From Bacilli bacterium (GTDB lineage: Bacteria > Bacillota_I > Bacilli_A > ML615J-28 > CAG-698), in contig CAKJYW010000017.1 of assembly GCA_918272565.1 (NCBI GenBank), positions 1-45,878 of the forward strand: DNA of 45,878 nucleotides, read 5' to 3'. Shown here one piece after another: positions 1-45,878 of this stretch. Numbering within the stretch: position 1 is the first letter of the stretch; every line of letters begins with the position of its first letter. Both the position numbers and the translations under genes were made by a program. The notes under the pieces were generated by a model. It was not told where the DNA came from. It saw only the letters and a list, made by a program, of their open reading frames with translations, and made no database searches.

Positions 1-90
1 AACATAGTTTCTAAATGTTGTGTTTGAAGTGATTTGTTCTTCAGTAGGTAGTCCATAGTTAATCATATCTTTTAATTGTGATTTTGTTGT
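1..90. repeat. 90-bp perfect direct repeat, copy 1 (other copy 32620-32709)
   Basis: All 90 bases, compared by eye, equal 32620-32709 in the same orientation. The repeat reaches the window edge, so it may be longer. Both copies encode codons 13-42 of a tail fibre N-terminus. Beyond base 90 the two loci diverge sharply, although both genes still encode an MGT... start. It could serve as a homologous recombination site between the two phages, or it could mark an assembly junction. Confidence 0.95.
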
Positions 91-126
91 TCCTAAATAC
101 TCTAATTTTTGAGCAGTTGTTCCCAT
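1..126 (-). CDS. tail fibre protein, N-terminal 42 codons only (cut by window edge)
   Basis: The gene starts at ATG 126 behind a GAGGTGAT ribosome site that also encodes the end of the preceding BppU-like gene. It runs off the left edge. The 42 visible residues (MGTTAQKLEYLGTTKSQ... to FRNYV) match the start of the 592-aa fibre at 30967-32745, and the last 30 codons are identical at the DNA level. By homology it is a receptor-contacting tail fibre. The body is not visible, so its specificity cannot be compared. It is the last visible gene of the phage A late operon. Confidence 0.8.
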   Translation of the reverse strand, partial: MGTTAQKLEYLGTTKSQLKDMINYGLPTEEQITSNTTFRNYV

Positions 127-127
127 A

Positions 128-1165
128 CTATATCACCTCACCATTTATACTATCTATTGCACTATTTATATTGCCTATTGTGTTATCAATTTCAGTTTTA
201 GTGTAATAATTTGCTAGGTTATTTACTGCATTTGTGATAAAACCACTATTATTAGTTAATTGGCTTGTTGTTGTTGGTATATCACTTGTATTTGCTTTAC
301 CATTTAATAAAGTGTTTGTTTCTTGTTTTGTATAATAATTAGATAAATCTACTTGTATTCCTACTTCTCCCAATTCTTCCCAAGCATTATTTACATAAAC
401 ATATTCTGTGTATCTATTATCACTTGATATTTCTGCCCATTGCCCACTTGCATATATATATCTTTTTTGTGTGCTTGTTATTATATATATTGTTTTTGGT
501 AGTCCTGTTGTTGGCAATGTTGCTACTTCTAATATGTCATAAGGCACTAAATATATTGTGTCATCTGCACCTGTTTGTGGTAGAGATGCTACTATTAGCA
601 TTTTTATTGCACCTGCATCACCTTTATCTCCTTTATCACCCTTCTCACCATCAAGGATTTCAACATCATAACTTGTTCCATCTTTTTTAGTGATTGTTAT
701 TGTTGTTGTAGTATCTACCTTTTCTGCATCTATATTAAGATTATTAGTTTCAGTAATTGCAGTTGAAATTTCTTGCATCAATTCATCAAATATAGGCAAA
801 TATGCTTCTATTACTTCATCACCTATTACAACTTGTTCTTGTTTTACAGGTAATTTACCCATGCATGAAGTTAATTTAGTATCTCCATCATACAAAGATA
901 CTTCATAAATGTATTCACCAGGTTCATTAAAAATAGATGCTACTGATGCATCACTTTCACCTGCTAATACTACTTCATTATTAGTAATCTCTCCTGCATA
1001 TACAATAGTTCCACTAGGGTTTTTCATTTCAAATACTTTAGTTCCATTTTCTTTATCAAAAGTAAAATGTATTTTTGTACTAGCATAATCACCAGTAATC
1101 AAATCAATACCAGCCACTCTATTTATTCCATTTTCAAAATCTATTATTATATTAATAGTATTCAT
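128..1165 (-). CDS. BppU-like baseplate upper protein with short collagen-like segment
   Basis: This 345-aa protein has an N-terminal beta-rich domain of the BppU type (roughly residues 1-125) and a helical stretch. A short Gly-X-X run (GEKGDKGDKGDAG, about residue 170-180) follows. The C-terminal part carries repeated YYTKQET/YYTKTEI trimerisation-like motifs. It probably links the tail tip to the fibre encoded immediately downstream. It shares this plan and the ending (SINGEVI against AINGESI) with the protein at 32756-33904. It lies between the endolysin and the fibre gene in the late operon. Confidence 0.75.
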   Translation of the reverse strand: MNTINIIIDFENGINRVAGIDLITGDYASTKIHFTFDKENGTKVFEMKNPSGTIVYAGEITNNEVVLAGESDASVASIFNEPGEYIYEVSLYDGDTKLTSCMGKLPVKQEQVVIGDEVIEAYLPIFDELMQEISTAITETNNLNIDAEKVDTTTTITITKKDGTSYDVEILDGEKGDKGDKGDAGAIKMLIVASLPQTGADDTIYLVPYDILEVATLPTTGLPKTIYIITSTQKRYIYASGQWAEISSDNRYTEYVYVNNAWEELGEVGIQVDLSNYYTKQETNTLLNGKANTSDIPTTTSQLTNNSGFITNAVNNLANYYTKTEIDNTIGNINSAIDSINGEVI

Positions 1166-1176
1166 ACCTTCACCTC

Positions 1177-1752
1177 CTATTTTACTCTTAATTTTTGCCC
1201 TATTTTAATTAAGTTAGGGTTTTTAATATTATTCCATGCTACTAATTGCTTTACAGTTGTTTTATATTTTTTTGCTATTTTAGTTAAGGTATCTCCTTTT
1301 TTTACTATGTAATATTCTACTTTTGGTGTTGGTGTTGGATTATCAGCTATTACCTTAATATTTGTTGGATTTAACCAAGCATTACTTCCTATTTTAGTCA
1401 TACCTAAATGTAAATGTACACCTGTTGCTAATCCTGAATCACCTTCAATACCAATAATAGTACCTTTTTTTACTTTATCTCCTTTTTTAACTTTTATAGA
1501 CTTACAATGTGCATATAGCAAGCTTAAATTATATCTAGGGTATCTTACCCATATATAATTGCCATAACCTGTATTTCCCTTATGAACTAATTGAACATAA
1601 CCTTCATCTACTGCGAATAAGTTTCTGTTTCCTGTTAGTGATATTAGATCAAGCCCTGCATGAAATGTCTTTTTTTTAGTAATGGGGTGTATTCTATAGC
1701 CATAAGGTGAAGTAATTTTAGGTTTTTGTATTGCTAATTCATATAGTTTCAT
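1177..1752 (-). CDS. endolysin: M23 (LytM) peptidase with C-terminal LysM
   Basis: This 191-aa enzyme should cleave peptidoglycan cross-bridges at host lysis. The zinc-binding and catalytic motifs of M23 are intact: HAGLD (H31, D35), YAH (H82) and HLH (H113, H115). After a Pro/Thr linker near residue 140, a LysM wall-binding domain fills residues 146-190. There is no signal peptide, so release should depend on the holin, whose stop codon overlaps this start at 1752. Its size and architecture are normal for a phage endolysin of Gram-positive hosts. Confidence 0.92.
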
Positions 1753-1988
1753 TATTCTTCTTCACTTTCTTTTAATAGCATATCAATATCTTCTTGTTCA
1801 TAATGTGGTGTTTCAAACATTTTTCCACTTACTAAATATACAGAAATAGCACCTGCAATTACTATTATGCTTTTACTTATGCTGTCTATTTTCCACCCCC
1901 ACACTTCAGCTAATCCTACTAATAGTAAATTCACAAAGTTAAGTCCATTTACTACATATTTTGATATTTTTTTAATTTTTTCTTTCAT
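1752..1988 (-). CDS. holin (phi-LC3-like)
   Basis: This is a 78-aa membrane protein with two hydrophobic segments (about residues 12-30 and 37-55) separated by a short turn. It has a basic N-terminus and an acidic tail ([15 protein letters not shown]). This matches the phage holin_1/phi-LC3 family in size and layout. It overlaps the endolysin start by one base, which fits a lysis cassette in which the holin permeabilises the membrane and releases the M23 endolysin. The ribosome site AAGGAGG lies inside the end of the small upstream ORF. Confidence 0.85.
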
Positions 1989-2085
1989 TTTTTTCCTCCT
2001 TATCTATATTTATACAAGCGATTACTAAACCACCTGTTATAAATCCTATAAAACCTCCTATAATAAAACCTAAAAATGCACTCAT
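1972..2085 (-). CDS. small single-pass membrane protein (DUF3789-like)
   Basis: This is a 37-aa ORF with a good AGGAGG site. It starts MSAFLGFIIGGFIGFITGG, followed by [18 protein letters not shown]. One glycine-zipper transmembrane helix is followed by a charged tail, which resembles DUF3789 small phage proteins. It overlaps the holin start by 17 bases. A role in lysis timing is only inferred from position. Confidence 0.65.
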   Translation of the reverse strand: MSAFLGFIIGGFIGFITGGLVIACINIDKEEKNERKN

Positions 2086-2093
2086 AAAACCTC

Positions 2094-3650
2094 CTATTTA
2101 TAACCTATTACTCTATAAATACATACATCATTTGCATTTGCTGTTCTTGTTGAACTTCCACCACCTGTTGCTAATCTCCACCTTACAGTATCACTTTTTG
2201 TTATACTTGTTCCATTGATATATGCTAATTCTCTACAAATATATAAATAACCACCATTATCTACTATAAATTCTAATAAAGCATTATTTCCATCTGGATT
2301 ATATACTTTTGTAGATTTATACCCCCAACTAGGGCTTCCTACATAATAGTAAAATATTTCTAAATATTGATAATTTGAAGCATCATCATCTAGTGTAATA
2401 TTGTTTATTAAACCTGTTGCATCTTCATATAATACATAAGGGCTTAATATTTCATTACCTCGAATTGTTAATTTTTTAAAATCTACTCTATCTTTATATT
2501 CAGTCCAAGTAGCTTCACCAACTTGTATTTGAAGTTCATTACTTTCATTGTTTGTAAAATAATCTTCTACATATACTTTAATTCTCCAAGCATATTCTGG
2601 ACTAAAGTAATTACTGTCAGTTTCAATTGTACTACCTATATCTAATGAGCTAACACTAAATACACCATCACTTATTGATATATCACTACTAGATATTGTA
2701 TTTGTATAAGTTAATGGTTCAGTATCTCCATATTTCCAAAATTTATATTTTATTGTTGGCTTATAGGAACTTTGGTCCTTATTACCAATTACACCATTAA
2801 AATATATACCCTCAACATTTAATGATACTTGACCACTTATTTGTCCTTCTCTTTTTGCATTTGTTGTTGTAGTAAAACTTGGTTTTGTATATGGTATATA
2901 AGTATAGTAATCAAATATAGGGTTGCTTAATACAGAACCACTTGTATTACTAAAATATCCTCTTGTATTATAGCTATCAGTCACACTTACTACTATTGGT
3001 ACACCACTTTCATCAACTCTTAAAGCATTTGTTGTTAAGTCCATTATTATTGGTAATTGTTCACTATCATATACATTTGTTAAGCCATTATATACAGTTG
3101 CATCTTGAAATGTTGCATCTTCTAAAGTATATGTAATATCAATTTCTTTTTGTGATAAATTAGCAACAAATACATCATCACTAACACTTGCATTTATTAG
3201 AGCTTGGTTTGTTTCTTCTATTGTATAAGCAGATATTATAGGTGGATTATGGAATAATGGTATTGGAATATTACTACAAGCAGTTGCATTTAGTCCAGAA
3301 GCATTATCACTAGCACTACTTACAACTCTATATTTTATTCCTGTTAATTCAACATCAGCAGGGTTTATGCCTGTAATTGTTAAAGTTTGAGTTTTTGTAT
3401 GTAAGGTTGTGCCACTCCAACTTTCATTATCTTTGATTTTAAAATTATACCATTTATTTATTACATAAATACCAGCTGTTAAATCATAACTTCTTCCTAA
3501 ACTACTACCTGCATTATCTAACCTAGATGTAGCTTTAAAAGTTATATCAACTGTATTAGCTGTTCTATTGCTTATTGTATCAGTTTCAAGTTTATACCAA
3601 GCATAAGGACTACCATAAGTTGATTTTTTTACACTTAAAATTACTGCCAT
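2094..3650 (-). CDS. tail host-specificity protein, DUF859-like
   Basis: This 518-aa, beta-rich, Ser/Thr/Asn-rich protein begins MAVILSVKKSTYGSPYAWYKLE and has early features typical of DUF859 phage proteins from Streptococcus-type phages (SSLGRSYDLTAGIYV, WSGTTLHTKTQTLTI). Those families are tail-tip or receptor-associated structural proteins. A C-terminal module (about residues 420-518) starts near SPYVLYEDATG and looks like a separate surface domain. It lies between the tail hub and the lysis genes. I can support the family but not the receptor. Confidence 0.7.
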   Translation of the reverse strand: MAVILSVKKSTYGSPYAWYKLETDTISNRTANTVDITFKATSRLDNAGSSLGRSYDLTAGIYVINKWYNFKIKDNESWSGTTLHTKTQTLTITGINPADVELTGIKYRVVSSASDNASGLNATACSNIPIPLFHNPPIISAYTIEETNQALINASVSDDVFVANLSQKEIDITYTLEDATFQDATVYNGLTNVYDSEQLPIIMDLTTNALRVDESGVPIVVSVTDSYNTRGYFSNTSGSVLSNPIFDYYTYIPYTKPSFTTTTNAKREGQISGQVSLNVEGIYFNGVIGNKDQSSYKPTIKYKFWKYGDTEPLTYTNTISSSDISISDGVFSVSSLDIGSTIETDSNYFSPEYAWRIKVYVEDYFTNNESNELQIQVGEATWTEYKDRVDFKKLTIRGNEILSPYVLYEDATGLINNITLDDDASNYQYLEIFYYYVGSPSWGYKSTKVYNPDGNNALLEFIVDNGGYLYICRELAYINGTSITKSDTVRWRLATGGGSSTRTANANDVCIYRVIGYK

Positions 3651-3658
3651 ATTACCTC

Positions 3659-5179
3659 CTAATCTCCATTATAAAAATGTCCTACTCCAACTTCATTGTT
3701 ATTATCTACATATCTTTGAGAAACAAACATTGCATCATCTTTTGTAAAGTTTTCAACTGTTGTTTGTTCTGCATCAATCCCATAATAATATCTACCAAAT
3801 AATGCTAAATCATTAAACACACCACCATCTTTGGTATATTTGCCTGTCATAGCATCATTATCATAATAGTATAAACCTGTTGTATTGTTTATAGATTTAT
3901 AACCTTGTTCATCATCTATTATTAAGCCATTAGCCCCCATTTCATAACCTGTTCTTTTTAGTTCTAAAATATCACCAGTTTCAGGGTCAATATTAGTTGA
4001 CATAACATTTAGCCTTTCACCTTGACTAGTGATTTCAATTTCAGTTTGTGATATTCTACCTTCTAATTCATCTTGTTCACTTACCAATCCTTCAATTCTA
4101 TTCTCTTGTTTATTAACAATTAAATTAGTTTGATTTATTAATTTATCAGTAGAACTCATAGCAGAATATTCACTAACTGTTGCTTCAGGCAATTCAGTAT
4201 ATATTACTTCTTCATAACCTTGTGTAAAGGTTTGCTCATTATTAAATACATATGAAGTAAATGTTTTAGTAGTTTCATTTTCTACAGTAGATATTTCTAT
4301 TAAGTCAAGTGGGTTAAAGCCACCATATCCCACTAATTGTGTATCATATATATCATATTCAAGACCATTTAATTCATTATAAATAGAGCTCATAAATGTA
4401 TCTCTATCATTACCATTCATAAGTTGGTTATCACTTATTCTAAACTCTTTAGGATTTGCTGGTAATGGATCAGGATAATATATGCTATCACTATCAGCAC
4501 TTCTACTTAAAACTATTGTATTAATTGGCCCAAAATGTTCACCAAATTCTATGTTTTGATTTTTAAGTATATCATCATCTATAGAAATAGTAGTTGTTCC
4601 TAAAGGTGCTAATTCTATTTCCCCATTTGATATTTTAAATCTACTTGCTGTAGCTTGTGCTATATCATCTAAAACATTTCTATATGTATAATTAATATCC
4701 TCATATATATCACTATCCATTGTTAAACTGCCATTAGGCAAACTAGCTATTGAAGTTGTTAAATTTAACTCACTAACTAATTGAATAAAAAAGTCATATA
4801 TAGTTGTTGGATATATTATTGTTATTGGTTGATAATCAACCATTGTAGGTAAAAACTCATCATACAATTCAATACTATATGTTCTAGTATCTGCATTATA
4901 TTGTGTATCTTTAACATAATATGGTCCATATACTTTATTTTGTGTGTATGTATCAAGTGTTGCTACATTCTTAAAGTATATTGGTGTATTAGTTGGCAGT
5001 GTATCATATATTTCTACACTTAAACCACTCATTATAGTACCTAAAACTGGTGCATTAAAATAAACTTTTGCAGATTTAATGTCATCTCTTCCTAGTGTAG
5101 TTGTTGTACCATTTATTGTGTAATAAATACTAGGGTTAATTTCTTTACCTGCACTTTGCATTATTTCATTATATGTCAT
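3659..5179 (-). CDS. tail hub / tail-associated protein (Tal-like)
   Basis: This 506-aa protein sits in the slot directly after the distal tail protein. The first 300 residues have the beta-strand pattern of gp27/Tal hub domains, including LDTYTQNKVYGPYYVKDTQYN and YTYRNVLDDIAQATASRF. A coiled-coil stretch at about residues 345-395 (LINQTNLIVNKQENRIEGLVSEQDELEGRISQTE as a region) should project a trimer. The tail end, ending VGVGHFYNGD, is probably the tip. No lysozyme or peptidase motif is visible. Its end abuts the DUF859 gene. Confidence 0.75.
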   Translation of the reverse strand: MTYNEIMQSAGKEINPSIYYTINGTTTTLGRDDIKSAKVYFNAPVLGTIMSGLSVEIYDTLPTNTPIYFKNVATLDTYTQNKVYGPYYVKDTQYNADTRTYSIELYDEFLPTMVDYQPITIIYPTTIYDFFIQLVSELNLTTSIASLPNGSLTMDSDIYEDINYTYRNVLDDIAQATASRFKISNGEIELAPLGTTTISIDDDILKNQNIEFGEHFGPINTIVLSRSADSDSIYYPDPLPANPKEFRISDNQLMNGNDRDTFMSSIYNELNGLEYDIYDTQLVGYGGFNPLDLIEISTVENETTKTFTSYVFNNEQTFTQGYEEVIYTELPEATVSEYSAMSSTDKLINQTNLIVNKQENRIEGLVSEQDELEGRISQTEIEITSQGERLNVMSTNIDPETGDILELKRTGYEMGANGLIIDDEQGYKSINNTTGLYYYDNDAMTGKYTKDGGVFNDLALFGRYYYGIDAEQTTVENFTKDDAMFVSQRYVDNNNEVGVGHFYNGD

Positions 5180-5538
5180 TAGGACCTCTTACTTATTGCT
5201 ACTAAACTAAAAGAAAAAGGTTTATATAAACCCTTCTTATAATTTAATGTATCTACACTTATTGCAGTTCCATAAAAATTTTCTGTTTTAGTATTACCAG
5301 TTTTAGTATCTTTAAAACTAACACTAGGGATGATTGATTTTTCTATAGCATCTCTTATTGTTTTTAGTTGATTTTGTGTTGTTATTCCTACATCAACAGT
5401 TAATTTATCAAAAAAACCTATAAATGTTCCTGTGTATTTACCACTATTAGCATTTCTACCAGCATCTCCTGCCCATAAAGGTTCAATAGAGTGTTTAATA
5501 TTAGTAATATGTGGTAAATCAGTTAATGTTAATGCCAT
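5179..5538 (-). CDS. short distal tail protein
   Basis: This 119-aa protein lies between the tape measure and the hub, which is the Dit slot. Features such as PLWAGDAGRNANSGKYTGTFIGFFDKL and the C-terminal YKKGLYKPFSFSLVAISK match small distal-tail proteins of Firmicutes siphoviruses (DUF6711-like, from memory). It should cap the tail tube and anchor the hub. It is shorter than a classical two-domain Dit, so only the N-terminal ring domain may be present. Its stop overlaps the hub start by one base. Confidence 0.65.
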   Translation of the reverse strand: MALTLTDLPHITNIKHSIEPLWAGDAGRNANSGKYTGTFIGFFDKLTVDVGITTQNQLKTIRDAIEKSIIPSVSFKDTKTGNTKTENFYGTAISVDTLNYKKGLYKPFSFSLVAISKRS

Positions 5539-5540
5539 AA

Positions 5541-6983
5541 TTATCTCACCCCATTTCTAGCAAACATATCATTTGTTCTTATTGTTTCTAATCTTCTATT
5601 TAGAACTCTACCATCTAAAGTATTTGTTAAGTCTATTGTAATAGGTATCATGTTAGCAAGTCTTTGTAATGTGTTGTCTGTTAAAGGTATTACAGCTTCT
5701 GCACCTCTTTCACCTGCAATATATGATCCCATATTTACACCCATACCAGGATTAGATACAATACCACCTTGTGCAAGTCTTGGTATTTGTCTAATATTAA
5801 AACCAATTTTTTTACCTCCATATGATGGCACCCAATCTGGTATATTTATACTTATTTTATTTATTCCTCTAATTACAGCATTAATACCTTCAATTAATAC
5901 ATTAAGAGGACCTTTTGCAATAGTCCATAAGCCTTCAAAAACCTTCTTAAAAGCAGATTTAAAGGTATCTACAGCACCTTTTAAATCTCCAGTAAATAAT
6001 CTACCTACACCTTTAATAACATCTTTTACTGCATCTCTAAATTTACCAAATGCATCTTTTGCTGTTTTTAAAGCAGATGTAATAGGTGATGTTATTAAAT
6101 CATTGATAGTTCCAAGAATACCTTTTAGAACTTTTAAAGCACTCTTAAATAGACCATTTCCAATACCTAAAAAGCTTGTTATAATACCAAGTGCTAATGT
6201 TCCTATACCCTCTAATATTTCTTTAAAGCCTTCTTTAAAATCACCTTTAAATATCTTTAAAATACCATCAAATAGTTTTACCCAGCCTTGTTCTATCCAA
6301 AATAAACCTAATTTAAACATTCCCCAGATACCATCACTACCTAAAAATGTATCTCTAGCTTCTTTTAATGATATTTTTAAAATGTCATCCCAATTTTTCT
6401 TTAAATCCTTTATTTTTTCTTCAAATTTAGTAGTGTCAACATCAGGCAATTTAAAATCACTTGTGCCTCCACCACCACCAGTGCCTCCACCACCTCCACC
6501 ACCAGCATTATTAGATAACATATTTATTTCATCAAATCCTGCTAATGATTTTTTGATTTCTTTGGCACTTTTAGCTCCACTCTTTAAACTTTTACTTGTT
6601 TTTTTAGCAAATATATCAATTCCAAAGAATTGTTTAGTAATAACATTAACATAGGCTAAAAACTGATATATTAAATCTACTACTTTAGCTATTATTGGTG
6701 CTAACAAATTAGCAAATACACTAAATAAACCTGATACAGAATTTTTAATAGCCTGTACTTTAGATGCAAAATCATCATTTTGTTCTAGCATATTACCAAA
6801 TGCAGATTGTATTGATTTAATAATTGCAAATACAATACCAAGAATAGTTGATATATTAACAAAAGACCTTGTCATAGCTAATACTTCACTAGATGCACCT
6901 TTTACTGATTTAACTATATCTTTTAAACCACTTTTAACATTACCAGTTAATAATCTAGTTTTAATTGTAAGCCAACCATTCAT
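5541..6983 (-). CDS. tail tape measure protein (short)
   Basis: This 480-aa protein sets tail length and is threaded through the tail tube. It has hydrophobic helices near residues 45-70 and 90-125 and a glycine-rich linker near residue 160 (GGGGGGGTGGGGG). Amphipathic repeats follow. The C-terminus is typical of tape measures, with AQGGIVSNPG, IAGERGAEAVIPL and TIDLTNTLDGRVL. At about 0.15 nm per residue it predicts a tail of roughly 70 nm (inference). It lies directly downstream of the Gp15-family gene. Confidence 0.85.
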   Translation of the reverse strand: MNGWLTIKTRLLTGNVKSGLKDIVKSVKGASSEVLAMTRSFVNISTILGIVFAIIKSIQSAFGNMLEQNDDFASKVQAIKNSVSGLFSVFANLLAPIIAKVVDLIYQFLAYVNVITKQFFGIDIFAKKTSKSLKSGAKSAKEIKKSLAGFDEINMLSNNAGGGGGGGTGGGGGTSDFKLPDVDTTKFEEKIKDLKKNWDDILKISLKEARDTFLGSDGIWGMFKLGLFWIEQGWVKLFDGILKIFKGDFKEGFKEILEGIGTLALGIITSFLGIGNGLFKSALKVLKGILGTINDLITSPITSALKTAKDAFGKFRDAVKDVIKGVGRLFTGDLKGAVDTFKSAFKKVFEGLWTIAKGPLNVLIEGINAVIRGINKISINIPDWVPSYGGKKIGFNIRQIPRLAQGGIVSNPGMGVNMGSYIAGERGAEAVIPLTDNTLQRLANMIPITIDLTNTLDGRVLNRRLETIRTNDMFARNGVR

Positions 6984-6984
6984 T

Positions 6985-7545
6985 TTAACCTCCTAATTGT
7001 TTATCCCACCATTTATCTAGTTCTTTTTCATGTTGGGTTTTTTTTCTTTTTAATTCTACTGATTTTTTAGCTTTTATCCACTGCTCTAGTTCTTTTCCTT
7101 TCTTGCCACTTAATGGCTCATCTCTAACTTGTCTTACTCTATTTAAAATAGAATTATTAGTCAAGCCATTTAGAAGGTCAAAAAAGGTCCACCAGTGCAT
7201 GTTTTCTTTGTCAAGGTCTATATGATAATCACTCATAAAACTTGCCTTTACAAAGCCCCAATCTTGCTCATAATCAAATGTATCATCTACATTATTTGCA
7301 GTAGTCTTACTTTCTCTACCACAATTTAGATATTTTTGTGCATGTTTAAAGTAAATATCCAAATTTGCATCATCATTTAAAGCATCACTACCAAATAACT
7401 TATAAATAACTGCCAAAGCTCTCTCATAATCATCAATTTCATCATCTAATGCTATTCTTTGGCATTCTAAAGCTACTCTAAAATCAGTATTTATTTTAAT
7501 TTTATTGCCATTGACAATAATATATTCAGGATTATTCAAGTACAT
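6985..7545 (-). CDS. Gp15-family tail protein (second assembly-chaperone slot)
   Basis: This 186-aa protein matches the bacteriophage Gp15 family in pattern: KINTDFRVALECQRIALDDEIDDYERALAVIYKLF, then FDYEQDWGFVKASFMSDYHIDL and HWWTFFDLLNGL, with a basic C-terminal tail. The family occupies the gpGT-like chaperone position before the tape measure. Its start overlaps the end of the upstream chaperone by 14 bases, in a different frame. This could allow coupling or a programmed frameshift, but I see no clear slippery heptamer. Confidence 0.75.
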   Translation of the reverse strand: MYLNNPEYIIVNGNKIKINTDFRVALECQRIALDDEIDDYERALAVIYKLFGSDALNDDANLDIYFKHAQKYLNCGRESKTTANNVDDTFDYEQDWGFVKASFMSDYHIDLDKENMHWWTFFDLLNGLTNNSILNRVRQVRDEPLSGKKGKELEQWIKAKKSVELKRKKTQHEKELDKWWDKQLGG

Positions 7546-8026
7546 TCTCTCCTAAAGATTTATATTTATCTTCTATTCTAGTTTTGAAGTCTTTATATCC
7601 TTTTTCAATAATAGGGAATATTGGCTCAATTAATTCATGTATATCATCAACCATACCAAAATAAGGCTCTCTACCCATTATATTTAATATAACTTGGGTT
7701 TTTCCTTTGCCTATAAACAAGTCTAATGCTTCCATTTCCTTTTTATAAAACTCTTCTAAAGCCTTTAATTGTGCCTCTTCATTAGCACTCATTAGCTTTT
7801 TGCCTTTATGGTCTTGTTTCTTTTCAATTATAATGAATTGATTTTTTAATGCTGATAGGTTTTTCTTATGCATTTCTAAACTATTTTGATAGTTAAGCAT
7901 ATTATTAACTGCTTCAACATCAAATTGTAAATATTCCCCTGTTTCTTTTCCATTTTCATCTTTAAGTCCTATCCTAATAAGACCTTCACCTCTTTTAATT
8001 TGAAGTGATTGAATATCATTTGTCAT
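7532..8026 (-). CDS. tail assembly chaperone
   Basis: This is a 164-aa, charged, largely helical protein between the major tail protein and the Gp15-family gene. That is the usual place for a gpG-type tail assembly chaperone that coats the tape measure before tube polymerisation. The fold follows the Firmicutes family in which an N-terminal beta part (LQIKRGEGLIRIGLKDENGKETGEYLQFDVEA) precedes long helices. The call rests mainly on position and length. A hairpin terminator precedes it, so it should be made at a lower level than the tail tube protein. Confidence 0.6.
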   Translation of the reverse strand: MTNDIQSLQIKRGEGLIRIGLKDENGKETGEYLQFDVEAVNNMLNYQNSLEMHKKNLSALKNQFIIIEKKQDHKGKKLMSANEEAQLKALEEFYKKEMEALDLFIGKGKTQVILNIMGREPYFGMVDDIHELIEPIFPIIEKGYKDFKTRIEDKYKSLGENVLE

Positions 8027-8042
8027 AAACTAATTCCTCTCT

Positions 8043-8075
8043 AAAAAAAATAAGGGGTGAGAATTAACCCACCCC
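8043..8075 (-). terminator. intrinsic terminator/attenuator after the phage A tail tube gene
   Basis: Arms GGGGTG (8054-8059) and CACCCC (8070-8075) form a hairpin. Read on the minus strand, it is followed by a T-rich tract (8043-8052). It lies between the tail tube gene and the chaperone gene inside the late operon, so partial read-through is expected. Confidence 0.8.
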
Positions 8076-8083
8076 ATTGTATA

Positions 8084-8590
8084 TTAAGCTGATAAACCTT
8101 CATGAAATGTTGGTGTGCCACCTGTTATAGTAGCATAACCATTTTTAGGTGTACCATTTGCACTTACTTTAAATGAAATAGTAGGTGTTGCTCCACCATC
8201 ACCACCATAGCTACTAATAGAAACAGAGCATTTGAATTGTTGTGCTCTAAATTTTCCTGTTCCTGATGTGATTTCATCATATTTATCAATTAATAATAAA
8301 TTTGTTTCAGCACTAGAACCAGTAGCTAAATTAAATCTTAAACCATTAATGAAGTCATATACATCATCACCATAAATACATTTCATTTCTCCATCAAGAG
8401 AAACTGCATAGCTATTTATAGTTGTTGTTGCATTTTCATCAACAATATAAGTTTCACTAGTTTCATTTGCTTCATAACTATATGATCCTGTTGTCATTCC
8501 ATTACCTACTATTTTCCATGTAGGACTTCCTCCAGTAGGTACTGTGTCAAGAAAAGCCATTATTTCAGGTCTTTTTACTAATGTTCCCAT
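8084..8590 (-). CDS. major tail (tube) protein
   Basis: This 168-aa protein starts MGTLVKRPEIMAFLDTVPTG and has the alternating beta pattern of tail tube subunits (GSYSYEANETSETYIVDENATTTINSYAVSLDGEMKC). It lies after the tail terminator-type gene and before the assembly chaperones, the standard order. A strong hairpin terminator directly downstream fits high expression of this repeated virion subunit. The C-terminal glycine/threonine-rich segment (residues 145-168) may be surface exposed. Confidence 0.85.
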   Translation of the reverse strand: MGTLVKRPEIMAFLDTVPTGGSPTWKIVGNGMTTGSYSYEANETSETYIVDENATTTINSYAVSLDGEMKCIYGDDVYDFINGLRFNLATGSSAETNLLLIDKYDEITSGTGKFRAQQFKCSVSISSYGGDGGATPTISFKVSANGTPKNGYATITGGTPTFHEGLSA

Positions 8591-8603
8591 TTTAACCTCA
8601 CTT

Positions 8604-9014
8604 TCATTTTATATAATTAAAAACACAACTAATTCTATATATTGCTACATTTTCTTGTGCATTATATATATAGCCATTAGATGTGGCTTTTATTGATAAT
8701 GGAGTAATACCAGTTTTAGTAGGTAATTCACCTTTATCATTTTTTGTTTCTAACCATTCTCTAAAGTTTTCATAAAACTTACTATTATTTATATTGTTTA
8801 CAGCTTCATCATTCCAATAGAGTTTACTATCAAATGTAAATTGTAATTGGTATTCTTTTTCTCCTGTGATACTTTCACTTATTAAAGGTTCATATCCTGC
8901 ACCCTCATTTATTGAATATGCCTTTACTTTGTCAACTAAATAATCAACATTAAGTTCAGTGTATTCATCTAAATAAGGACAGGCTGATATAAAATCTCTT
9001 ATAGTTTCTATCAT
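8604..9014 (-). CDS. tail terminator-like minor capsid protein
   Basis: This 136-aa protein occupies the last connector slot before the tail tube gene. Its pattern, an initial helix (MIETIRDFISACPYLDEY) followed by VNVDYLVDKVKAYSINEG-type strands and a C-terminal GYIYNAQENVAIYRISCVFNY, resembles a family long mislabelled 'chloramphenicol resistance' in Firmicutes phages. It is more likely to be a tail terminator or minor capsid protein. It overlaps the upstream gene by four bases. Confidence 0.6.
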   Translation of the reverse strand: MIETIRDFISACPYLDEYTELNVDYLVDKVKAYSINEGAGYEPLISESITGEKEYQLQFTFDSKLYWNDEAVNNINNSKFYENFREWLETKNDKGELPTKTGITPLSIKATSNGYIYNAQENVAIYRISCVFNYIK

Positions 9015-9448
9015 TTCTTACCTCCTAAATATGGTGTTATATCTCTAATAATATCATCTGTATTTTCTACTATAGTTCTCTCTACAAAGTGTGCACCTCT
9101 ATTAGGCCCACTATGATATACAAGTGCTGTTGAACTAGGTACTTTTTTTATACCTGGTCTTGAAATAAAACCTGTTAAATTTCCACTCTTATCTTTTAAT
9201 GGAATAGCACCATAGCCATACTTTGGATCTACATACAAAATCCCCTCATTCATATAATGAGCATAAGGTGATTGTATTTGTATTGTTCCTGTGTTAATAT
9301 CTCTAACACTTGAAATAAGACTATAGCTTTGCATAGGCATTTTTTCTTTCATATAATGGATAAATTGTAAATCTACCAATTTATGAACAGCACCTTGATA
9401 TTCTAATCCCATATCTTTTATTGTAGGAAGGTCTATATCAAAATACAT
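9011..9448 (-). CDS. minor capsid / HK97 gp10-like connector
   Basis: This 145-aa protein has the gp10-like pattern: a helix ending in MPMQSYSLISSV, a beta strand (TIQIQSPYAHYMNEGILYVDP), and a C-terminal HSGPNRGAHFVERTIVENTDDIIRDI helix. The family joins head and tail, or lines the neck. It overlaps its neighbours by one base (9448) and four bases (9011-9014), showing tight coupling in the connector cluster. The equivalent in phage B is 40587-40946. Confidence 0.65.
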   Translation of the reverse strand: MYFDIDLPTIKDMGLEYQGAVHKLVDLQFIHYMKEKMPMQSYSLISSVRDINTGTIQIQSPYAHYMNEGILYVDPKYGYGAIPLKDKSGNLTGFISRPGIKKVPSSTALVYHSGPNRGAHFVERTIVENTDDIIRDITPYLGGKK

Positions 9449-9885
9449 TATTCACCACTAATTTTATAGTGCCACATATCACTAGAGCCATAATCTTTAA
9501 CAGAAACATCAGTAATTTTTAAGCATTCATGATTATTAAGTACATTAGTTATAGAACTAACACTTGATATATCTAGTCCACCCTTGACAACATAATCATC
9601 ATTTCTCAAAGTCCAACCAGTGCCATTATAAGAACTAGGTTCAACATATCCAGGTTCACTATATAACACTCTTACTGTTGTTCTTTTACTACCTATTAAA
9701 TCAACACCATTAATAGTAATACTTTCATTAGAACTCCAAAACCCTTTTATATGGCTTACTTTATACTTCATTACTTTTTTATAAATAGGTTTTTCAACAT
9801 TATTAACTGTTTCAGTACCTACTTGTTCTTGAACAAAGTATTTATTAATTATTGTTATATCTTTATCGAACATCAATAATCCCAT
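9448..9885 (-). CDS. putative head-closure / minor capsid protein
   Basis: This 145-aa, beta-rich protein sits in the head-completion slot between the connector adaptor and the gp10-like protein. An internal ATG five codons in (9873) is also a possible start. Motifs such as IKGFWSSNESITINGVDLIGSKRTTVRVL and DDYVVKGGLDISSVSSITNVL resemble minor capsid proteins of Listeria A118-type phages. The assignment is by position and general pattern only. Confidence 0.5.
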   Translation of the reverse strand: MGLLMFDKDITIINKYFVQEQVGTETVNNVEKPIYKKVMKYKVSHIKGFWSSNESITINGVDLIGSKRTTVRVLYSEPGYVEPSSYNGTGWTLRNDDYVVKGGLDISSVSSITNVLNNHECLKITDVSVKDYGSSDMWHYKISGE

Positions 9886-10270
9886 TGTAAAGTAAGCCAG
9901 TTGTTAATAAACAATCATATAATATTTCATTAATTTCTTTTAAACTATTATTAATCATAGTTTGTAAGTCTGTAGAACTAACATTAGAGATAGTCCTAGA
10001 ATAATCACCTACTTTTTCACTAGTAATAATAGTATCTTCTCCATTAATTACATTATTTATTTTCAACTTTCTTTGAGTTTGGTTATATAAACATTCTGCA
10101 ACCAAGCAAGTGGCAGTTTTTACTTCAGTTTCAAATCCTGTTATGTCTTTTCCACCTATAGCATTTTTAACTTTAGCACTTGCCTGTGTTGCTATTTTTA
10201 TGAAATCTTTTTGGGGAATTAATCCACCACCAAAGGTTAAGCTATAGTATTGATAATCTATATAATTCAT
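9863..10270 (-). CDS. head-tail connector adaptor
   Basis: This 135-aa, mostly helical protein directly follows the major capsid gene, where head-tail adaptors (SPP1 gp15-like) are encoded. It has YQYYSLTFGGGLIPQKDFIKIATQASAKVKNAI near the start and helices ending MINNSLKEINEILYDCLLTTGLL. It overlaps the next gene by 23 bases. The family pattern (YxYY ... FGG at the N-terminus) is common in Firmicutes siphoviruses. Confidence 0.6.
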   Translation of the reverse strand: MNYIDYQYYSLTFGGGLIPQKDFIKIATQASAKVKNAIGGKDITGFETEVKTATCLVAECLYNQTQRKLKINNVINGEDTIITSEKVGDYSRTISNVSSTDLQTMINNSLKEINEILYDCLLTTGLLYNGIIDVR

Positions 10271-10296
10271 TCTTCATTCCCCTTTCTTGGTTTTAA

Positions 10297-11157
10297 TTAT
10301 GCACTAACAGCATTTTTCTTAACTTGGATGCAATCAGCAACCATAACATGGAAACCAGAGTTAATTTCAACTTGTGCTTTAGATCCAGCAAAGTTTTCAC
10401 TATCTATTAATCTATACATGTTGAAGTTATCAATACATGCAAATTCATCACTTGCACCTACAATAATATCAACTTGTTTTAGGTTAACAGTTCTCTTTGT
10501 TCCACCATTATCATAGAATTTAGCACTTGTAGTATCAAATGAATTACATTCAATAATATTAAGTCCAAATCTCTTTAATAATTCTCCACTCTTAACTGCT
10601 TCATCAGCATAGCTTTGAATACCTACTACTTGTAGTAATAAAGCATAAACTCCTGTAGAAACTAAAGCAAAGTTAGCTTTTCCATGAGCCTTTTTAACAG
10701 CTTCTCTCATTCCTGTTAAATATCCTACTACATTATCTTTAGTAATAGTTGTTGTATCACCATAAGTAGTTCCTTCATAAGCCATACAAGCTAAAGCACT
10801 ATATTGTCTTCCTTGTCTTACAGCACTTAAAGCATCTGCTAAATATTCTTCTCCAGCATTAAATGCTACAGAAGAGCTTTGTACTCCATAAATCTTTCTT
10901 GATTTTTGGAAATTGTTATTTAAGATGATTGGTATTAAGTCATCATCTGCTCCTTCATCACTGAAGTCAGTTCCTGGAGTACCTACAGCTACTGCATCAG
11001 TAGTAAGTTTGTGTACATAAATTCCTCCTGCTGGTCCTTCTTGCCATTTGTCAGTGTAAGTCATACCTGGAACTAATACTGTATCAGTATATAAGTTAGG
11101 TTCGATTGCACTTGCATATTTTTCATCAACATATTGTTCTCCATAAATTACTGCCAT
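10297..11157 (-). CDS. major capsid protein (HK97-fold)
   Basis: This 286-aa protein follows the scaffold gene and precedes the connectors. It begins MAVIYGEQYVDEKYASAIEPNLYTD and contains the capsid pattern KLTTDAVAVGTPGTDFSDEG, a long helix (LSAVRQGRQYSALACMAYEG) and ANFALVSTGVYALLLQVVGI. It ends with a beta strand, NSGFHVMVADCIQVKKNA. Codon choice is richer in G and C than its neighbours, as expected for the most expressed gene. No N-terminal propeptide is evident, which matches a separate scaffold. Confidence 0.85.
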   Translation of the reverse strand: MAVIYGEQYVDEKYASAIEPNLYTDTVLVPGMTYTDKWQEGPAGGIYVHKLTTDAVAVGTPGTDFSDEGADDDLIPIILNNNFQKSRKIYGVQSSSVAFNAGEEYLADALSAVRQGRQYSALACMAYEGTTYGDTTTITKDNVVGYLTGMREAVKKAHGKANFALVSTGVYALLLQVVGIQSYADEAVKSGELLKRFGLNIIECNSFDTTSAKFYDNGGTKRTVNLKQVDIIVGASDEFACIDNFNMYRLIDSENFAGSKAQVEINSGFHVMVADCIQVKKNAVSA

Positions 11158-11184
11158 TTTAAAATCACTCTCCCTTTATTTTTT

Positions 11185-11694
11185 TTATTTTTTGTAATAT
11201 GGATTATTAGCATACTTTTTATCTAAATATGCTTTTTCTTCACTAACAGGTGTGTTAGCAACATTTTGTGAATAACCAGTTGTTGTTGTTTTAACTGGTT
11301 CTTCTTTAATTAGGTATTGTTTATGATTATCTAAATAAGCCTTTAGATTATCTTTAAACTCACCTTCAATTTGTGATACTTCACTAAATACAAACTCTTT
11401 AAATTCAGGACTAACCTTGCTTTCACTAATTAGGTTTTCATTTTTAGCCTTTAGTAATTCAAGTTTTAGTTCTTCTATTTCTTTGTCTTTTTCTAGTGAT
11501 TTCTCACTTTCAGTTTTTTGGCTTTCTTTCCAAGTATTAAACTCATCTAATTCTTCTTTACTAGGCATTTTCTTTTTGAATTTGTCTAATCTTTCTTGAA
11601 CTATAGTGTTTACTTCATCTTGGGTAAAAGTCTTCACCTCATTTTCTTCTGTAGTTTGAGTTTCTACATTTTCAGTTTGGTTTTCAGTTTCCAT
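11185..11694 (-). CDS. capsid scaffold protein (DUF4355-like)
   Basis: This 169-aa protein has a disordered acidic N-terminus (NQTENVETQTTEENE), then DEVNTIVQERLDKFKKKMPSKEELDEF and a coiled coil rich in Glu, Lys and Leu (residues 40-90). A helical C-terminal capsid-binding part follows. This is the DUF4355 scaffold layout found upstream of capsid genes in A118/SPP1-like phages. It directs procapsid assembly and is normally removed. It is preceded by a structured, terminator-containing leader (11695-11815). Confidence 0.85.
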   Translation of the reverse strand: METENQTENVETQTTEENEVKTFTQDEVNTIVQERLDKFKKKMPSKEELDEFNTWKESQKTESEKSLEKDKEIEELKLELLKAKNENLISESKVSPEFKEFVFSEVSQIEGEFKDNLKAYLDNHKQYLIKEEPVKTTTTGYSQNVANTPVSEEKAYLDKKYANNPYYKK

Positions 11695-11712
11695 ACAAAT
11701 ATTCCTTTCTTT

Positions 11713-11733
11713 TAAGACATTAAGTTAGTCTTA
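11713..11733 (-). other. hairpin in scaffold-capsid leader
   Basis: TAAGAC (11713-11718) and GTCTTA (11728-11733) form a 6-bp stem just upstream of the scaffold ribosome site. A second hairpin, GTGTCT-TTAT-AGACAC, is at 11768-11783. Both lie between the upstream terminator and the scaffold gene, where they could control RNA stability or processing. I cannot tell from sequence whether either is functional. Confidence 0.4.
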
Positions 11734-11784
11734 CCCTTTGTTTTAATGTTTCAAAGTTCAACATATTGTGTCTTTATAGACACT

Positions 11785-11808
11785 AAAAAAGGAACTCATG
11801 TAAGTTCC
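11785..11808 (-). terminator. intrinsic terminator between minor capsid and scaffold genes
   Basis: GGAACT (11791-11796) and AGTTCC (11803-11808) form a stem with loop CATGTA. On the minus strand it is followed by six Ts (11785-11790). It ends the packaging/portal transcript in part and separates it from the scaffold-capsid genes. Confidence 0.75.
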
Positions 11809-11815
11809 CAATTTA

Positions 11816-12904
11816 CTATCTATAAATATATTCTCTACTAAAATCTCTTCTTAAGTTATTATCTTCACAATAATTATTTAATCTCTTTCTCCAAAAGTTA
11901 AGTTTATAATCAGCCATCTTGATTTCTTTTTTATCTCCTTGACCTTGTGCTATTGCTTGTTTTCTTTGCCAAGCTCTAATACCTCTTTCATAATATCTTT
12001 GCTTTTGAATTTGCTTATATGCTTCATTACATTCCTTTTGTGTATATTTCTTTTTAATATTTTTTGGATCGCCAAAATATGGTTCAAAGTAATGTCTGCA
12101 ATTAATACCACATAAGCCATCTACTTCACCATAGCCAGTTATTGGTACTAGCTCTTCTGCTTTAACTACTGTACCTTGCCAACTAAAATGTGTAGGCCTA
12201 CAATCTAAATGCTCACTTATATATACATATTCAGGTTGTAATTCTTTAATAAGTTCCATATTTAATTTAGCATTTAAGTTTCTAGTAGAGTTTAATATTT
12301 CCCTTCTAACTGTGCCTTCTACAGTATAGTGTCTTATTAAGCCATTTGAGGTGGTATATTCAAGAGTTTGTATGCCTTTGTTAGCTAATTCATTAAGAGC
12401 CTCTTTTATTGCTTCTTGATAAGATTTAACCCCCATGCTAACCTCTAAATATGATTTTTCTACTACATCTATATATGCTTGAGTGCTACCATTAATTATT
12501 TTGCCTGTTATATTAATAAAATTAGTATTAGTATCATCAATAGCATAATCAATTATAGCCTGTAATGTTTTATTTTTCTTAATATCTATTGGCTTTAATG
12601 CTATTTTGCCTTCTTTATTCAATCTATTTAATTTACTATAATCAATAGTATCAAATCCCACATCTTTTATAGCCTGTTCTACTTCTTTAATACTCTTCTT
12701 TGAATATTTAGCTATATATTTAACCACTTCATCATTAAATACACCTAATTCTTGTAGTTTTTCTATTCTATAATAATCACTATTCAAAAACTCTTCATTG
12801 TCTTTAAAATGCCTTGCTAATAGCTTTAAAATGTCTGTTTCAACATTAGAGTACATCTCAACAACTTTAGCAACCCTTTTTTCTATCATTTCATCTGTGT
12901 TCAT
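11816..12904 (-). CDS. minor capsid / head morphogenesis protein (Phage_min_cap2-like)
   Basis: This 362-aa protein follows the portal. It is long and helical at the N-terminus, and has the conserved C-terminal region of minor capsid protein 2: EYVYISEHLDCRPTHFSWQG, then VDGLCGINCRHYFEPYFGD with Cys/His residues. A basic C-terminal tail follows. The family is incorporated in the head near the portal and helps assembly. The order portal, minor capsid, scaffold, capsid is that of A118-type siphoviruses. Confidence 0.85.
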   Translation of the reverse strand: MNTDEMIEKRVAKVVEMYSNVETDILKLLARHFKDNEEFLNSDYYRIEKLQELGVFNDEVVKYIAKYSKKSIKEVEQAIKDVGFDTIDYSKLNRLNKEGKIALKPIDIKKNKTLQAIIDYAIDDTNTNFINITGKIINGSTQAYIDVVEKSYLEVSMGVKSYQEAIKEALNELANKGIQTLEYTTSNGLIRHYTVEGTVRREILNSTRNLNAKLNMELIKELQPEYVYISEHLDCRPTHFSWQGTVVKAEELVPITGYGEVDGLCGINCRHYFEPYFGDPKNIKKKYTQKECNEAYKQIQKQRYYERGIRAWQRKQAIAQGQGDKKEIKMADYKLNFWRKRLNNYCEDNNLRRDFSREYIYR

Positions 12905-12912
12905 TTAAACAC

Positions 12913-14283
12913 CTACTCTACAAATTCTTCTTCTTCACCTTCAACTAATGTTTCATTTCTAATTTCTTCATTCATTTGTTGTGCAAATGCTAAAGCCTCA
13001 TCATCTTTTAACTTGTAAACATCTCTATAATATTGAGCTTTACTTATTAATTTAGTATTGTATTCAGTTTGAGCTTGTTTTCTTATGCTTTCAGTATCTT
13101 CTATAATGCTATCATCATAAAATACTGATACACTAAATTCTTCAGTTATTCCTATTAATTCAGCTATTGCATAACACATCCCAGTTATAGCTCTAGTTAA
13201 TATATTCTCTTGTTTCTTAATTTTTCTATACACATCACTATTAGAGCTCATTACATTTACTACATTAACATAAGTTTCACCATTCTTAAATTTATAATAG
13301 TTTTGTCCTAATCCTACTTTAGATGTATATATATTTAATTGAGCTTGAATAGCCTGTGTTATTTGTTCTACTCTTAAATCAAATGAACTTTCTACTAGCT
13401 TTTCATTCTCACTTCCTGGATATACATAAAAAGCAGTGTCAGTATCATCAAATGCTGGTATTGTATTACCCTCTGCATCTACATTGTATTGTACTGATTT
13501 AGCTGGTACATATATTCTTTTTCTACCTAATGCTATTTCATTATCAAAACTATCATAAGCTCTATCTAATGCTAATATTGTGTCTAATGCATTAGCATAA
13601 CAGCTTATACCATAAGGACTATTAATATCTTTATTATTAATTTCAGGTGTAGTTATTACTTGAAATTTAGGTATATATGATCTAGTGTGTATTTCCCTTG
13701 TTTCTTCATCTGTTATTTCAGTATATCCATTACCACTCTTTTCATAGTTAAAGTTATATATTACATAGCCATCTTCATCTAATTTATGAATATTTATGTA
13801 CAAGTTATTAGTTGTTTCGCTCCAAAACAAAACATCCTGTATTTCCCCTCTATCTGCTTTTAGAATAGTAATATTAGTAGCATTAATATAATTAATTTTA
13901 AGTACATCTTTATCTAGGTATTCTACTAATGCACCTGTTCCTAATGCTTTAGTTAATTGTACTAACTTATTACCATTTTCTAGAAAGTTGTTTTGTTCTA
14001 AACATTCATTTATCTTTTCTTGTATAGTGTCTTTGTCTATAGTAATATCTAATTTCTCATTAATAAAGAAGTCCCCTAGATCACTACAACTTTGTGATGC
14101 TATATTTAAACTCTTAAATTCTTTTCTCAAATATTTCTTACCATTATAGATTTTATACCTATGATATTTTGTTTTCCCTTTTAAGTATTCCAGCCATAAG
14201 TTAACTCTATTGTTTTGGTCTTCATCAATCACTGATTTGTCATAACCCAACTTTTGAATTATGTTTACAATTACATCTTTCAT
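12913..14283 (-). CDS. portal protein (SPP1/A118-type)
   Basis: This 456-aa protein is encoded between the large terminase and the minor capsid gene. The early segment NRVNLWLEYLKGKTKYHRYKIYNGKKYLRK is typical of this portal family. Later segments fit the clip/wing and crown parts (LVQLTKALGTGALVEYLD, TEIDNTIALDRAYDSFDNEIALGRKRIYVP). The acidic C-terminus ends VEGEEEEFVE. It forms the dodecameric DNA-entry channel at one head vertex. Its length is normal for the family. Confidence 0.85.
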   Translation of the reverse strand: MKDVIVNIIQKLGYDKSVIDEDQNNRVNLWLEYLKGKTKYHRYKIYNGKKYLRKEFKSLNIASQSCSDLGDFFINEKLDITIDKDTIQEKINECLEQNNFLENGNKLVQLTKALGTGALVEYLDKDVLKINYINATNITILKADRGEIQDVLFWSETTNNLYINIHKLDEDGYVIYNFNYEKSGNGYTEITDEETREIHTRSYIPKFQVITTPEINNKDINSPYGISCYANALDTILALDRAYDSFDNEIALGRKRIYVPAKSVQYNVDAEGNTIPAFDDTDTAFYVYPGSENEKLVESSFDLRVEQITQAIQAQLNIYTSKVGLGQNYYKFKNGETYVNVVNVMSSNSDVYRKIKKQENILTRAITGMCYAIAELIGITEEFSVSVFYDDSIIEDTESIRKQAQTEYNTKLISKAQYYRDVYKLKDDEALAFAQQMNEEIRNETLVEGEEEEFVE

Positions 14284-14295
14284 TTCCTCTCCCCT

Positions 14296-15645
14296 TTATA
14301 CTTGTATTAGTATATCCATATATGGTTCAGTTGAATATTCCTGTGCATCTAGGCTGTCTATGTCTTGCTTTCCATCATCAAGTCTTACATCATTCTTATC
14401 TCTTTCCCATATAGCTGTTTTAAATGCCATTATCAAGTCTTCACAAGTTTCTAATATATAATATTTATTTGTGCTAAACATCTTGCAATAAAACCTAATT
14501 CTATTTAGTATCTTACCTTTAACAGCATTGTTTATTGGTATTCCTATATGATTTTCTCTTAATGCTCTTTCAAATCCTGCTATTAATGTTTGTTCAGCAC
14601 TATCACATCTTATATCAATTATATTAATTCCCTTGTACTCTTCTTGTAGTTCCTTTATAAAACTAATAAATTGCTCTATTAGTTCAGTATCATCAATTCT
14701 TTGTGCTATTCTCTTTTGCTTTATAGTTATTATATGTTTGAATTGATTAGTAAATGCTGTTGCATTAAAACTATGTGCAGATGTGCTACCTCCAAAGTCA
14801 ACACCTACTGTTATAAACTTTATTGTGTTTCTCATTGGATTAACATATCTACCATCATTGTCTATTCTTAACCAATCACTCATCTTTATAATGTGATGGT
14901 CTTTAAACTCTTGATATATTAAGCCTTCTGCTACTACTCTTTGCCCTAATATATCTCTTAAGTACCATATTGAGTTGACATCATACTGACTTACAATCTC
15001 TTGTTTTCTATCTTCACTTATACTTGCATTATCAAATATAGTAAAGTGTTCATAATTATATCCACCAAGTATTCCATCTCTTTGCCATTTATCTAGATAA
15101 TCAGTGTATATCTTGTCTAGTGGATTACTTGGGTTCATATCCCAAAATATTTTAGGATTATCACTTGCTAATTGCCTACCCATAGCTACCTTAATAAAGC
15201 TTTCCTTGCTTTCATCACTATCATAGTGTTCATTTATTTCAGTTGCTATCCATAAACCATAAGAGTTTCCTAGTATCTTCTTATAGCTATCGCTCTTACC
15301 ACCACCAGCAAATATTATTACTTTCTCATCATCACCAACTTTAACATTTAAGCATTCATTATCTAGGTATTTCCCCCATGTTGCTTTTATGTTATTCTTT
15401 GGATCATTTAATAAGTAATATAATCCTAATCCATTACACTCACCTATATTTAATTTAGCATTGGCTATTGTAGAACCACTAGCTAGATGTATCTTATCTT
15501 TTGTCTTAATTAACTGATAAGCAAATGCTATGCAATTATCTACTGTCTTACCAGCTCTAATACTACCTTCTGCAACATTAAACTTACAGCTTTGTGTCTT
15601 TGCTATGTATCTAGCATGTTTCTTTGTAAATTTCCAATCAATCAT
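14296..15645 (-). CDS. terL: terminase large subunit
   Basis: This 449-aa packaging motor contains Walker A AEGSIRAGKT (about residues 25-34) and a Walker B-like strand ending GLWIATEINEH (near 130-140). The C-terminal nuclease carries acidic clusters at VGVDFGGS, DIRCDSAEQ and DDGKQDIDSLDAQEY. This matches the PBSX/A118-type terminases. It overlaps the small subunit gene by eight bases. Both ATPase and nuclease residues appear intact, so the enzyme should be active. Confidence 0.93.
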   Translation of the reverse strand: MIDWKFTKKHARYIAKTQSCKFNVAEGSIRAGKTVDNCIAFAYQLIKTKDKIHLASGSTIANAKLNIGECNGLGLYYLLNDPKNNIKATWGKYLDNECLNVKVGDDEKVIIFAGGGKSDSYKKILGNSYGLWIATEINEHYDSDESKESFIKVAMGRQLASDNPKIFWDMNPSNPLDKIYTDYLDKWQRDGILGGYNYEHFTIFDNASISEDRKQEIVSQYDVNSIWYLRDILGQRVVAEGLIYQEFKDHHIIKMSDWLRIDNDGRYVNPMRNTIKFITVGVDFGGSTSAHSFNATAFTNQFKHIITIKQKRIAQRIDDTELIEQFISFIKELQEEYKGINIIDIRCDSAEQTLIAGFERALRENHIGIPINNAVKGKILNRIRFYCKMFSTNKYYILETCEDLIMAFKTAIWERDKNDVRLDDGKQDIDSLDAQEYSTEPYMDILIQV

Positions 15646-16051
15646 CTGTACTCTCTACTAACTTATTCATAGCACTCTCTAATGGACTTATATTTACTTC
15701 ATTTGTTGTTTTTATTTCTTGTTGGTCTTTCCAACCATAATTATTCTTTAAATTAAATATTTGCCCTAAACAATATTCTTTTTTATCAATTACTTTTTCC
15801 TCTAATTGTGTTTCTACAATTTGTTTAGCATTTTTTATTAGAGAGTAAAACAGTTCTTTTTTTTCATAATTCACTAATGTTTTTCTTGACATACCCAATG
15901 CTTGTGCCAAACCACTCATAGTGTAATTTCTTCCATCTACATCACATTGTTTAAAGTAATCTATGATTAATTGTTTTACTTTTGGTTCATCTTTTTCTGT
16001 ATATAGTTGAGCATTCTTATTGCCTAATAATGTTTCATAATCTCTAGCCAT
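15638..16051 (-). CDS. terS: terminase small subunit
   Basis: This 137-aa DNA-recognition subunit has an N-terminal helix-turn-helix region, YTMSGLAQALGMSRKTLVNYEKKELFYSLI (about residues 40-70). A following helical segment includes GQIFNLKNNYGWKDQQEIKTTNEV, characteristic of gp3-type terminase small subunits in Firmicutes phages. It lies upstream of and overlaps terL. Phage A is therefore fully equipped for packaging, and its cos/pac site may be near here, although none can be recognised by eye. Confidence 0.85.
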   Translation of the reverse strand: MARDYETLLGNKNAQLYTEKDEPKVKQLIIDYFKQCDVDGRNYTMSGLAQALGMSRKTLVNYEKKELFYSLIKNAKQIVETQLEEKVIDKKEYCLGQIFNLKNNYGWKDQQEIKTTNEVNISPLESAMNKLVESTDD

Positions 16052-16058
16052 ATACTAA

Positions 16059-16697
16059 TCACCTCAATTTATTATTTAATTCCTCTATTTGAAATGGTGC
16101 ATCTATATCTATTGTTTCATCATTAATAACTAGGTATGTATCATCTATTATGTACATCTTATTTATATCTAATCCATTAAGAACTCTATATAACTCCCAA
16201 CTAATAGCAAATCCCCTTTCACATCTTCCTATGTCTTGTAAGTATTTAGTTAGCTCTATCCCTTTTCTAAATACTTCAGGATTATTAACTATCCAACCAA
16301 ATGGCTCTCCCCAATTCTTGTGTTCAGGGTTCTTTGCTAATTCATTACCTATAAATATGTTTTTATCACTCTTAAGATTAATTATCTTCTTAATAGCATC
16401 TTCACTGTAATATACATCACCATGTAAATATACACATGGTTCATTCATAGGATAATATGCATCTACCCAATAACCATGTATTTTTTTGCCTTTGTATGCA
16501 TATGTATTAGTATGTTCTAATCTTGGTGCATACTCATCAAATCTTGGATCATTACTTGATATGTATATATCTTCAATGCCATTTTCTTTTAATAATCTTA
16601 TAGTCCTAGCTACTAATGTTTCACCATTGATAACACTTAATTGTTTAGGTGTTTCAAAGTGCTCATAGAAGCCACCACACATTATTATATATTTCAT
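16059..16697 (-). CDS. sugar nucleotidyltransferase-like protein (NTP_transferase/MobA-type fold)
   Basis: This 212-aa protein starts MKYIIMCGGFYEHFETPKQLSVINGETLVARTIRLLKENGIEDIYI, a degenerate version of the GGxGxR...PK signature of nucleotidyltransferases, with the usual P-K-L segment kept. YLHGDVYY supplies the LxGD metal-binding motif near residue 93. Enzymes of this fold activate sugars or alditol phosphates as NDP/CDP compounds. It overlaps the preceding gene by four bases and sits just upstream of terS. Together with the glycosyltransferase it suggests a phage-encoded sugar modification of DNA, virion or cell surface. The substrate is unknown. Confidence 0.65.
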   Translation of the reverse strand: MKYIIMCGGFYEHFETPKQLSVINGETLVARTIRLLKENGIEDIYISSNDPRFDEYAPRLEHTNTYAYKGKKIHGYWVDAYYPMNEPCVYLHGDVYYSEDAIKKIINLKSDKNIFIGNELAKNPEHKNWGEPFGWIVNNPEVFRKGIELTKYLQDIGRCERGFAISWELYRVLNGLDINKMYIIDDTYLVINDETIDIDAPFQIEELNNKLR

Positions 16698-16903
16698 TTT
16701 CTTTTAGCTTTCTTTTCTACAGTTTTCTTTACTGGTGTTTCTTTAACTTCTTCTTTTACTTCACCAATAAATTCAACTAATTCATCAACTTCTAGTATTT
16801 CTTCCATTCTTTCTTTAGTTATTGTAATTTCTTCACCCTCTTCATACATCTTTCCTGTGTATTTGTCTGCAAATGGAACTAATACTTTAACTTTTACTTT
16901 CAT
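16694..16903 (-). CDS. internal in-frame small protein encoded by the 3' end of the glycosyltransferase ORF
   Basis: A perfect AAGGAGGA (16911-16918) lies eight bases before ATG 16903, and two bases before another ATG at 16909. It opens a 69-aa protein starting MKVKVKVLVPFADKYTGKMY with a Lys/Glu-rich tail ending KKAKRK. In many phages a free-standing small gene has this MKVKVL.PF.DK.TGE.Y pattern (recalled, not searched). Here no stop codon separates it from the upstream glycosyltransferase, so it may be made alone, as a fusion, or both. Confidence 0.6.
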   Translation of the reverse strand: MKVKVKVLVPFADKYTGKMYEEGEEITITKERMEEILEVDELVEFIGEVKEEVKETPVKKTVEKKAKRK

Positions 16904-17812
16904 ATTCATTTCCTCCTTATATGTACTTGGCTCATCTATTAGCCATTCATTCCATGTATCTTCACCTACATATCCTTTATAAGTAGGTATCTTTAAAAAT
17001 CTTTTAACATCTATATTATCCATATCAAATGGAACATAATAGCAATTCTTACCATCTACAAGTCCTTGTTCATAAAAACTAGGTATTGGTGTACAGATCA
17101 ATGGCACTCCAAATGCCTCACATTCTCTTGTAAAATAACAATCTCCTTCACAATCACTCAACTGTATTCCATAACCTTTTCCTTGTATTAATTTTATGTA
17201 TGGTCTTATATTTAATGTTGGTTTTAAATATACTATGTTAGGTGAATGTATTTTATTTGGGCTATCTGTAAATATTAACCACAAATAATTAATTTCTTCT
17301 TGATCCATTAAATTACAGATTTTTTGCATTCTCCATGTGCCTTTCTCATTTGTTAATCTTGTAGCACTAATTAATAACAATGGTTCTTTCTTTTCTTCTT
17401 CTGTTATTTGTAATACATTTCTACATATCTCAGGCTTAATCCCTGTTAATTCTTCCCATTCTTTACCAGCACCCTTACTTACTGCTAAATATTTTGTTAT
17501 TTTTGGGTGGGTATGTGGTTCTAATTTGTTTGATATATACATAGCATGTATAACTTGTATATATTCTTCTGCTTCTATTTCTTCTATTATGTCAATAGAA
17601 TAATTAAAAAAAGCCTTTTTACATTTTATAGGCTGTCCTGTATATTTAACTAATCTTACATACTTTCTTAATCTATTAAGTTGTTCTTTATCACCCTGCC
17701 TATATAATACAGTAATATCTTTATCATTGTATTTTTTAGCTATTTCATATATGTATGTTTCTACACCACCAATAACATTAAAATAAGGTATATAAAATAA
17801 ATTACTATACAT
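16694..17812 (-). CDS. GT4-type glycosyltransferase, C-terminally fused to a small phage protein
   Basis: The start at ATG 17812 (MYSNLFYIPYFNVIGGVE) has an AAAGGAATT site. The longer frame upstream would run through a terminator and is rejected. The 372-aa product shows a GT-B plan: an N-terminal acceptor domain with the GGVETYIYEIA loop, and a donor domain beginning LLLISATRLTNEKG with SDCEGDCYFTRECEAFGVPLICT, the E-x7-E-like region. Residues from about 302 onward correspond to the separate small protein at 16694-16903. Its partner downstream is a nucleotidyltransferase-like protein. A role in decorating virion, host surface or DNA is inferred only. Confidence 0.75.
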   Translation of the reverse strand: MYSNLFYIPYFNVIGGVETYIYEIAKKYNDKDITVLYRQGDKEQLNRLRKYVRLVKYTGQPIKCKKAFFNYSIDIIEEIEAEEYIQVIHAMYISNKLEPHTHPKITKYLAVSKGAGKEWEELTGIKPEICRNVLQITEEEKKEPLLLISATRLTNEKGTWRMQKICNLMDQEEINYLWLIFTDSPNKIHSPNIVYLKPTLNIRPYIKLIQGKGYGIQLSDCEGDCYFTRECEAFGVPLICTPIPSFYEQGLVDGKNCYYVPFDMDNIDVKRFLKIPTYKGYVGEDTWNEWLIDEPSTYKEEMNMKVKVKVLVPFADKYTGKMYEEGEEITITKERMEEILEVDELVEFIGEVKEEVKETPVKKTVEKKAKRK

Positions 17813-17830
17813 ATAATTCCTTTCTACAAC

Positions 17831-17855
17831 AAAAAAAGAACATATTTCTATGTTC
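17831..17855 (-). terminator. intrinsic terminator of the noncoding transcript
   Basis: GAACAT (17838-17843) pairs with ATGTTC (17850-17855). On the minus strand the stem is followed directly by seven Ts (17831-17837). It stands between the 18.2-kb promoter and the glycosyltransferase start, so it should end the leader RNA unless it is antiterminated or leaky. Confidence 0.85.
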
Positions 17856-18195
17856 CTCAACTGCTATTAATTAGCAGTACAGAATAGATATAAAGGTTTA
17901 TCATGTATGCCTACATAACTTTGTAATGCATCAAGAGAATGCCCAAATCATCCATTACTGATTATTGGATTACTACCTTTGTCCCCTAACTTTTTATATA
18001 TCTACTCTGCACTACCAATTAAAAATTGATAATGCATAAATTGGATTGAGTATCAATAGTAGATACTGCATTAATGATATAAGGCACAGAAAGGACATTT
18101 AAAGGCATCATATCATTAATGCACTACCTACTAAAGATAGTGCCTGATAATATTTAGAAATTTATAATAATTACCTCACCTGGAATATTTCCATT
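17838..18195 (-). ncRNA. candidate structured noncoding RNA / late leader, about 360 nt
   Basis: This stretch has no ORF of note. It is bounded by an extended -10 promoter (18202-18210) and an intrinsic terminator (17831-17855). It contains several strong inverted repeats. One is a perfect 14-bp pair, 18067-18080 with 18110-18123. Another is a 13-bp stem with two G-U pairs and a UUU loop, 18008-18020 with 18024-18036. Further pairs are AGTATC/GATACT (18049-18054/18062-18067), GCACTA/TAGTGC (18121-18126/18138-18143) and ACTGCTA/TAGCAGT (17860-17866/17872-17878). I do not recognise a known riboswitch, group I/II intron core or named large phage RNA. It may be a stand-alone RNA or an antitermination leader of the late operon. 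Confidence 0.6.
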
Positions 18196-18201
18196 GTACA
18201 C

Positions 18202-18235
18202 ATTATACCATATAAAATGTGCAATAATGTGCAAT
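18202..18235 (-). promoter_or_regulatory. late promoter with tandem activator-like repeats
   Basis: On the minus strand TGGTATAAT (18202-18210) is an extended -10 element. No good -35 is present. In its place are two perfect 10-bp tandem copies of ATTGCACATT (plus strand AATGTGCAAT, 18216-18225 and 18226-18235). Repeats one helical turn apart at -30 to -45 fit an activator site, plausibly for the ArpU/RinA-like protein encoded directly upstream. The promoter should drive the noncoding RNA and the late operon. Confidence 0.7.
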
Positions 18236-18238
18236 CTT

Positions 18239-18640
18239 TCATTTTTTGTATAAATAATGGCATTGTCTTAATGAATAATTAGTTAATCTACTTATTTTAT
18301 TCCAACTAAACCTTTCTACATCTCTATAATATTTTATTAAGTAATGCCCCCCTGCTTTATTAATTCTTTCCATTTCATTTATAATATATTTCTCATAAGA
18401 ATTAATACTTTTTTGTAATGCAAATATTTTATCATCATATTCTTCATCTTTTATTAAATAATGAGTGTATTTATCTGTTATTTTAAAACTATCACTTTTG
18501 CCCTCTATTACATCTCTCATAATAGGACTTTTAGGCTGTGTTTTAATAAAATTAACTTCCTTTTGCTCTAAATAAAGGTCTAGTTCATTAACTAACTTTT
18601 CTCTTTCTATTTTTGCTTGATTTATTGTTAAATGATCCAT
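18239..18640 (-). CDS. ArpU/RinA-like late transcription regulator
   Basis: This 133-aa protein has a helical N-terminal half with a Lys/Glu-rich coil, and a sigma-70 region 4-like C-terminal helix-turn-helix: HYLIKYYRDVERFSWNKISRLTNYSLRQCHYLYKK. This is the plan of ArpU/RinA/DUF1492 regulators, the last early genes that switch on packaging and structural operons. Its stop codon is four bases from a promoter region with tandem repeats, which supports that role. Start 18640 has a GGTATGG context behind the upstream small ORF. Confidence 0.7.
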   Translation of the reverse strand: MDHLTINQAKIEREKLVNELDLYLEQKEVNFIKTQPKSPIMRDVIEGKSDSFKITDKYTHYLIKDEEYDDKIFALQKSINSYEKYIINEMERINKAGGHYLIKYYRDVERFSWNKISRLTNYSLRQCHYLYKK

Positions 18641-18643
18641 ACC

Positions 18644-18790
18644 TTACCTCTTATACTTCCTTACTAATGTCTTTTCTCCTTCTAGGTTTCTTAACTCTAT
18701 CAGTAATGCTTTTAATTCTTTTTTCTCTTGCAATATTATTCTATTCTTTTGGTATATTAAATACTTTAATTCTTTTATTCTATCTTTCAT
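18644..18790 (-). CDS. small coiled-coil protein, 48 aa
   Basis: ATG 18790 has an AGAGG site inside the end of the upstream gene (11-base overlap). The product starts MKDRIKELKYLIYQKNRI and is rich in Lys, Glu and Leu, probably one long helix. Its stop is four bases before the late regulator start. No family is recognised. Small helical proteins in this slot are common in Firmicutes phages. Confidence 0.6.
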   Translation of the reverse strand: MKDRIKELKYLIYQKNRIILQEKKELKALLIELRNLEGEKTLVRKYKR

Positions 18791-19163
18791 TTATTGCCTC
18801 TATTATTTCATTGATTTTATCACCCATTATTTTTTGTGGTGTTGAAATATTATATCCATTTAATTTCCATTTCCAGTTATTATTGCAATTCTTTTCTTGT
18901 ACTATTTCTAATTTTTCTATCTTATCTTGCTTGTTATTCTCTATGCTATCTTGGTTATATGTTATTGTTGTTTCTAGTATTTCTACTTCATCATTTAAAA
19001 TTGTAAGTATATCATAACTATCAAATAAATATTCTTCAGTTGTTTCGCAATAATAATCTCTAGTACCACTTACATATTCATAAAAATCTTTTTTAAATAC
19101 TAATGTTTTTGGTGCTTTATTATCTTTTATCATGCCTAATAATTCATATATTGTTGTTTTCAT
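18780..19163 (-). CDS. early phage protein of a conserved unknown family
   Basis: This 127-aa protein starts MKTTIYELLGMIKDNKAPKTLVFK. Its C-terminal part has NNWKWKLNGYNISTPQKIMGDKINEIIEAINE. I recall the same pattern (MKTTVYELLGMIKDGKAPKKI ... IIDKINEIID) as a recurrent early protein of phages of Gram-positive bacteria, with no known function. A middle segment with acidic residues, YDILTILNDEVEILE, is also typical. It lies in the run of small early genes. Confidence 0.55.
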   Translation of the reverse strand: MKTTIYELLGMIKDNKAPKTLVFKKDFYEYVSGTRDYYCETTEEYLFDSYDILTILNDEVEILETTITYNQDSIENNKQDKIEKLEIVQEKNCNNNWKWKLNGYNISTPQKIMGDKINEIIEAINER

Positions 19164-19172
19164 TAGTTCCTC

Positions 19173-19505
19173 CTAATATTGAAAAAACATTTTATCAAAT
19201 TTCTTAAACATTTTTTCTTTTTCCATTCTTTCATAATCTTCTTGTGTCATTATTTGAAATTCAATTTGTTCTTGCAATTCATTACTAATTAATAAAGGTG
19301 TTTTATGCCCACATAAATCTATAAAATAACACTCAGCATCTATATCTCTTTGAATACCATAAGGCAATTCTTCTATTAATTCATGTACTACTTTTGGTTG
19401 CATTATTACTATTACATTAAATCTTTTAAATGTAGATATATCATACTTATCTCTTAATTCAATATAAGCATTCATTAAATTTTTACTTACTCTTTTTTCT
19501 TTCAT
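19173..19505 (-). CDS. hypothetical early protein, 110 aa
   Basis: I do not recognise a family. The protein is mixed alpha/beta, with a basic N-terminus (MKEKRVSKNLMNAYIELRDKY), a hydrophobic strand (FNVIVIMQPKVVHELIEEL) and CYFIDLCGHKTPLLISNEL in the middle. The C-terminus is rich in Lys, Glu and Met, ending KFDKMFFQY. The only visible cysteines, in ECYFIDLCGHK, are too few for a classical zinc finger. It ends ten bases before the next gene. Confidence 0.55.
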   Translation of the reverse strand: MKEKRVSKNLMNAYIELRDKYDISTFKRFNVIVIMQPKVVHELIEELPYGIQRDIDAECYFIDLCGHKTPLLISNELQEQIEFQIMTQEDYERMEKEKMFKKFDKMFFQY

Positions 19506-19506
19506 A

Positions 19507-19710
19507 TTATTTATATTTCTCCTTTAACTCTTGTATTTTATTTAAAATCATATTCATTGTATCTCGCTCTACTCTATCATATTCTTCATAATCACTTATT
19601 TCTTCTAACCATTCTTCTAATTCAGTTAATATGCTTTTTAGTTGTTTGTTTTCTTGTTCTAACTTTTCAATATAATCATTTACTATATCTAAACTTTTAA
19701 CTACTTTCAT
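19507..19710 (-). CDS. small coiled-coil protein, 67 aa
   Basis: This is a predicted single coiled coil (IVNDYIEKLEQENKQLKSILTELEEWLEEI) with an acidic middle and a Lys-rich end. It starts in the repeated AGGAGATAAAGAAAATG element, overlapping the end of the upstream membrane protein by 14 bases. It has the same EQENKQLK-type core as two other neighbours, which suggests duplicated or shuffled small genes. Function is unknown. Confidence 0.55.
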   Translation of the reverse strand: MKVVKSLDIVNDYIEKLEQENKQLKSILTELEEWLEEISDYEEYDRVERDTMNMILNKIQELKEKYK

Positions 19711-19894
19711 TTTCTTTATCTCCTAAAATACATTTTTCCATTATTCCTATATTGTTTTCTATTACTTTTCCATTTCTTTTTAAGCATTGGTTTTTTCTCC
19801 AATTACTAAATAAAATCATTCCAATAATAAAAACTATTATAAATACTATGGTTATATAAAATTCATCAGTAAATATTCTATTATTTTTATTCAT
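19697..19894 (-). CDS. small membrane protein, 65 aa
   Basis: A single strongly hydrophobic segment (FYITIVFIIVFIIGMILFS, about residues 12-30) is followed by a basic stretch (NWRKNQCLKRNGK) and the recurrent ending ILGDKENE. The topology is probably N-out with the basic part inside. No family is recognised. An exclusion or early host-takeover role would be speculation. The end of the gene doubles as the ribosome site of the next gene. Confidence 0.5.
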   Translation of the reverse strand: MNKNNRIFTDEFYITIVFIIVFIIGMILFSNWRKNQCLKRNGKVIENNIGIMEKCILGDKENESS

Positions 19895-20147
19895 TTTCTT
19901 TATCTCCTAACATAAATTTTATTGCTTGTAATATAGTTTTATCATTATCTTTTTCTAATAAATCATCTATATATTTGTTGACATTATCTATTCTTTCAAC
20001 ATACATATCAATTATTTGATGATTTATTCTTAATACTTTCCTTAATTGCTTATTTTCTGTTTCTAATAAATATTTATCAGTATTTAACTTTGTTATTTCA
20101 AATATTAGTTCATCATAACTCTTTAATTTTATATCTATTGTTGCCAT
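19887..20147 (-). CDS. small coiled-coil early protein, 86 aa
   Basis: The protein starts MATIDIKLKSYDELIFEITKLN and continues into a coiled coil (LLETENKQLRKVLRINHQIIDMYVERIDN), ending in the recurrent FMLGDKENE. It overlaps the preceding gene by one base and the next by eight. It is related in layout, but not clearly in sequence, to the 67-aa coil at 19507-19710. Function is unknown. Confidence 0.55.
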   Translation of the reverse strand: MATIDIKLKSYDELIFEITKLNTDKYLLETENKQLRKVLRINHQIIDMYVERIDNVNKYIDDLLEKDNDKTILQAIKFMLGDKENE

Positions 20148-20350
20148 TATTCTTTATCTCCTAATATTTCTAATAATATTTCATTTATGCAATTATCATT
20201 TACATCATATAATCTCCCATTTTTTATATATTCTATTGCCTTATCTATCATTTCTATTAATTGTTTTGATAAGTTTTTATAATCTATTCCAAATGATCTT
20301 TCACTATTTACTATTTCTCTATAAAAATCTAATAAACTATCTCTACTCAT
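20147..20350 (-). CDS. small early protein, 67 aa
   Basis: The start is placed at ATG 20350 (MSRDSLLDFYREIVNSERSFG), because AGGAG lies nine to ten bases upstream and the ATGA overlaps the stop of the preceding small gene. A longer frame would begin inside that gene. The protein is helical and ends LEILGDKE, sharing the junction element. It is unrecognised. Confidence 0.55.
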   Translation of the reverse strand: MSRDSLLDFYREIVNSERSFGIDYKNLSKQLIEMIDKAIEYIKNGRLYDVNDNCINEILLEILGDKE

Positions 20351-20469
20351 TTTCTTTTTTCTCCTAACTTTCTTAAATATTCCCACATATAATATTTTTG
20401 CAATGGTGTAAGTGTATCATCCTTTAGTAGCATTTTTTGAATTAAAAAATCAGTTTTCATTATATTCAT
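20347..20469 (-). CDS. small early protein, 40 aa
   Basis: This short ORF starts MNIMKTDFLIQKMLLKDDTL and ends YYMWEYLRKLGEKRK. AGAGGGG lies three bases before ATG 20469, with a second in-frame ATG at 20460. It overlaps the coiled-coil gene end by 20 bases and its TGA overlaps the next ATG. Tight coupling on both sides supports translation. No family is recognised. Confidence 0.55.
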   Translation of the reverse strand: MNIMKTDFLIQKMLLKDDTLTPLQKYYMWEYLRKLGEKRK

Positions 20470-20956
20470 GTTCCCCTCTCATATATCTGGTAACATTTCC
20501 ACTCATAGGTTTTGATATTTTAGTTTTATTTGTGTTTGGTGTTCTTCCAGATGGTACTTTTCTTATCAAATACCTATCACTTTTTAAATCTTCTATTTGT
20601 GCTTCATATTCTTCTTTTTGAATATTAGAACATGCTAGTTCCATTTTCACTTTAAATAATTCATTTTGAATATTTAATTTGTCATCTTGTAGTTTTTTTA
20701 TTTCTTCCATTTTATTTTTTAATGATTTATCACTACTAGCAATTACAAGTTCCATGCTTGGTACTTTGTTTTCATATTCCTCAAGCCTATTTACTTCTAA
20801 ATTTAATTTTCTTACTCTGTCATTTAATTTTTGTTTATCTTTTTCCAAAACCCCTATTTTTTTCTCTAAATCATTTATAATTTTTTTAAACATTATAAAC
20901 TTTGCTATATTTGATTTCTCTATTCTTTTTTTAATTTTTTTAAATAATTCTTTCAT
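20450..20956 (-). CDS. coiled-coil early protein, 168 aa
   Basis: A basic N-terminus (MKELFKKIKKRIEKSNIAKFIMFKKI) is followed by about 90 residues of heptad-rich coil (LEKKIGVLEKDKQKLNDRVRKLNLEVNRLEE and on). A basic, probably disordered end follows, with VPSGRTPNTNKTKISKPMSGNV. The ribosome site is AAAGGAGATATT. It sits directly downstream of SSB, which suggests a DNA-metabolism or host-interaction role, but no family can be named. Confidence 0.5.
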   Translation of the reverse strand: MKELFKKIKKRIEKSNIAKFIMFKKIINDLEKKIGVLEKDKQKLNDRVRKLNLEVNRLEEYENKVPSMELVIASSDKSLKNKMEEIKKLQDDKLNIQNELFKVKMELACSNIQKEEYEAQIEDLKSDRYLIRKVPSGRTPNTNKTKISKPMSGNVTRYMRGEHEYNEN

Positions 20957-20975
20957 AATATCTCCTTTAATTTTC

Positions 20976-21005
20976 TAGTGGTGTAAAGCCACAGAACCAC
21001 CACTA
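20976..21005 (-). other. intergenic hairpin downstream of SSB
   Basis: TAGTGGTG (20976-20983) pairs perfectly with CACCACTA (20998-21005) around a 14-base loop. No T tract follows on the minus strand, so it is more likely an RNA-stability or processing element than a terminator. The 114-base gap (20957-21070) has no other feature. Confidence 0.4.
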
Positions 21006-21070
21006 AAAGGGGGTTTATAGTTGCTACTAGTATTTATTGTGGCTTATCTATGTAATAGTAAATATCTTGA

Positions 21071-21502
21071 TTAAAATGGCAAGTCATTATCATTTAGTTG
21101 TACACTTGTATTTTCATTGTCATAATCACTTTTTGTGTTTTGTGGTACTTCAACTTCTTCTTGTGGTTCATTTTCTTTATTATCTTGTTTGCTACCACCA
21201 ATTAATTCAATTCTCATTACCATTATTTCAGTTGCATATTTTTTAGTTCCATCTTGTGCATCATAGCTTCTATTTTTTATTTCACCTCTTATTAATACAG
21301 ATTTACCTTTAGTTAAATATTTAACTAGATTTTCACCTGGATTAATTAAAGTAAAATTAAAGAAATCAGCATCATATGTCCCATCTATATTTTTATAACT
21401 TCTTTGAACTGCTATTGAATTATGATAAAAACTAGTACCACCTTCATTAGTTCTTAATTCACCATCTTTTGTTAATCTTCCTGACAATACTACTAAATTC
21501 AT
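21071..21502 (-). CDS. ssb: single-stranded DNA-binding protein
   Basis: This 143-aa protein has the OB-fold pattern of bacterial-type SSB: MNLVVLSGRLTKDGELR, then FYHNSIAVQRSYKN, DADFFNFTLINPGENLVKYLTKGKSVLIRGEI and TEIMVMRIELIGG. A low-complexity acidic linker follows, with the conserved tip NDNDLPF that binds partner proteins. It should protect ssDNA in replication and annealing-based recombination. It overlaps the NinB-like gene by four bases. Confidence 0.95.
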   Translation of the reverse strand: MNLVVLSGRLTKDGELRTNEGGTSFYHNSIAVQRSYKNIDGTYDADFFNFTLINPGENLVKYLTKGKSVLIRGEIKNRSYDAQDGTKKYATEIMVMRIELIGGSKQDNKENEPQEEVEVPQNTKSDYDNENTSVQLNDNDLPF

Positions 21503-21936
21503 ACTACTCTCATCCTTTCTATTTGTTCTTCTGTTAGTGTTGGTATTCCAAGCTGTTCTGCTTCTTGAATTACACCATCTAACAAGTATTTCATTTCTAA
21601 TGTTGTAAATTCACTAGATCCTTTGTAAATTCTATAATGTGTAAATTCTTTACCATTAACTATTCCTGTTCCTATTTCTTCATAGTATTTAAAATAGCCA
21701 CTAGGATTTACAGTTGATAAAATGCTAACCATTTCACTTTGCCCATAATCTTTTAGCATTTGCAAATAAACCTCTTCTTTTGATTTGTTTACTTTGTTAG
21801 CTATTTCATTTATCAATTTCCATACATAAGCATTTTGGCTTAAAGTTCTATGGCTTTTAAATTCTTTTATCTCAAATATTTTTTCTCTATCTTGTTCCCA
21901 AAGCCATTTGCCAATTTCTTGACTAGTACCTATCAT
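21499..21936 (-). CDS. NinB/Orf-like recombination protein
   Basis: This 145-aa protein has the NinB signature KSHRTLSQNAYVWKLINEIANKVNKSKEEVYLQMLKDYG and the C-terminal FTTLEMKYLLDGVIQEAEQLGIPTLT. In lambda, NinB (Orf) binds ssDNA/SSB and substitutes for RecFOR functions. Its place between the exonuclease/annealing genes and SSB fits that role. It overlaps genes on both sides by four bases. Confidence 0.8.
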   Translation of the reverse strand: MIGTSQEIGKWLWEQDREKIFEIKEFKSHRTLSQNAYVWKLINEIANKVNKSKEEVYLQMLKDYGQSEMVSILSTVNPSGYFKYYEEIGTGIVNGKEFTHYRIYKGSSEFTTLEMKYLLDGVIQEAEQLGIPTLTEEQIERMRVV

Positions 21937-22145
21937 ACTTCGCCTCTAGCTTTATCAAAACCCCTTTGCATTTCATAATCAAACCATTTATCTTGTTCAC
22001 TTCTTGTATCTATTATTTGTTCATTTCCTACCTCTACAACTTCATATTCATATTTGTTATCTTGTAGGAATTCTGTTATTACATCAAAGTCAGTTTCTTC
22101 TAATGATTTGATTTTAATTGTTACATCTGCGACTTCTTTAACCAT
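21933..22145 (-). CDS. small early protein, 70 aa
   Basis: The start is placed at ATG 22145 (MVKEVADVTIKIKSLEETDF), seven bases after an AAGGTGA site. A GTG start three codons earlier is possible. The N-terminal half looks like a small beta-alpha domain (VTIKIKSLEETDFDVITEFLQDNKYEYEVVEV). The end is charged. It is unrecognised and translationally coupled to NinB and the upstream gene. Confidence 0.5.
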   Translation of the reverse strand: MVKEVADVTIKIKSLEETDFDVITEFLQDNKYEYEVVEVGNEQIIDTRSEQDKWFDYEMQRGFDKARGEV

Positions 22146-22398
22146 TTTGTTCACCTTCTAAATTTCTTAATGTAATATCTTTATAGTTTTTTTCTTTTAG
22201 ATACATTTTTATTTCAGTTAAGTCTATTTCTTCATTTCTAATTCCAAATTCTAATAACTTATCTATGTAGTTTAGTGCATTATTAATTTTTGCTTTTAAT
22301 TCTTGTATTTCATCATATTGTTCATGTACGGTATCTTTAAGCCAGTCATATTTCAATTCAGCTGTTTCATACATTTCCATAACTTCTTCATCTTCCAT
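22138..22398 (-). CDS. small coiled-coil early protein, 86 aa
   Basis: This acidic helical protein starts MEDEEVMEMYETAELKYDWLKD and has a coil, VHEQYDEIQELKAKINNALNYIDKLLEF, resembling the other small phage coils at 19.5-20.1 kb. It is unrecognised. It is one base from the upstream gene and overlaps the downstream one. Confidence 0.5.
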   Translation of the reverse strand: MEDEEVMEMYETAELKYDWLKDTVHEQYDEIQELKAKINNALNYIDKLLEFGIRNEEIDLTEIKMYLKEKNYKDITLRNLEGEQNG

Positions 22399-22722
22399 TT
22401 ATTTCACCTTCTTTTTCATAGTTTCATTTGCTTCTAGTATTTGCTTAATTGTTAATTTATCTGTGCTTTCTACCTTATAATGTTCTTTAATTTTTTCAAC
22501 ATCAGTATTTGTTTCGATTACCAATTTATTAAATTCATCTAATAGTTTTATTTTTTCTTTTAAATCTTCTTGTTTCTTTTCAGTATAAGTAAATACATCA
22601 TTTCCTGTTCTATCATTTTTTATAACTAATTTAATAATTTCATTACTTTCATTGTATGCAATTTCTTTAACAATAAATTTGTCATAGCATACATATTTAT
22701 TCCTCCTTTGGATAATTTCCAT
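22399..22722 (-). CDS. hypothetical early protein, 107 aa
   Basis: An N-terminal beta part (MEIIQRRNKYVCYDKFIVKEIAYNESNEIIKLVIKND) is followed by a Lys/Glu-rich helical part. I recognise no family. It overlaps the 3' end of the exonuclease gene by 26 bases, in another frame, so translation is probably coupled to that gene and its job may be in recombination. Confidence 0.5.
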   Translation of the reverse strand: MEIIQRRNKYVCYDKFIVKEIAYNESNEIIKLVIKNDRTGNDVFTYTEKKQEDLKEKIKLLDEFNKLVIETNTDVEKIKEHYKVESTDKLTIKQILEANETMKKKVK

Positions 22723-23242
22723 TTATTAAACAATATTCTAATCTATGTAGCCTTTCTAAATATTTGATTATAAATTGTTCATCATATTGTATTTTATGTA
22801 TTGATAATCTACTGCTATCAATATCTCTTAAGTAGTTTTTATAATCTTGTTCTTCTAATCCATAAGCTACTATTTCACACTGTTTTGTATTAAATGCATA
22901 CATCTCTACTTGGCATTGTTCATAATAGTTTTTAGTAATAGCAAATCCTTTTTCAAAATTATATGTTTTAACCTCTTGTATTTTATTATCAGTCCTGCCA
23001 TCAATATTTACTCTTAATCTTCCAATTACCTTTTGCTCATCAGTATATTCAGCATTAATAAAATCTAATATTCTATGTTCCCAATTAGTACCAGCCATCA
23101 TATATTTGTTGGTATATTCATTTCTATCTATACCTATCTTTGTTAGCCACCACTTTTGAAATGTTTTTGTGTTCCAATTTGACATAACATATTTTGTATC
23201 ACTAGCACCAATGTATCCACTTCTATCTTTACTTTTTATCAT
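22697..23242 (-). CDS. YqaJ/lambda-type exonuclease
   Basis: This 181-aa protein carries the RecB-type nuclease pattern: RSGYIGASDTKYVM at the start, MMAGTNWEHRILDFI (Glu of motif I), then VNIDGRTDN and IQEVKTYNFEKG (the D...ExK core), and a Tyr/Gln-rich helix YYEQCQVEMYAF. It probably resects dsDNA 5' ends to load the annealing protein encoded upstream, forming a Red-like two-component recombinase. It is slightly short for the family, but the catalytic core seems complete. Confidence 0.8.
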   Translation of the reverse strand: MIKSKDRSGYIGASDTKYVMSNWNTKTFQKWWLTKIGIDRNEYTNKYMMAGTNWEHRILDFINAEYTDEQKVIGRLRVNIDGRTDNKIQEVKTYNFEKGFAITKNYYEQCQVEMYAFNTKQCEIVAYGLEEQDYKNYLRDIDSSRLSIHKIQYDEQFIIKYLERLHRLEYCLINGNYPKEE

Positions 23243-23906
23243 TAGTTATTTCTTTTAAACTGCTTTCAAAATCTTTTAATATTGAGAAATAAGTAAATAT
23301 TGCTTTTACATCATCTTCAGTTTTATTTAATTTTTCTGCTATTTCTTTAGTTGTTAAACCAAGTTTTAATTTTTCTGTGTATATTTCTTGGCATCTTTCT
23401 TTAATCTTCATAATGTCATGTTTTGATAAATCATCTGTTGCTGTGTCATCCTCATCCATTTCTAACCTAGACCATAAATCAAAACCTAATCCTGTGTATA
23501 TTGCAACACCTTTAACAAATAATCTAGTTTGTGCATTCCATAACCTCTGTTGTGTCATTGAATTATCCCTTACTGGATTTGCACCATTATTAACTGGCCC
23601 TTGCATTTCAAATTCTAAATCATCAATTACAACTTTAATTCTTGTTTCATATACTTGGTTTGATATTCCTTTGGCATCAGTAAAGACTTTATCAGTCATA
23701 ATTAGTGATGATCCATTTGCTTGTTGAATTGGAGTAAAATATACTTTCTTTGCTCCATTGTCATGTAATAATTGTTTTATTACTGCCCAATTAATATAAT
23801 CAGCACCATCTCTTTTATTAATGTAATCAGTTAAATCTATCTTTCTCATTTCATTAAAAGACTTAATGCCTTCTTGTTCTTTTATTTCATTATCTTCTTT
23901 TTCCAT
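23229..23906 (-). CDS. single-strand annealing protein (DUF1071/Sak-like)
   Basis: This 225-aa protein contains the DUF1071 pattern: DGADYINWAVIKQLLHDNGAKKVYFTPIQ, YETRIKVVIDDLEFEMQGPVNN and NSMTQQRLWNAQTRLFVKGVAIYTGLGFDLW. It should anneal complementary strands produced by the adjacent exonuclease. The C-terminal 60 residues (KLGLTTKEIAEKLNKTEDDVKAIFTYF) look like an added helix-turn-helix, which is unusual for plain annealing proteins. It overlaps the exonuclease gene by 14 bases. Confidence 0.8.
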   Translation of the reverse strand: MEKEDNEIKEQEGIKSFNEMRKIDLTDYINKRDGADYINWAVIKQLLHDNGAKKVYFTPIQQANGSSLIMTDKVFTDAKGISNQVYETRIKVVIDDLEFEMQGPVNNGANPVRDNSMTQQRLWNAQTRLFVKGVAIYTGLGFDLWSRLEMDEDDTATDDLSKHDIMKIKERCQEIYTEKLKLGLTTKEIAEKLNKTEDDVKAIFTYFSILKDFESSLKEITNDKK

Positions 23907-24090
23907 TTCTTCTCTCTCTTTCTAATTTATCTTTAAATTCTAACTTTTTATTTCTATAAACATATCTACTACATCTTTTGCAAATAATCTTTTCTCTATT
24001 TGACACAAAGACTATAGTATTACCACATTTACACTTAACCCTAAAATTGGATAAAACATCCATTAATTTTTTATCTTCTACTAGTGTCAT
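23890..24090 (-). CDS. small zinc-ribbon protein, 66 aa
   Basis: The pattern VKCKCGNTIVFVSNREKIICKRCSRYVYRNKK gives a C-x-C and C-x2-C pair able to hold one zinc, followed by a highly basic tail ending RERRNGKRR. It resembles small phage Com-like or translation-associated zinc ribbons. Nucleic-acid binding is inferred. It lies between the replication and annealing genes and overlaps both neighbours. Confidence 0.6.
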   Translation of the reverse strand: MTLVEDKKLMDVLSNFRVKCKCGNTIVFVSNREKIICKRCSRYVYRNKKLEFKDKLERERRNGKRR

Positions 24091-24386
24091 TTTCTAACCC
24101 CATTTTTTCTAAATTCTTCTATAAACTTTTTAAACTCAATTCCTTCTTGTATTGTTTCCTCATCTAATGGCTCATTAATTATTTCTCTATTTAGCCATTC
24201 AGGAGTTCTTTTTGTTCCTTTAATATATTTAGTAATGTAATTTATATTTTTAACAGGACTATTTTTATAAGCATAAATAATTTGTTCTTCAGTATAGATT
24301 TGTTTTAATTCTTCTAGTTTTGTATATTCGAATGATGATAAAGTATTAGGAGCTATAATCTGTTCTATTTGCTCATACATTTTCAT
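24087..24386 (-). CDS. DnaD-like C-terminal domain, separate ORF
   Basis: This is a 99-aa product if started at ATG 24386. TTG, GTG and a second ATG are nearby alternatives. The pattern is that of the DnaB_2/DnaD C-terminal domain: TLSSFEYTKLEELKQIYTEEQIIYAYKNSPVKNINYITKYIKG. In most relatives this is fused to the winged-helix part encoded just upstream. Here the two ORFs overlap by 14 bases in different frames. They may form a heteromeric replisome organizer, or mark an old frameshift. Confidence 0.65.
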   Translation of the reverse strand: MKMYEQIEQIIAPNTLSSFEYTKLEELKQIYTEEQIIYAYKNSPVKNINYITKYIKGTKRTPEWLNREIINEPLDEETIQEGIEFKKFIEEFRKNGVRK

Positions 24387-24852
24387 CACCAAATATTTCT
24401 TCCAGATTTAATTGTTCCTCTTCTCTCATACTCTTATCTCTTCTATTCTTTTCTATACTATTCTCTTCTATACTATTCTCTTCTATGTGAACATTTGTTA
24501 AACAACTGTTAAACATTATGTATTTTTGGTTTGTATCATCATATACAATCTTTGATTTTTCCTCTTGATAAATAGTTGGTTTAACTCTATCTTTACTTAA
24601 ATAATTATTCCTTTTCCAATCAGTTATTACTACAACTCCAGTTTCAAATGGTATAAGATAACCTTTTGCTATTAATACTTTTATTGCATCTTCTTTGCCA
24701 CCATATAGCTTTAACACTTTTTTAGGATTTATAAAGCCTTCATCATCTGCTTCCATTCCTAGTAAAAAGTAAAGAGCTATGCTATCCATTGGCAAATCTA
24801 AAAAGCTGTCTTGGTTTATTACATCTAGATCAAACATTCTCTTTCTAGCCAT
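24373..24852 (-). CDS. phage replisome organizer, N-terminal winged-helix part
   Basis: This 159-aa protein starts MARKRMFDLDVINQDSFLDLPMDSIALYFLLGMEADDEGFINPKKVLKLYGGKEDAIKVLIAKGYLIPFETGVVVITDWKRNNY in pattern, the standard N-terminal domain of Firmicutes phage replisome organizers. It ends in repetitive EENSIEENSIEKNRR residues and an acidic tail. It should bind the phage origin and recruit host helicase machinery. The origin may lie in the repeats inside this gene. Confidence 0.8.
   Translation of the reverse strand: MARKRMFDLDVINQDSFLDLPMDSIALYFLLGMEADDEGFINPKKVLKLYGGKEDAIKVLIAKGYLIPFETGVVVITDWKRNNYLSKDRVKPTIYQEEKSKIVYDDTNQKYIMFNSCLTNVHIEENSIEENSIEKNRRDKSMREEEQLNLEEIFGDENV
24451..24515. 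repeat. candidate replication origin repeats inside the replisome organizer gene
   Basis: Two perfect tandem 15-bp units (TTCTATACTATTCTC at 24451-24465 and 24466-24480) are followed by a partial third. Two GTTAAACA direct repeats, 11 bases apart, are at 24497-24504 and 24508-24515. Origins of Firmicutes siphoviruses often lie as iterons inside the initiator gene. The same bases encode the EENSIEEN repeats, so a purely coding explanation is possible. Confidence 0.45.
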
Positions 24853-24853
24853 A

Positions 24854-25123
24854 TTATTCTCCTAGAAGATTTAATCTTTTTTTATGAAAAACAATTTCTT
24901 CTAAATTCTGTGGATCTATTGCTATTACTCTAAATCTTCCATCCTTTTCAACAAAGAATAAAGTAGGGTACATTCTTAATAAATCACTCATTCTAGCAGT
25001 AGCTTCATATCCAACAAAATATTCTCCTGATTGAAAATCACTAGCTTTCCACCACATTTTAATTCCTATATTTTCTAACATAGCCTTTAATATAACATCA
25101 CATTGTGTTAATTTTTCTTTCAT
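24854..25123 (-). CDS. early phage protein with winged-helix-like pattern, 89 aa
   Basis: The start at ATG 25123 (MKEKLTQCDVILKAMLENIG) has GAAAGGAGAAATT, which rejects a longer frame. The sequence KMWWKASDFQSGEYFVGYEATARMSDLLRMYPTLFFVEKDGRFRVIAI reads like a small winged helix that predicts promoter- or origin-type binding. I do not know the family name. It lies one base from the replisome organizer and may be co-translated with it. Confidence 0.55.
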   Translation of the reverse strand: MKEKLTQCDVILKAMLENIGIKMWWKASDFQSGEYFVGYEATARMSDLLRMYPTLFFVEKDGRFRVIAIDPQNLEEIVFHKKRLNLLGE

Positions 25124-25230
25124 AATTTCTCCTTTCATATAACCAAAACAACCCTTTAAAATTGACTTTTCTTTCTCCATATGCTATAATTTTTTATAGA
25201 AAAAGATTTTTGTTCAGTCTTTTTCTTTTT

Positions 25231-25437
25231 TTATTTGTAAAGTTCTAACACTTCTTGTCTAAATTCTGCTATACTTTCATATGCTATTGCAGTTGACAAA
25301 GCACACATACTAGGTAATACTGCTAATGCTAATGTATAAACATTACTATCTATTATGAATAAAACCCAAGCATAAACAGAAACTATAAATGTTGCAATAA
25401 ATATTATGTTTTCCCATTTAATTTTAAAAACTTTCAT
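25231..25437 (-). CDS. two-helix membrane protein, 68 aa
   Basis: Two hydrophobic segments (IIFIATFIVSVYAWVLFII and YTLALAVLPSMCALSTAIAY) are flanked by a basic N-terminus (MKVFKIKWEN) and a charged C-terminus. Early-gene membrane proteins of this size sometimes act in superinfection exclusion, but nothing here proves it. Its ATG overlaps the stop of the 30-aa ORF upstream. Confidence 0.55.
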   Translation of the reverse strand: MKVFKIKWENIIFIATFIVSVYAWVLFIIDSNVYTLALAVLPSMCALSTAIAYESIAEFRQEVLELYK

Positions 25438-25526
25438 ATTTCCTCCTTCCTAAAACTTATTTCTAATTTAACTTTGTATTTTTCTTCTAATATTCTTCTA
25501 ACCATTTCTAATACTTTGTTTTCCAT
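25434..25526 (-). CDS. very small early protein, 30 aa
   Basis: ATG 25526 has TAGGAGTGAAAA directly upstream. The product starts MENKVLEMVRRILEEKYKVK and is a single charged amphipathic helix. It stops with TGA overlapping the next ATG. Translation coupling is the main evidence, and no family is known. Confidence 0.45.
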   Translation of the reverse strand: MENKVLEMVRRILEEKYKVKLEISFRKEEI

Positions 25527-25551
25527 TTTTCACTCCTAGTTAAACTTTATG

Positions 25552-25752
25552 CTATACAAAAAATGATTGGAGATCACATTTGTATATATATGCTAGTTTT
25601 AATAAAACACTTAATTGTAGTTTTTCTGCATCCCTTTCATATTTCATAAGTGTTTGTTGTGAAATGCCAGTAATTCTAGCTACATCTCTTATTGTAAAAT
25701 TATTTCTATTTCTTTCAGCTTTGATATTACTAGCTATTTTTTTAGTATTCAT
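25552..25752 (-). CDS. Cro-like HTH regulator
   Basis: This 66-aa protein is one HTH_3/XRE domain: IRDVARITGISQQTLMKYERDAEKLQLSVLLKLAYIYKCDLQSFFV. It is the first gene of the leftward early operon and stands back to back with the repressor at 25907. By position it is the Cro/antirepressor-type switch protein that favours lytic development. The start at 25752 has a GGAGGTAGTAGAAGAC site and the promoter 30 bases upstream. Confidence 0.8.
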   Translation of the reverse strand: MNTKKIASNIKAERNRNNFTIRDVARITGISQQTLMKYERDAEKLQLSVLLKLAYIYKCDLQSFFV

Positions 25753-25781
25753 GTCTTCTACTACCTCCTAACTATACTTCA

Positions 25782-25810
25782 ATTATAATTTAACTGTGAG
25801 TGAAAGTCAA
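25782..25810 (-). promoter_or_regulatory. early leftward promoter
   Basis: On the minus strand, TTGACT (25805-25810) and TATAAT (25782-25787) are exactly 17 bases apart, close to sigma-A consensus. It drives the Cro-like gene and the early operon. Confidence 0.85.
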
Positions 25811-25841
25811 CACTTTTTTTAAACTTTTAATGAAAAAAGTG
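25811..25841. promoter_or_regulatory. candidate operator dyad in the lysogeny switch
   Basis: CACTTTTTT (25811-25819) and AAAAAAGTG (25833-25841) form a perfect 9-bp inverted repeat between the two divergent promoters, touching the leftward -35. This is the expected place for repressor/Cro binding. The AT-rich arms make chance similarity possible. Confidence 0.5.
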
Positions 25842-25860
25842 TAAATTATTTTAAATTTTA

Positions 25861-25869
25861 TGTTATAAT
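25861..25869 (+). promoter_or_regulatory. rightward promoter for repressor-integrase
   Basis: TGTTATAAT is an extended -10 element. No clear -35 is visible, which fits a weak, regulated maintenance promoter. Transcription would begin near 25876. Confidence 0.6.
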
Positions 25870-25906
25870 GTTATTGTGATTGGATATGGATGAAGGTATT
25901 TATTTA

Positions 25907-26203
25907 ATGTCTAACTTAAAATATTTAAGAAAGACACATAAAAAAACTTTGCAAGATATAGCTAAAGCTATGGGTAAGTCTTGTGCAACAATACATTATT
26001 GGGAAACAGGCCAAAGAGAAATGTATGCTATTGATTTGTGGAATATGGCAAAGTTTTATAATGTAAATGTAAATGATCTAGTGTTTACTGATTTAAGTAA
26101 AAATGAAGTTAATTCACTAGATATTATAATAGATTATAAGATTAGCTCTTTAAATGATGAGCAGAAGAAAAAAGTAATTGATATGATAGATATTATTAAG
26201 TAG
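25907..26203 (+). CDS. phage repressor (XRE-family HTH)
   Basis: The start is ATG 25907 (MSNLKYLRKTHKKTLQDIAKAMG), because GAAGG lies ten bases upstream and an earlier ATG would leave almost no leader after the promoter. The 98-aa product has an HTH (LQDIAKAMGKSCATIHYWETGQREMYAIDLWNMAKFY) and a short C-terminal dimerisation part ending QKKKVIDMIDIIK. No peptidase or LexA-like cleavage domain is present, so induction must use another route. It is in an operon with the integrase nine bases downstream. Confidence 0.82.
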   Translation: MSNLKYLRKTHKKTLQDIAKAMGKSCATIHYWETGQREMYAIDLWNMAKFYNVNVNDLVFTDLSKNEVNSLDIIIDYKISSLNDEQKKKVIDMIDIIK

Positions 26204-26212
26204 GGGGATGCC

Positions 26213-27547
26213 ATGAAGAAAGTTGCATTATATACTAGAGTATCAACAGAAGAACAAGTTAAGTATGGTATATCTTTAGAAACACAAAAAGAAGTGTTAG
26301 TTAAATATTGCAAAGAAAACAATTATGATATTTATAAGATATATACTGATGAGGGTGTATCAGCTAGTACCATTACTAAAAGAAAAGCATTAGTTGAACT
26401 ATTAGAGAATTTAGATAAATTTGATTTACTATTATTTACTAAACTAGATAGATTATCCAGGAATGTTTTAGATGCTAATACTATTGTTCAATTATTAGAT
26501 AAATCTAATGTGTCATTTAAGTCCATTTTAGAGGATGATATTGAAACAGAAACAGCAGATGGTAGATTTATATTTAATCTTAAAGTAAACCTTGCAGAAA
26601 GGGAGAAAAACAAGGTGAGTGAAAGGATTAAAGATGTATTTAATTATAAATTTAATATAACTAAAACTTTTACTAGTGGTTCAGTTCCATTTGGATATAA
26701 ATTAGATGGCAATAAAAGATTAATAGCAGATGAAATAAATTCTGCTAGAATAAAAGAATTATATGATTATTATATATCTACTCAAAACTTAAATAAAACA
26801 ATTCAGTGGTGGAATAATAAAAATGGTAAAATACATTACACTACTATTAAAAGGTACTTAACAAATACAGCATATATAGGAAAGTATAAGAAATATAAAA
26901 AAGAAGAATATGTAGATAATTATTGCCCTGCTATATTAGATGTGGAAACATTTAATAAAGTACAGCATTTACTTAATATTAACTTGAGAGATTGGAATAA
27001 GAAACAAATACAAAAAAATGAAACTATATTTAATGGATTATTAGTATGTAGTTGTGGGCAAAAATATGTACACAAAAGGAGAGAAAACAGGTATTACTAC
27101 TATTGTAGGAGGAAATACATAGATTGTAAGTCTAGTGCATTTGTAAGTCAAAAATATATTGAAAGATATTTATTAGATAATGTACTTAAAGATATTAAAG
27201 AATTGCAAATAAAATGTGATAAAATAAATGCAGAAAGCAGTAAGCAAAAATCAAATATAAATAGCCTAAAGCAAAAAAGAGATAGATTATCTAGTAGTTA
27301 TATAGAAGGAATAATAGACAAAGAGTTTTATAAAAGAGAATTTGAAAAAATTAATGAGCAAATAAAACAGTGTGAGTTAATAAAGAAACCAAAAACAAAT
27401 TATAATGAACTAGAAAAAATAATTAATACAACATTTGAAAAACTTTATAATACATTTACATATGAAGAAAAAAGAGTGTTCTGGAGAGGTATAATAGAAA
27501 GTATAGAAGTTAAGAGTGATAAAACCTTAACTATAAATTATTTGTAA
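26213..27547 (+). CDS. int: large serine recombinase (integrase)
   Basis: This 444-aa protein has the resolvase catalytic domain YTRVSTEEQ with nucleophile Ser11 and Arg9, then TKLDRLSRN. The recombinase domain includes FGYKLDGN and TIKRYLTNTAYIGKYKKYKKEEYVDNYCPAILDVETF. A zinc ribbon follows, built from CSCG and the two cysteines of YCRRKYIDC. A C-terminal coiled coil spans about residues 340-390. This is the layout of phage large serine integrases that need no host factor for integration. The protein is complete. A 48-bp dyad adjoins its stop codon. Confidence 0.95.
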   Translation: MKKVALYTRVSTEEQVKYGISLETQKEVLVKYCKENNYDIYKIYTDEGVSASTITKRKALVELLENLDKFDLLLFTKLDRLSRNVLDANTIVQLLDKSNVSFKSILEDDIETETADGRFIFNLKVNLAEREKNKVSERIKDVFNYKFNITKTFTSGSVPFGYKLDGNKRLIADEINSARIKELYDYYISTQNLNKTIQWWNNKNGKIHYTTIKRYLTNTAYIGKYKKYKKEEYVDNYCPAILDVETFNKVQHLLNINLRDWNKKQIQKNETIFNGLLVCSCGQKYVHKRRENRYYYYCRRKYIDCKSSAFVSQKYIERYLLDNVLKDIKELQIKCDKINAESSKQKSNINSLKQKRDRLSSSYIEGIIDKEFYKREFEKINEQIKQCELIKKPKTNYNELEKIINTTFEKLYNTFTYEEKRVFWRGIIESIEVKSDKTLTINYL

Positions 27548-27549
27548 AG

Positions 27550-27597
27550 GTTCTACTTTCTTAAGTGTGCCATTAGGTGCTACTCAATAAGTAGAAC
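27550..27597. other. candidate attachment site (attP-like dyad) next to integrase
   Basis: GTTCTACTT (27550-27558) and AAGTAGAAC (27589-27597) are perfect 9-bp outer arms of a 48-bp imperfect dyad beginning two bases after the integrase stop. Large serine integrases use near-symmetric sites of about this length, often beside int. No T tract follows, so it is not a standard terminator. Intact symmetry would suggest an unrecombined attP rather than a hybrid attL or attR. Confidence 0.5.
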
Positions 27598-27609
27598 ATA
27601 GGAGGAGAT

Positions 27610-27924
27610 ATGAAATATAAAGAAGAGTTTTGTATAATGCCTGATAATCCACCATATTGGAGCAATAAAAGATTTTATGGTAGTGAAAGACATGAAGCAT
27701 TTGAAGGAAGAACAGGAAATAGGAATAAATCTATTGAAGATGGTTTAGTAATTTTTACTACACCACAATTACATACACAAGGGAGATTTTCTATTCATAA
27801 ATCACATAAAAAGTGGGAAGAAACAACACACATGCAAGAAATAGCTAAAAAGGTATATATGGAATATTATAATAAAACTGAAGAAGATTTTTATGAAAGA
27901 TATAGAAATAGATTTTTTAATTAA
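27610..27924 (+). CDS. HNH-family-like phage protein lacking zinc cysteines
   Basis: This 104-aa protein has the pattern SERHEAFEGRTGNRNKSIEDGLVIF...HTQGRFSIHKSHKKWEETTHMQEIAKKVYMEYYNKTEEDFYERYRNRF. I recall small phage HNH-like proteins of the form 'E-x-H-HVFFG...RKKSEKYGLVV-LC..CH' with the same C-terminal helix. The Cys pairs of those proteins are missing here and the first His-His has become HE, so nuclease activity is doubtful. Its AGGAGGAG site is strong and it is co-directional with int, ending in a bidirectional terminator. Confidence 0.55.
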   Translation: MKYKEEFCIMPDNPPYWSNKRFYGSERHEAFEGRTGNRNKSIEDGLVIFTTPQLHTQGRFSIHKSHKKWEETTHMQEIAKKVYMEYYNKTEEDFYERYRNRFFN

Positions 27925-27950
27925 AAAAAAGAGTTTTAAAGCTCTTTTTT
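27925..27950. terminator. bidirectional terminator between convergent genes
   Basis: AAAAAAGAG (27925-27933) pairs with CTCTTTTTT (27942-27950), so both strands carry a hairpin followed by Ts. It separates the rightward int-side transcript from the leftward cassette. Confidence 0.8.
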
Positions 27951-28155
27951 ATTCTTCTTTAAACATAGCACCAATATTATTATGTTCTACCATAAATAAA
28001 TCAAATAATGTGTTGCTTACACCCATATACTTTTGTTTCATTTCTTCATCATCACAATCTTTAGCCATTACTTTCCATTTGTAAGCATCTACCATTAAAT
28101 CTAGTGTTTGTTTAGCATATTTTTTAAAATCACATACTTTATCTTCATATTCCAT
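27949..28155 (-). CDS. small helical protein, 68 aa
   Basis: The protein starts MEYEDKVCDFKKYAKQTLDL and is predicted all-helical, with acidic patches (KDCDDEEMKQKYMGVSNTLFDLFMVEHNN). It looks like a small helical-bundle protein that recurs at the end of the same cassette in gut phage contigs, by my recollection. It is the last gene of the leftward segment and its stop codon overlaps the terminator stem. Confidence 0.5.
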   Translation of the reverse strand: MEYEDKVCDFKKYAKQTLDLMVDAYKWKVMAKDCDDEEMKQKYMGVSNTLFDLFMVEHNNIGAMFKEE

Positions 28156-28158
28156 ATT

Positions 28159-28377
28159 TTAACCTCCTTTTGTTATATTTTCTAATATTCTATCTTGACT
28201 AGCCAAGTGTTCATCTTGACTTGCTAAATGTGTATCAAGATAGTTAAGAATATTTGTTAGTTCATCATTTTGTTCTCTATTTTCTTCCAAGTTTATTAAT
28301 GCTATGTATAAAGCATATATACCTACTCCAAAAGATAGTAAAGTTATCCAATCAAGAAGTTTTAAACCATTTCTCAT
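28159..28377 (-). CDS. small membrane protein with a repeated heptad, 72 aa
   Basis: A transmembrane helix near the N-terminus (WITLLSFGVGIYALYIALI) is followed by a charged coil ending with a duplicated unit, HLASQDEHLASQD. This is a topology seen in small spanin- or holin-accessory proteins, but no family is clear. It overlaps the next upstream gene by one base. Confidence 0.5.
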   Translation of the reverse strand: MRNGLKLLDWITLLSFGVGIYALYIALINLEENREQNDELTNILNYLDTHLASQDEHLASQDRILENITKGG

Positions 28378-28730
28378 TATGCAGATGCAGGTGTAGTTGT
28401 AGGTATAGCACTTGCTCTAGGGCATACTTTATCTTGAACTACAAATTGCCCATTTGTATAGTTAGTGTTTTGATTTCCATACATTATTGCATAACTCTTT
28501 CTTTTTTGTAGTTGGTTAGCATACATAGTATTTCCTGCCTTACATAAAACTGGTATATCAACTGTGCCTACTCTAATAAATACAGGTAAGTTAGATGTAG
28601 CAGTTGCATTACAACAAATAACTAATCTATAGCAACCAGCATTTTCAAGTGTTTTAATATCTTGATTTGGTATTAATACAATAGTAGTTTGTGTTGTTTC
28701 TGCATTTGAACAAAAAATTGTATTACACAT
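28377..28730 (-). CDS. cysteine-containing beta-rich cassette protein, 117 aa
   Basis: The protein starts MCNTIFCSNAETTQTTIVLIPNQDIKTLENAGCYRLVICCNATATSNLPVFIRVG and is beta-rich, with eight cysteines by eye, ending in a Pro/Thr/Ala tail. It lies directly after a terminator that follows the 178-aa gene, which suggests dosage-controlled structural or surface proteins. A virion decoration role is inferred. I cannot name a family. Confidence 0.5.
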   Translation of the reverse strand: MCNTIFCSNAETTQTTIVLIPNQDIKTLENAGCYRLVICCNATATSNLPVFIRVGTVDIPVLCKAGNTMYANQLQKRKSYAIMYGNQNTNYTNGQFVVQDKVCPRASAIPTTTPASA

Positions 28731-28750
28731 AATGATCCTCCTTTCTAATA

Positions 28751-28777
28751 AAAAGACTAGACTTATATTGTCTAGTC
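28751..28777 (-). terminator. intrinsic terminator inside the cassette
   Basis: GACTAGAC (28755-28762) and GTCTAGTC (28770-28777) form a perfect 8-bp stem, followed on the minus strand by TTTTTATT. It separates the 178-aa gene from the 117-aa gene and should reduce expression of the downstream genes. Confidence 0.85.
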
Positions 28778-28793
28778 AGTATAAGTCAACCTA

Positions 28794-29330
28794 TTAATAT
28801 AGGGAATTGCAACCACAACCATATCCATAGTAGCATGGTGGTTTAGGTGCAGTTGTTGCTAAATTACCTAAAATGTTTTCAGTGATTACAGCAGTTTGTC
28901 TTACATTTGATAATTCTGCTCTAGTTGTATCTAATTTATCTCTTAAATCATCAATAGTTTGTTGATTAAATAATCCTGTTATAGTAGCTGTTTGATTTGC
29001 TATTTGACTAGAAATACCAGCTACACTATTAGATAATTGATTAGATAAATCTTTGATTAAAATAGCATTATCATATTTGTTATTTAATATAAAATCATTA
29101 GTAGTTGCTAATGCACTTTGCATTTGTCTTGAGTTGGCATCTTGACTTTGATTGTAAAGACTTGCCTGTATATCAGCCAAAGCTAATCCAGTACCATTAT
29201 TACCAAAGCCAAAGCCATTACCACTTAAACCAATTAAGAATATAAATAGTAAAATAATAAGCCCTACTCCACCAAAACCATCATTATCTTTTGTAAGTGC
29301 CATTACATCACTTGCAGTTAATCCTTGCAT
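28794..29330 (-). CDS. membrane-anchored coiled-coil cassette protein, 178 aa
   Basis: An N-terminal hydrophobic, Gly/Phe-rich segment (GGVGLIILLFIFLIGLSGNGFGFGNNG, about residues 18-45) precedes a long helical region with many Gln/Asn, ASLYNQSQDANSRQMQSALATTNDFIL and later heptads. The C-terminus is a small Cys/Tyr/Gly cluster, CYYGYGCGCNSLY. I recall proteins of this shape beside the 70- and 154-aa neighbours in gut Firmicutes phages. Function is unknown; a virion or envelope-interacting protein is possible. Confidence 0.55.
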   Translation of the reverse strand: MQGLTASDVMALTKDNDGFGGVGLIILLFIFLIGLSGNGFGFGNNGTGLALADIQASLYNQSQDANSRQMQSALATTNDFILNNKYDNAILIKDLSNQLSNSVAGISSQIANQTATITGLFNQQTIDDLRDKLDTTRAELSNVRQTAVITENILGNLATTAPKPPCYYGYGCGCNSLY

Positions 29331-29364
29331 AATTCCTCCTTTCTATTTAAACTTTCATTTAAAC

Positions 29365-29577
29365 CTATCTTTTGAATGTATTTATAATATTTTGTAGTTG
29401 TTCTTTAGTAATTCCTTTTTCATTACACATCTTTGCTATTTGTTCAGCCTGTTCTTGGTTAGTCTTGTTTTTGAATAGATTTACTGTTTCCTTTTGGTTT
29501 CCTGTCAACATTCCCATCATCATCTGCATTGGATTTGTTGCATTCCCCAACTGGCTCAATAGGTTTTGCATGTTCAT
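29365..29577 (-). CDS. small cassette protein, 70 aa
   Basis: The protein starts MNMQNLLSQLGNATNPMQMMMGM and has NKTNQEQAEQIAKMCNEKGITKEQLQNI near its end. The Asn/Met/Gln-rich start plus an 'EQIAKMCNEKGI' helix recurs in proteins I remember from gut phage contigs. It overlaps the 154-aa gene by 119 bases in a different frame, which is unusually long for a phage overlap. Both frames look protein-like. Confidence 0.55.
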   Translation of the reverse strand: MNMQNLLSQLGNATNPMQMMMGMLTGNQKETVNLFKNKTNQEQAEQIAKMCNEKGITKEQLQNIINTFKR

Positions 29578-29923
29578 TATTAATCATCTCCTTTAACTTT
29601 TTAATTTCATCTTCTAATTGATTGATTTTTTCATCTTTCTTGTCTATTGGAAAAATCTTTTTTATTTCCCATTTTTCTAGTTTCCCATCAACACCCTTTA
29701 AGACCATTAAATTATCATTTATAAAAAGTGTTTTGTTTTGAACATATAAATTATCAACCTCTTCATTTTCATTTAAAATTCTCCACTCTATTAGGTCCTT
29801 ATTAGGTGTTTGAGTATTAATAAAATTATTTATAGGATTTTGAGGCATACTTTGATAGTTTTGTATCATCTCATCAATCCTATCTCTTTGTCTTTTCCAA
29901 TTTTCTACCATACCATTGTTCAT
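29459..29923 (-). CDS. cassette protein with a small beta domain and coil, 154 aa
   Basis: An N-terminal low-complexity part (MNNGMVENWKRQRDRIDEMIQNY) precedes a small beta domain: DLIEWRILNENEEVDNLYVQNKTLFINDNLMVLKGVDGKLEKWEIKKI. A coil (KINQLEDEIKKLKEMI) and a basic, disordered end follow. The beta domain resembles the 'W-x-G-x-x-A-a-x-x-y-P-V-x-P-N' family found in many gut phages. The region downstream of about residue 115 coincides with the overlapping 70-aa gene, so either protein's end is constrained by the other. Confidence 0.5.
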   Translation of the reverse strand: MNNGMVENWKRQRDRIDEMIQNYQSMPQNPINNFINTQTPNKDLIEWRILNENEEVDNLYVQNKTLFINDNLMVLKGVDGKLEKWEIKKIFPIDKKDEKINQLEDEIKKLKEMINNEHAKPIEPVGECNKSNADDDGNVDRKPKGNSKSIQKQD

Positions 29924-29932
29924 ATTTACCTC

Positions 29933-30013
29933 CTATAATAAAAGAAGCAATAATAAATATTGTGTTTCCACACTAACACTTGGCTCACTGCCCAACTCAT
30001 GTACTTTTTCCAT
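29933..30013 (-). CDS. very small protein with poly-leucine end, 26 aa
   Basis: ATG 30013 follows an AAAGGAGGAATAATAA site. The peptide starts MEKVHELGSEPSVSVETQY and ends in seven leucines before TAG. It sits between a strong terminator and the 154-aa gene. The strong ribosome site suggests translation. A role as a leader peptide or tiny membrane peptide is speculative. Confidence 0.45.
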   Translation of the reverse strand: MEKVHELGSEPSVSVETQYLLLLLLL

Positions 30014-30048
30014 TTATTATTCCTCCTTTGCTAATTAAATTATCCCAT

Positions 30049-30078
30049 AAAAAAAAGAACCCAGTTCCCTGGGTTCTT
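30049..30078 (-). terminator. strong intrinsic terminator
   Basis: AAGAACCCAG (30055-30064) and CTGGGTTCTT (30069-30078) form a perfect 10-bp stem with loop TTCC, followed on the minus strand by a run of Ts (30049-30056). It ends the fibre/membrane-protein transcript and isolates the downstream cassette, which should have its own promoter. I do not see a convincing one. Confidence 0.9.
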
Positions 30079-30087
30079 GCATATTTT

Positions 30088-30282
30088 TCATAAGATTTTT
30101 TTAATCTTTTTCTTTAATTTTTGTATCATTACATCTAAAGTAGATGGGCTCACATTTAATTCCATAGACATTTTAATTCTACTATACCCTTTTATCTTCA
30201 TTTCAAATAATTTCTTGTATTCTTCATTTAGCATACATTCTTTGCAAATCATTTCATATTCTGCTCTAGTAAATTCAAACAT
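30088..30282 (-). CDS. small HTH regulator, 64 aa
   Basis: The protein starts MFEFTRAEYEMICKECMLNEEYKKLF and has a LuxR/sigma-4-like helix-turn-helix (KGYSRIKMSMELNVSPSTLDVMIQKLKKKIKKIL) at its end. It could regulate late or cassette genes. It lies just before the strong terminator and downstream of the 31-aa zinc-knuckle ORF. Confidence 0.6.
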   Translation of the reverse strand: MFEFTRAEYEMICKECMLNEEYKKLFEMKIKGYSRIKMSMELNVSPSTLDVMIQKLKKKIKKIL

Positions 30283-30286
30283 AAAC

Positions 30287-30382
30287 TCACTTCTTCATGA
30301 ATTTGCCACATACTGGGCATTGTTTTGCTTTAGATTTTCTTACTTTATAAACTACTCTCCTTGTTTGCTTAATCTTGGCCAT
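30287..30382 (-). CDS. very small zinc-knuckle protein, 31 aa
   Basis: The ORF starts MAKIKQTRRVVYKVRKSKAK and is followed by QCPVCGKFMKK. It has one C-x2-C pair and a strongly basic body, which suggests RNA or DNA binding as a dimer. It overlaps the 99-aa gene end by 14 bases and ends four bases before the HTH gene start. The ribosome site is weak (GGTGATTATT). Confidence 0.5.
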   Translation of the reverse strand: MAKIKQTRRVVYKVRKSKAKQCPVCGKFMKK

Positions 30383-30668
30383 AATAATCACCATTAATTA
30401 AATCACTATATTCAATATTAGAGCCATCAATTTCTTGTGATCTAACATCACTTATAGTTGAAATATCATTTAAAATATATACTAAATAAACTATAGTAGC
30501 AAACCACATACACAAAATAATTATTAAAACAGTAAATAGTCTTTTATTATCACCTTTAAAGTCTTTTAGAATTTCGATAGCACCACTATTTTGATGTATT
30601 CTATCCATATTGTCTATTATTTTTTTAGAGTTTTCATCTAATTGTTTTTTAATATCTTCTAATTTCAT
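30369..30668 (-). CDS. XhlA-like membrane protein, 99 aa
   Basis: An N-terminal coil (LEDIKKQLDENSKKIIDNMDRIHQNSGAIEILKD) is followed by one transmembrane helix (FTVLIIILCMWFATIVYLVYIL) and a polar tail. The order matches haemolysin XhlA-type phage lysis proteins, which cooperate with holins. It is paired with the 98-aa membrane-associated protein directly upstream, at the usual place for a lysis module after the tail fibre. No endolysin follows here. Confidence 0.6.
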   Translation of the reverse strand: MKLEDIKKQLDENSKKIIDNMDRIHQNSGAIEILKDFKGDNKRLFTVLIIILCMWFATIVYLVYILNDISTISDVRSQEIDGSNIEYSDLINGDYYGQD

Positions 30669-30669
30669 A

Positions 30670-30966
30670 TTAAATTCCTTTCTTTAAAGTAGAATACCAT
30701 TTCATATAACTATCAACTTTTTCTTTGACATAACTATTGCCATGATGTTCTTGGTAGTCATCAAATTCTTTTAGTATATTTTGTTTATTTTCAGGTATTC
30801 CACCTTCCATTACTCTTATTTTGTCCTCTACTATTAATTGAAGTATAGATTGTTTAGCATTATGCATATAATTATCTCTTTTTGCTATTAGAGAAGTTAT
30901 GATTGTAGTTATTGAGGGAATACACATTGATATCAAAGCTAGTATTATTTCTTTCATGTTGTTCAC
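30670..30966 (-). CDS. holin-like/membrane-associated phage protein, 98 aa
   Basis: One N-terminal hydrophobic segment (IILALISMCIPSITTIITSLIA) is followed by a conserved-looking cytoplasmic part, HNAKQSILQLIVEDKIRVMEGGIPENKQNILKEFDDYQEHHGNSYVKEKVDSYMKWY. The same plan is found in 33914-34189 and in many Firmicutes phages beside holins. One base separates it from the fibre gene. A holin role is inferred, not shown. Confidence 0.6.
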   Translation of the reverse strand: MNNMKEIILALISMCIPSITTIITSLIAKRDNYMHNAKQSILQLIVEDKIRVMEGGIPENKQNILKEFDDYQEHHGNSYVKEKVDSYMKWYSTLKKGI

Positions 30967-32745
30967 CTACCCCTCTATTGCCTGTACACTCAAGTTGAAA
31001 CTTAAATCATTATTAACTTGACTAATGTTAGTTTGTCCTGTATAACTTAATAATTTTTGATATACATATTCAAGTTGTTCTGCTAGTGTTCCTGTTATTT
31101 GTGTATATGTTGGTGTTTCAAGTTGATAGTAGAATGATGTATGATGAGAAGATAACCAAGTTTGTATTTTAGTTCTTTTAGTGACATTACTATCACCACT
31201 TTCTATACCAACAATACTATTTTCTATGCTTAAAATAATTCTATTTTGTGTACTTGGGTGAGCATATAATCTATTATCACCTGCAGTAGATACAAAATAA
31301 TTTGACAGAGAAGAAGAACCTAATTTTATATTTTTAACATCATCTGTTATTATTGCCGAAATTGTTGCACTTCCATCAGCATAAATCCAAGTTTCACTTC
31401 CATTTAATATTGCTAAACCTGTGTCCTTCTTTATATACCATTCATTTGAGCCATAAGGTTCATAAGATAGTGATGTACTTCCCTCATTAATCATCAAGTT
31501 AATATTGCTTGTACTTTCACCACTATTTGATAGATATACAAATAAATAATTATAACCATCAGGAATAGTTATGTTTTCTATTTTTTTGCCTGTTCCTGTA
31601 TTATATACTGTACAAGCACCATCAACTACCGGTTCATTTACTGAAAATGCAACTGCAAATCTATTTGTTTCTATTTCTCTTGATAAAGAATAAGTTTTAC
31701 CACTTTCTACTTTTACATAAGCACCAATATAATTATTATTATTTCCTGCAAATGTTGTACTTGCACCTGCACTTGTTGACCATAATGCTAAATGCTTATA
31801 ATTACCATCAAACAAATTATTCCCACTTGTTCTAATAAACTTATCTTCATAGTTTCCTATTTTGCAGTATTCTATTGTATCTAAATCTATATCTGCTTCT
31901 TGTGATATATAAGGGGTATATGTTGGTATTGTTGAAAGTGTATAACTTCCCTCATTTAATTGAATATTAGTTATTTTCATAAATGTACTAGAATTGCAAC
32001 AAGCCTCTGCTATATTAAATAATTGTACTGAATATTCACCACTAGCATTAGTTGTAAATGTTTTAAGTCCTTTACCATTAACACTTGTTATTCCACTTTC
32101 TGGTACTACTACATAATTATGAATAATTAAATTTCCTGTTGTTCCTGTTAAATTAGTAAAATCATAATTAAATGCTATTGTATATGTTGTACTAGGTTTT
32201 AAGTTTTTATAACTAATTTCCCATATATAATAACTTCCATTACCATTTTTTGGATAACCACTTATTTCACCATTATTAAAAGTTAATTCTCTAGTATAGT
32301 TGAATTTTTGTTTTATTGTTGCAATATAAGTAGAGGTTTCAGTAGTACCTGTTATTGTTCCATTAGGCATTGGTATAAAGAAATTACTTCCCTCTACCTT
32401 TATTGTATTACTTCCACTTATTGTATGTATATCTTGTGGGCTACTTGGTGTTGGTGTTCCTGATTGTGTTAATTCAGTTGCACCTAATTCTATTCTCATT
32501 GGTGCATTTGCAGTGTCATTTAAACTAATTACAGAGCCACTGCCACTCTTTTTTGGTAGATTAGTGAATAATGTATCAGGGTTTCTTAATGCTTCTAAAA
32601 AGGCATTAAATATGCTTGTAACATAGTTTCTAAATGTTGTGTTTGAAGTGATTTGTTCTTCAGTAGGTAGTCCATAGTTAATCATATCTTTTAATTGTGA
32701 TTTTGTTGTATTAAGGTATGTTAATTTATCACTTATTGTTCCCAT
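30967..32745 (-). CDS. tail fibre / receptor-binding protein
   Basis: This 592-aa protein has an N-terminal attachment region (TKSQLKDMINYGLPTEEQITSNTTFRNYV) shared with the partial gene at 1-126. ELTQSGTPTPSSPQDIHTISGSNT follows, a motif common to Firmicutes phage fibres. Two jelly-roll, carbohydrate-binding-like modules lie at about residues 115-275 and 300-425. The C-terminal part ends LAEQLEYVYQKLLSYTGQ. It should bind a host glycan. If the window joins two phages inside the 90-bp repeat, this protein is a hybrid, with only the first 12 or so codons from phage B. Confidence 0.8.
   Translation of the reverse strand: MGTISDKLTYLNTTKSQLKDMINYGLPTEEQITSNTTFRNYVTSIFNAFLEALRNPDTLFTNLPKKSGSGSVISLNDTANAPMRIELGATELTQSGTPTPSSPQDIHTISGSNTIKVEGSNFFIPMPNGTITGTTETSTYIATIKQKFNYTRELTFNNGEISGYPKNGNGSYYIWEISYKNLKPSTTYTIAFNYDFTNLTGTTGNLIIHNYVVVPESGITSVNGKGLKTFTTNASGEYSVQLFNIAEACCNSSTFMKITNIQLNEGSYTLSTIPTYTPYISQEADIDLDTIEYCKIGNYEDKFIRTSGNNLFDGNYKHLALWSTSAGASTTFAGNNNNYIGAYVKVESGKTYSLSREIETNRFAVAFSVNEPVVDGACTVYNTGTGKKIENITIPDGYNYLFVYLSNSGESTSNINLMINEGSTSLSYEPYGSNEWYIKKDTGLAILNGSETWIYADGSATISAIITDDVKNIKLGSSSLSNYFVSTAGDNRLYAHPSTQNRIILSIENSIVGIESGDSNVTKRTKIQTWLSSHHTSFYYQLETPTYTQITGTLAEQLEYVYQKLLSYTGQTNISQVNNDLSFNLSVQAIEG
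32620..32709. repeat. 90-bp perfect direct repeat, copy 2
   Basis: Identical to 1-90 (see copy 1). It covers codons 13-42 of the fibre gene. The interval from the start of copy 1 to the start of copy 2 is 32,619 bases, a normal size for a complete siphovirus genome. Confidence 0.95.
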
Positions 32746-32755
32746 ATTCTACCTC

Positions 32756-33904
32756 CTAAATACTTTCACCATTTATGGCATCTATTACACTTGATATATC
32801 ACCTATTGTTGCAGTTAATACATTGTCTAGTGTTCCTTTACCTATAATTGCATAATTTCCTAAGTTTTGATACTCAGTATATGTTTTTGATAAAACTGCT
32901 AATTGATTACTACTTCCTAAAAATGTTAAACCACTACCACCTGTTTTAATTACACCACCAACACTATCTGTTGCATAATTTGTATTACTTACTAAACCTT
33001 TTCCTGTTATTACATTTTCTAGTGTGCCTTTGCTTATAAATCTTTGATTTTCAACATTTCCATAATTAGCATAAGTATATGTATCACAATAAGTTTTCCC
33101 ATTTGTACTATCTACTTGTAAACCATTATAACCACTTTTGATTACACCTGCTTTACTTGGCGTTGCATAATTAGTAAATTGTACATAATTAGATAAATCA
33201 ATAACTAAATTACCACCTAATTTTTCCCAATTATTATTAATATACATATATTCATCATATGTGTTTGCTGTTCCAGGTGTTGAACTTGGTACTAAATATA
33301 TAGCACTTGTATCTATATTTTCAGTAGGCAATACATCAACTACTATTGTTTTTACTGCACCAGGTACACCAGGTTCGCCTTGTGGTCCTTGAGGTACTAT
33401 TGTTATTGTTTGTTCGCCATCTTGATTTGTTGTAATAACCTTAACACCATCAGTTAATTGTTCACTTGAAATATTTACATTTCCAGCTTTTTGTATAGCT
33501 TCTTGTGTTTCAGTTCTTAATTCATCTAGTATTTGTACCCAACTAGGATAATCTTCAGGAATTGTTGTAGTTGCATTTATTGAATAACCTACTTTTAATG
33601 TAAATGCTTCACTTTTCCATACTGGATAATCTTCGCCAGGTTCATCTATAACAAGTTGCATTATTATAAAATCACTTTTAAGCAAACTTGATAAAATAGG
33701 CATTGTATATGTTTCACCAACTTTATCAAGTAAAATATAACCATCTGTACCATCAATTATTATTTCAGCTCTTGCTTGACCATCTACAAAGTTTTTAAAA
33801 GTAAATACTATGTTTCCTTGTAAGTTTTCACGATTAAGCCCAGCATAATCATTTTCAAAACTAACTGTATGATCCTCATTAATTAATATATTAATATTTC
33901 TCAT
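32756..33904 (-). CDS. BppU-like baseplate protein with collagen-like segment (phage B)
   Basis: This 382-aa protein has an N-terminal BppU-type beta domain (MRNINILINEDHTVSFENDYAGLNRENLQGNIVFTF), a helix near DELRTETQEAIQKAG, and a short Gly-X-X run GPQGEPGVPG (about residue 190). Repetitive beta modules follow, with repeated 'A..GVIKSG' and 'GKGTLDNV' units. It ends IGDISSVIDAINGESI, like its phage A counterpart. CpG occurs in the part above about 33155 but not below it, so a recombination junction may lie within the gene. Confidence 0.75.
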   Translation of the reverse strand: MRNINILINEDHTVSFENDYAGLNRENLQGNIVFTFKNFVDGQARAEIIIDGTDGYILLDKVGETYTMPILSSLLKSDFIIMQLVIDEPGEDYPVWKSEAFTLKVGYSINATTTIPEDYPSWVQILDELRTETQEAIQKAGNVNISSEQLTDGVKVITTNQDGEQTITIVPQGPQGEPGVPGAVKTIVVDVLPTENIDTSAIYLVPSSTPGTANTYDEYMYINNNWEKLGGNLVIDLSNYVQFTNYATPSKAGVIKSGYNGLQVDSTNGKTYCDTYTYANYGNVENQRFISKGTLENVITGKGLVSNTNYATDSVGGVIKTGGSGLTFLGSSNQLAVLSKTYTEYQNLGNYAIIGKGTLDNVLTATIGDISSVIDAINGESI

Positions 33905-33913
33905 TTAAACCTC

Positions 33914-34189
33914 CTATATTTTTTTATAGCCCTGTACTTCAGTCCATATGCTATCTACAAATGAATTGCCTTTATATTTTTTATATAAACTATAACTCAA
34001 AGACAATGCTTCAAAGTCATATAAAGGTATTTCTCTTTTTTCTCTATATTGATTATAGATTTGTAAGATATCATTTCTTAATGAGCATTTAGTACCCTCT
34101 CTATAAGCTATTTCTAATTTAACAAAGCCAATAAACAAACCAGCTACGAATACTATTTGCGTCCAATAACTTGTAATAAAATTAATCAT
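33914..34189 (-). CDS. holin-like small membrane protein (phage B)
   Basis: This 91-aa protein has one N-terminal transmembrane segment (TQIVFVAGLFIGFVKLEIAY) and the conserved soluble part GTKCSLRNDILQIYNQYREKREIPLYDFEALSLSYSLYKKYKGNSFVDSIWTEV. I recall this pattern next to phage holins in many Firmicutes phages. It is related in layout to 30670-30966, so this stretch holds two versions of the same type, one per phage. Confidence 0.6.
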   Translation of the reverse strand: MINFITSYWTQIVFVAGLFIGFVKLEIAYREGTKCSLRNDILQIYNQYREKREIPLYDFEALSLSYSLYKKYKGNSFVDSIWTEVQGYKKI

Positions 34190-34198
34190 AATTACCTC

Positions 34199-34702
34199 CT
34201 ACGACAATGTGATACCGAAGTATCCATTTAAACAAACTGGTGTGTTGTTTGATGTGTTTGTAAATGCACTTGATTTAGTAAGTCTTATTGTAATAGCATT
34301 TGAACCTGATTTATCAGCCGAAATTGTATAACCAGTTACACCTACATATTCATTGAAGCCACCTTGTGAATTAATATAACCACTTGTACCTCTAGCTTGT
34401 ACATTTAAACTTGTTACTGTAATACTTGTGATATTGTCTAGTCTTTTAGGCGTTATAACTGTTACAAATATACTTGTTGTACTTGCTGATATATAACCAC
34501 TTGCGACATATTCTACACTTTCAGTTATTCCACCTATTTCAATAGTATCGCCAACTTCATAATATAATTCAGCTTGTGTGTTATCATCATTTGTGTTTAC
34601 TACACTTTTTATTTCGTTCATGTCTGCATCAGTTACTTTATTTGCTACTGGTATGTCTGGGTTTACATTTATACTTGATTTATTGTTATATGTTATTTTC
34701 AT
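34199..34702 (-). CDS. tail appendage protein, 167 aa (phage B)
   Basis: This beta-rich, Ser/Thr-rich protein begins with a phage-appendage start (MKITYNNKSSINVNPDIPVANKVTDADMNEIKSVVN) containing the DADMNEIK motif found before tail tip domains. The rest looks like a single jelly-roll, ending NNTPVCLNGYFGITLS. It is likely to be part of the tail tip or an adsorption accessory. No specific family is identified. Confidence 0.55.
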   Translation of the reverse strand: MKITYNNKSSINVNPDIPVANKVTDADMNEIKSVVNTNDDNTQAELYYEVGDTIEIGGITESVEYVASGYISASTTSIFVTVITPKRLDNITSITVTSLNVQARGTSGYINSQGGFNEYVGVTGYTISADKSGSNAITIRLTKSSAFTNTSNNTPVCLNGYFGITLS

Positions 34703-34711
34703 ATTTGCCTC

Positions 34712-36559
34712 CTATTCTATTCTTAACTCTTGCTCAAACAAGAAGTATTTATTCAAACCTAAAGTTTCACCTGGTATTGTTTTATATGTTATTGTTTCAT
34801 CATTACTTATAATTTCTATTGTATCTACTTGTTTTTTTGTATAAACCACAAATTTTAATGTAGTAGTTAAACCTTGATAAACCAAATCTTTTGTTGAAAG
34901 TAACTTTATCTCGCTAGTATCATCACTATAATTAATTTTTATTTTTCCCATATATATATTTCTATTTTCTTGTAGCATAGCTTCTACTAAACCATTACTT
35001 GCTTGTATATTTATATCGTCATTAACTTTTACATTGAATTTATTAATAAAGTTAATATTTAATTCTTCATATATGTTCTTTTGTGTATTTATGTATTTGC
35101 TACACATTAAGTTGTTAGCTTTTGAATACAACAATGTAGTGTCTAAATTAACATTATTTAAAAAGTAATTTGGAATTAGTACACTTGCAGTATACCAATT
35201 AGAATAAGAAGATAAATTGTAAATATTTCTATTAAATATTTCAGTTTCGTTTTCATCTTCTATTGTGATCTTACTGGGTATTAATGATTTTGTTGAAGTA
35301 TAAGCATCGCCATTATAATCGTTAGAATTCCAAATAAAGTCTAAAGAAAATAATGTATTTTGATTTTGAATATAAATGTAGTTCTTATTAAAGTCAGTTA
35401 TTACATTTGGATAACAGAACCCATTTGCAAATGTACTAGCTGTAAATGTACCCATAGCTTGTTCATATATTGCAGTATCATTTATAAAGCCAAATGTTAC
35501 CTCAAACTCATGTACATCGTCTTCAGTTCTAAATGTTTTATAAAAATATATACCATTAATATTTTTGAAGAAGAATAACCAACCATAATCTGTGTAAAGC
35601 CCTGTATCAGTATAGACTATCTTATATGTATTATTTGCTAAATTTACTTTGTATATTATGTATGTTGTAAATGTACTACCATCAGCTATTGTTTCGGCAT
35701 AATAGCCAGTTGTATTATTAGCAAATATGAACGTATATTGTGAGCCAGTTACACCCTCATTGTAAGTATATCTAGTAGCAACCATTGGTACACCAGAACC
35801 TTTAGTTAACATAATTAAGCCCTCACTACTCGCTGCAATTTGGAAATGTAATTCGCCGTTGCTATCCCAATATACATTGTAGCCATTATCTAACATAGCA
35901 AATGTAAATGATTTTTGAAGTGAAGAAGTATAGTATTTCCAAGTATTAGTATCACTTATTGTTAATTCACCTGCTGCAATTCCATCGCCATTGTCCCTAT
36001 TACCTACAATGAAATATTTGTTTGAAGCTTCATTTCTAAATACTTTTAGCATACCCTCCCATGAATAATCATTTGGTATGTTATAAGTATTAATTTTTAT
36101 AGCTTGGTATGTATTTGAGCCAACAGGTTTTAATACCAAATTATTTAATGATACTATTCTATATGTAGAACCTACTAATTCAATAGCATAATAATTTCCT
36201 TTATCATCTACATTTAAACAATATGGTATACCTAGTAATGATCCATCGCTATAATGGGTAATAATATCAACTATGTTATATTCTCTATCTAAAATTACAA
36301 AAGCCCCTGTTTCTTCGCTTTCTTCATTTAAAGTTCCTCTACAAGCTAGTACAGAATATTCTAAACTTTGATTTTTATTATTTTTTGATGGAATAAAGTC
36401 AGTATATGCTACCCTTGATTTAAAATGTGCTTTTATTTGGTCGTATAAACTATTTGTAGTTGCTTGTACATTTTTAAAATCTGGTACATTTACAACTTCT
36501 TCTTCATCTAAATTGCCAGTAATAAATTTTAATACATTTGTTTTAAAATCATCTGTCAT
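34712..36559 (-). CDS. propeller-like tail protein, 615 aa (phage B)
   Basis: The first 400 residues are a succession of beta blades with recurring 'F.ILDREYNIVDIITHYSDGS', 'YYAIELVGSTYRIVSLNN', 'WYFFKNINGIYFYKTFRTED' strands, suggesting a beta-propeller-like binding domain. A C-terminal beta part ends with KTIPGETLGLNKYFLFEQELRIE. It lies after the tail hub and may contact the host. No catalytic motif is visible. Confidence 0.6.
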   Translation of the reverse strand: MTDDFKTNVLKFITGNLDEEEVVNVPDFKNVQATTNSLYDQIKAHFKSRVAYTDFIPSKNNKNQSLEYSVLACRGTLNEESEETGAFVILDREYNIVDIITHYSDGSLLGIPYCLNVDDKGNYYAIELVGSTYRIVSLNNLVLKPVGSNTYQAIKINTYNIPNDYSWEGMLKVFRNEASNKYFIVGNRDNGDGIAAGELTISDTNTWKYYTSSLQKSFTFAMLDNGYNVYWDSNGELHFQIAASSEGLIMLTKGSGVPMVATRYTYNEGVTGSQYTFIFANNTTGYYAETIADGSTFTTYIIYKVNLANNTYKIVYTDTGLYTDYGWLFFFKNINGIYFYKTFRTEDDVHEFEVTFGFINDTAIYEQAMGTFTASTFANGFCYPNVITDFNKNYIYIQNQNTLFSLDFIWNSNDYNGDAYTSTKSLIPSKITIEDENETEIFNRNIYNLSSYSNWYTASVLIPNYFLNNVNLDTTLLYSKANNLMCSKYINTQKNIYEELNINFINKFNVKVNDDINIQASNGLVEAMLQENRNIYMGKIKINYSDDTSEIKLLSTKDLVYQGLTTTLKFVVYTKKQVDTIEIISNDETITYKTIPGETLGLNKYFLFEQELRIE

Positions 36560-36567
36560 ATATCCTC

Positions 36568-38052
36568 CTATTCAATAATTGGTGCGTTCAAATCAGCATC
36601 AAGTACATTATTATCAGTAATAGCTTGTTCAGTTATAGTTAAATTTTCAAATATAATATTTGCTTCGTTTTCAATGTCTATGTTTCTAGTAATAAATTCG
36701 TTTTCATCTATATTGCCACTTTTCTTTCTACGTTGATTATCAAAGAAGTTAATTTGATTTTCAGTATCAAAGCTATTAGATAACACATAAGTATAAAAGA
36801 CTACACCATCGCTACCTGTTTGTGTTATTTGTATGTCTTTTGTCTTAATCAAATAATTACCTTTTAATTCGTCAATAGGTGCATCAAAGTAAGCTTGTTG
36901 TCCTAATTCAAATATATCTAAATCTTTTGTTGTAATTGTTAAGTCAATTTCAGCTTTACCTTTGAATTTTAAATAAGTATCTGCAATTCGAGATAATTCT
37001 TTATTTGAAGAAGTATCGTTTCTTGTTTCATATCTAGCTATTGTTCCATTACGGCTTATTTGTGAGCTTATACGGTCGATTTCGTCTTCATTTGATACAA
37101 CTTGACGTCCTTTTATCAAACTCGTGTATACAAGCTTAATTTCAGCCCCTAATGGTTGTTTAGAAGAACTTTCTACTTCATTTGTGCCTATCTTGTAATA
37201 AAAGTCTGCATAAATACCTAATTCTTTATCACCACTAGTACCTATTGTTTGTGATACACCATTTACATAAGCTTCTTTTAATTTTCCTACTATTGCTGAT
37301 GTAGTAAAATTTGTTTGTTCTACGTTTGAAATTAAAGTGTCTATTGTATCTATTGAACTAAATACTTGGTCGCTTAATATTACTTGTTTGTTTCTATAAT
37401 CAGCACCACTATAACTAAATTGCATATCAACAATATTGTTATTTTCGAAATATTGTTTTGTATATTCAATGTTAGAAGCCATATTCATTAGTTCTGGTGT
37501 GTAAAAATCTATTGCTGTATGTGTTGCGTCTATCATACGTGTAAACCACCTAGAACCACTTATTTCGGCTATATATTGAAATACATCATAAGCCGTTTTA
37601 TCTAATGTTGAATATGCACCTATTAATTCGTTTGCATTATCAAGTACAACATTACCTTTTACAAAACCATAACTTGAAATAGCACTAATAACACTATCAA
37701 TAGCATCTTCAATAGTTCCCTCTGGTATAACATAATCTAATGTAGAACCCTCGCTTAATAAAGTTTTATAATCAAGTATTTGTAAACTACAATACTTTGG
37801 ATCATAAGGGTTTAAACTTATTTCGCCACTATTTTTAACTATTCCAGCAAATATTAAATTGCTATTTTTGTATATTTCACAATTTGAATAATCTTTAGGA
37901 TAGTAAAAATTAGAAACATAATCTTTTGTAGCTTCCCACGTTATAGGATAGCAATTATTTAAAATTGTTGAAGAAGTATTAAGCAATTCTTCATGAATAG
38001 TAAATTCTTTATTACTTACTACTTCTTCATTATCAATATATACTTGTATCAT
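36568..38052 (-). CDS. tail hub / tail tip protein (phage B)
   Basis: This 494-aa protein follows the tape measure. It begins with a Dit/hub-like pattern (MIQVYIDNEEVVSNKEFTIHEELLNTSSTILNNCYPITWEA) and contains the typical YDVFQYIAEISGSRWF and QAYFDAPIDELKGNYLIKTKDIQITQTGSDGVVFYTYVLSNSF strands. The end (EANIIFENLTITEQAITDNN) may bind the next protein. No separate Dit ORF exists between it and the tape measure, so this protein may combine distal tail and hub roles. Confidence 0.65.
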   Translation of the reverse strand: MIQVYIDNEEVVSNKEFTIHEELLNTSSTILNNCYPITWEATKDYVSNFYYPKDYSNCEIYKNSNLIFAGIVKNSGEISLNPYDPKYCSLQILDYKTLLSEGSTLDYVIPEGTIEDAIDSVISAISSYGFVKGNVVLDNANELIGAYSTLDKTAYDVFQYIAEISGSRWFTRMIDATHTAIDFYTPELMNMASNIEYTKQYFENNNIVDMQFSYSGADYRNKQVILSDQVFSSIDTIDTLISNVEQTNFTTSAIVGKLKEAYVNGVSQTIGTSGDKELGIYADFYYKIGTNEVESSSKQPLGAEIKLVYTSLIKGRQVVSNEDEIDRISSQISRNGTIARYETRNDTSSNKELSRIADTYLKFKGKAEIDLTITTKDLDIFELGQQAYFDAPIDELKGNYLIKTKDIQITQTGSDGVVFYTYVLSNSFDTENQINFFDNQRRKKSGNIDENEFITRNIDIENEANIIFENLTITEQAITDNNVLDADLNAPIIE

Positions 38053-38054
38053 AA

Positions 38055-39641
38055 CTAAGCCCCCATACCATATGAATAATCATTTTTAGCACCACCACTA
38101 AAAGTTTTGATATCTTTTACCATTTGTCCTAAATTATCTTGTTTCATATTGATATTATTAACTACATTAACTTGTGGGCTTAAATTCAAGCTTGAACTTC
38201 CATATAGATTTGGGCTTAAACTAAACATACTATCGAAACTATCTTGTAGTTTTAAGCTTTCTTTTTTCATACCCTCTTCTAGCCCCATTACGTTGTATTT
38301 ACCAATAATTTCAAATTCTTTAGATGGTGATTTAATTCCAAATATGCCTTTTATTCCTTTTAGTATTGATTTACCAAAACCTTTAATTTTATCAAGTACC
38401 CAACTTGTAGCGTTCTTTATTCCGTTCCATAAACCTTTTACTAGCATTTTTCCAATTTCCAAAGGTGATTTACCAGCAAATACTTCTTTTAGTTTTGCTA
38501 TTGCTTTTCCTGCTAGGTCTGCAACACTTTTAACAAGTTGAGCTACACCTAAAACAATACCTTTAATAATTGCACCAATTAACTTAGCACCTGCTTTTAA
38601 AAATGCTGGTAAGTTTTTAACTAAAGCTGGGATAATTGTCATTATTGCTTGTACTATTTGTGGCATTAATGGTGGAAGTATATCAGCTATCATGTTAATT
38701 AAATCTGGAAGTATTTCTATAATTGATAAAGTCAAATCAGTAATACCTGTTAATAGCATTGGTAATAATTGATGTATTAAATCTGGAAGCATATCAGCTA
38801 CAATAGGTAATAACCCTTGTAATAAACCAATTAAACCTTGCACTACTTGTGGTAGTATCTTAATTAAATTTTGTGCTAGGATCATACCAAAGTTTTGAAT
38901 TTGTTTTAATACTTGTTCTACTGTGCCTGTTCCAGCAAGTAAGTTTTCTATTGAAGCTTTCAATGTATTTAATGAACCAGCAAATGTTTTGTTTTCTTTA
39001 GCATAATTGCCAGTTGCATATGCACTCTTTTCTAAGAACATTTGCATAGCTAATTGAATTTTCTCGCCCTGTTCCATATCTTTGTATGCTGTCTTAATTC
39101 CTTTAGACAAAGCGTATGCTTGTAATGAAGTTGCGTTCATAGCTACACCTAAGTTATCCATCATTGTAAAGTTACCTTTAGCAGCACCAGCTATTGCAGT
39201 CATAGCATCATCAACACTTATACCCATTATTGAAGCTACATCTGCTGCACGTTGCATAGCTTGACTTGATAAGTCCATAGCTTTTTGTGTACTAATGCCT
39301 GAACCTTTCATTAATGAACCCATTTTATTTATATAAGCCATATAATTGTTAGCACTTACGCCCATCTTATCAAAAGCTTTTGCTGCATCACTTTGTACTG
39401 TCTTTGCAAGTTTACCGAATACTGCTTCAGTACCACCAATTTGTTGTTCTAATTCACCCTGAGCTTTTACTGCTTTTGTTGTTACACCAATTATTGCAGT
39501 TGCAGCGACAGTCCCTAAACCAACTAAAGCACTTGCACCAGTTGAAGTGATACTTTTTAATTTACTACTTAACCCTTTGGCTTTTTTCTCTACATCTTTA
39601 GTATTACCAGTAAAGCTAAATTCAACAGAACCACCTTTCAT
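38055..39641 (-). CDS. tail tape measure protein (phage B)
   Basis: This 528-aa protein begins MKGGSVEFSFTGNTKDVEKKAKGLSSKLKS, typical of tape measures. It shows the conserved PhageMin_Tail-type pattern AVFGKLAKTVQSDAAKAFDKMGVSANNYMAYINKMGSLMKGSGIS...MDLSSQAMQRAADVASIMGI with later GKEN-TFAGSLNTLKASIENLL. Hydrophobic segments near residues 240-360 are probably ejected into the membrane. Its length is about the same as in phage A, but the two are not similar. It directly follows the tail tube gene with no chaperone ORF between. Confidence 0.88.
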   Translation of the reverse strand: MKGGSVEFSFTGNTKDVEKKAKGLSSKLKSITSTGASALVGLGTVAATAIIGVTTKAVKAQGELEQQIGGTEAVFGKLAKTVQSDAAKAFDKMGVSANNYMAYINKMGSLMKGSGISTQKAMDLSSQAMQRAADVASIMGISVDDAMTAIAGAAKGNFTMMDNLGVAMNATSLQAYALSKGIKTAYKDMEQGEKIQLAMQMFLEKSAYATGNYAKENKTFAGSLNTLKASIENLLAGTGTVEQVLKQIQNFGMILAQNLIKILPQVVQGLIGLLQGLLPIVADMLPDLIHQLLPMLLTGITDLTLSIIEILPDLINMIADILPPLMPQIVQAIMTIIPALVKNLPAFLKAGAKLIGAIIKGIVLGVAQLVKSVADLAGKAIAKLKEVFAGKSPLEIGKMLVKGLWNGIKNATSWVLDKIKGFGKSILKGIKGIFGIKSPSKEFEIIGKYNVMGLEEGMKKESLKLQDSFDSMFSLSPNLYGSSSLNLSPQVNVVNNINMKQDNLGQMVKDIKTFSGGAKNDYSYGMGA

Positions 39642-39655
39642 ACTCGCACCTCCTT

Positions 39656-39687
39656 ATAAAAATAAGGCTAGGGTATAAACCCTAACC
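39656..39687 (-). terminator. intrinsic terminator after the phage B tail tube gene
   Basis: GGCTAGGGT (39666-39674) and ACCCTAACC (39679-39687) form a 9-bp stem with loop ATAA and one G-T pair. It is followed on the minus strand by TTATTTTTATA. It occupies the same place as the 8043-8075 terminator of phage A. Confidence 0.8.
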
Positions 39688-39702
39688 CTATTAAATTTTT
39701 TA

Positions 39703-40176
39703 TTATGCAGAAGTTACTTTTGTACCTTTTCCATTGAAGATTAATTCTAAACCAAATCCGCCTTCATCTTCTGCTGCTCCACCTAAATCACTAAATTTCA
39801 TGATTACTGGTACTTGGTATTTACTATAAGTAAGTATGCCACCAGAAACATCTTCTAGTAATTCAAATTGGATTAATTGATTATTAAATTGTGCTATTTC
39901 GCCAGTTTCAATTAGTGCATGAATATCACCTAAAACTTTTTGGATAGCTTCATTGTTAATATCAATTTTAACTGTTGTGTCTAATGACAAACTAGTTCCT
40001 GTTATTACACTTCTTCTTATTGCATCACAGAATACATAAAAGTCTTTTTGTTCATTATCACTATTTAATTTGATTTCACTTGTAGTACACATAGTTGTAA
40101 ATGTAGGACTTTGAGTTGTTCCTGTGTTTAAAGCAAGATTTTTAATAACTTCTCTATTATTTACAAACCAATTCAT
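39703..40176 (-). CDS. major tail (tube) protein (phage B)
   Basis: This 157-aa protein starts MNWFVNNREVIKNLALNTGTTQSPTFTTMCTTSEIKLNSDNEQKDFYVFCDAIRR in pattern. The beta-hairpin at QPPVIMKFSDLGGAAEDEGGFGLELIFNGKG-type residues near the end matches tail tube subunits. It sits after the tail terminator-type gene, and a hairpin terminator follows it. Confidence 0.75.
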   Translation of the reverse strand: MNWFVNNREVIKNLALNTGTTQSPTFTTMCTTSEIKLNSDNEQKDFYVFCDAIRRSVITGTSLSLDTTVKIDINNEAIQKVLGDIHALIETGEIAQFNNQLIQFELLEDVSGGILTYSKYQVPVIMKFSDLGGAAEDEGGFGLELIFNGKGTKVTSA

Positions 40177-40185
40177 TTATTCCTC

Positions 40186-40590
40186 CTATATAATTCTATT
40201 TACTATACATTTTAAAGTCGCTGTATATCCTACTCTTCTAATATCATAATATTCGATAGCTTGTGGGTTGCTAAATTGTTGAAATATAATTTGCCATTTT
40301 TTATTACCTTTATTAAAAGTAACACTTTTGCCAATTAAATTACCAATTTCAACAGATGTTTCTTTAGATTTAGCAATACCAGAACCAAATATTTGTATTG
40401 AATAATAATTGAATAATGGTGGTATATCACCATAAAATACAATTTTAGTACCCATTTGTTCTTGTACAACAATAACTTCTGTGTCATTATCATTAGTAGA
40501 ATATTCAGCTTTAAATTTATAATTTGGAATTATAGACTGTAAGTAATTAATTAAAATTACATTTTTTTCTTTTAATTCTGCATCTGTCAT
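40186..40590 (-). CDS. tail terminator-like minor capsid protein (phage B)
   Basis: This 134-aa protein has an N-terminal helix (LKEKNVILINYLQSIIPNYKFKAEYSTNDN), a beta sheet (VIVVQEQMGTKIVFYGDIPPLFNYYSIQIFG) and an end FSNPQAIEYYDIRRVGYTATLKCIVNRI. This fits minor capsid protein 3/tail terminator. It overlaps the upstream gene by four bases. Position in the head-tail connector run is the strongest evidence. Confidence 0.6.
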   Translation of the reverse strand: MTDAELKEKNVILINYLQSIIPNYKFKAEYSTNDNDTEVIVVQEQMGTKIVFYGDIPPLFNYYSIQIFGSGIAKSKETSVEIGNLIGKSVTFNKGNKKWQIIFQQFSNPQAIEYYDIRRVGYTATLKCIVNRII

Positions 40591-40946
40591 TTTAACTTGT
40601 TCCTTTCTACTACACTATCAACAATAGATTTGCCGTGCTTTTGCCAATATTCACTAAACCAATGAGCATTTGTTCCTGGTGTAGTCCAATGTGTTTTATC
40701 AGGCATTACATATACATACTTTGCATAATCTGTATATGAACCTATACGATAATTCTTATTACCACCTTGTACACCACGAGCCAATGTCGTTTGTTTCATT
40801 TTTCCTGTTCGTTCTGGTATAGTAGGCATTACTAAATCTAATGTTTCTCTAGCTACTTCATAAACAATATGATCTGGTACTTCTTTTGTAATTTTGTCAT
40901 ATGCACCTTTGTTCCAAATGACTTTTATATTAGCTGTTTCTATCAT
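40587..40946 (-). CDS. minor capsid / HK97 gp10-like protein (phage B)
   Basis: This 119-aa protein has the pattern MPTIPERTGKMKQTTLARGVQGGNKNYRIGSYTDYAKYVYVMPDKTHWTTPGTNAHWFSEYWQKHGKSIV, close to the minor capsid protein 2 and gp10 connector family (PxRTGxL...YAxYVY). It probably completes the head-tail interface. It overlaps both neighbours by four bases. Confidence 0.7.
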   Translation of the reverse strand: MIETANIKVIWNKGAYDKITKEVPDHIVYEVARETLDLVMPTIPERTGKMKQTTLARGVQGGNKNYRIGSYTDYAKYVYVMPDKTHWTTPGTNAHWFSEYWQKHGKSIVDSVVERNKLK

Positions 40947-41266
40947 CTAGTTTTTACTGCACAAATATAATTTTCAATTCTATTAAATATCCACTCATCT
41001 TGAACTTTTAATATTGTATGTACAATTTCGCGTGTTTTAGTTTTGAAAATTATTTGGTCGCCCTCTCTTACATCTACCCATCTAGGCACTTGGTAATAAC
41101 CAGTAGCTCCTGGTATAGTGTATATTCCAAACCTTACAGCTTGGTCTACATCATAAGGACAACATTTGATAGGTACATCTTTGTATTCTTGGTCATCATA
41201 TACATTGTCGCTGTCTTCACGATTAAATTGTCTTAATGTGCATTTAATACCATTTACTAAAAACAT
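40943..41266 (-). CDS. head-closure-like protein (phage B)
   Basis: The start is placed at ATG 41266 (MFLVNGIKCTLRQFNREDSDNV), because GGAGG lies five bases upstream. A TTG four codons earlier is possible. The 107-aa product is beta-rich, with YYQVPRWVDVREGDQIIFKTKTREIVHTILKVQDEW, like minor capsid protein 1/head closure proteins. The slot between connector and gp10-like genes agrees. Confidence 0.6.
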   Translation of the reverse strand: MFLVNGIKCTLRQFNREDSDNVYDDQEYKDVPIKCCPYDVDQAVRFGIYTIPGATGYYQVPRWVDVREGDQIIFKTKTREIVHTILKVQDEWIFNRIENYICAVKTR

Positions 41267-41267
41267 A

Positions 41268-41642
41268 TTAACCTCCAAATGGAATATTTAACCCCATATT
41301 TTGATTTATAGCATTTCCTCTATATAAATAACCATTATTACCTAATATTCTTTGTGATAGAGTAGAAATATCACTATTTAATTTGCTTGACATTGAACCA
41401 GCTTTTAAGTCGTTACTATCGACAAATGGTATGTCATGTTCTAACATAAATCTTAGCTGTTCCATACAAGCTTCTTTTATAGGTAAAGGGACATTAGAAG
41501 AAGTCCAACTAATATCCCTGTATCTCAAACCTATATGTGAGAATATAATCTCACTTGCTTCATCGACTTTATAACTAGGAATATCTAAAGTTTGATATTC
41601 TTTATACTTTTGCTGAAATTCAGCAAGTGTGAATAATCTCAT
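41268..41642 (-). CDS. head-tail connector adaptor (phage B)
   Basis: This 124-aa, mostly helical protein follows the capsid gene and has the gp6-type adaptor pattern: YKVDEASEIIFSHIGLRYRDISW...VPLPIKEACMEQLRFMLEHDI, with a Ser/Leu-rich C-terminal arm. It bridges portal and head-closure proteins. Confidence 0.7.
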   Translation of the reverse strand: MRLFTLAEFQQKYKEYQTLDIPSYKVDEASEIIFSHIGLRYRDISWTSSNVPLPIKEACMEQLRFMLEHDIPFVDSNDLKAGSMSSKLNSDISTLSQRILGNNGYLYRGNAINQNMGLNIPFGG

Positions 41643-41659
41643 ATTCCCACCTCCGTTAA

Positions 41660-42523
41660 TTAAGCACTAACTGTTTCTTGTAGTCTAATTATTGCATTTG
41701 GTTCAACAACTTTAGCACCAAATAGGATATTACCTTCCATTACATAGTATCCTGGGAAACCTGGATAGTTACCTGGATATTGTGCAAAGCTATCGAAGAA
41801 AGTATCACCTACAACTGCGATTGGGTTGAAGAAATATCCTTTAACATCATCTAACATTGTGTCATTGATTGGGAAGATTTCAACACCATAAGCATTTGCA
41901 ACAACACCTCTATCTACACCCTCAACACCTGCTAGAGTTTCGAATTTTAAGATAGTTGTTAATGCACTTGTTAAACCTGCATATTCAGTAGCACTTAAAC
42001 CTAATCTATAACTATCAAATACATTGTTATTGAATAGTTTTGCTTTTAGTCCGTTTAATGCAGTAATGTAACCCTCTGCGTTAGCTGGGTTCCATGCTTC
42101 TTCATCGATGTTTTCATCAGCAGCTAAAACACCAAAACCATAAGTATCAATTTTAGTTGCAACTGCTGCATCTTTTTTATCCATAGCATCTTCTAATGTG
42201 TTAATGAAATTTGTTCCACTAACTAATAATGGAATTCTAATAGAATAGTCCATAGGTAAATCAGTTAGATCAACCTTTACTGAGCTATATCCTTGTAATG
42301 CTGGTGTTAATGCACTTGTAATTTCTTTTGTTTCTCTTACATTTACAGTTGCATCGTTTGTTTTTAATATTTCTATCATTGGTGTACCTGCATCTCTAAC
42401 TTCACCAATGTATTTTTCATTTAAGAATTTGTAAAATGTACTTCTATAATTTAAAGAGTAGTAAATTCTTTTAGCTACGCTTTGTAAATCTAAAGAATAT
42501 ACATCACTAACTGTGTAATTCAT
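41660..42523 (-). CDS. major capsid protein (phage B)
   Basis: This 287-aa protein lies after the scaffold. It has VNVRETKEITSALTPALQGYSSVKVDLTDLPMDYSIRIPLLVSGTNFINTLEDAMD and ends FPGYYVMEGNILFGAKVVEPNAIIRLQETVSA, the beta-strand pattern of HK97-fold capsids. It shows no obvious sequence similarity to the phage A capsid. Codon use is again richer in G and C than its surroundings, which fits high expression. Confidence 0.8.
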   Translation of the reverse strand: MNYTVSDVYSLDLQSVAKRIYYSLNYRSTFYKFLNEKYIGEVRDAGTPMIEILKTNDATVNVRETKEITSALTPALQGYSSVKVDLTDLPMDYSIRIPLLVSGTNFINTLEDAMDKKDAAVATKIDTYGFGVLAADENIDEEAWNPANAEGYITALNGLKAKLFNNNVFDSYRLGLSATEYAGLTSALTTILKFETLAGVEGVDRGVVANAYGVEIFPINDTMLDDVKGYFFNPIAVVGDTFFDSFAQYPGNYPGFPGYYVMEGNILFGAKVVEPNAIIRLQETVSA

Positions 42524-42536
42524 TTTTTATTTCCTC

Positions 42537-43049
42537 CTATTTTATAATTAAATTTTTTAAACTAGTATTTCTAGTTATATCAATTGTTTTTGGCTTGTCC
42601 TCTGCCTTATTGAAATTTGTTTCGTTTGGTATGTCTACTTGTGTTTTAGGAAAGTAAGTTGCATTGTACTTTTCCTTAATCATACTTACAGCTTTGGCAT
42701 CATCAGCTTCTTCTGCAAATAGACTGGTTCTAAGTTTTGCTACTTCATCTAAGTCCTCTTTTTTAAACCCCTGTGAAACCATTTCAACTTGTAGTTTCAA
42801 GCCATTTGTTGAATTAGTAAGTTCTGTATTACGTGTTTCAATATCATTGTAAGATTTTTCAAGCTTGTTATATTTTTCTTCTAACTCGCTGTAAGCTTTA
42901 GTTCCTTGACTTAAAGCTTCCTTTCTTGCATTTTCAACTTCATCACTTAGTACATAACCTTTTCTAATGTCTTTTTCCAACTTTTCGATGTTTATATCAT
43001 CGTTAGAGAGTTGTATCTCTTTGTTTGTTAGATATTTTGAAATATCCAT
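42537..43049 (-). CDS. capsid scaffold protein (phage B)
   Basis: This 170-aa protein is mainly a coiled coil (TKAYSELEEKYNKLEKSYNDIETRNTELTNSTNGLKLQVEMV) with charged flanks, directly upstream of the capsid gene. Its length and composition match scaffolds of Firmicutes siphoviruses. The start GTG/ATG region is preceded by AGGAGG. It is not similar in sequence to the phage A scaffold. Confidence 0.75.
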   Translation of the reverse strand: MDISKYLTNKEIQLSNDDINIEKLEKDIRKGYVLSDEVENARKEALSQGTKAYSELEEKYNKLEKSYNDIETRNTELTNSTNGLKLQVEMVSQGFKKEDLDEVAKLRTSLFAEEADDAKAVSMIKEKYNATYFPKTQVDIPNETNFNKAEDKPKTIDITRNTSLKNLIIK

Positions 43050-43090
43050 TTTTTCTTCCTCCTATCGCGATTTTAGAAGTGCAATAGTTT

Positions 43091-43108
43091 ATAGACATTT
43101 CGGTCTAT
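43091..43108 (-). other. hairpin before the phage B scaffold gene
   Basis: ATAGAC (43091-43096) and GTCTAT (43103-43108) form a 6-bp stem overlapping the stop codon of the upstream gene. No T tract follows. It is at the same place as the structured leader of phage A. Function is uncertain. Confidence 0.35.
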
Positions 43109-44106
43109 CTATTAATGGCTACTACTTTACGTTTTAATTCGTCAGTAGGTAGCTCATTTATTAAATCTCTTATTTGAGAATTAATAACTTTTCTTTGATT
43201 ATTTAACTTATCTACTTCACTAGGGTTATTTAATCTCTTTTGTATTCGTAAATCAGTTAATAATCTTTCTTTTTTTAATGTCAATGAATTTACTTTTTGT
43301 CTAATCTCATATTCTTGTTCAATATCTTCTATTGGCTTTCTTAACGTTTGTAATTGCGTTAATTTCGTATACAGGAGTAGTTGACATTTGCAATTTGGGT
43401 GAAGTATATCACCCTCGGTTTCTTCTACTTCTGCGTGTGTCATAAACTCACTTACTTTGTTTAAATCTAATATTCTACCTTGATATTCTGCACAATGTTC
43501 GCAACTAAATGCGTGAGGTGGTATCCAGAATTTTGTATATCCTAATAATTCAGCATCATCAATAGTTCTTTGCCACCCTGCTCTTGTAAGATTAGTATTG
43601 TATTTCATTGATAAGTATGTACTTAATTGTACATATCTAACTATTTCACCATCGCTATTAAAGTAAGGTATTACTTGGTTGTTATAAGATTTAACCTTTC
43701 TTTTTAAATATTCTTGCTTATCATTTTTATAAGCTGGTGAATTATAGTATGTTCTATATCTTTTTTTAATAATATTTGTGAATTTTTCTTCATTTGCTAC
43801 AAATACACCAACACCAGCCATTATTAGCAATTTAGAAGTGGTTTTTGTAGCTTTCTTCCCTGTTTCTTGTTTTATATAATACAAATTATCTCTTTCGATT
43901 AAATTTGCGTATTCTTCGATTTCTGCTTGTATAAACGAGTGGTCGATATTTCCCCATATTTCATCTATTTTTTTATAGAAGTATTCAACACTTTTCCCCT
44001 CTTCTAAACACTCAAAGAATAACTCTTCTGTTTTGTTTTGTAAGTCAGCATATTTCTTATTCGTTTTAAATGTTTTTTCATTTATATAGTTATTAGATTT
44101 CTTCAT
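43105..44106 (-). CDS. head morphogenesis protein, SPP1 gp7/Mu F-like (phage B)
   Basis: This 333-aa protein follows the portal gene and ends with the metal-binding-like head morphogenesis domain: RAGWQRTIDDAELLGYTKFWIPPHAFSCEHCAEYQGRIL and ILHPNCKCQLLLY, whose Cys/His residues are diagnostic. The N-terminal half is helical and the C-terminus is a long basic coil. It is thought to join the portal and assist head assembly. It overlaps the portal gene by 14 bases. Confidence 0.85.
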   Translation of the reverse strand: MKKSNNYINEKTFKTNKKYADLQNKTEELFFECLEEGKSVEYFYKKIDEIWGNIDHSFIQAEIEEYANLIERDNLYYIKQETGKKATKTTSKLLIMAGVGVFVANEEKFTNIIKKRYRTYYNSPAYKNDKQEYLKRKVKSYNNQVIPYFNSDGEIVRYVQLSTYLSMKYNTNLTRAGWQRTIDDAELLGYTKFWIPPHAFSCEHCAEYQGRILDLNKVSEFMTHAEVEETEGDILHPNCKCQLLLYTKLTQLQTLRKPIEDIEQEYEIRQKVNSLTLKKERLLTDLRIQKRLNNPSEVDKLNNQRKVINSQIRDLINELPTDELKRKVVAINR

Positions 44107-45430
44107 ATTCTACTCGAATATCTTTTCTTTCCTCGTTATATGCTTTTGTAAGACTTTCACTATCTAAATCTTCGTCTATTAATTTATTTAGAATTGGTGC
44201 TAGTATCTTAGCTCTTGTTGAATATGGCACACTCATTGTTTTTTGTATTGCTTGTAATGTTTCAACCTTTTTCGCATCATCTATTAGTTCATTTGTTCCG
44301 TAGTCCCAAACTAGATCACTAGGAATTCTATTTTCTTGTATATCTAATAATTCTTGTAGTCTAACTATATTTTCTATTAAGTGGTTTACTTGTGGTTCTA
44401 GTTGCTTCTTAATAGCTTCAATAGTCATTTGTGTTAAGTTAGCATTTAATTGTACACTTGCGTTGTTTTGATAACTGTCTTTTTCATATCCAAATGTTGC
44501 AGGGCTTAAATTAGCCATTTGAATTATTTGGTAATCGCAGAACTTAAATGTATCTATGTATTGTTGTACTCTTATTTCACCTTGTAAGAACTCAAATACT
44601 TGATGTTCTTTATCGCCAGGCAATAATGTAAAGAAGTCTTGCATACCACCCACACTCATTGTCTTAACATCATACATATTTTGACTTGGTTGCCATTGAC
44701 TATATATGTCGCCACTTTGGTAATGTTGTGTAGTAGCTATTCTTGTTTTTGTTTTTTGTATTTCTTCACATAGTACATTGTAAACTTCCATCTCTTCATT
44801 TATGAATTTTTCACTATCTTTGAAGAAGTCCTGTCCTATGTCTATGTTGATTAATACTTCATATCCTAGTTGATATGTTCCTTTATATTCAGTACCAAAT
44901 GTTCTGTTAAATATTGAAAGTGGTATTTCTTCCCATTTGTTATTGTCATTTTTTCTAAATGCTTTAAATGTCAATACAGATGTTCCATTTCCAATTTCAA
45001 TATGCCTTTGTAATGAATATTCAACCTTTCCAGCATCAAAGTCGTGTATTAAATCACAACTTATTATTTTGTCATATCTTTGTACTAAGTTGTGTACATC
45101 GCATTTCTTGATACACTCTAGGTATATCTTATTATCAAATTTATGTATATATATAAAGCTTTCACCCTCATATACCGAAAGTTCTAAAGCTTCCCCTAAT
45201 GTAGGCATCAACCAATTTATGTCTAAACCCTCTGTTTGTGTTAGTAAATCACTACCGAATAATTGGTTTCTTATATATGTACCTATCTTTTTAGCAGATG
45301 GCGACAATACATATTTTTCAGTAGTCTTAATGTTTGGTATACCATTTGTTATACCTGGTTGTATTACTTTCGCATCTATTTTAATGTAAGGTGCTTGTAA
45401 TGGGTTAAAATGTCTTAATCTACCCTCCAT
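44093..45430 (-). CDS. portal protein (phage B)
   Basis: This 445-aa protein has portal-type features: LLPSAKKIGTYIRNQLFGSD, EALELSVYEGESFIYIHKFDNK and the helix-rich end EPQVNHLIENIVRLQELLDIQENRIPSDLVWDYG, followed by LQAIQKTMSVPYSTRAKILAPILNKLIDEDLDSE. It is the A118/SPP1-like portal of the second phage, with no close resemblance to the phage A portal. It overlaps the gp7-like gene. Confidence 0.82.
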   Translation of the reverse strand: MEGRLRHFNPLQAPYIKIDAKVIQPGITNGIPNIKTTEKYVLSPSAKKIGTYIRNQLFGSDLLTQTEGLDINWLMPTLGEALELSVYEGESFIYIHKFDNKIYLECIKKCDVHNLVQRYDKIISCDLIHDFDAGKVEYSLQRHIEIGNGTSVLTFKAFRKNDNNKWEEIPLSIFNRTFGTEYKGTYQLGYEVLINIDIGQDFFKDSEKFINEEMEVYNVLCEEIQKTKTRIATTQHYQSGDIYSQWQPSQNMYDVKTMSVGGMQDFFTLLPGDKEHQVFEFLQGEIRVQQYIDTFKFCDYQIIQMANLSPATFGYEKDSYQNNASVQLNANLTQMTIEAIKKQLEPQVNHLIENIVRLQELLDIQENRIPSDLVWDYGTNELIDDAKKVETLQAIQKTMSVPYSTRAKILAPILNKLIDEDLDSESLTKAYNEERKDIRVEYEEI

Positions 45431-45442
45431 ATTTTATCCTCC

Positions 45443-45682
45443 TTAAACTTCAATTCCTGTTTCCATTGTGCAACCCCAATATGTTCTTCTTTTCTTTTCA
45501 TCAGTTTTTAATAAACGAACTGGTCTTAATACTACACTTGCTACAATGTTTTTAAATAATTGTTGTTTAAAGAAAGTTCTTATTGCATAGCTTTGCTCAT
45601 TAGGTTTTGTTTCTTCGTTGATTTTAACTTTTTTTACTAAAACGCCATTATAGTACAAGTATAGTTTCCATGTTTTTTTCAT
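45443..45682 (-). CDS. hypothetical protein upstream of portal, 79 aa (phage B)
   Basis: The start is ATG 45682 (MKKTWKLYLYYNGVLVKKVK) with a TGGAGG site, behind a terminator. The product is basic, with an N-terminal beta part and TFFKQQLFKNIVASVVLRPVRLLKTDEKKRRTY. Small proteins in this slot, just before the portal, are common in siphoviruses, but I do not recognise the family. Confidence 0.55.
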   Translation of the reverse strand: MKKTWKLYLYYNGVLVKKVKINEETKPNEQSYAIRTFFKQQLFKNIVASVVLRPVRLLKTDEKKRRTYWGCTMETGIEV

Positions 45683-45695
45683 ATAAACCTCCAAT

Positions 45696-45726
45696 AAAAA
45701 AACATAAGGTTTTCCTATACCTTATG
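45696..45726 (-). terminator. intrinsic terminator upstream of the phage B portal operon
   Basis: CATAAGGT (45703-45710) and ACCTTATG (45719-45726) form an 8-bp stem followed on the minus strand by seven Ts (45696-45702). The stem overlaps the stop codon of the partial upstream ORF. Confidence 0.85.
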
Positions 45727-45878
45727 CTTCCAATAGCACCATTTCAGGTCTATTACTTGCACTTCTTGATACAATAATATCACATTTTTTTATTTGTGCA
45801 AGTACCCCCCCTATTTTCTTTGAATACATAATGATCTCTATATATATTATAAACTTCACTTGTTTTGCAATTCCTACA
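45722..45878 (-). CDS. partial ORF at the right edge, possibly frameshifted
   Basis: One open frame runs from the edge to TAA (45722-45724) and ends IKKCDIIVSRSASNRPEMVLLEA. Another frame reads CRNCKTSEVYNIYRDHYVF, a more protein-like start with a C-x2-C pair, but stops at 45780-45782. A seven-C run (45805-45811) lies where the two would join. A real small Cys-containing protein interrupted by a base error or shift is plausible, but identity is unknown. Confidence 0.35.
   Translation of the reverse strand, partial: VGIAKQVKFIIYIEIIMYSKKIGGVLAQIKKCDIIVSRSASNRPEMVLLEA

Follow-up and report, generated by a model that had tools for sequence, protein, structure and literature searches.

The phi29 pRNA carries two hairpins at a junction, whose loops are mutually complementary, and ROOL RNA forms a homo-octameric nanocage. 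ROOL is a rumen-derived noncoding RNA of phages and prophages that is found near tRNAs and combines conserved kissing loops with a variable linker, while GOLLD is a large phage RNA that makes loop-loop contacts and sometimes harbours tRNAs in its linker (PMC12286853). A much smaller phage RNA, HK022 put, comprises about 70 nt folded into two stem-loops (PMC9378689) and acts on early operons. Finally, Ltr promoters are known to drive packaging and structural genes together (PMC13123087).

The window analysed here, a stretch of 45,878 nucleotides, spans all of contig C17 in a genome assembly of 1.69 Mb and was identified as phage DNA by its terminase, portal, tape measure and serine recombinase. 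The minus strand carries nearly all genes, and on this strand an RNA stretch separates the early genes from the glycosyltransferase (GT) and terminase genes. The original prediction had placed a new structured noncoding RNA of about 360 nt, with its own promoter and terminator, at this early/late boundary; the placement was confirmed and can be refined to a putative Ltr-type late promoter. The span is indeed free of genes, as no ORF of at least 50 aa lies between the GT start at 17812 and position 18239, and an alternative TTG start could lengthen GT to 17860. The original prediction took it for the largest gene-free stretch in the window, but the gene-free length at 25753-26212 (~460 nt) may be comparable. 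The features surrounding the RNA are the following:

18239..18640, minus strand: candidate Ltr-like late transcriptional regulator gene, the 3' end of which adjoins the promoter repeats
18216..18235, minus strand: perfect tandem direct repeat, ATTGCACATT twice with a period of 10, upstream of the -10
18202..18210, minus strand: extended -10 TGGTATAAT, called from the sequence and from equal spacing in relatives
17831..17857, minus strand: intrinsic terminator with a 9-10-bp stem, GAAA loop and U7, called from sequence, fold and a dedicated terminator scan
16694..17812, minus strand: GT-like gene, first gene of the late operon past the RNA (Glyco_transf_4, 23.2 bits, below the Pfam cut-off)
15638-16051, minus strand: terminase small subunit (phrog_606 / GP3_package), a packaging gene downstream of the RNA
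14296-15645, minus strand: terminase large subunit (phrog_2), a packaging gene downstream of the RNA

Between 18195 and 17831 the minus strand holds two tandem RNA modules and the terminator, preceded by the extended -10, and transcription would be expected to start near 18195. The extended -10 and the hairpin with seven Ts that had been noted at the outset were both recovered, the latter ending ~19 nt before the GT start codon. In a consensus scan of the stretch the terminator was not among the calls and promoter-like sites were no more frequent than expected, and promoter and terminator therefore rest on conserved placement in relatives; terminators nearly identical to that of the window close the arrays in loci L120 and L171. 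The minus strand folds at -115.6 kcal/mol, compared with -78.6 +/- 5.3 for shuffled sequences (z -7.0, 0/100), and a search for inverted repeats returned one of 35 nt (83%) and one of 26 nt (85%).

The tandem repeat upstream of the -10 is a candidate activator binding site, and none of 300 shuffles yielded an equally good one. Perfect tandem repeats of 9-10 nt, located ~28 nt upstream of the -10 and one helical turn apart, occur in the window and in five relatives, and the repeated word differs from phage to phage (window, L034, L021, L030, L024 and L031). These loci thus represent ready regulator/operator pairs for studies of specificity. Protein searches gave no family match for the window's own regulator candidate; its syntenic homologues match the PHROG family phrog_36, “transcriptional regulator” (L033, 3e-11; L021, 2e-5; L031, 2e-5). 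Size and position of the candidate agree with Ltr proteins as described in PMC13123087. Together with its relatives, the window thus appears to place the RNA behind an Ltr-like late promoter. Across the family, a -10-like box lies within 200 nt upstream of 36 of 69 arrays, where about a third would be expected by chance; since this enrichment is mild, an own promoter cannot be claimed for every array.

Relatives were retrieved with the terminase and a 133-aa neighbour gene, and related phages bear noncoding stretches with the same motifs in the equivalent position. Relatives recovered with GT as the search anchor were without the RNA. A scan of 2.9 million viral contigs used a pair of degenerate DNA patterns that describe the two sides of the unit, and both matched at the expected spacing in many contigs. 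The covariance model R1 was built from 28 modules, its E-values being rough by design, and yielded 95 non-overlapping modules, 88 of which remain at less than 90% identity. The family amounts to ~90 non-redundant modules on ~65 phage or prophage contigs, arranged in arrays of 1 to 4 and spread over dozens of gut and rumen phages. Whole-contig searches of 20 phage records found one to a few sense-strand modules in each, in a list that also includes antisense matches. In GTDB genomes six loci proved real (labelled Bacillales, Bacilli, Clostridia or Firmicutes), the remaining pattern matches being mostly due to chance. Among 296 genomes of the window's class R1 matched seven, namely the genome of the window and six from one other family.

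A BLAST search of the region against a cultured-phage collection returned chance matches only, and module queries against cultured phages gave nothing convincing. The covariance search that the original prediction had proposed as a check found none of the 4227 families of Rfam 15 in the window at gathering score, ROOL (RF03087; 574-position model, threshold 99.1 bits) and phi29 pRNA included; weak matches (miRNA-like, rli34, STnc550, RAGATH-6) lie far under their gathering scores and were set aside as chance. We found no earlier description in the main texts of the open-access papers searched.

Each module consists of three helices over roughly 100-200 nt. Helix H1 (7 bp, CACTNNN/NNNAGTG) is followed directly by P2 (13 bp, TACTGATGATATA/TATATCATTAGTA), which is closed by a hypervariable insert of 7-174 nt; a two-base linker, usually CA, leads to H3 (5 bp, GTNNN/NNNAC). 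In the window the two modules are laid out as follows:

18040..18153, minus strand: RNA module 1 (R1 83.7 bits; member of the training set)
18142-18136/18128-18122, minus strand: H1 of module 1
18121-18109/18081-18069, minus strand: P2 of module 1, with insert 18108-18082
18068-18067 and 18066-18062/18054-18050, minus strand: CA linker and H3 of module 1
17851..18041, minus strand: RNA module 2 (outside the training set; R1 50 bits, E 1.9e-7 for the 1.69-Mb genome)
~18034-18028/18016-18010, minus strand: H1 of module 2, extendable to 13 bp
18009-17997/17892-17880, minus strand: P2 of module 2, with the 104-nt insert 17996-17893
17877-17873/17865-17861, minus strand: H3 of module 2

Both repeats that had drawn attention to the stretch are real parts of this architecture: the “perfect 14-bp” repeat pair TGCATTAATGATAT/ATATCATTAATGCA is P2 of module 1, and the 13-bp hairpin with a UUU loop, TGCATTATCAATT-TTT-AATTGGTAGTGCA, is H1 of module 2. 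The original prediction of a structured noncoding RNA is supported; what it missed is that a single module, shared by many phages, occurs twice in the stretch.

Similar-length modules were aligned in two sets with MAFFT (A2, A3), and the model-fitted alignment A4 includes some antisense rows and, like fitted alignments in general, leans to its own structure. Covariation was found for 7 of 7 pairs in H1, 11 of 13 in P2 and all five in H3. A4 contains 316 cells with both sides changed, compared with 99.9 +/- 9 after shuffling (0/500), and the signal is lost when the partner is shifted by as little as one and up to three columns; the 88 filtered modules agree with this result. Counts for H1, H3 and the loops stem from a fixed-register test, which does not depend on where the model places the loops. 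In this test 66 of 88 modules have a perfect H3, compared with 9.6 +/- 2.6 when the downstream sequence is shuffled, and H1 forms at least six of its seven pairs in 82 of 88 versus 44 in the control. G-U pairs (293) vastly outnumber A-C mismatches (7) in the module helices, which indicates that selection acts on the structure as RNA of the module-bearing strand. The modules almost certainly constitute a genuine conserved structured RNA family.

Loop complementarity links the five bases that precede the H1 3' arm with the five that follow the H3 5' arm. All five pairs are possible in 80 of 88 modules versus 36 +/- 3 with permuted partners (maximum 47 in 2000), a count inflated by the relatedness of the sequences, yet one to which many variants contribute (TATA, AGTA, AATA and TAATT types). 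The window itself contains TAGTA/TACTA in module 1 and TAATT/AATTA in module 2. Between different modules of one array the loops can cross-pair in 19 of 38 cases, near the background of 0.41, and hence loop pairing in cis and in trans is not separated by these counts. Individual modules carry further structure: the insert at L058:2907-3092 (minus strand) holds a perfect tRNA T-arm-like hairpin, GATGGTTCGAATCCATC. Past their modules, L024 (~2600-2830) and L030 (~9010-9180) have an additional 3' domain in common, and both have terminator hairpins with a GCTAGTACAG/GCTAGTGCAG loop.

The H1 3' arm has two possible partners, either the H1 5' arm or CA plus the H3 5' arm. The latter pairing creates a single extended hairpin of ~25 bp that contains a G-G mismatch in nearly all modules (83/88). 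It is favoured by ~7 kcal/mol on average, according to nearest-neighbour energies that omit loop pairing, and is also selected by RNAalifold; kissing of the loops is therefore putative. Where the H1 3' arm is changed to CTAGTG, however, the 5' arm changes to match, and since such modules keep H1 while breaking the extended helix, H1 is selected in its own right. Covariation is compatible with two readings: H1, H3 and the kissing loops form jointly, be it inside one module or across copies, or the RNA alternates between the two folds.

The arrays are nearly always co-oriented with the flanking genes and occupy two preferred sites. One lies upstream of terminase genes, the large-terminase PHROGs being varied (2, 979, 3717, 38/30251, 9); the other is the gap between a minor head gene (phrog_581) and the head gene that follows it, which in L027 codes for a scaffolding protein. 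L021 and L027 have modules at both sites. Within 250 nt a terminator is found downstream of 39 of 68 arrays and upstream of 7 of 68, at a background of 0.11 per 250 nt. Same-strand tRNAs lie within 250 nt of a module in 17 of 22 tRNA-bearing loci, some at gaps of 0-10 nt. In L104 a ROOL RNA (1356-1954, 149 bits) begins where one module ends, with two further modules and a terminator behind it; the ROOL RNA and modules at L104:1187-2420 apparently form one transcript that would end at the terminator near 2500. Apart from tRNAs, this is the only Rfam match among the scanned loci, GOLLD being absent; among 13 module-bearing phage records tested for ROOL, one gave a match. No ROOL was matched in G000 and six other module-bearing genomes, and no module was found at the ROOL-like region of a Staphylococcus phage. 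At L048:8930-10294 the gene of a DUF2828/DUF7788 protein, annotated in PHROG as “RNA-binding protein”, stops 61 nt short of a module located downstream, and its product is possibly an RNA-binding partner.

The two mechanisms named at the outset, a stand-alone RNA and an antitermination leader, are still the leading ones. We regard it as about an even bet that the stretch encodes a ~365-nt late phage noncoding RNA, made up of two tandem modules of the new type, that serves as a trans-acting structural RNA. Transcription would begin at an Ltr-activated late promoter; the H1 and H3 loops would either kiss, inside one module or from one RNA copy to another, or take turns with the 25-bp extended hairpin, the inserts would display variable domains, and tRNAs or a ROOL RNA could share the transcript. 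A trans-acting structural RNA fits the tRNA/ROOL habitat, the loop complementarity and the signals of L056, L171 and L120, where, as read by eye, a -10-like box of its own precedes the array and another promoter-like sequence comes after the array terminator and ahead of the following gene, the pattern that an independent RNA unit would show. A more specific version, in which the modules are assembly units whose H1 loops pair with H3 loops of other copies to build rings or cages, seems rather unlikely; such structures would arise while heads are assembled and DNA is packaged, and tRNAs or ROOL would be carried along as cargo domains. The same further promoter-like sequences past the array terminator speak against a cis-acting late leader, the main rival, to which we give a minor share of our confidence. 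Here, the first-transcribed modules would modify RNA polymerase or refold, such that the terminator is passed into the packaging operon by a logic like that of lambda 6S/Q or HK022 put. With only ~19 nt between terminator and GT the late operon must read through the terminator, which suits a role in cis, as do the order of elements shared by the window and its relatives (regulator, repeats, promoter, modules, terminator, late genes), the joint control of packaging and structural genes by Ltr promoters (PMC13123087), the co-orientation of arrays followed by terminators, and two mutually exclusive folds that both appear conserved. Yet neither fold overlaps the terminator hairpin, one to four copies with hypervariable inserts are unlike put, and the arrays of L027, L090 and L076 in the minor head/scaffold region come after, not before, a terminator-like hairpin. 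In these three loci of the head gene cluster (L027:14545-14649, L090:121-292, L076:3750-3903) a single module is flanked by two such hairpins.

The tRNAs that abut modules, the modules flanking ROOL and the location between terminator-like hairpins and genes would also suit an element that processes or insulates long late transcripts, marking cleavage or protecting ends to free tRNAs, ROOL or mRNA pieces. We consider this doubtful, because it leaves loop complementarity and variable inserts unexplained, many arrays have no tRNA nearby, and tRNA processing normally does without such an element. A long imperfect inverted repeat with variable apex, in tandem copies that may enclose ROOL or tRNAs, also recalls a folded DNA site (attC-like, MITE, REP or origin); however, the G-U excess on a single strand, the near-constant co-orientation with genes, the terminators that follow and the conserved gene position make this very improbable. 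An ordinary spacer with chance hairpins is hardly credible: AT-rich intergenic DNA often folds, and the plus strand too gives z -4.9, but the excess of folding and homologues with many compensatory changes stand against it. Such homologues already refute the spacer, which the original prediction had tied to a lack of covariation.

An RNA class that is absent from Rfam 15 yet backed by dense covariation occurs in many uncultured gut and rumen phages, and BLAST did not detect it in the cultured-phage collection. Its place is the section of the late operon devoted to packaging and head assembly, where tRNAs and ROOL are among its neighbours. Based on these searches, we file it as a new class that would belong to neither ROOL, GOLLD nor pRNA, although it may work like these self-associating phage RNAs. 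The passages of PMC13123087 consulted on the Ltr/RinA late promoters of Gram-positive phages do not mention a structured RNA between promoter and terminase. Like HK022 put and the lambda late leader, the module RNA is a structured RNA that opens a phage operon ahead of a terminator; it differs from put in its location in the late region, its length, its three helices and its arrays. Similar to phi29 pRNA, it has two hairpin loops that are mutually complementary and covary, and it is encoded here beside packaging genes; it differs in that the module phages possess small and large terminase subunits and that the modules come in tandem with variable inserts. GOLLD differs in size and architecture. 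ROOL is likewise a phage noncoding RNA with tRNA neighbours, complementary loops and a variable part, and is co-located with modules in L104, yet it is one fold of ~574 nt in contrast to the short repeated module. Such a small repeated unit lends itself to testing far better than ROOL or GOLLD do and could thereby open the role of large phage RNAs to experiment.
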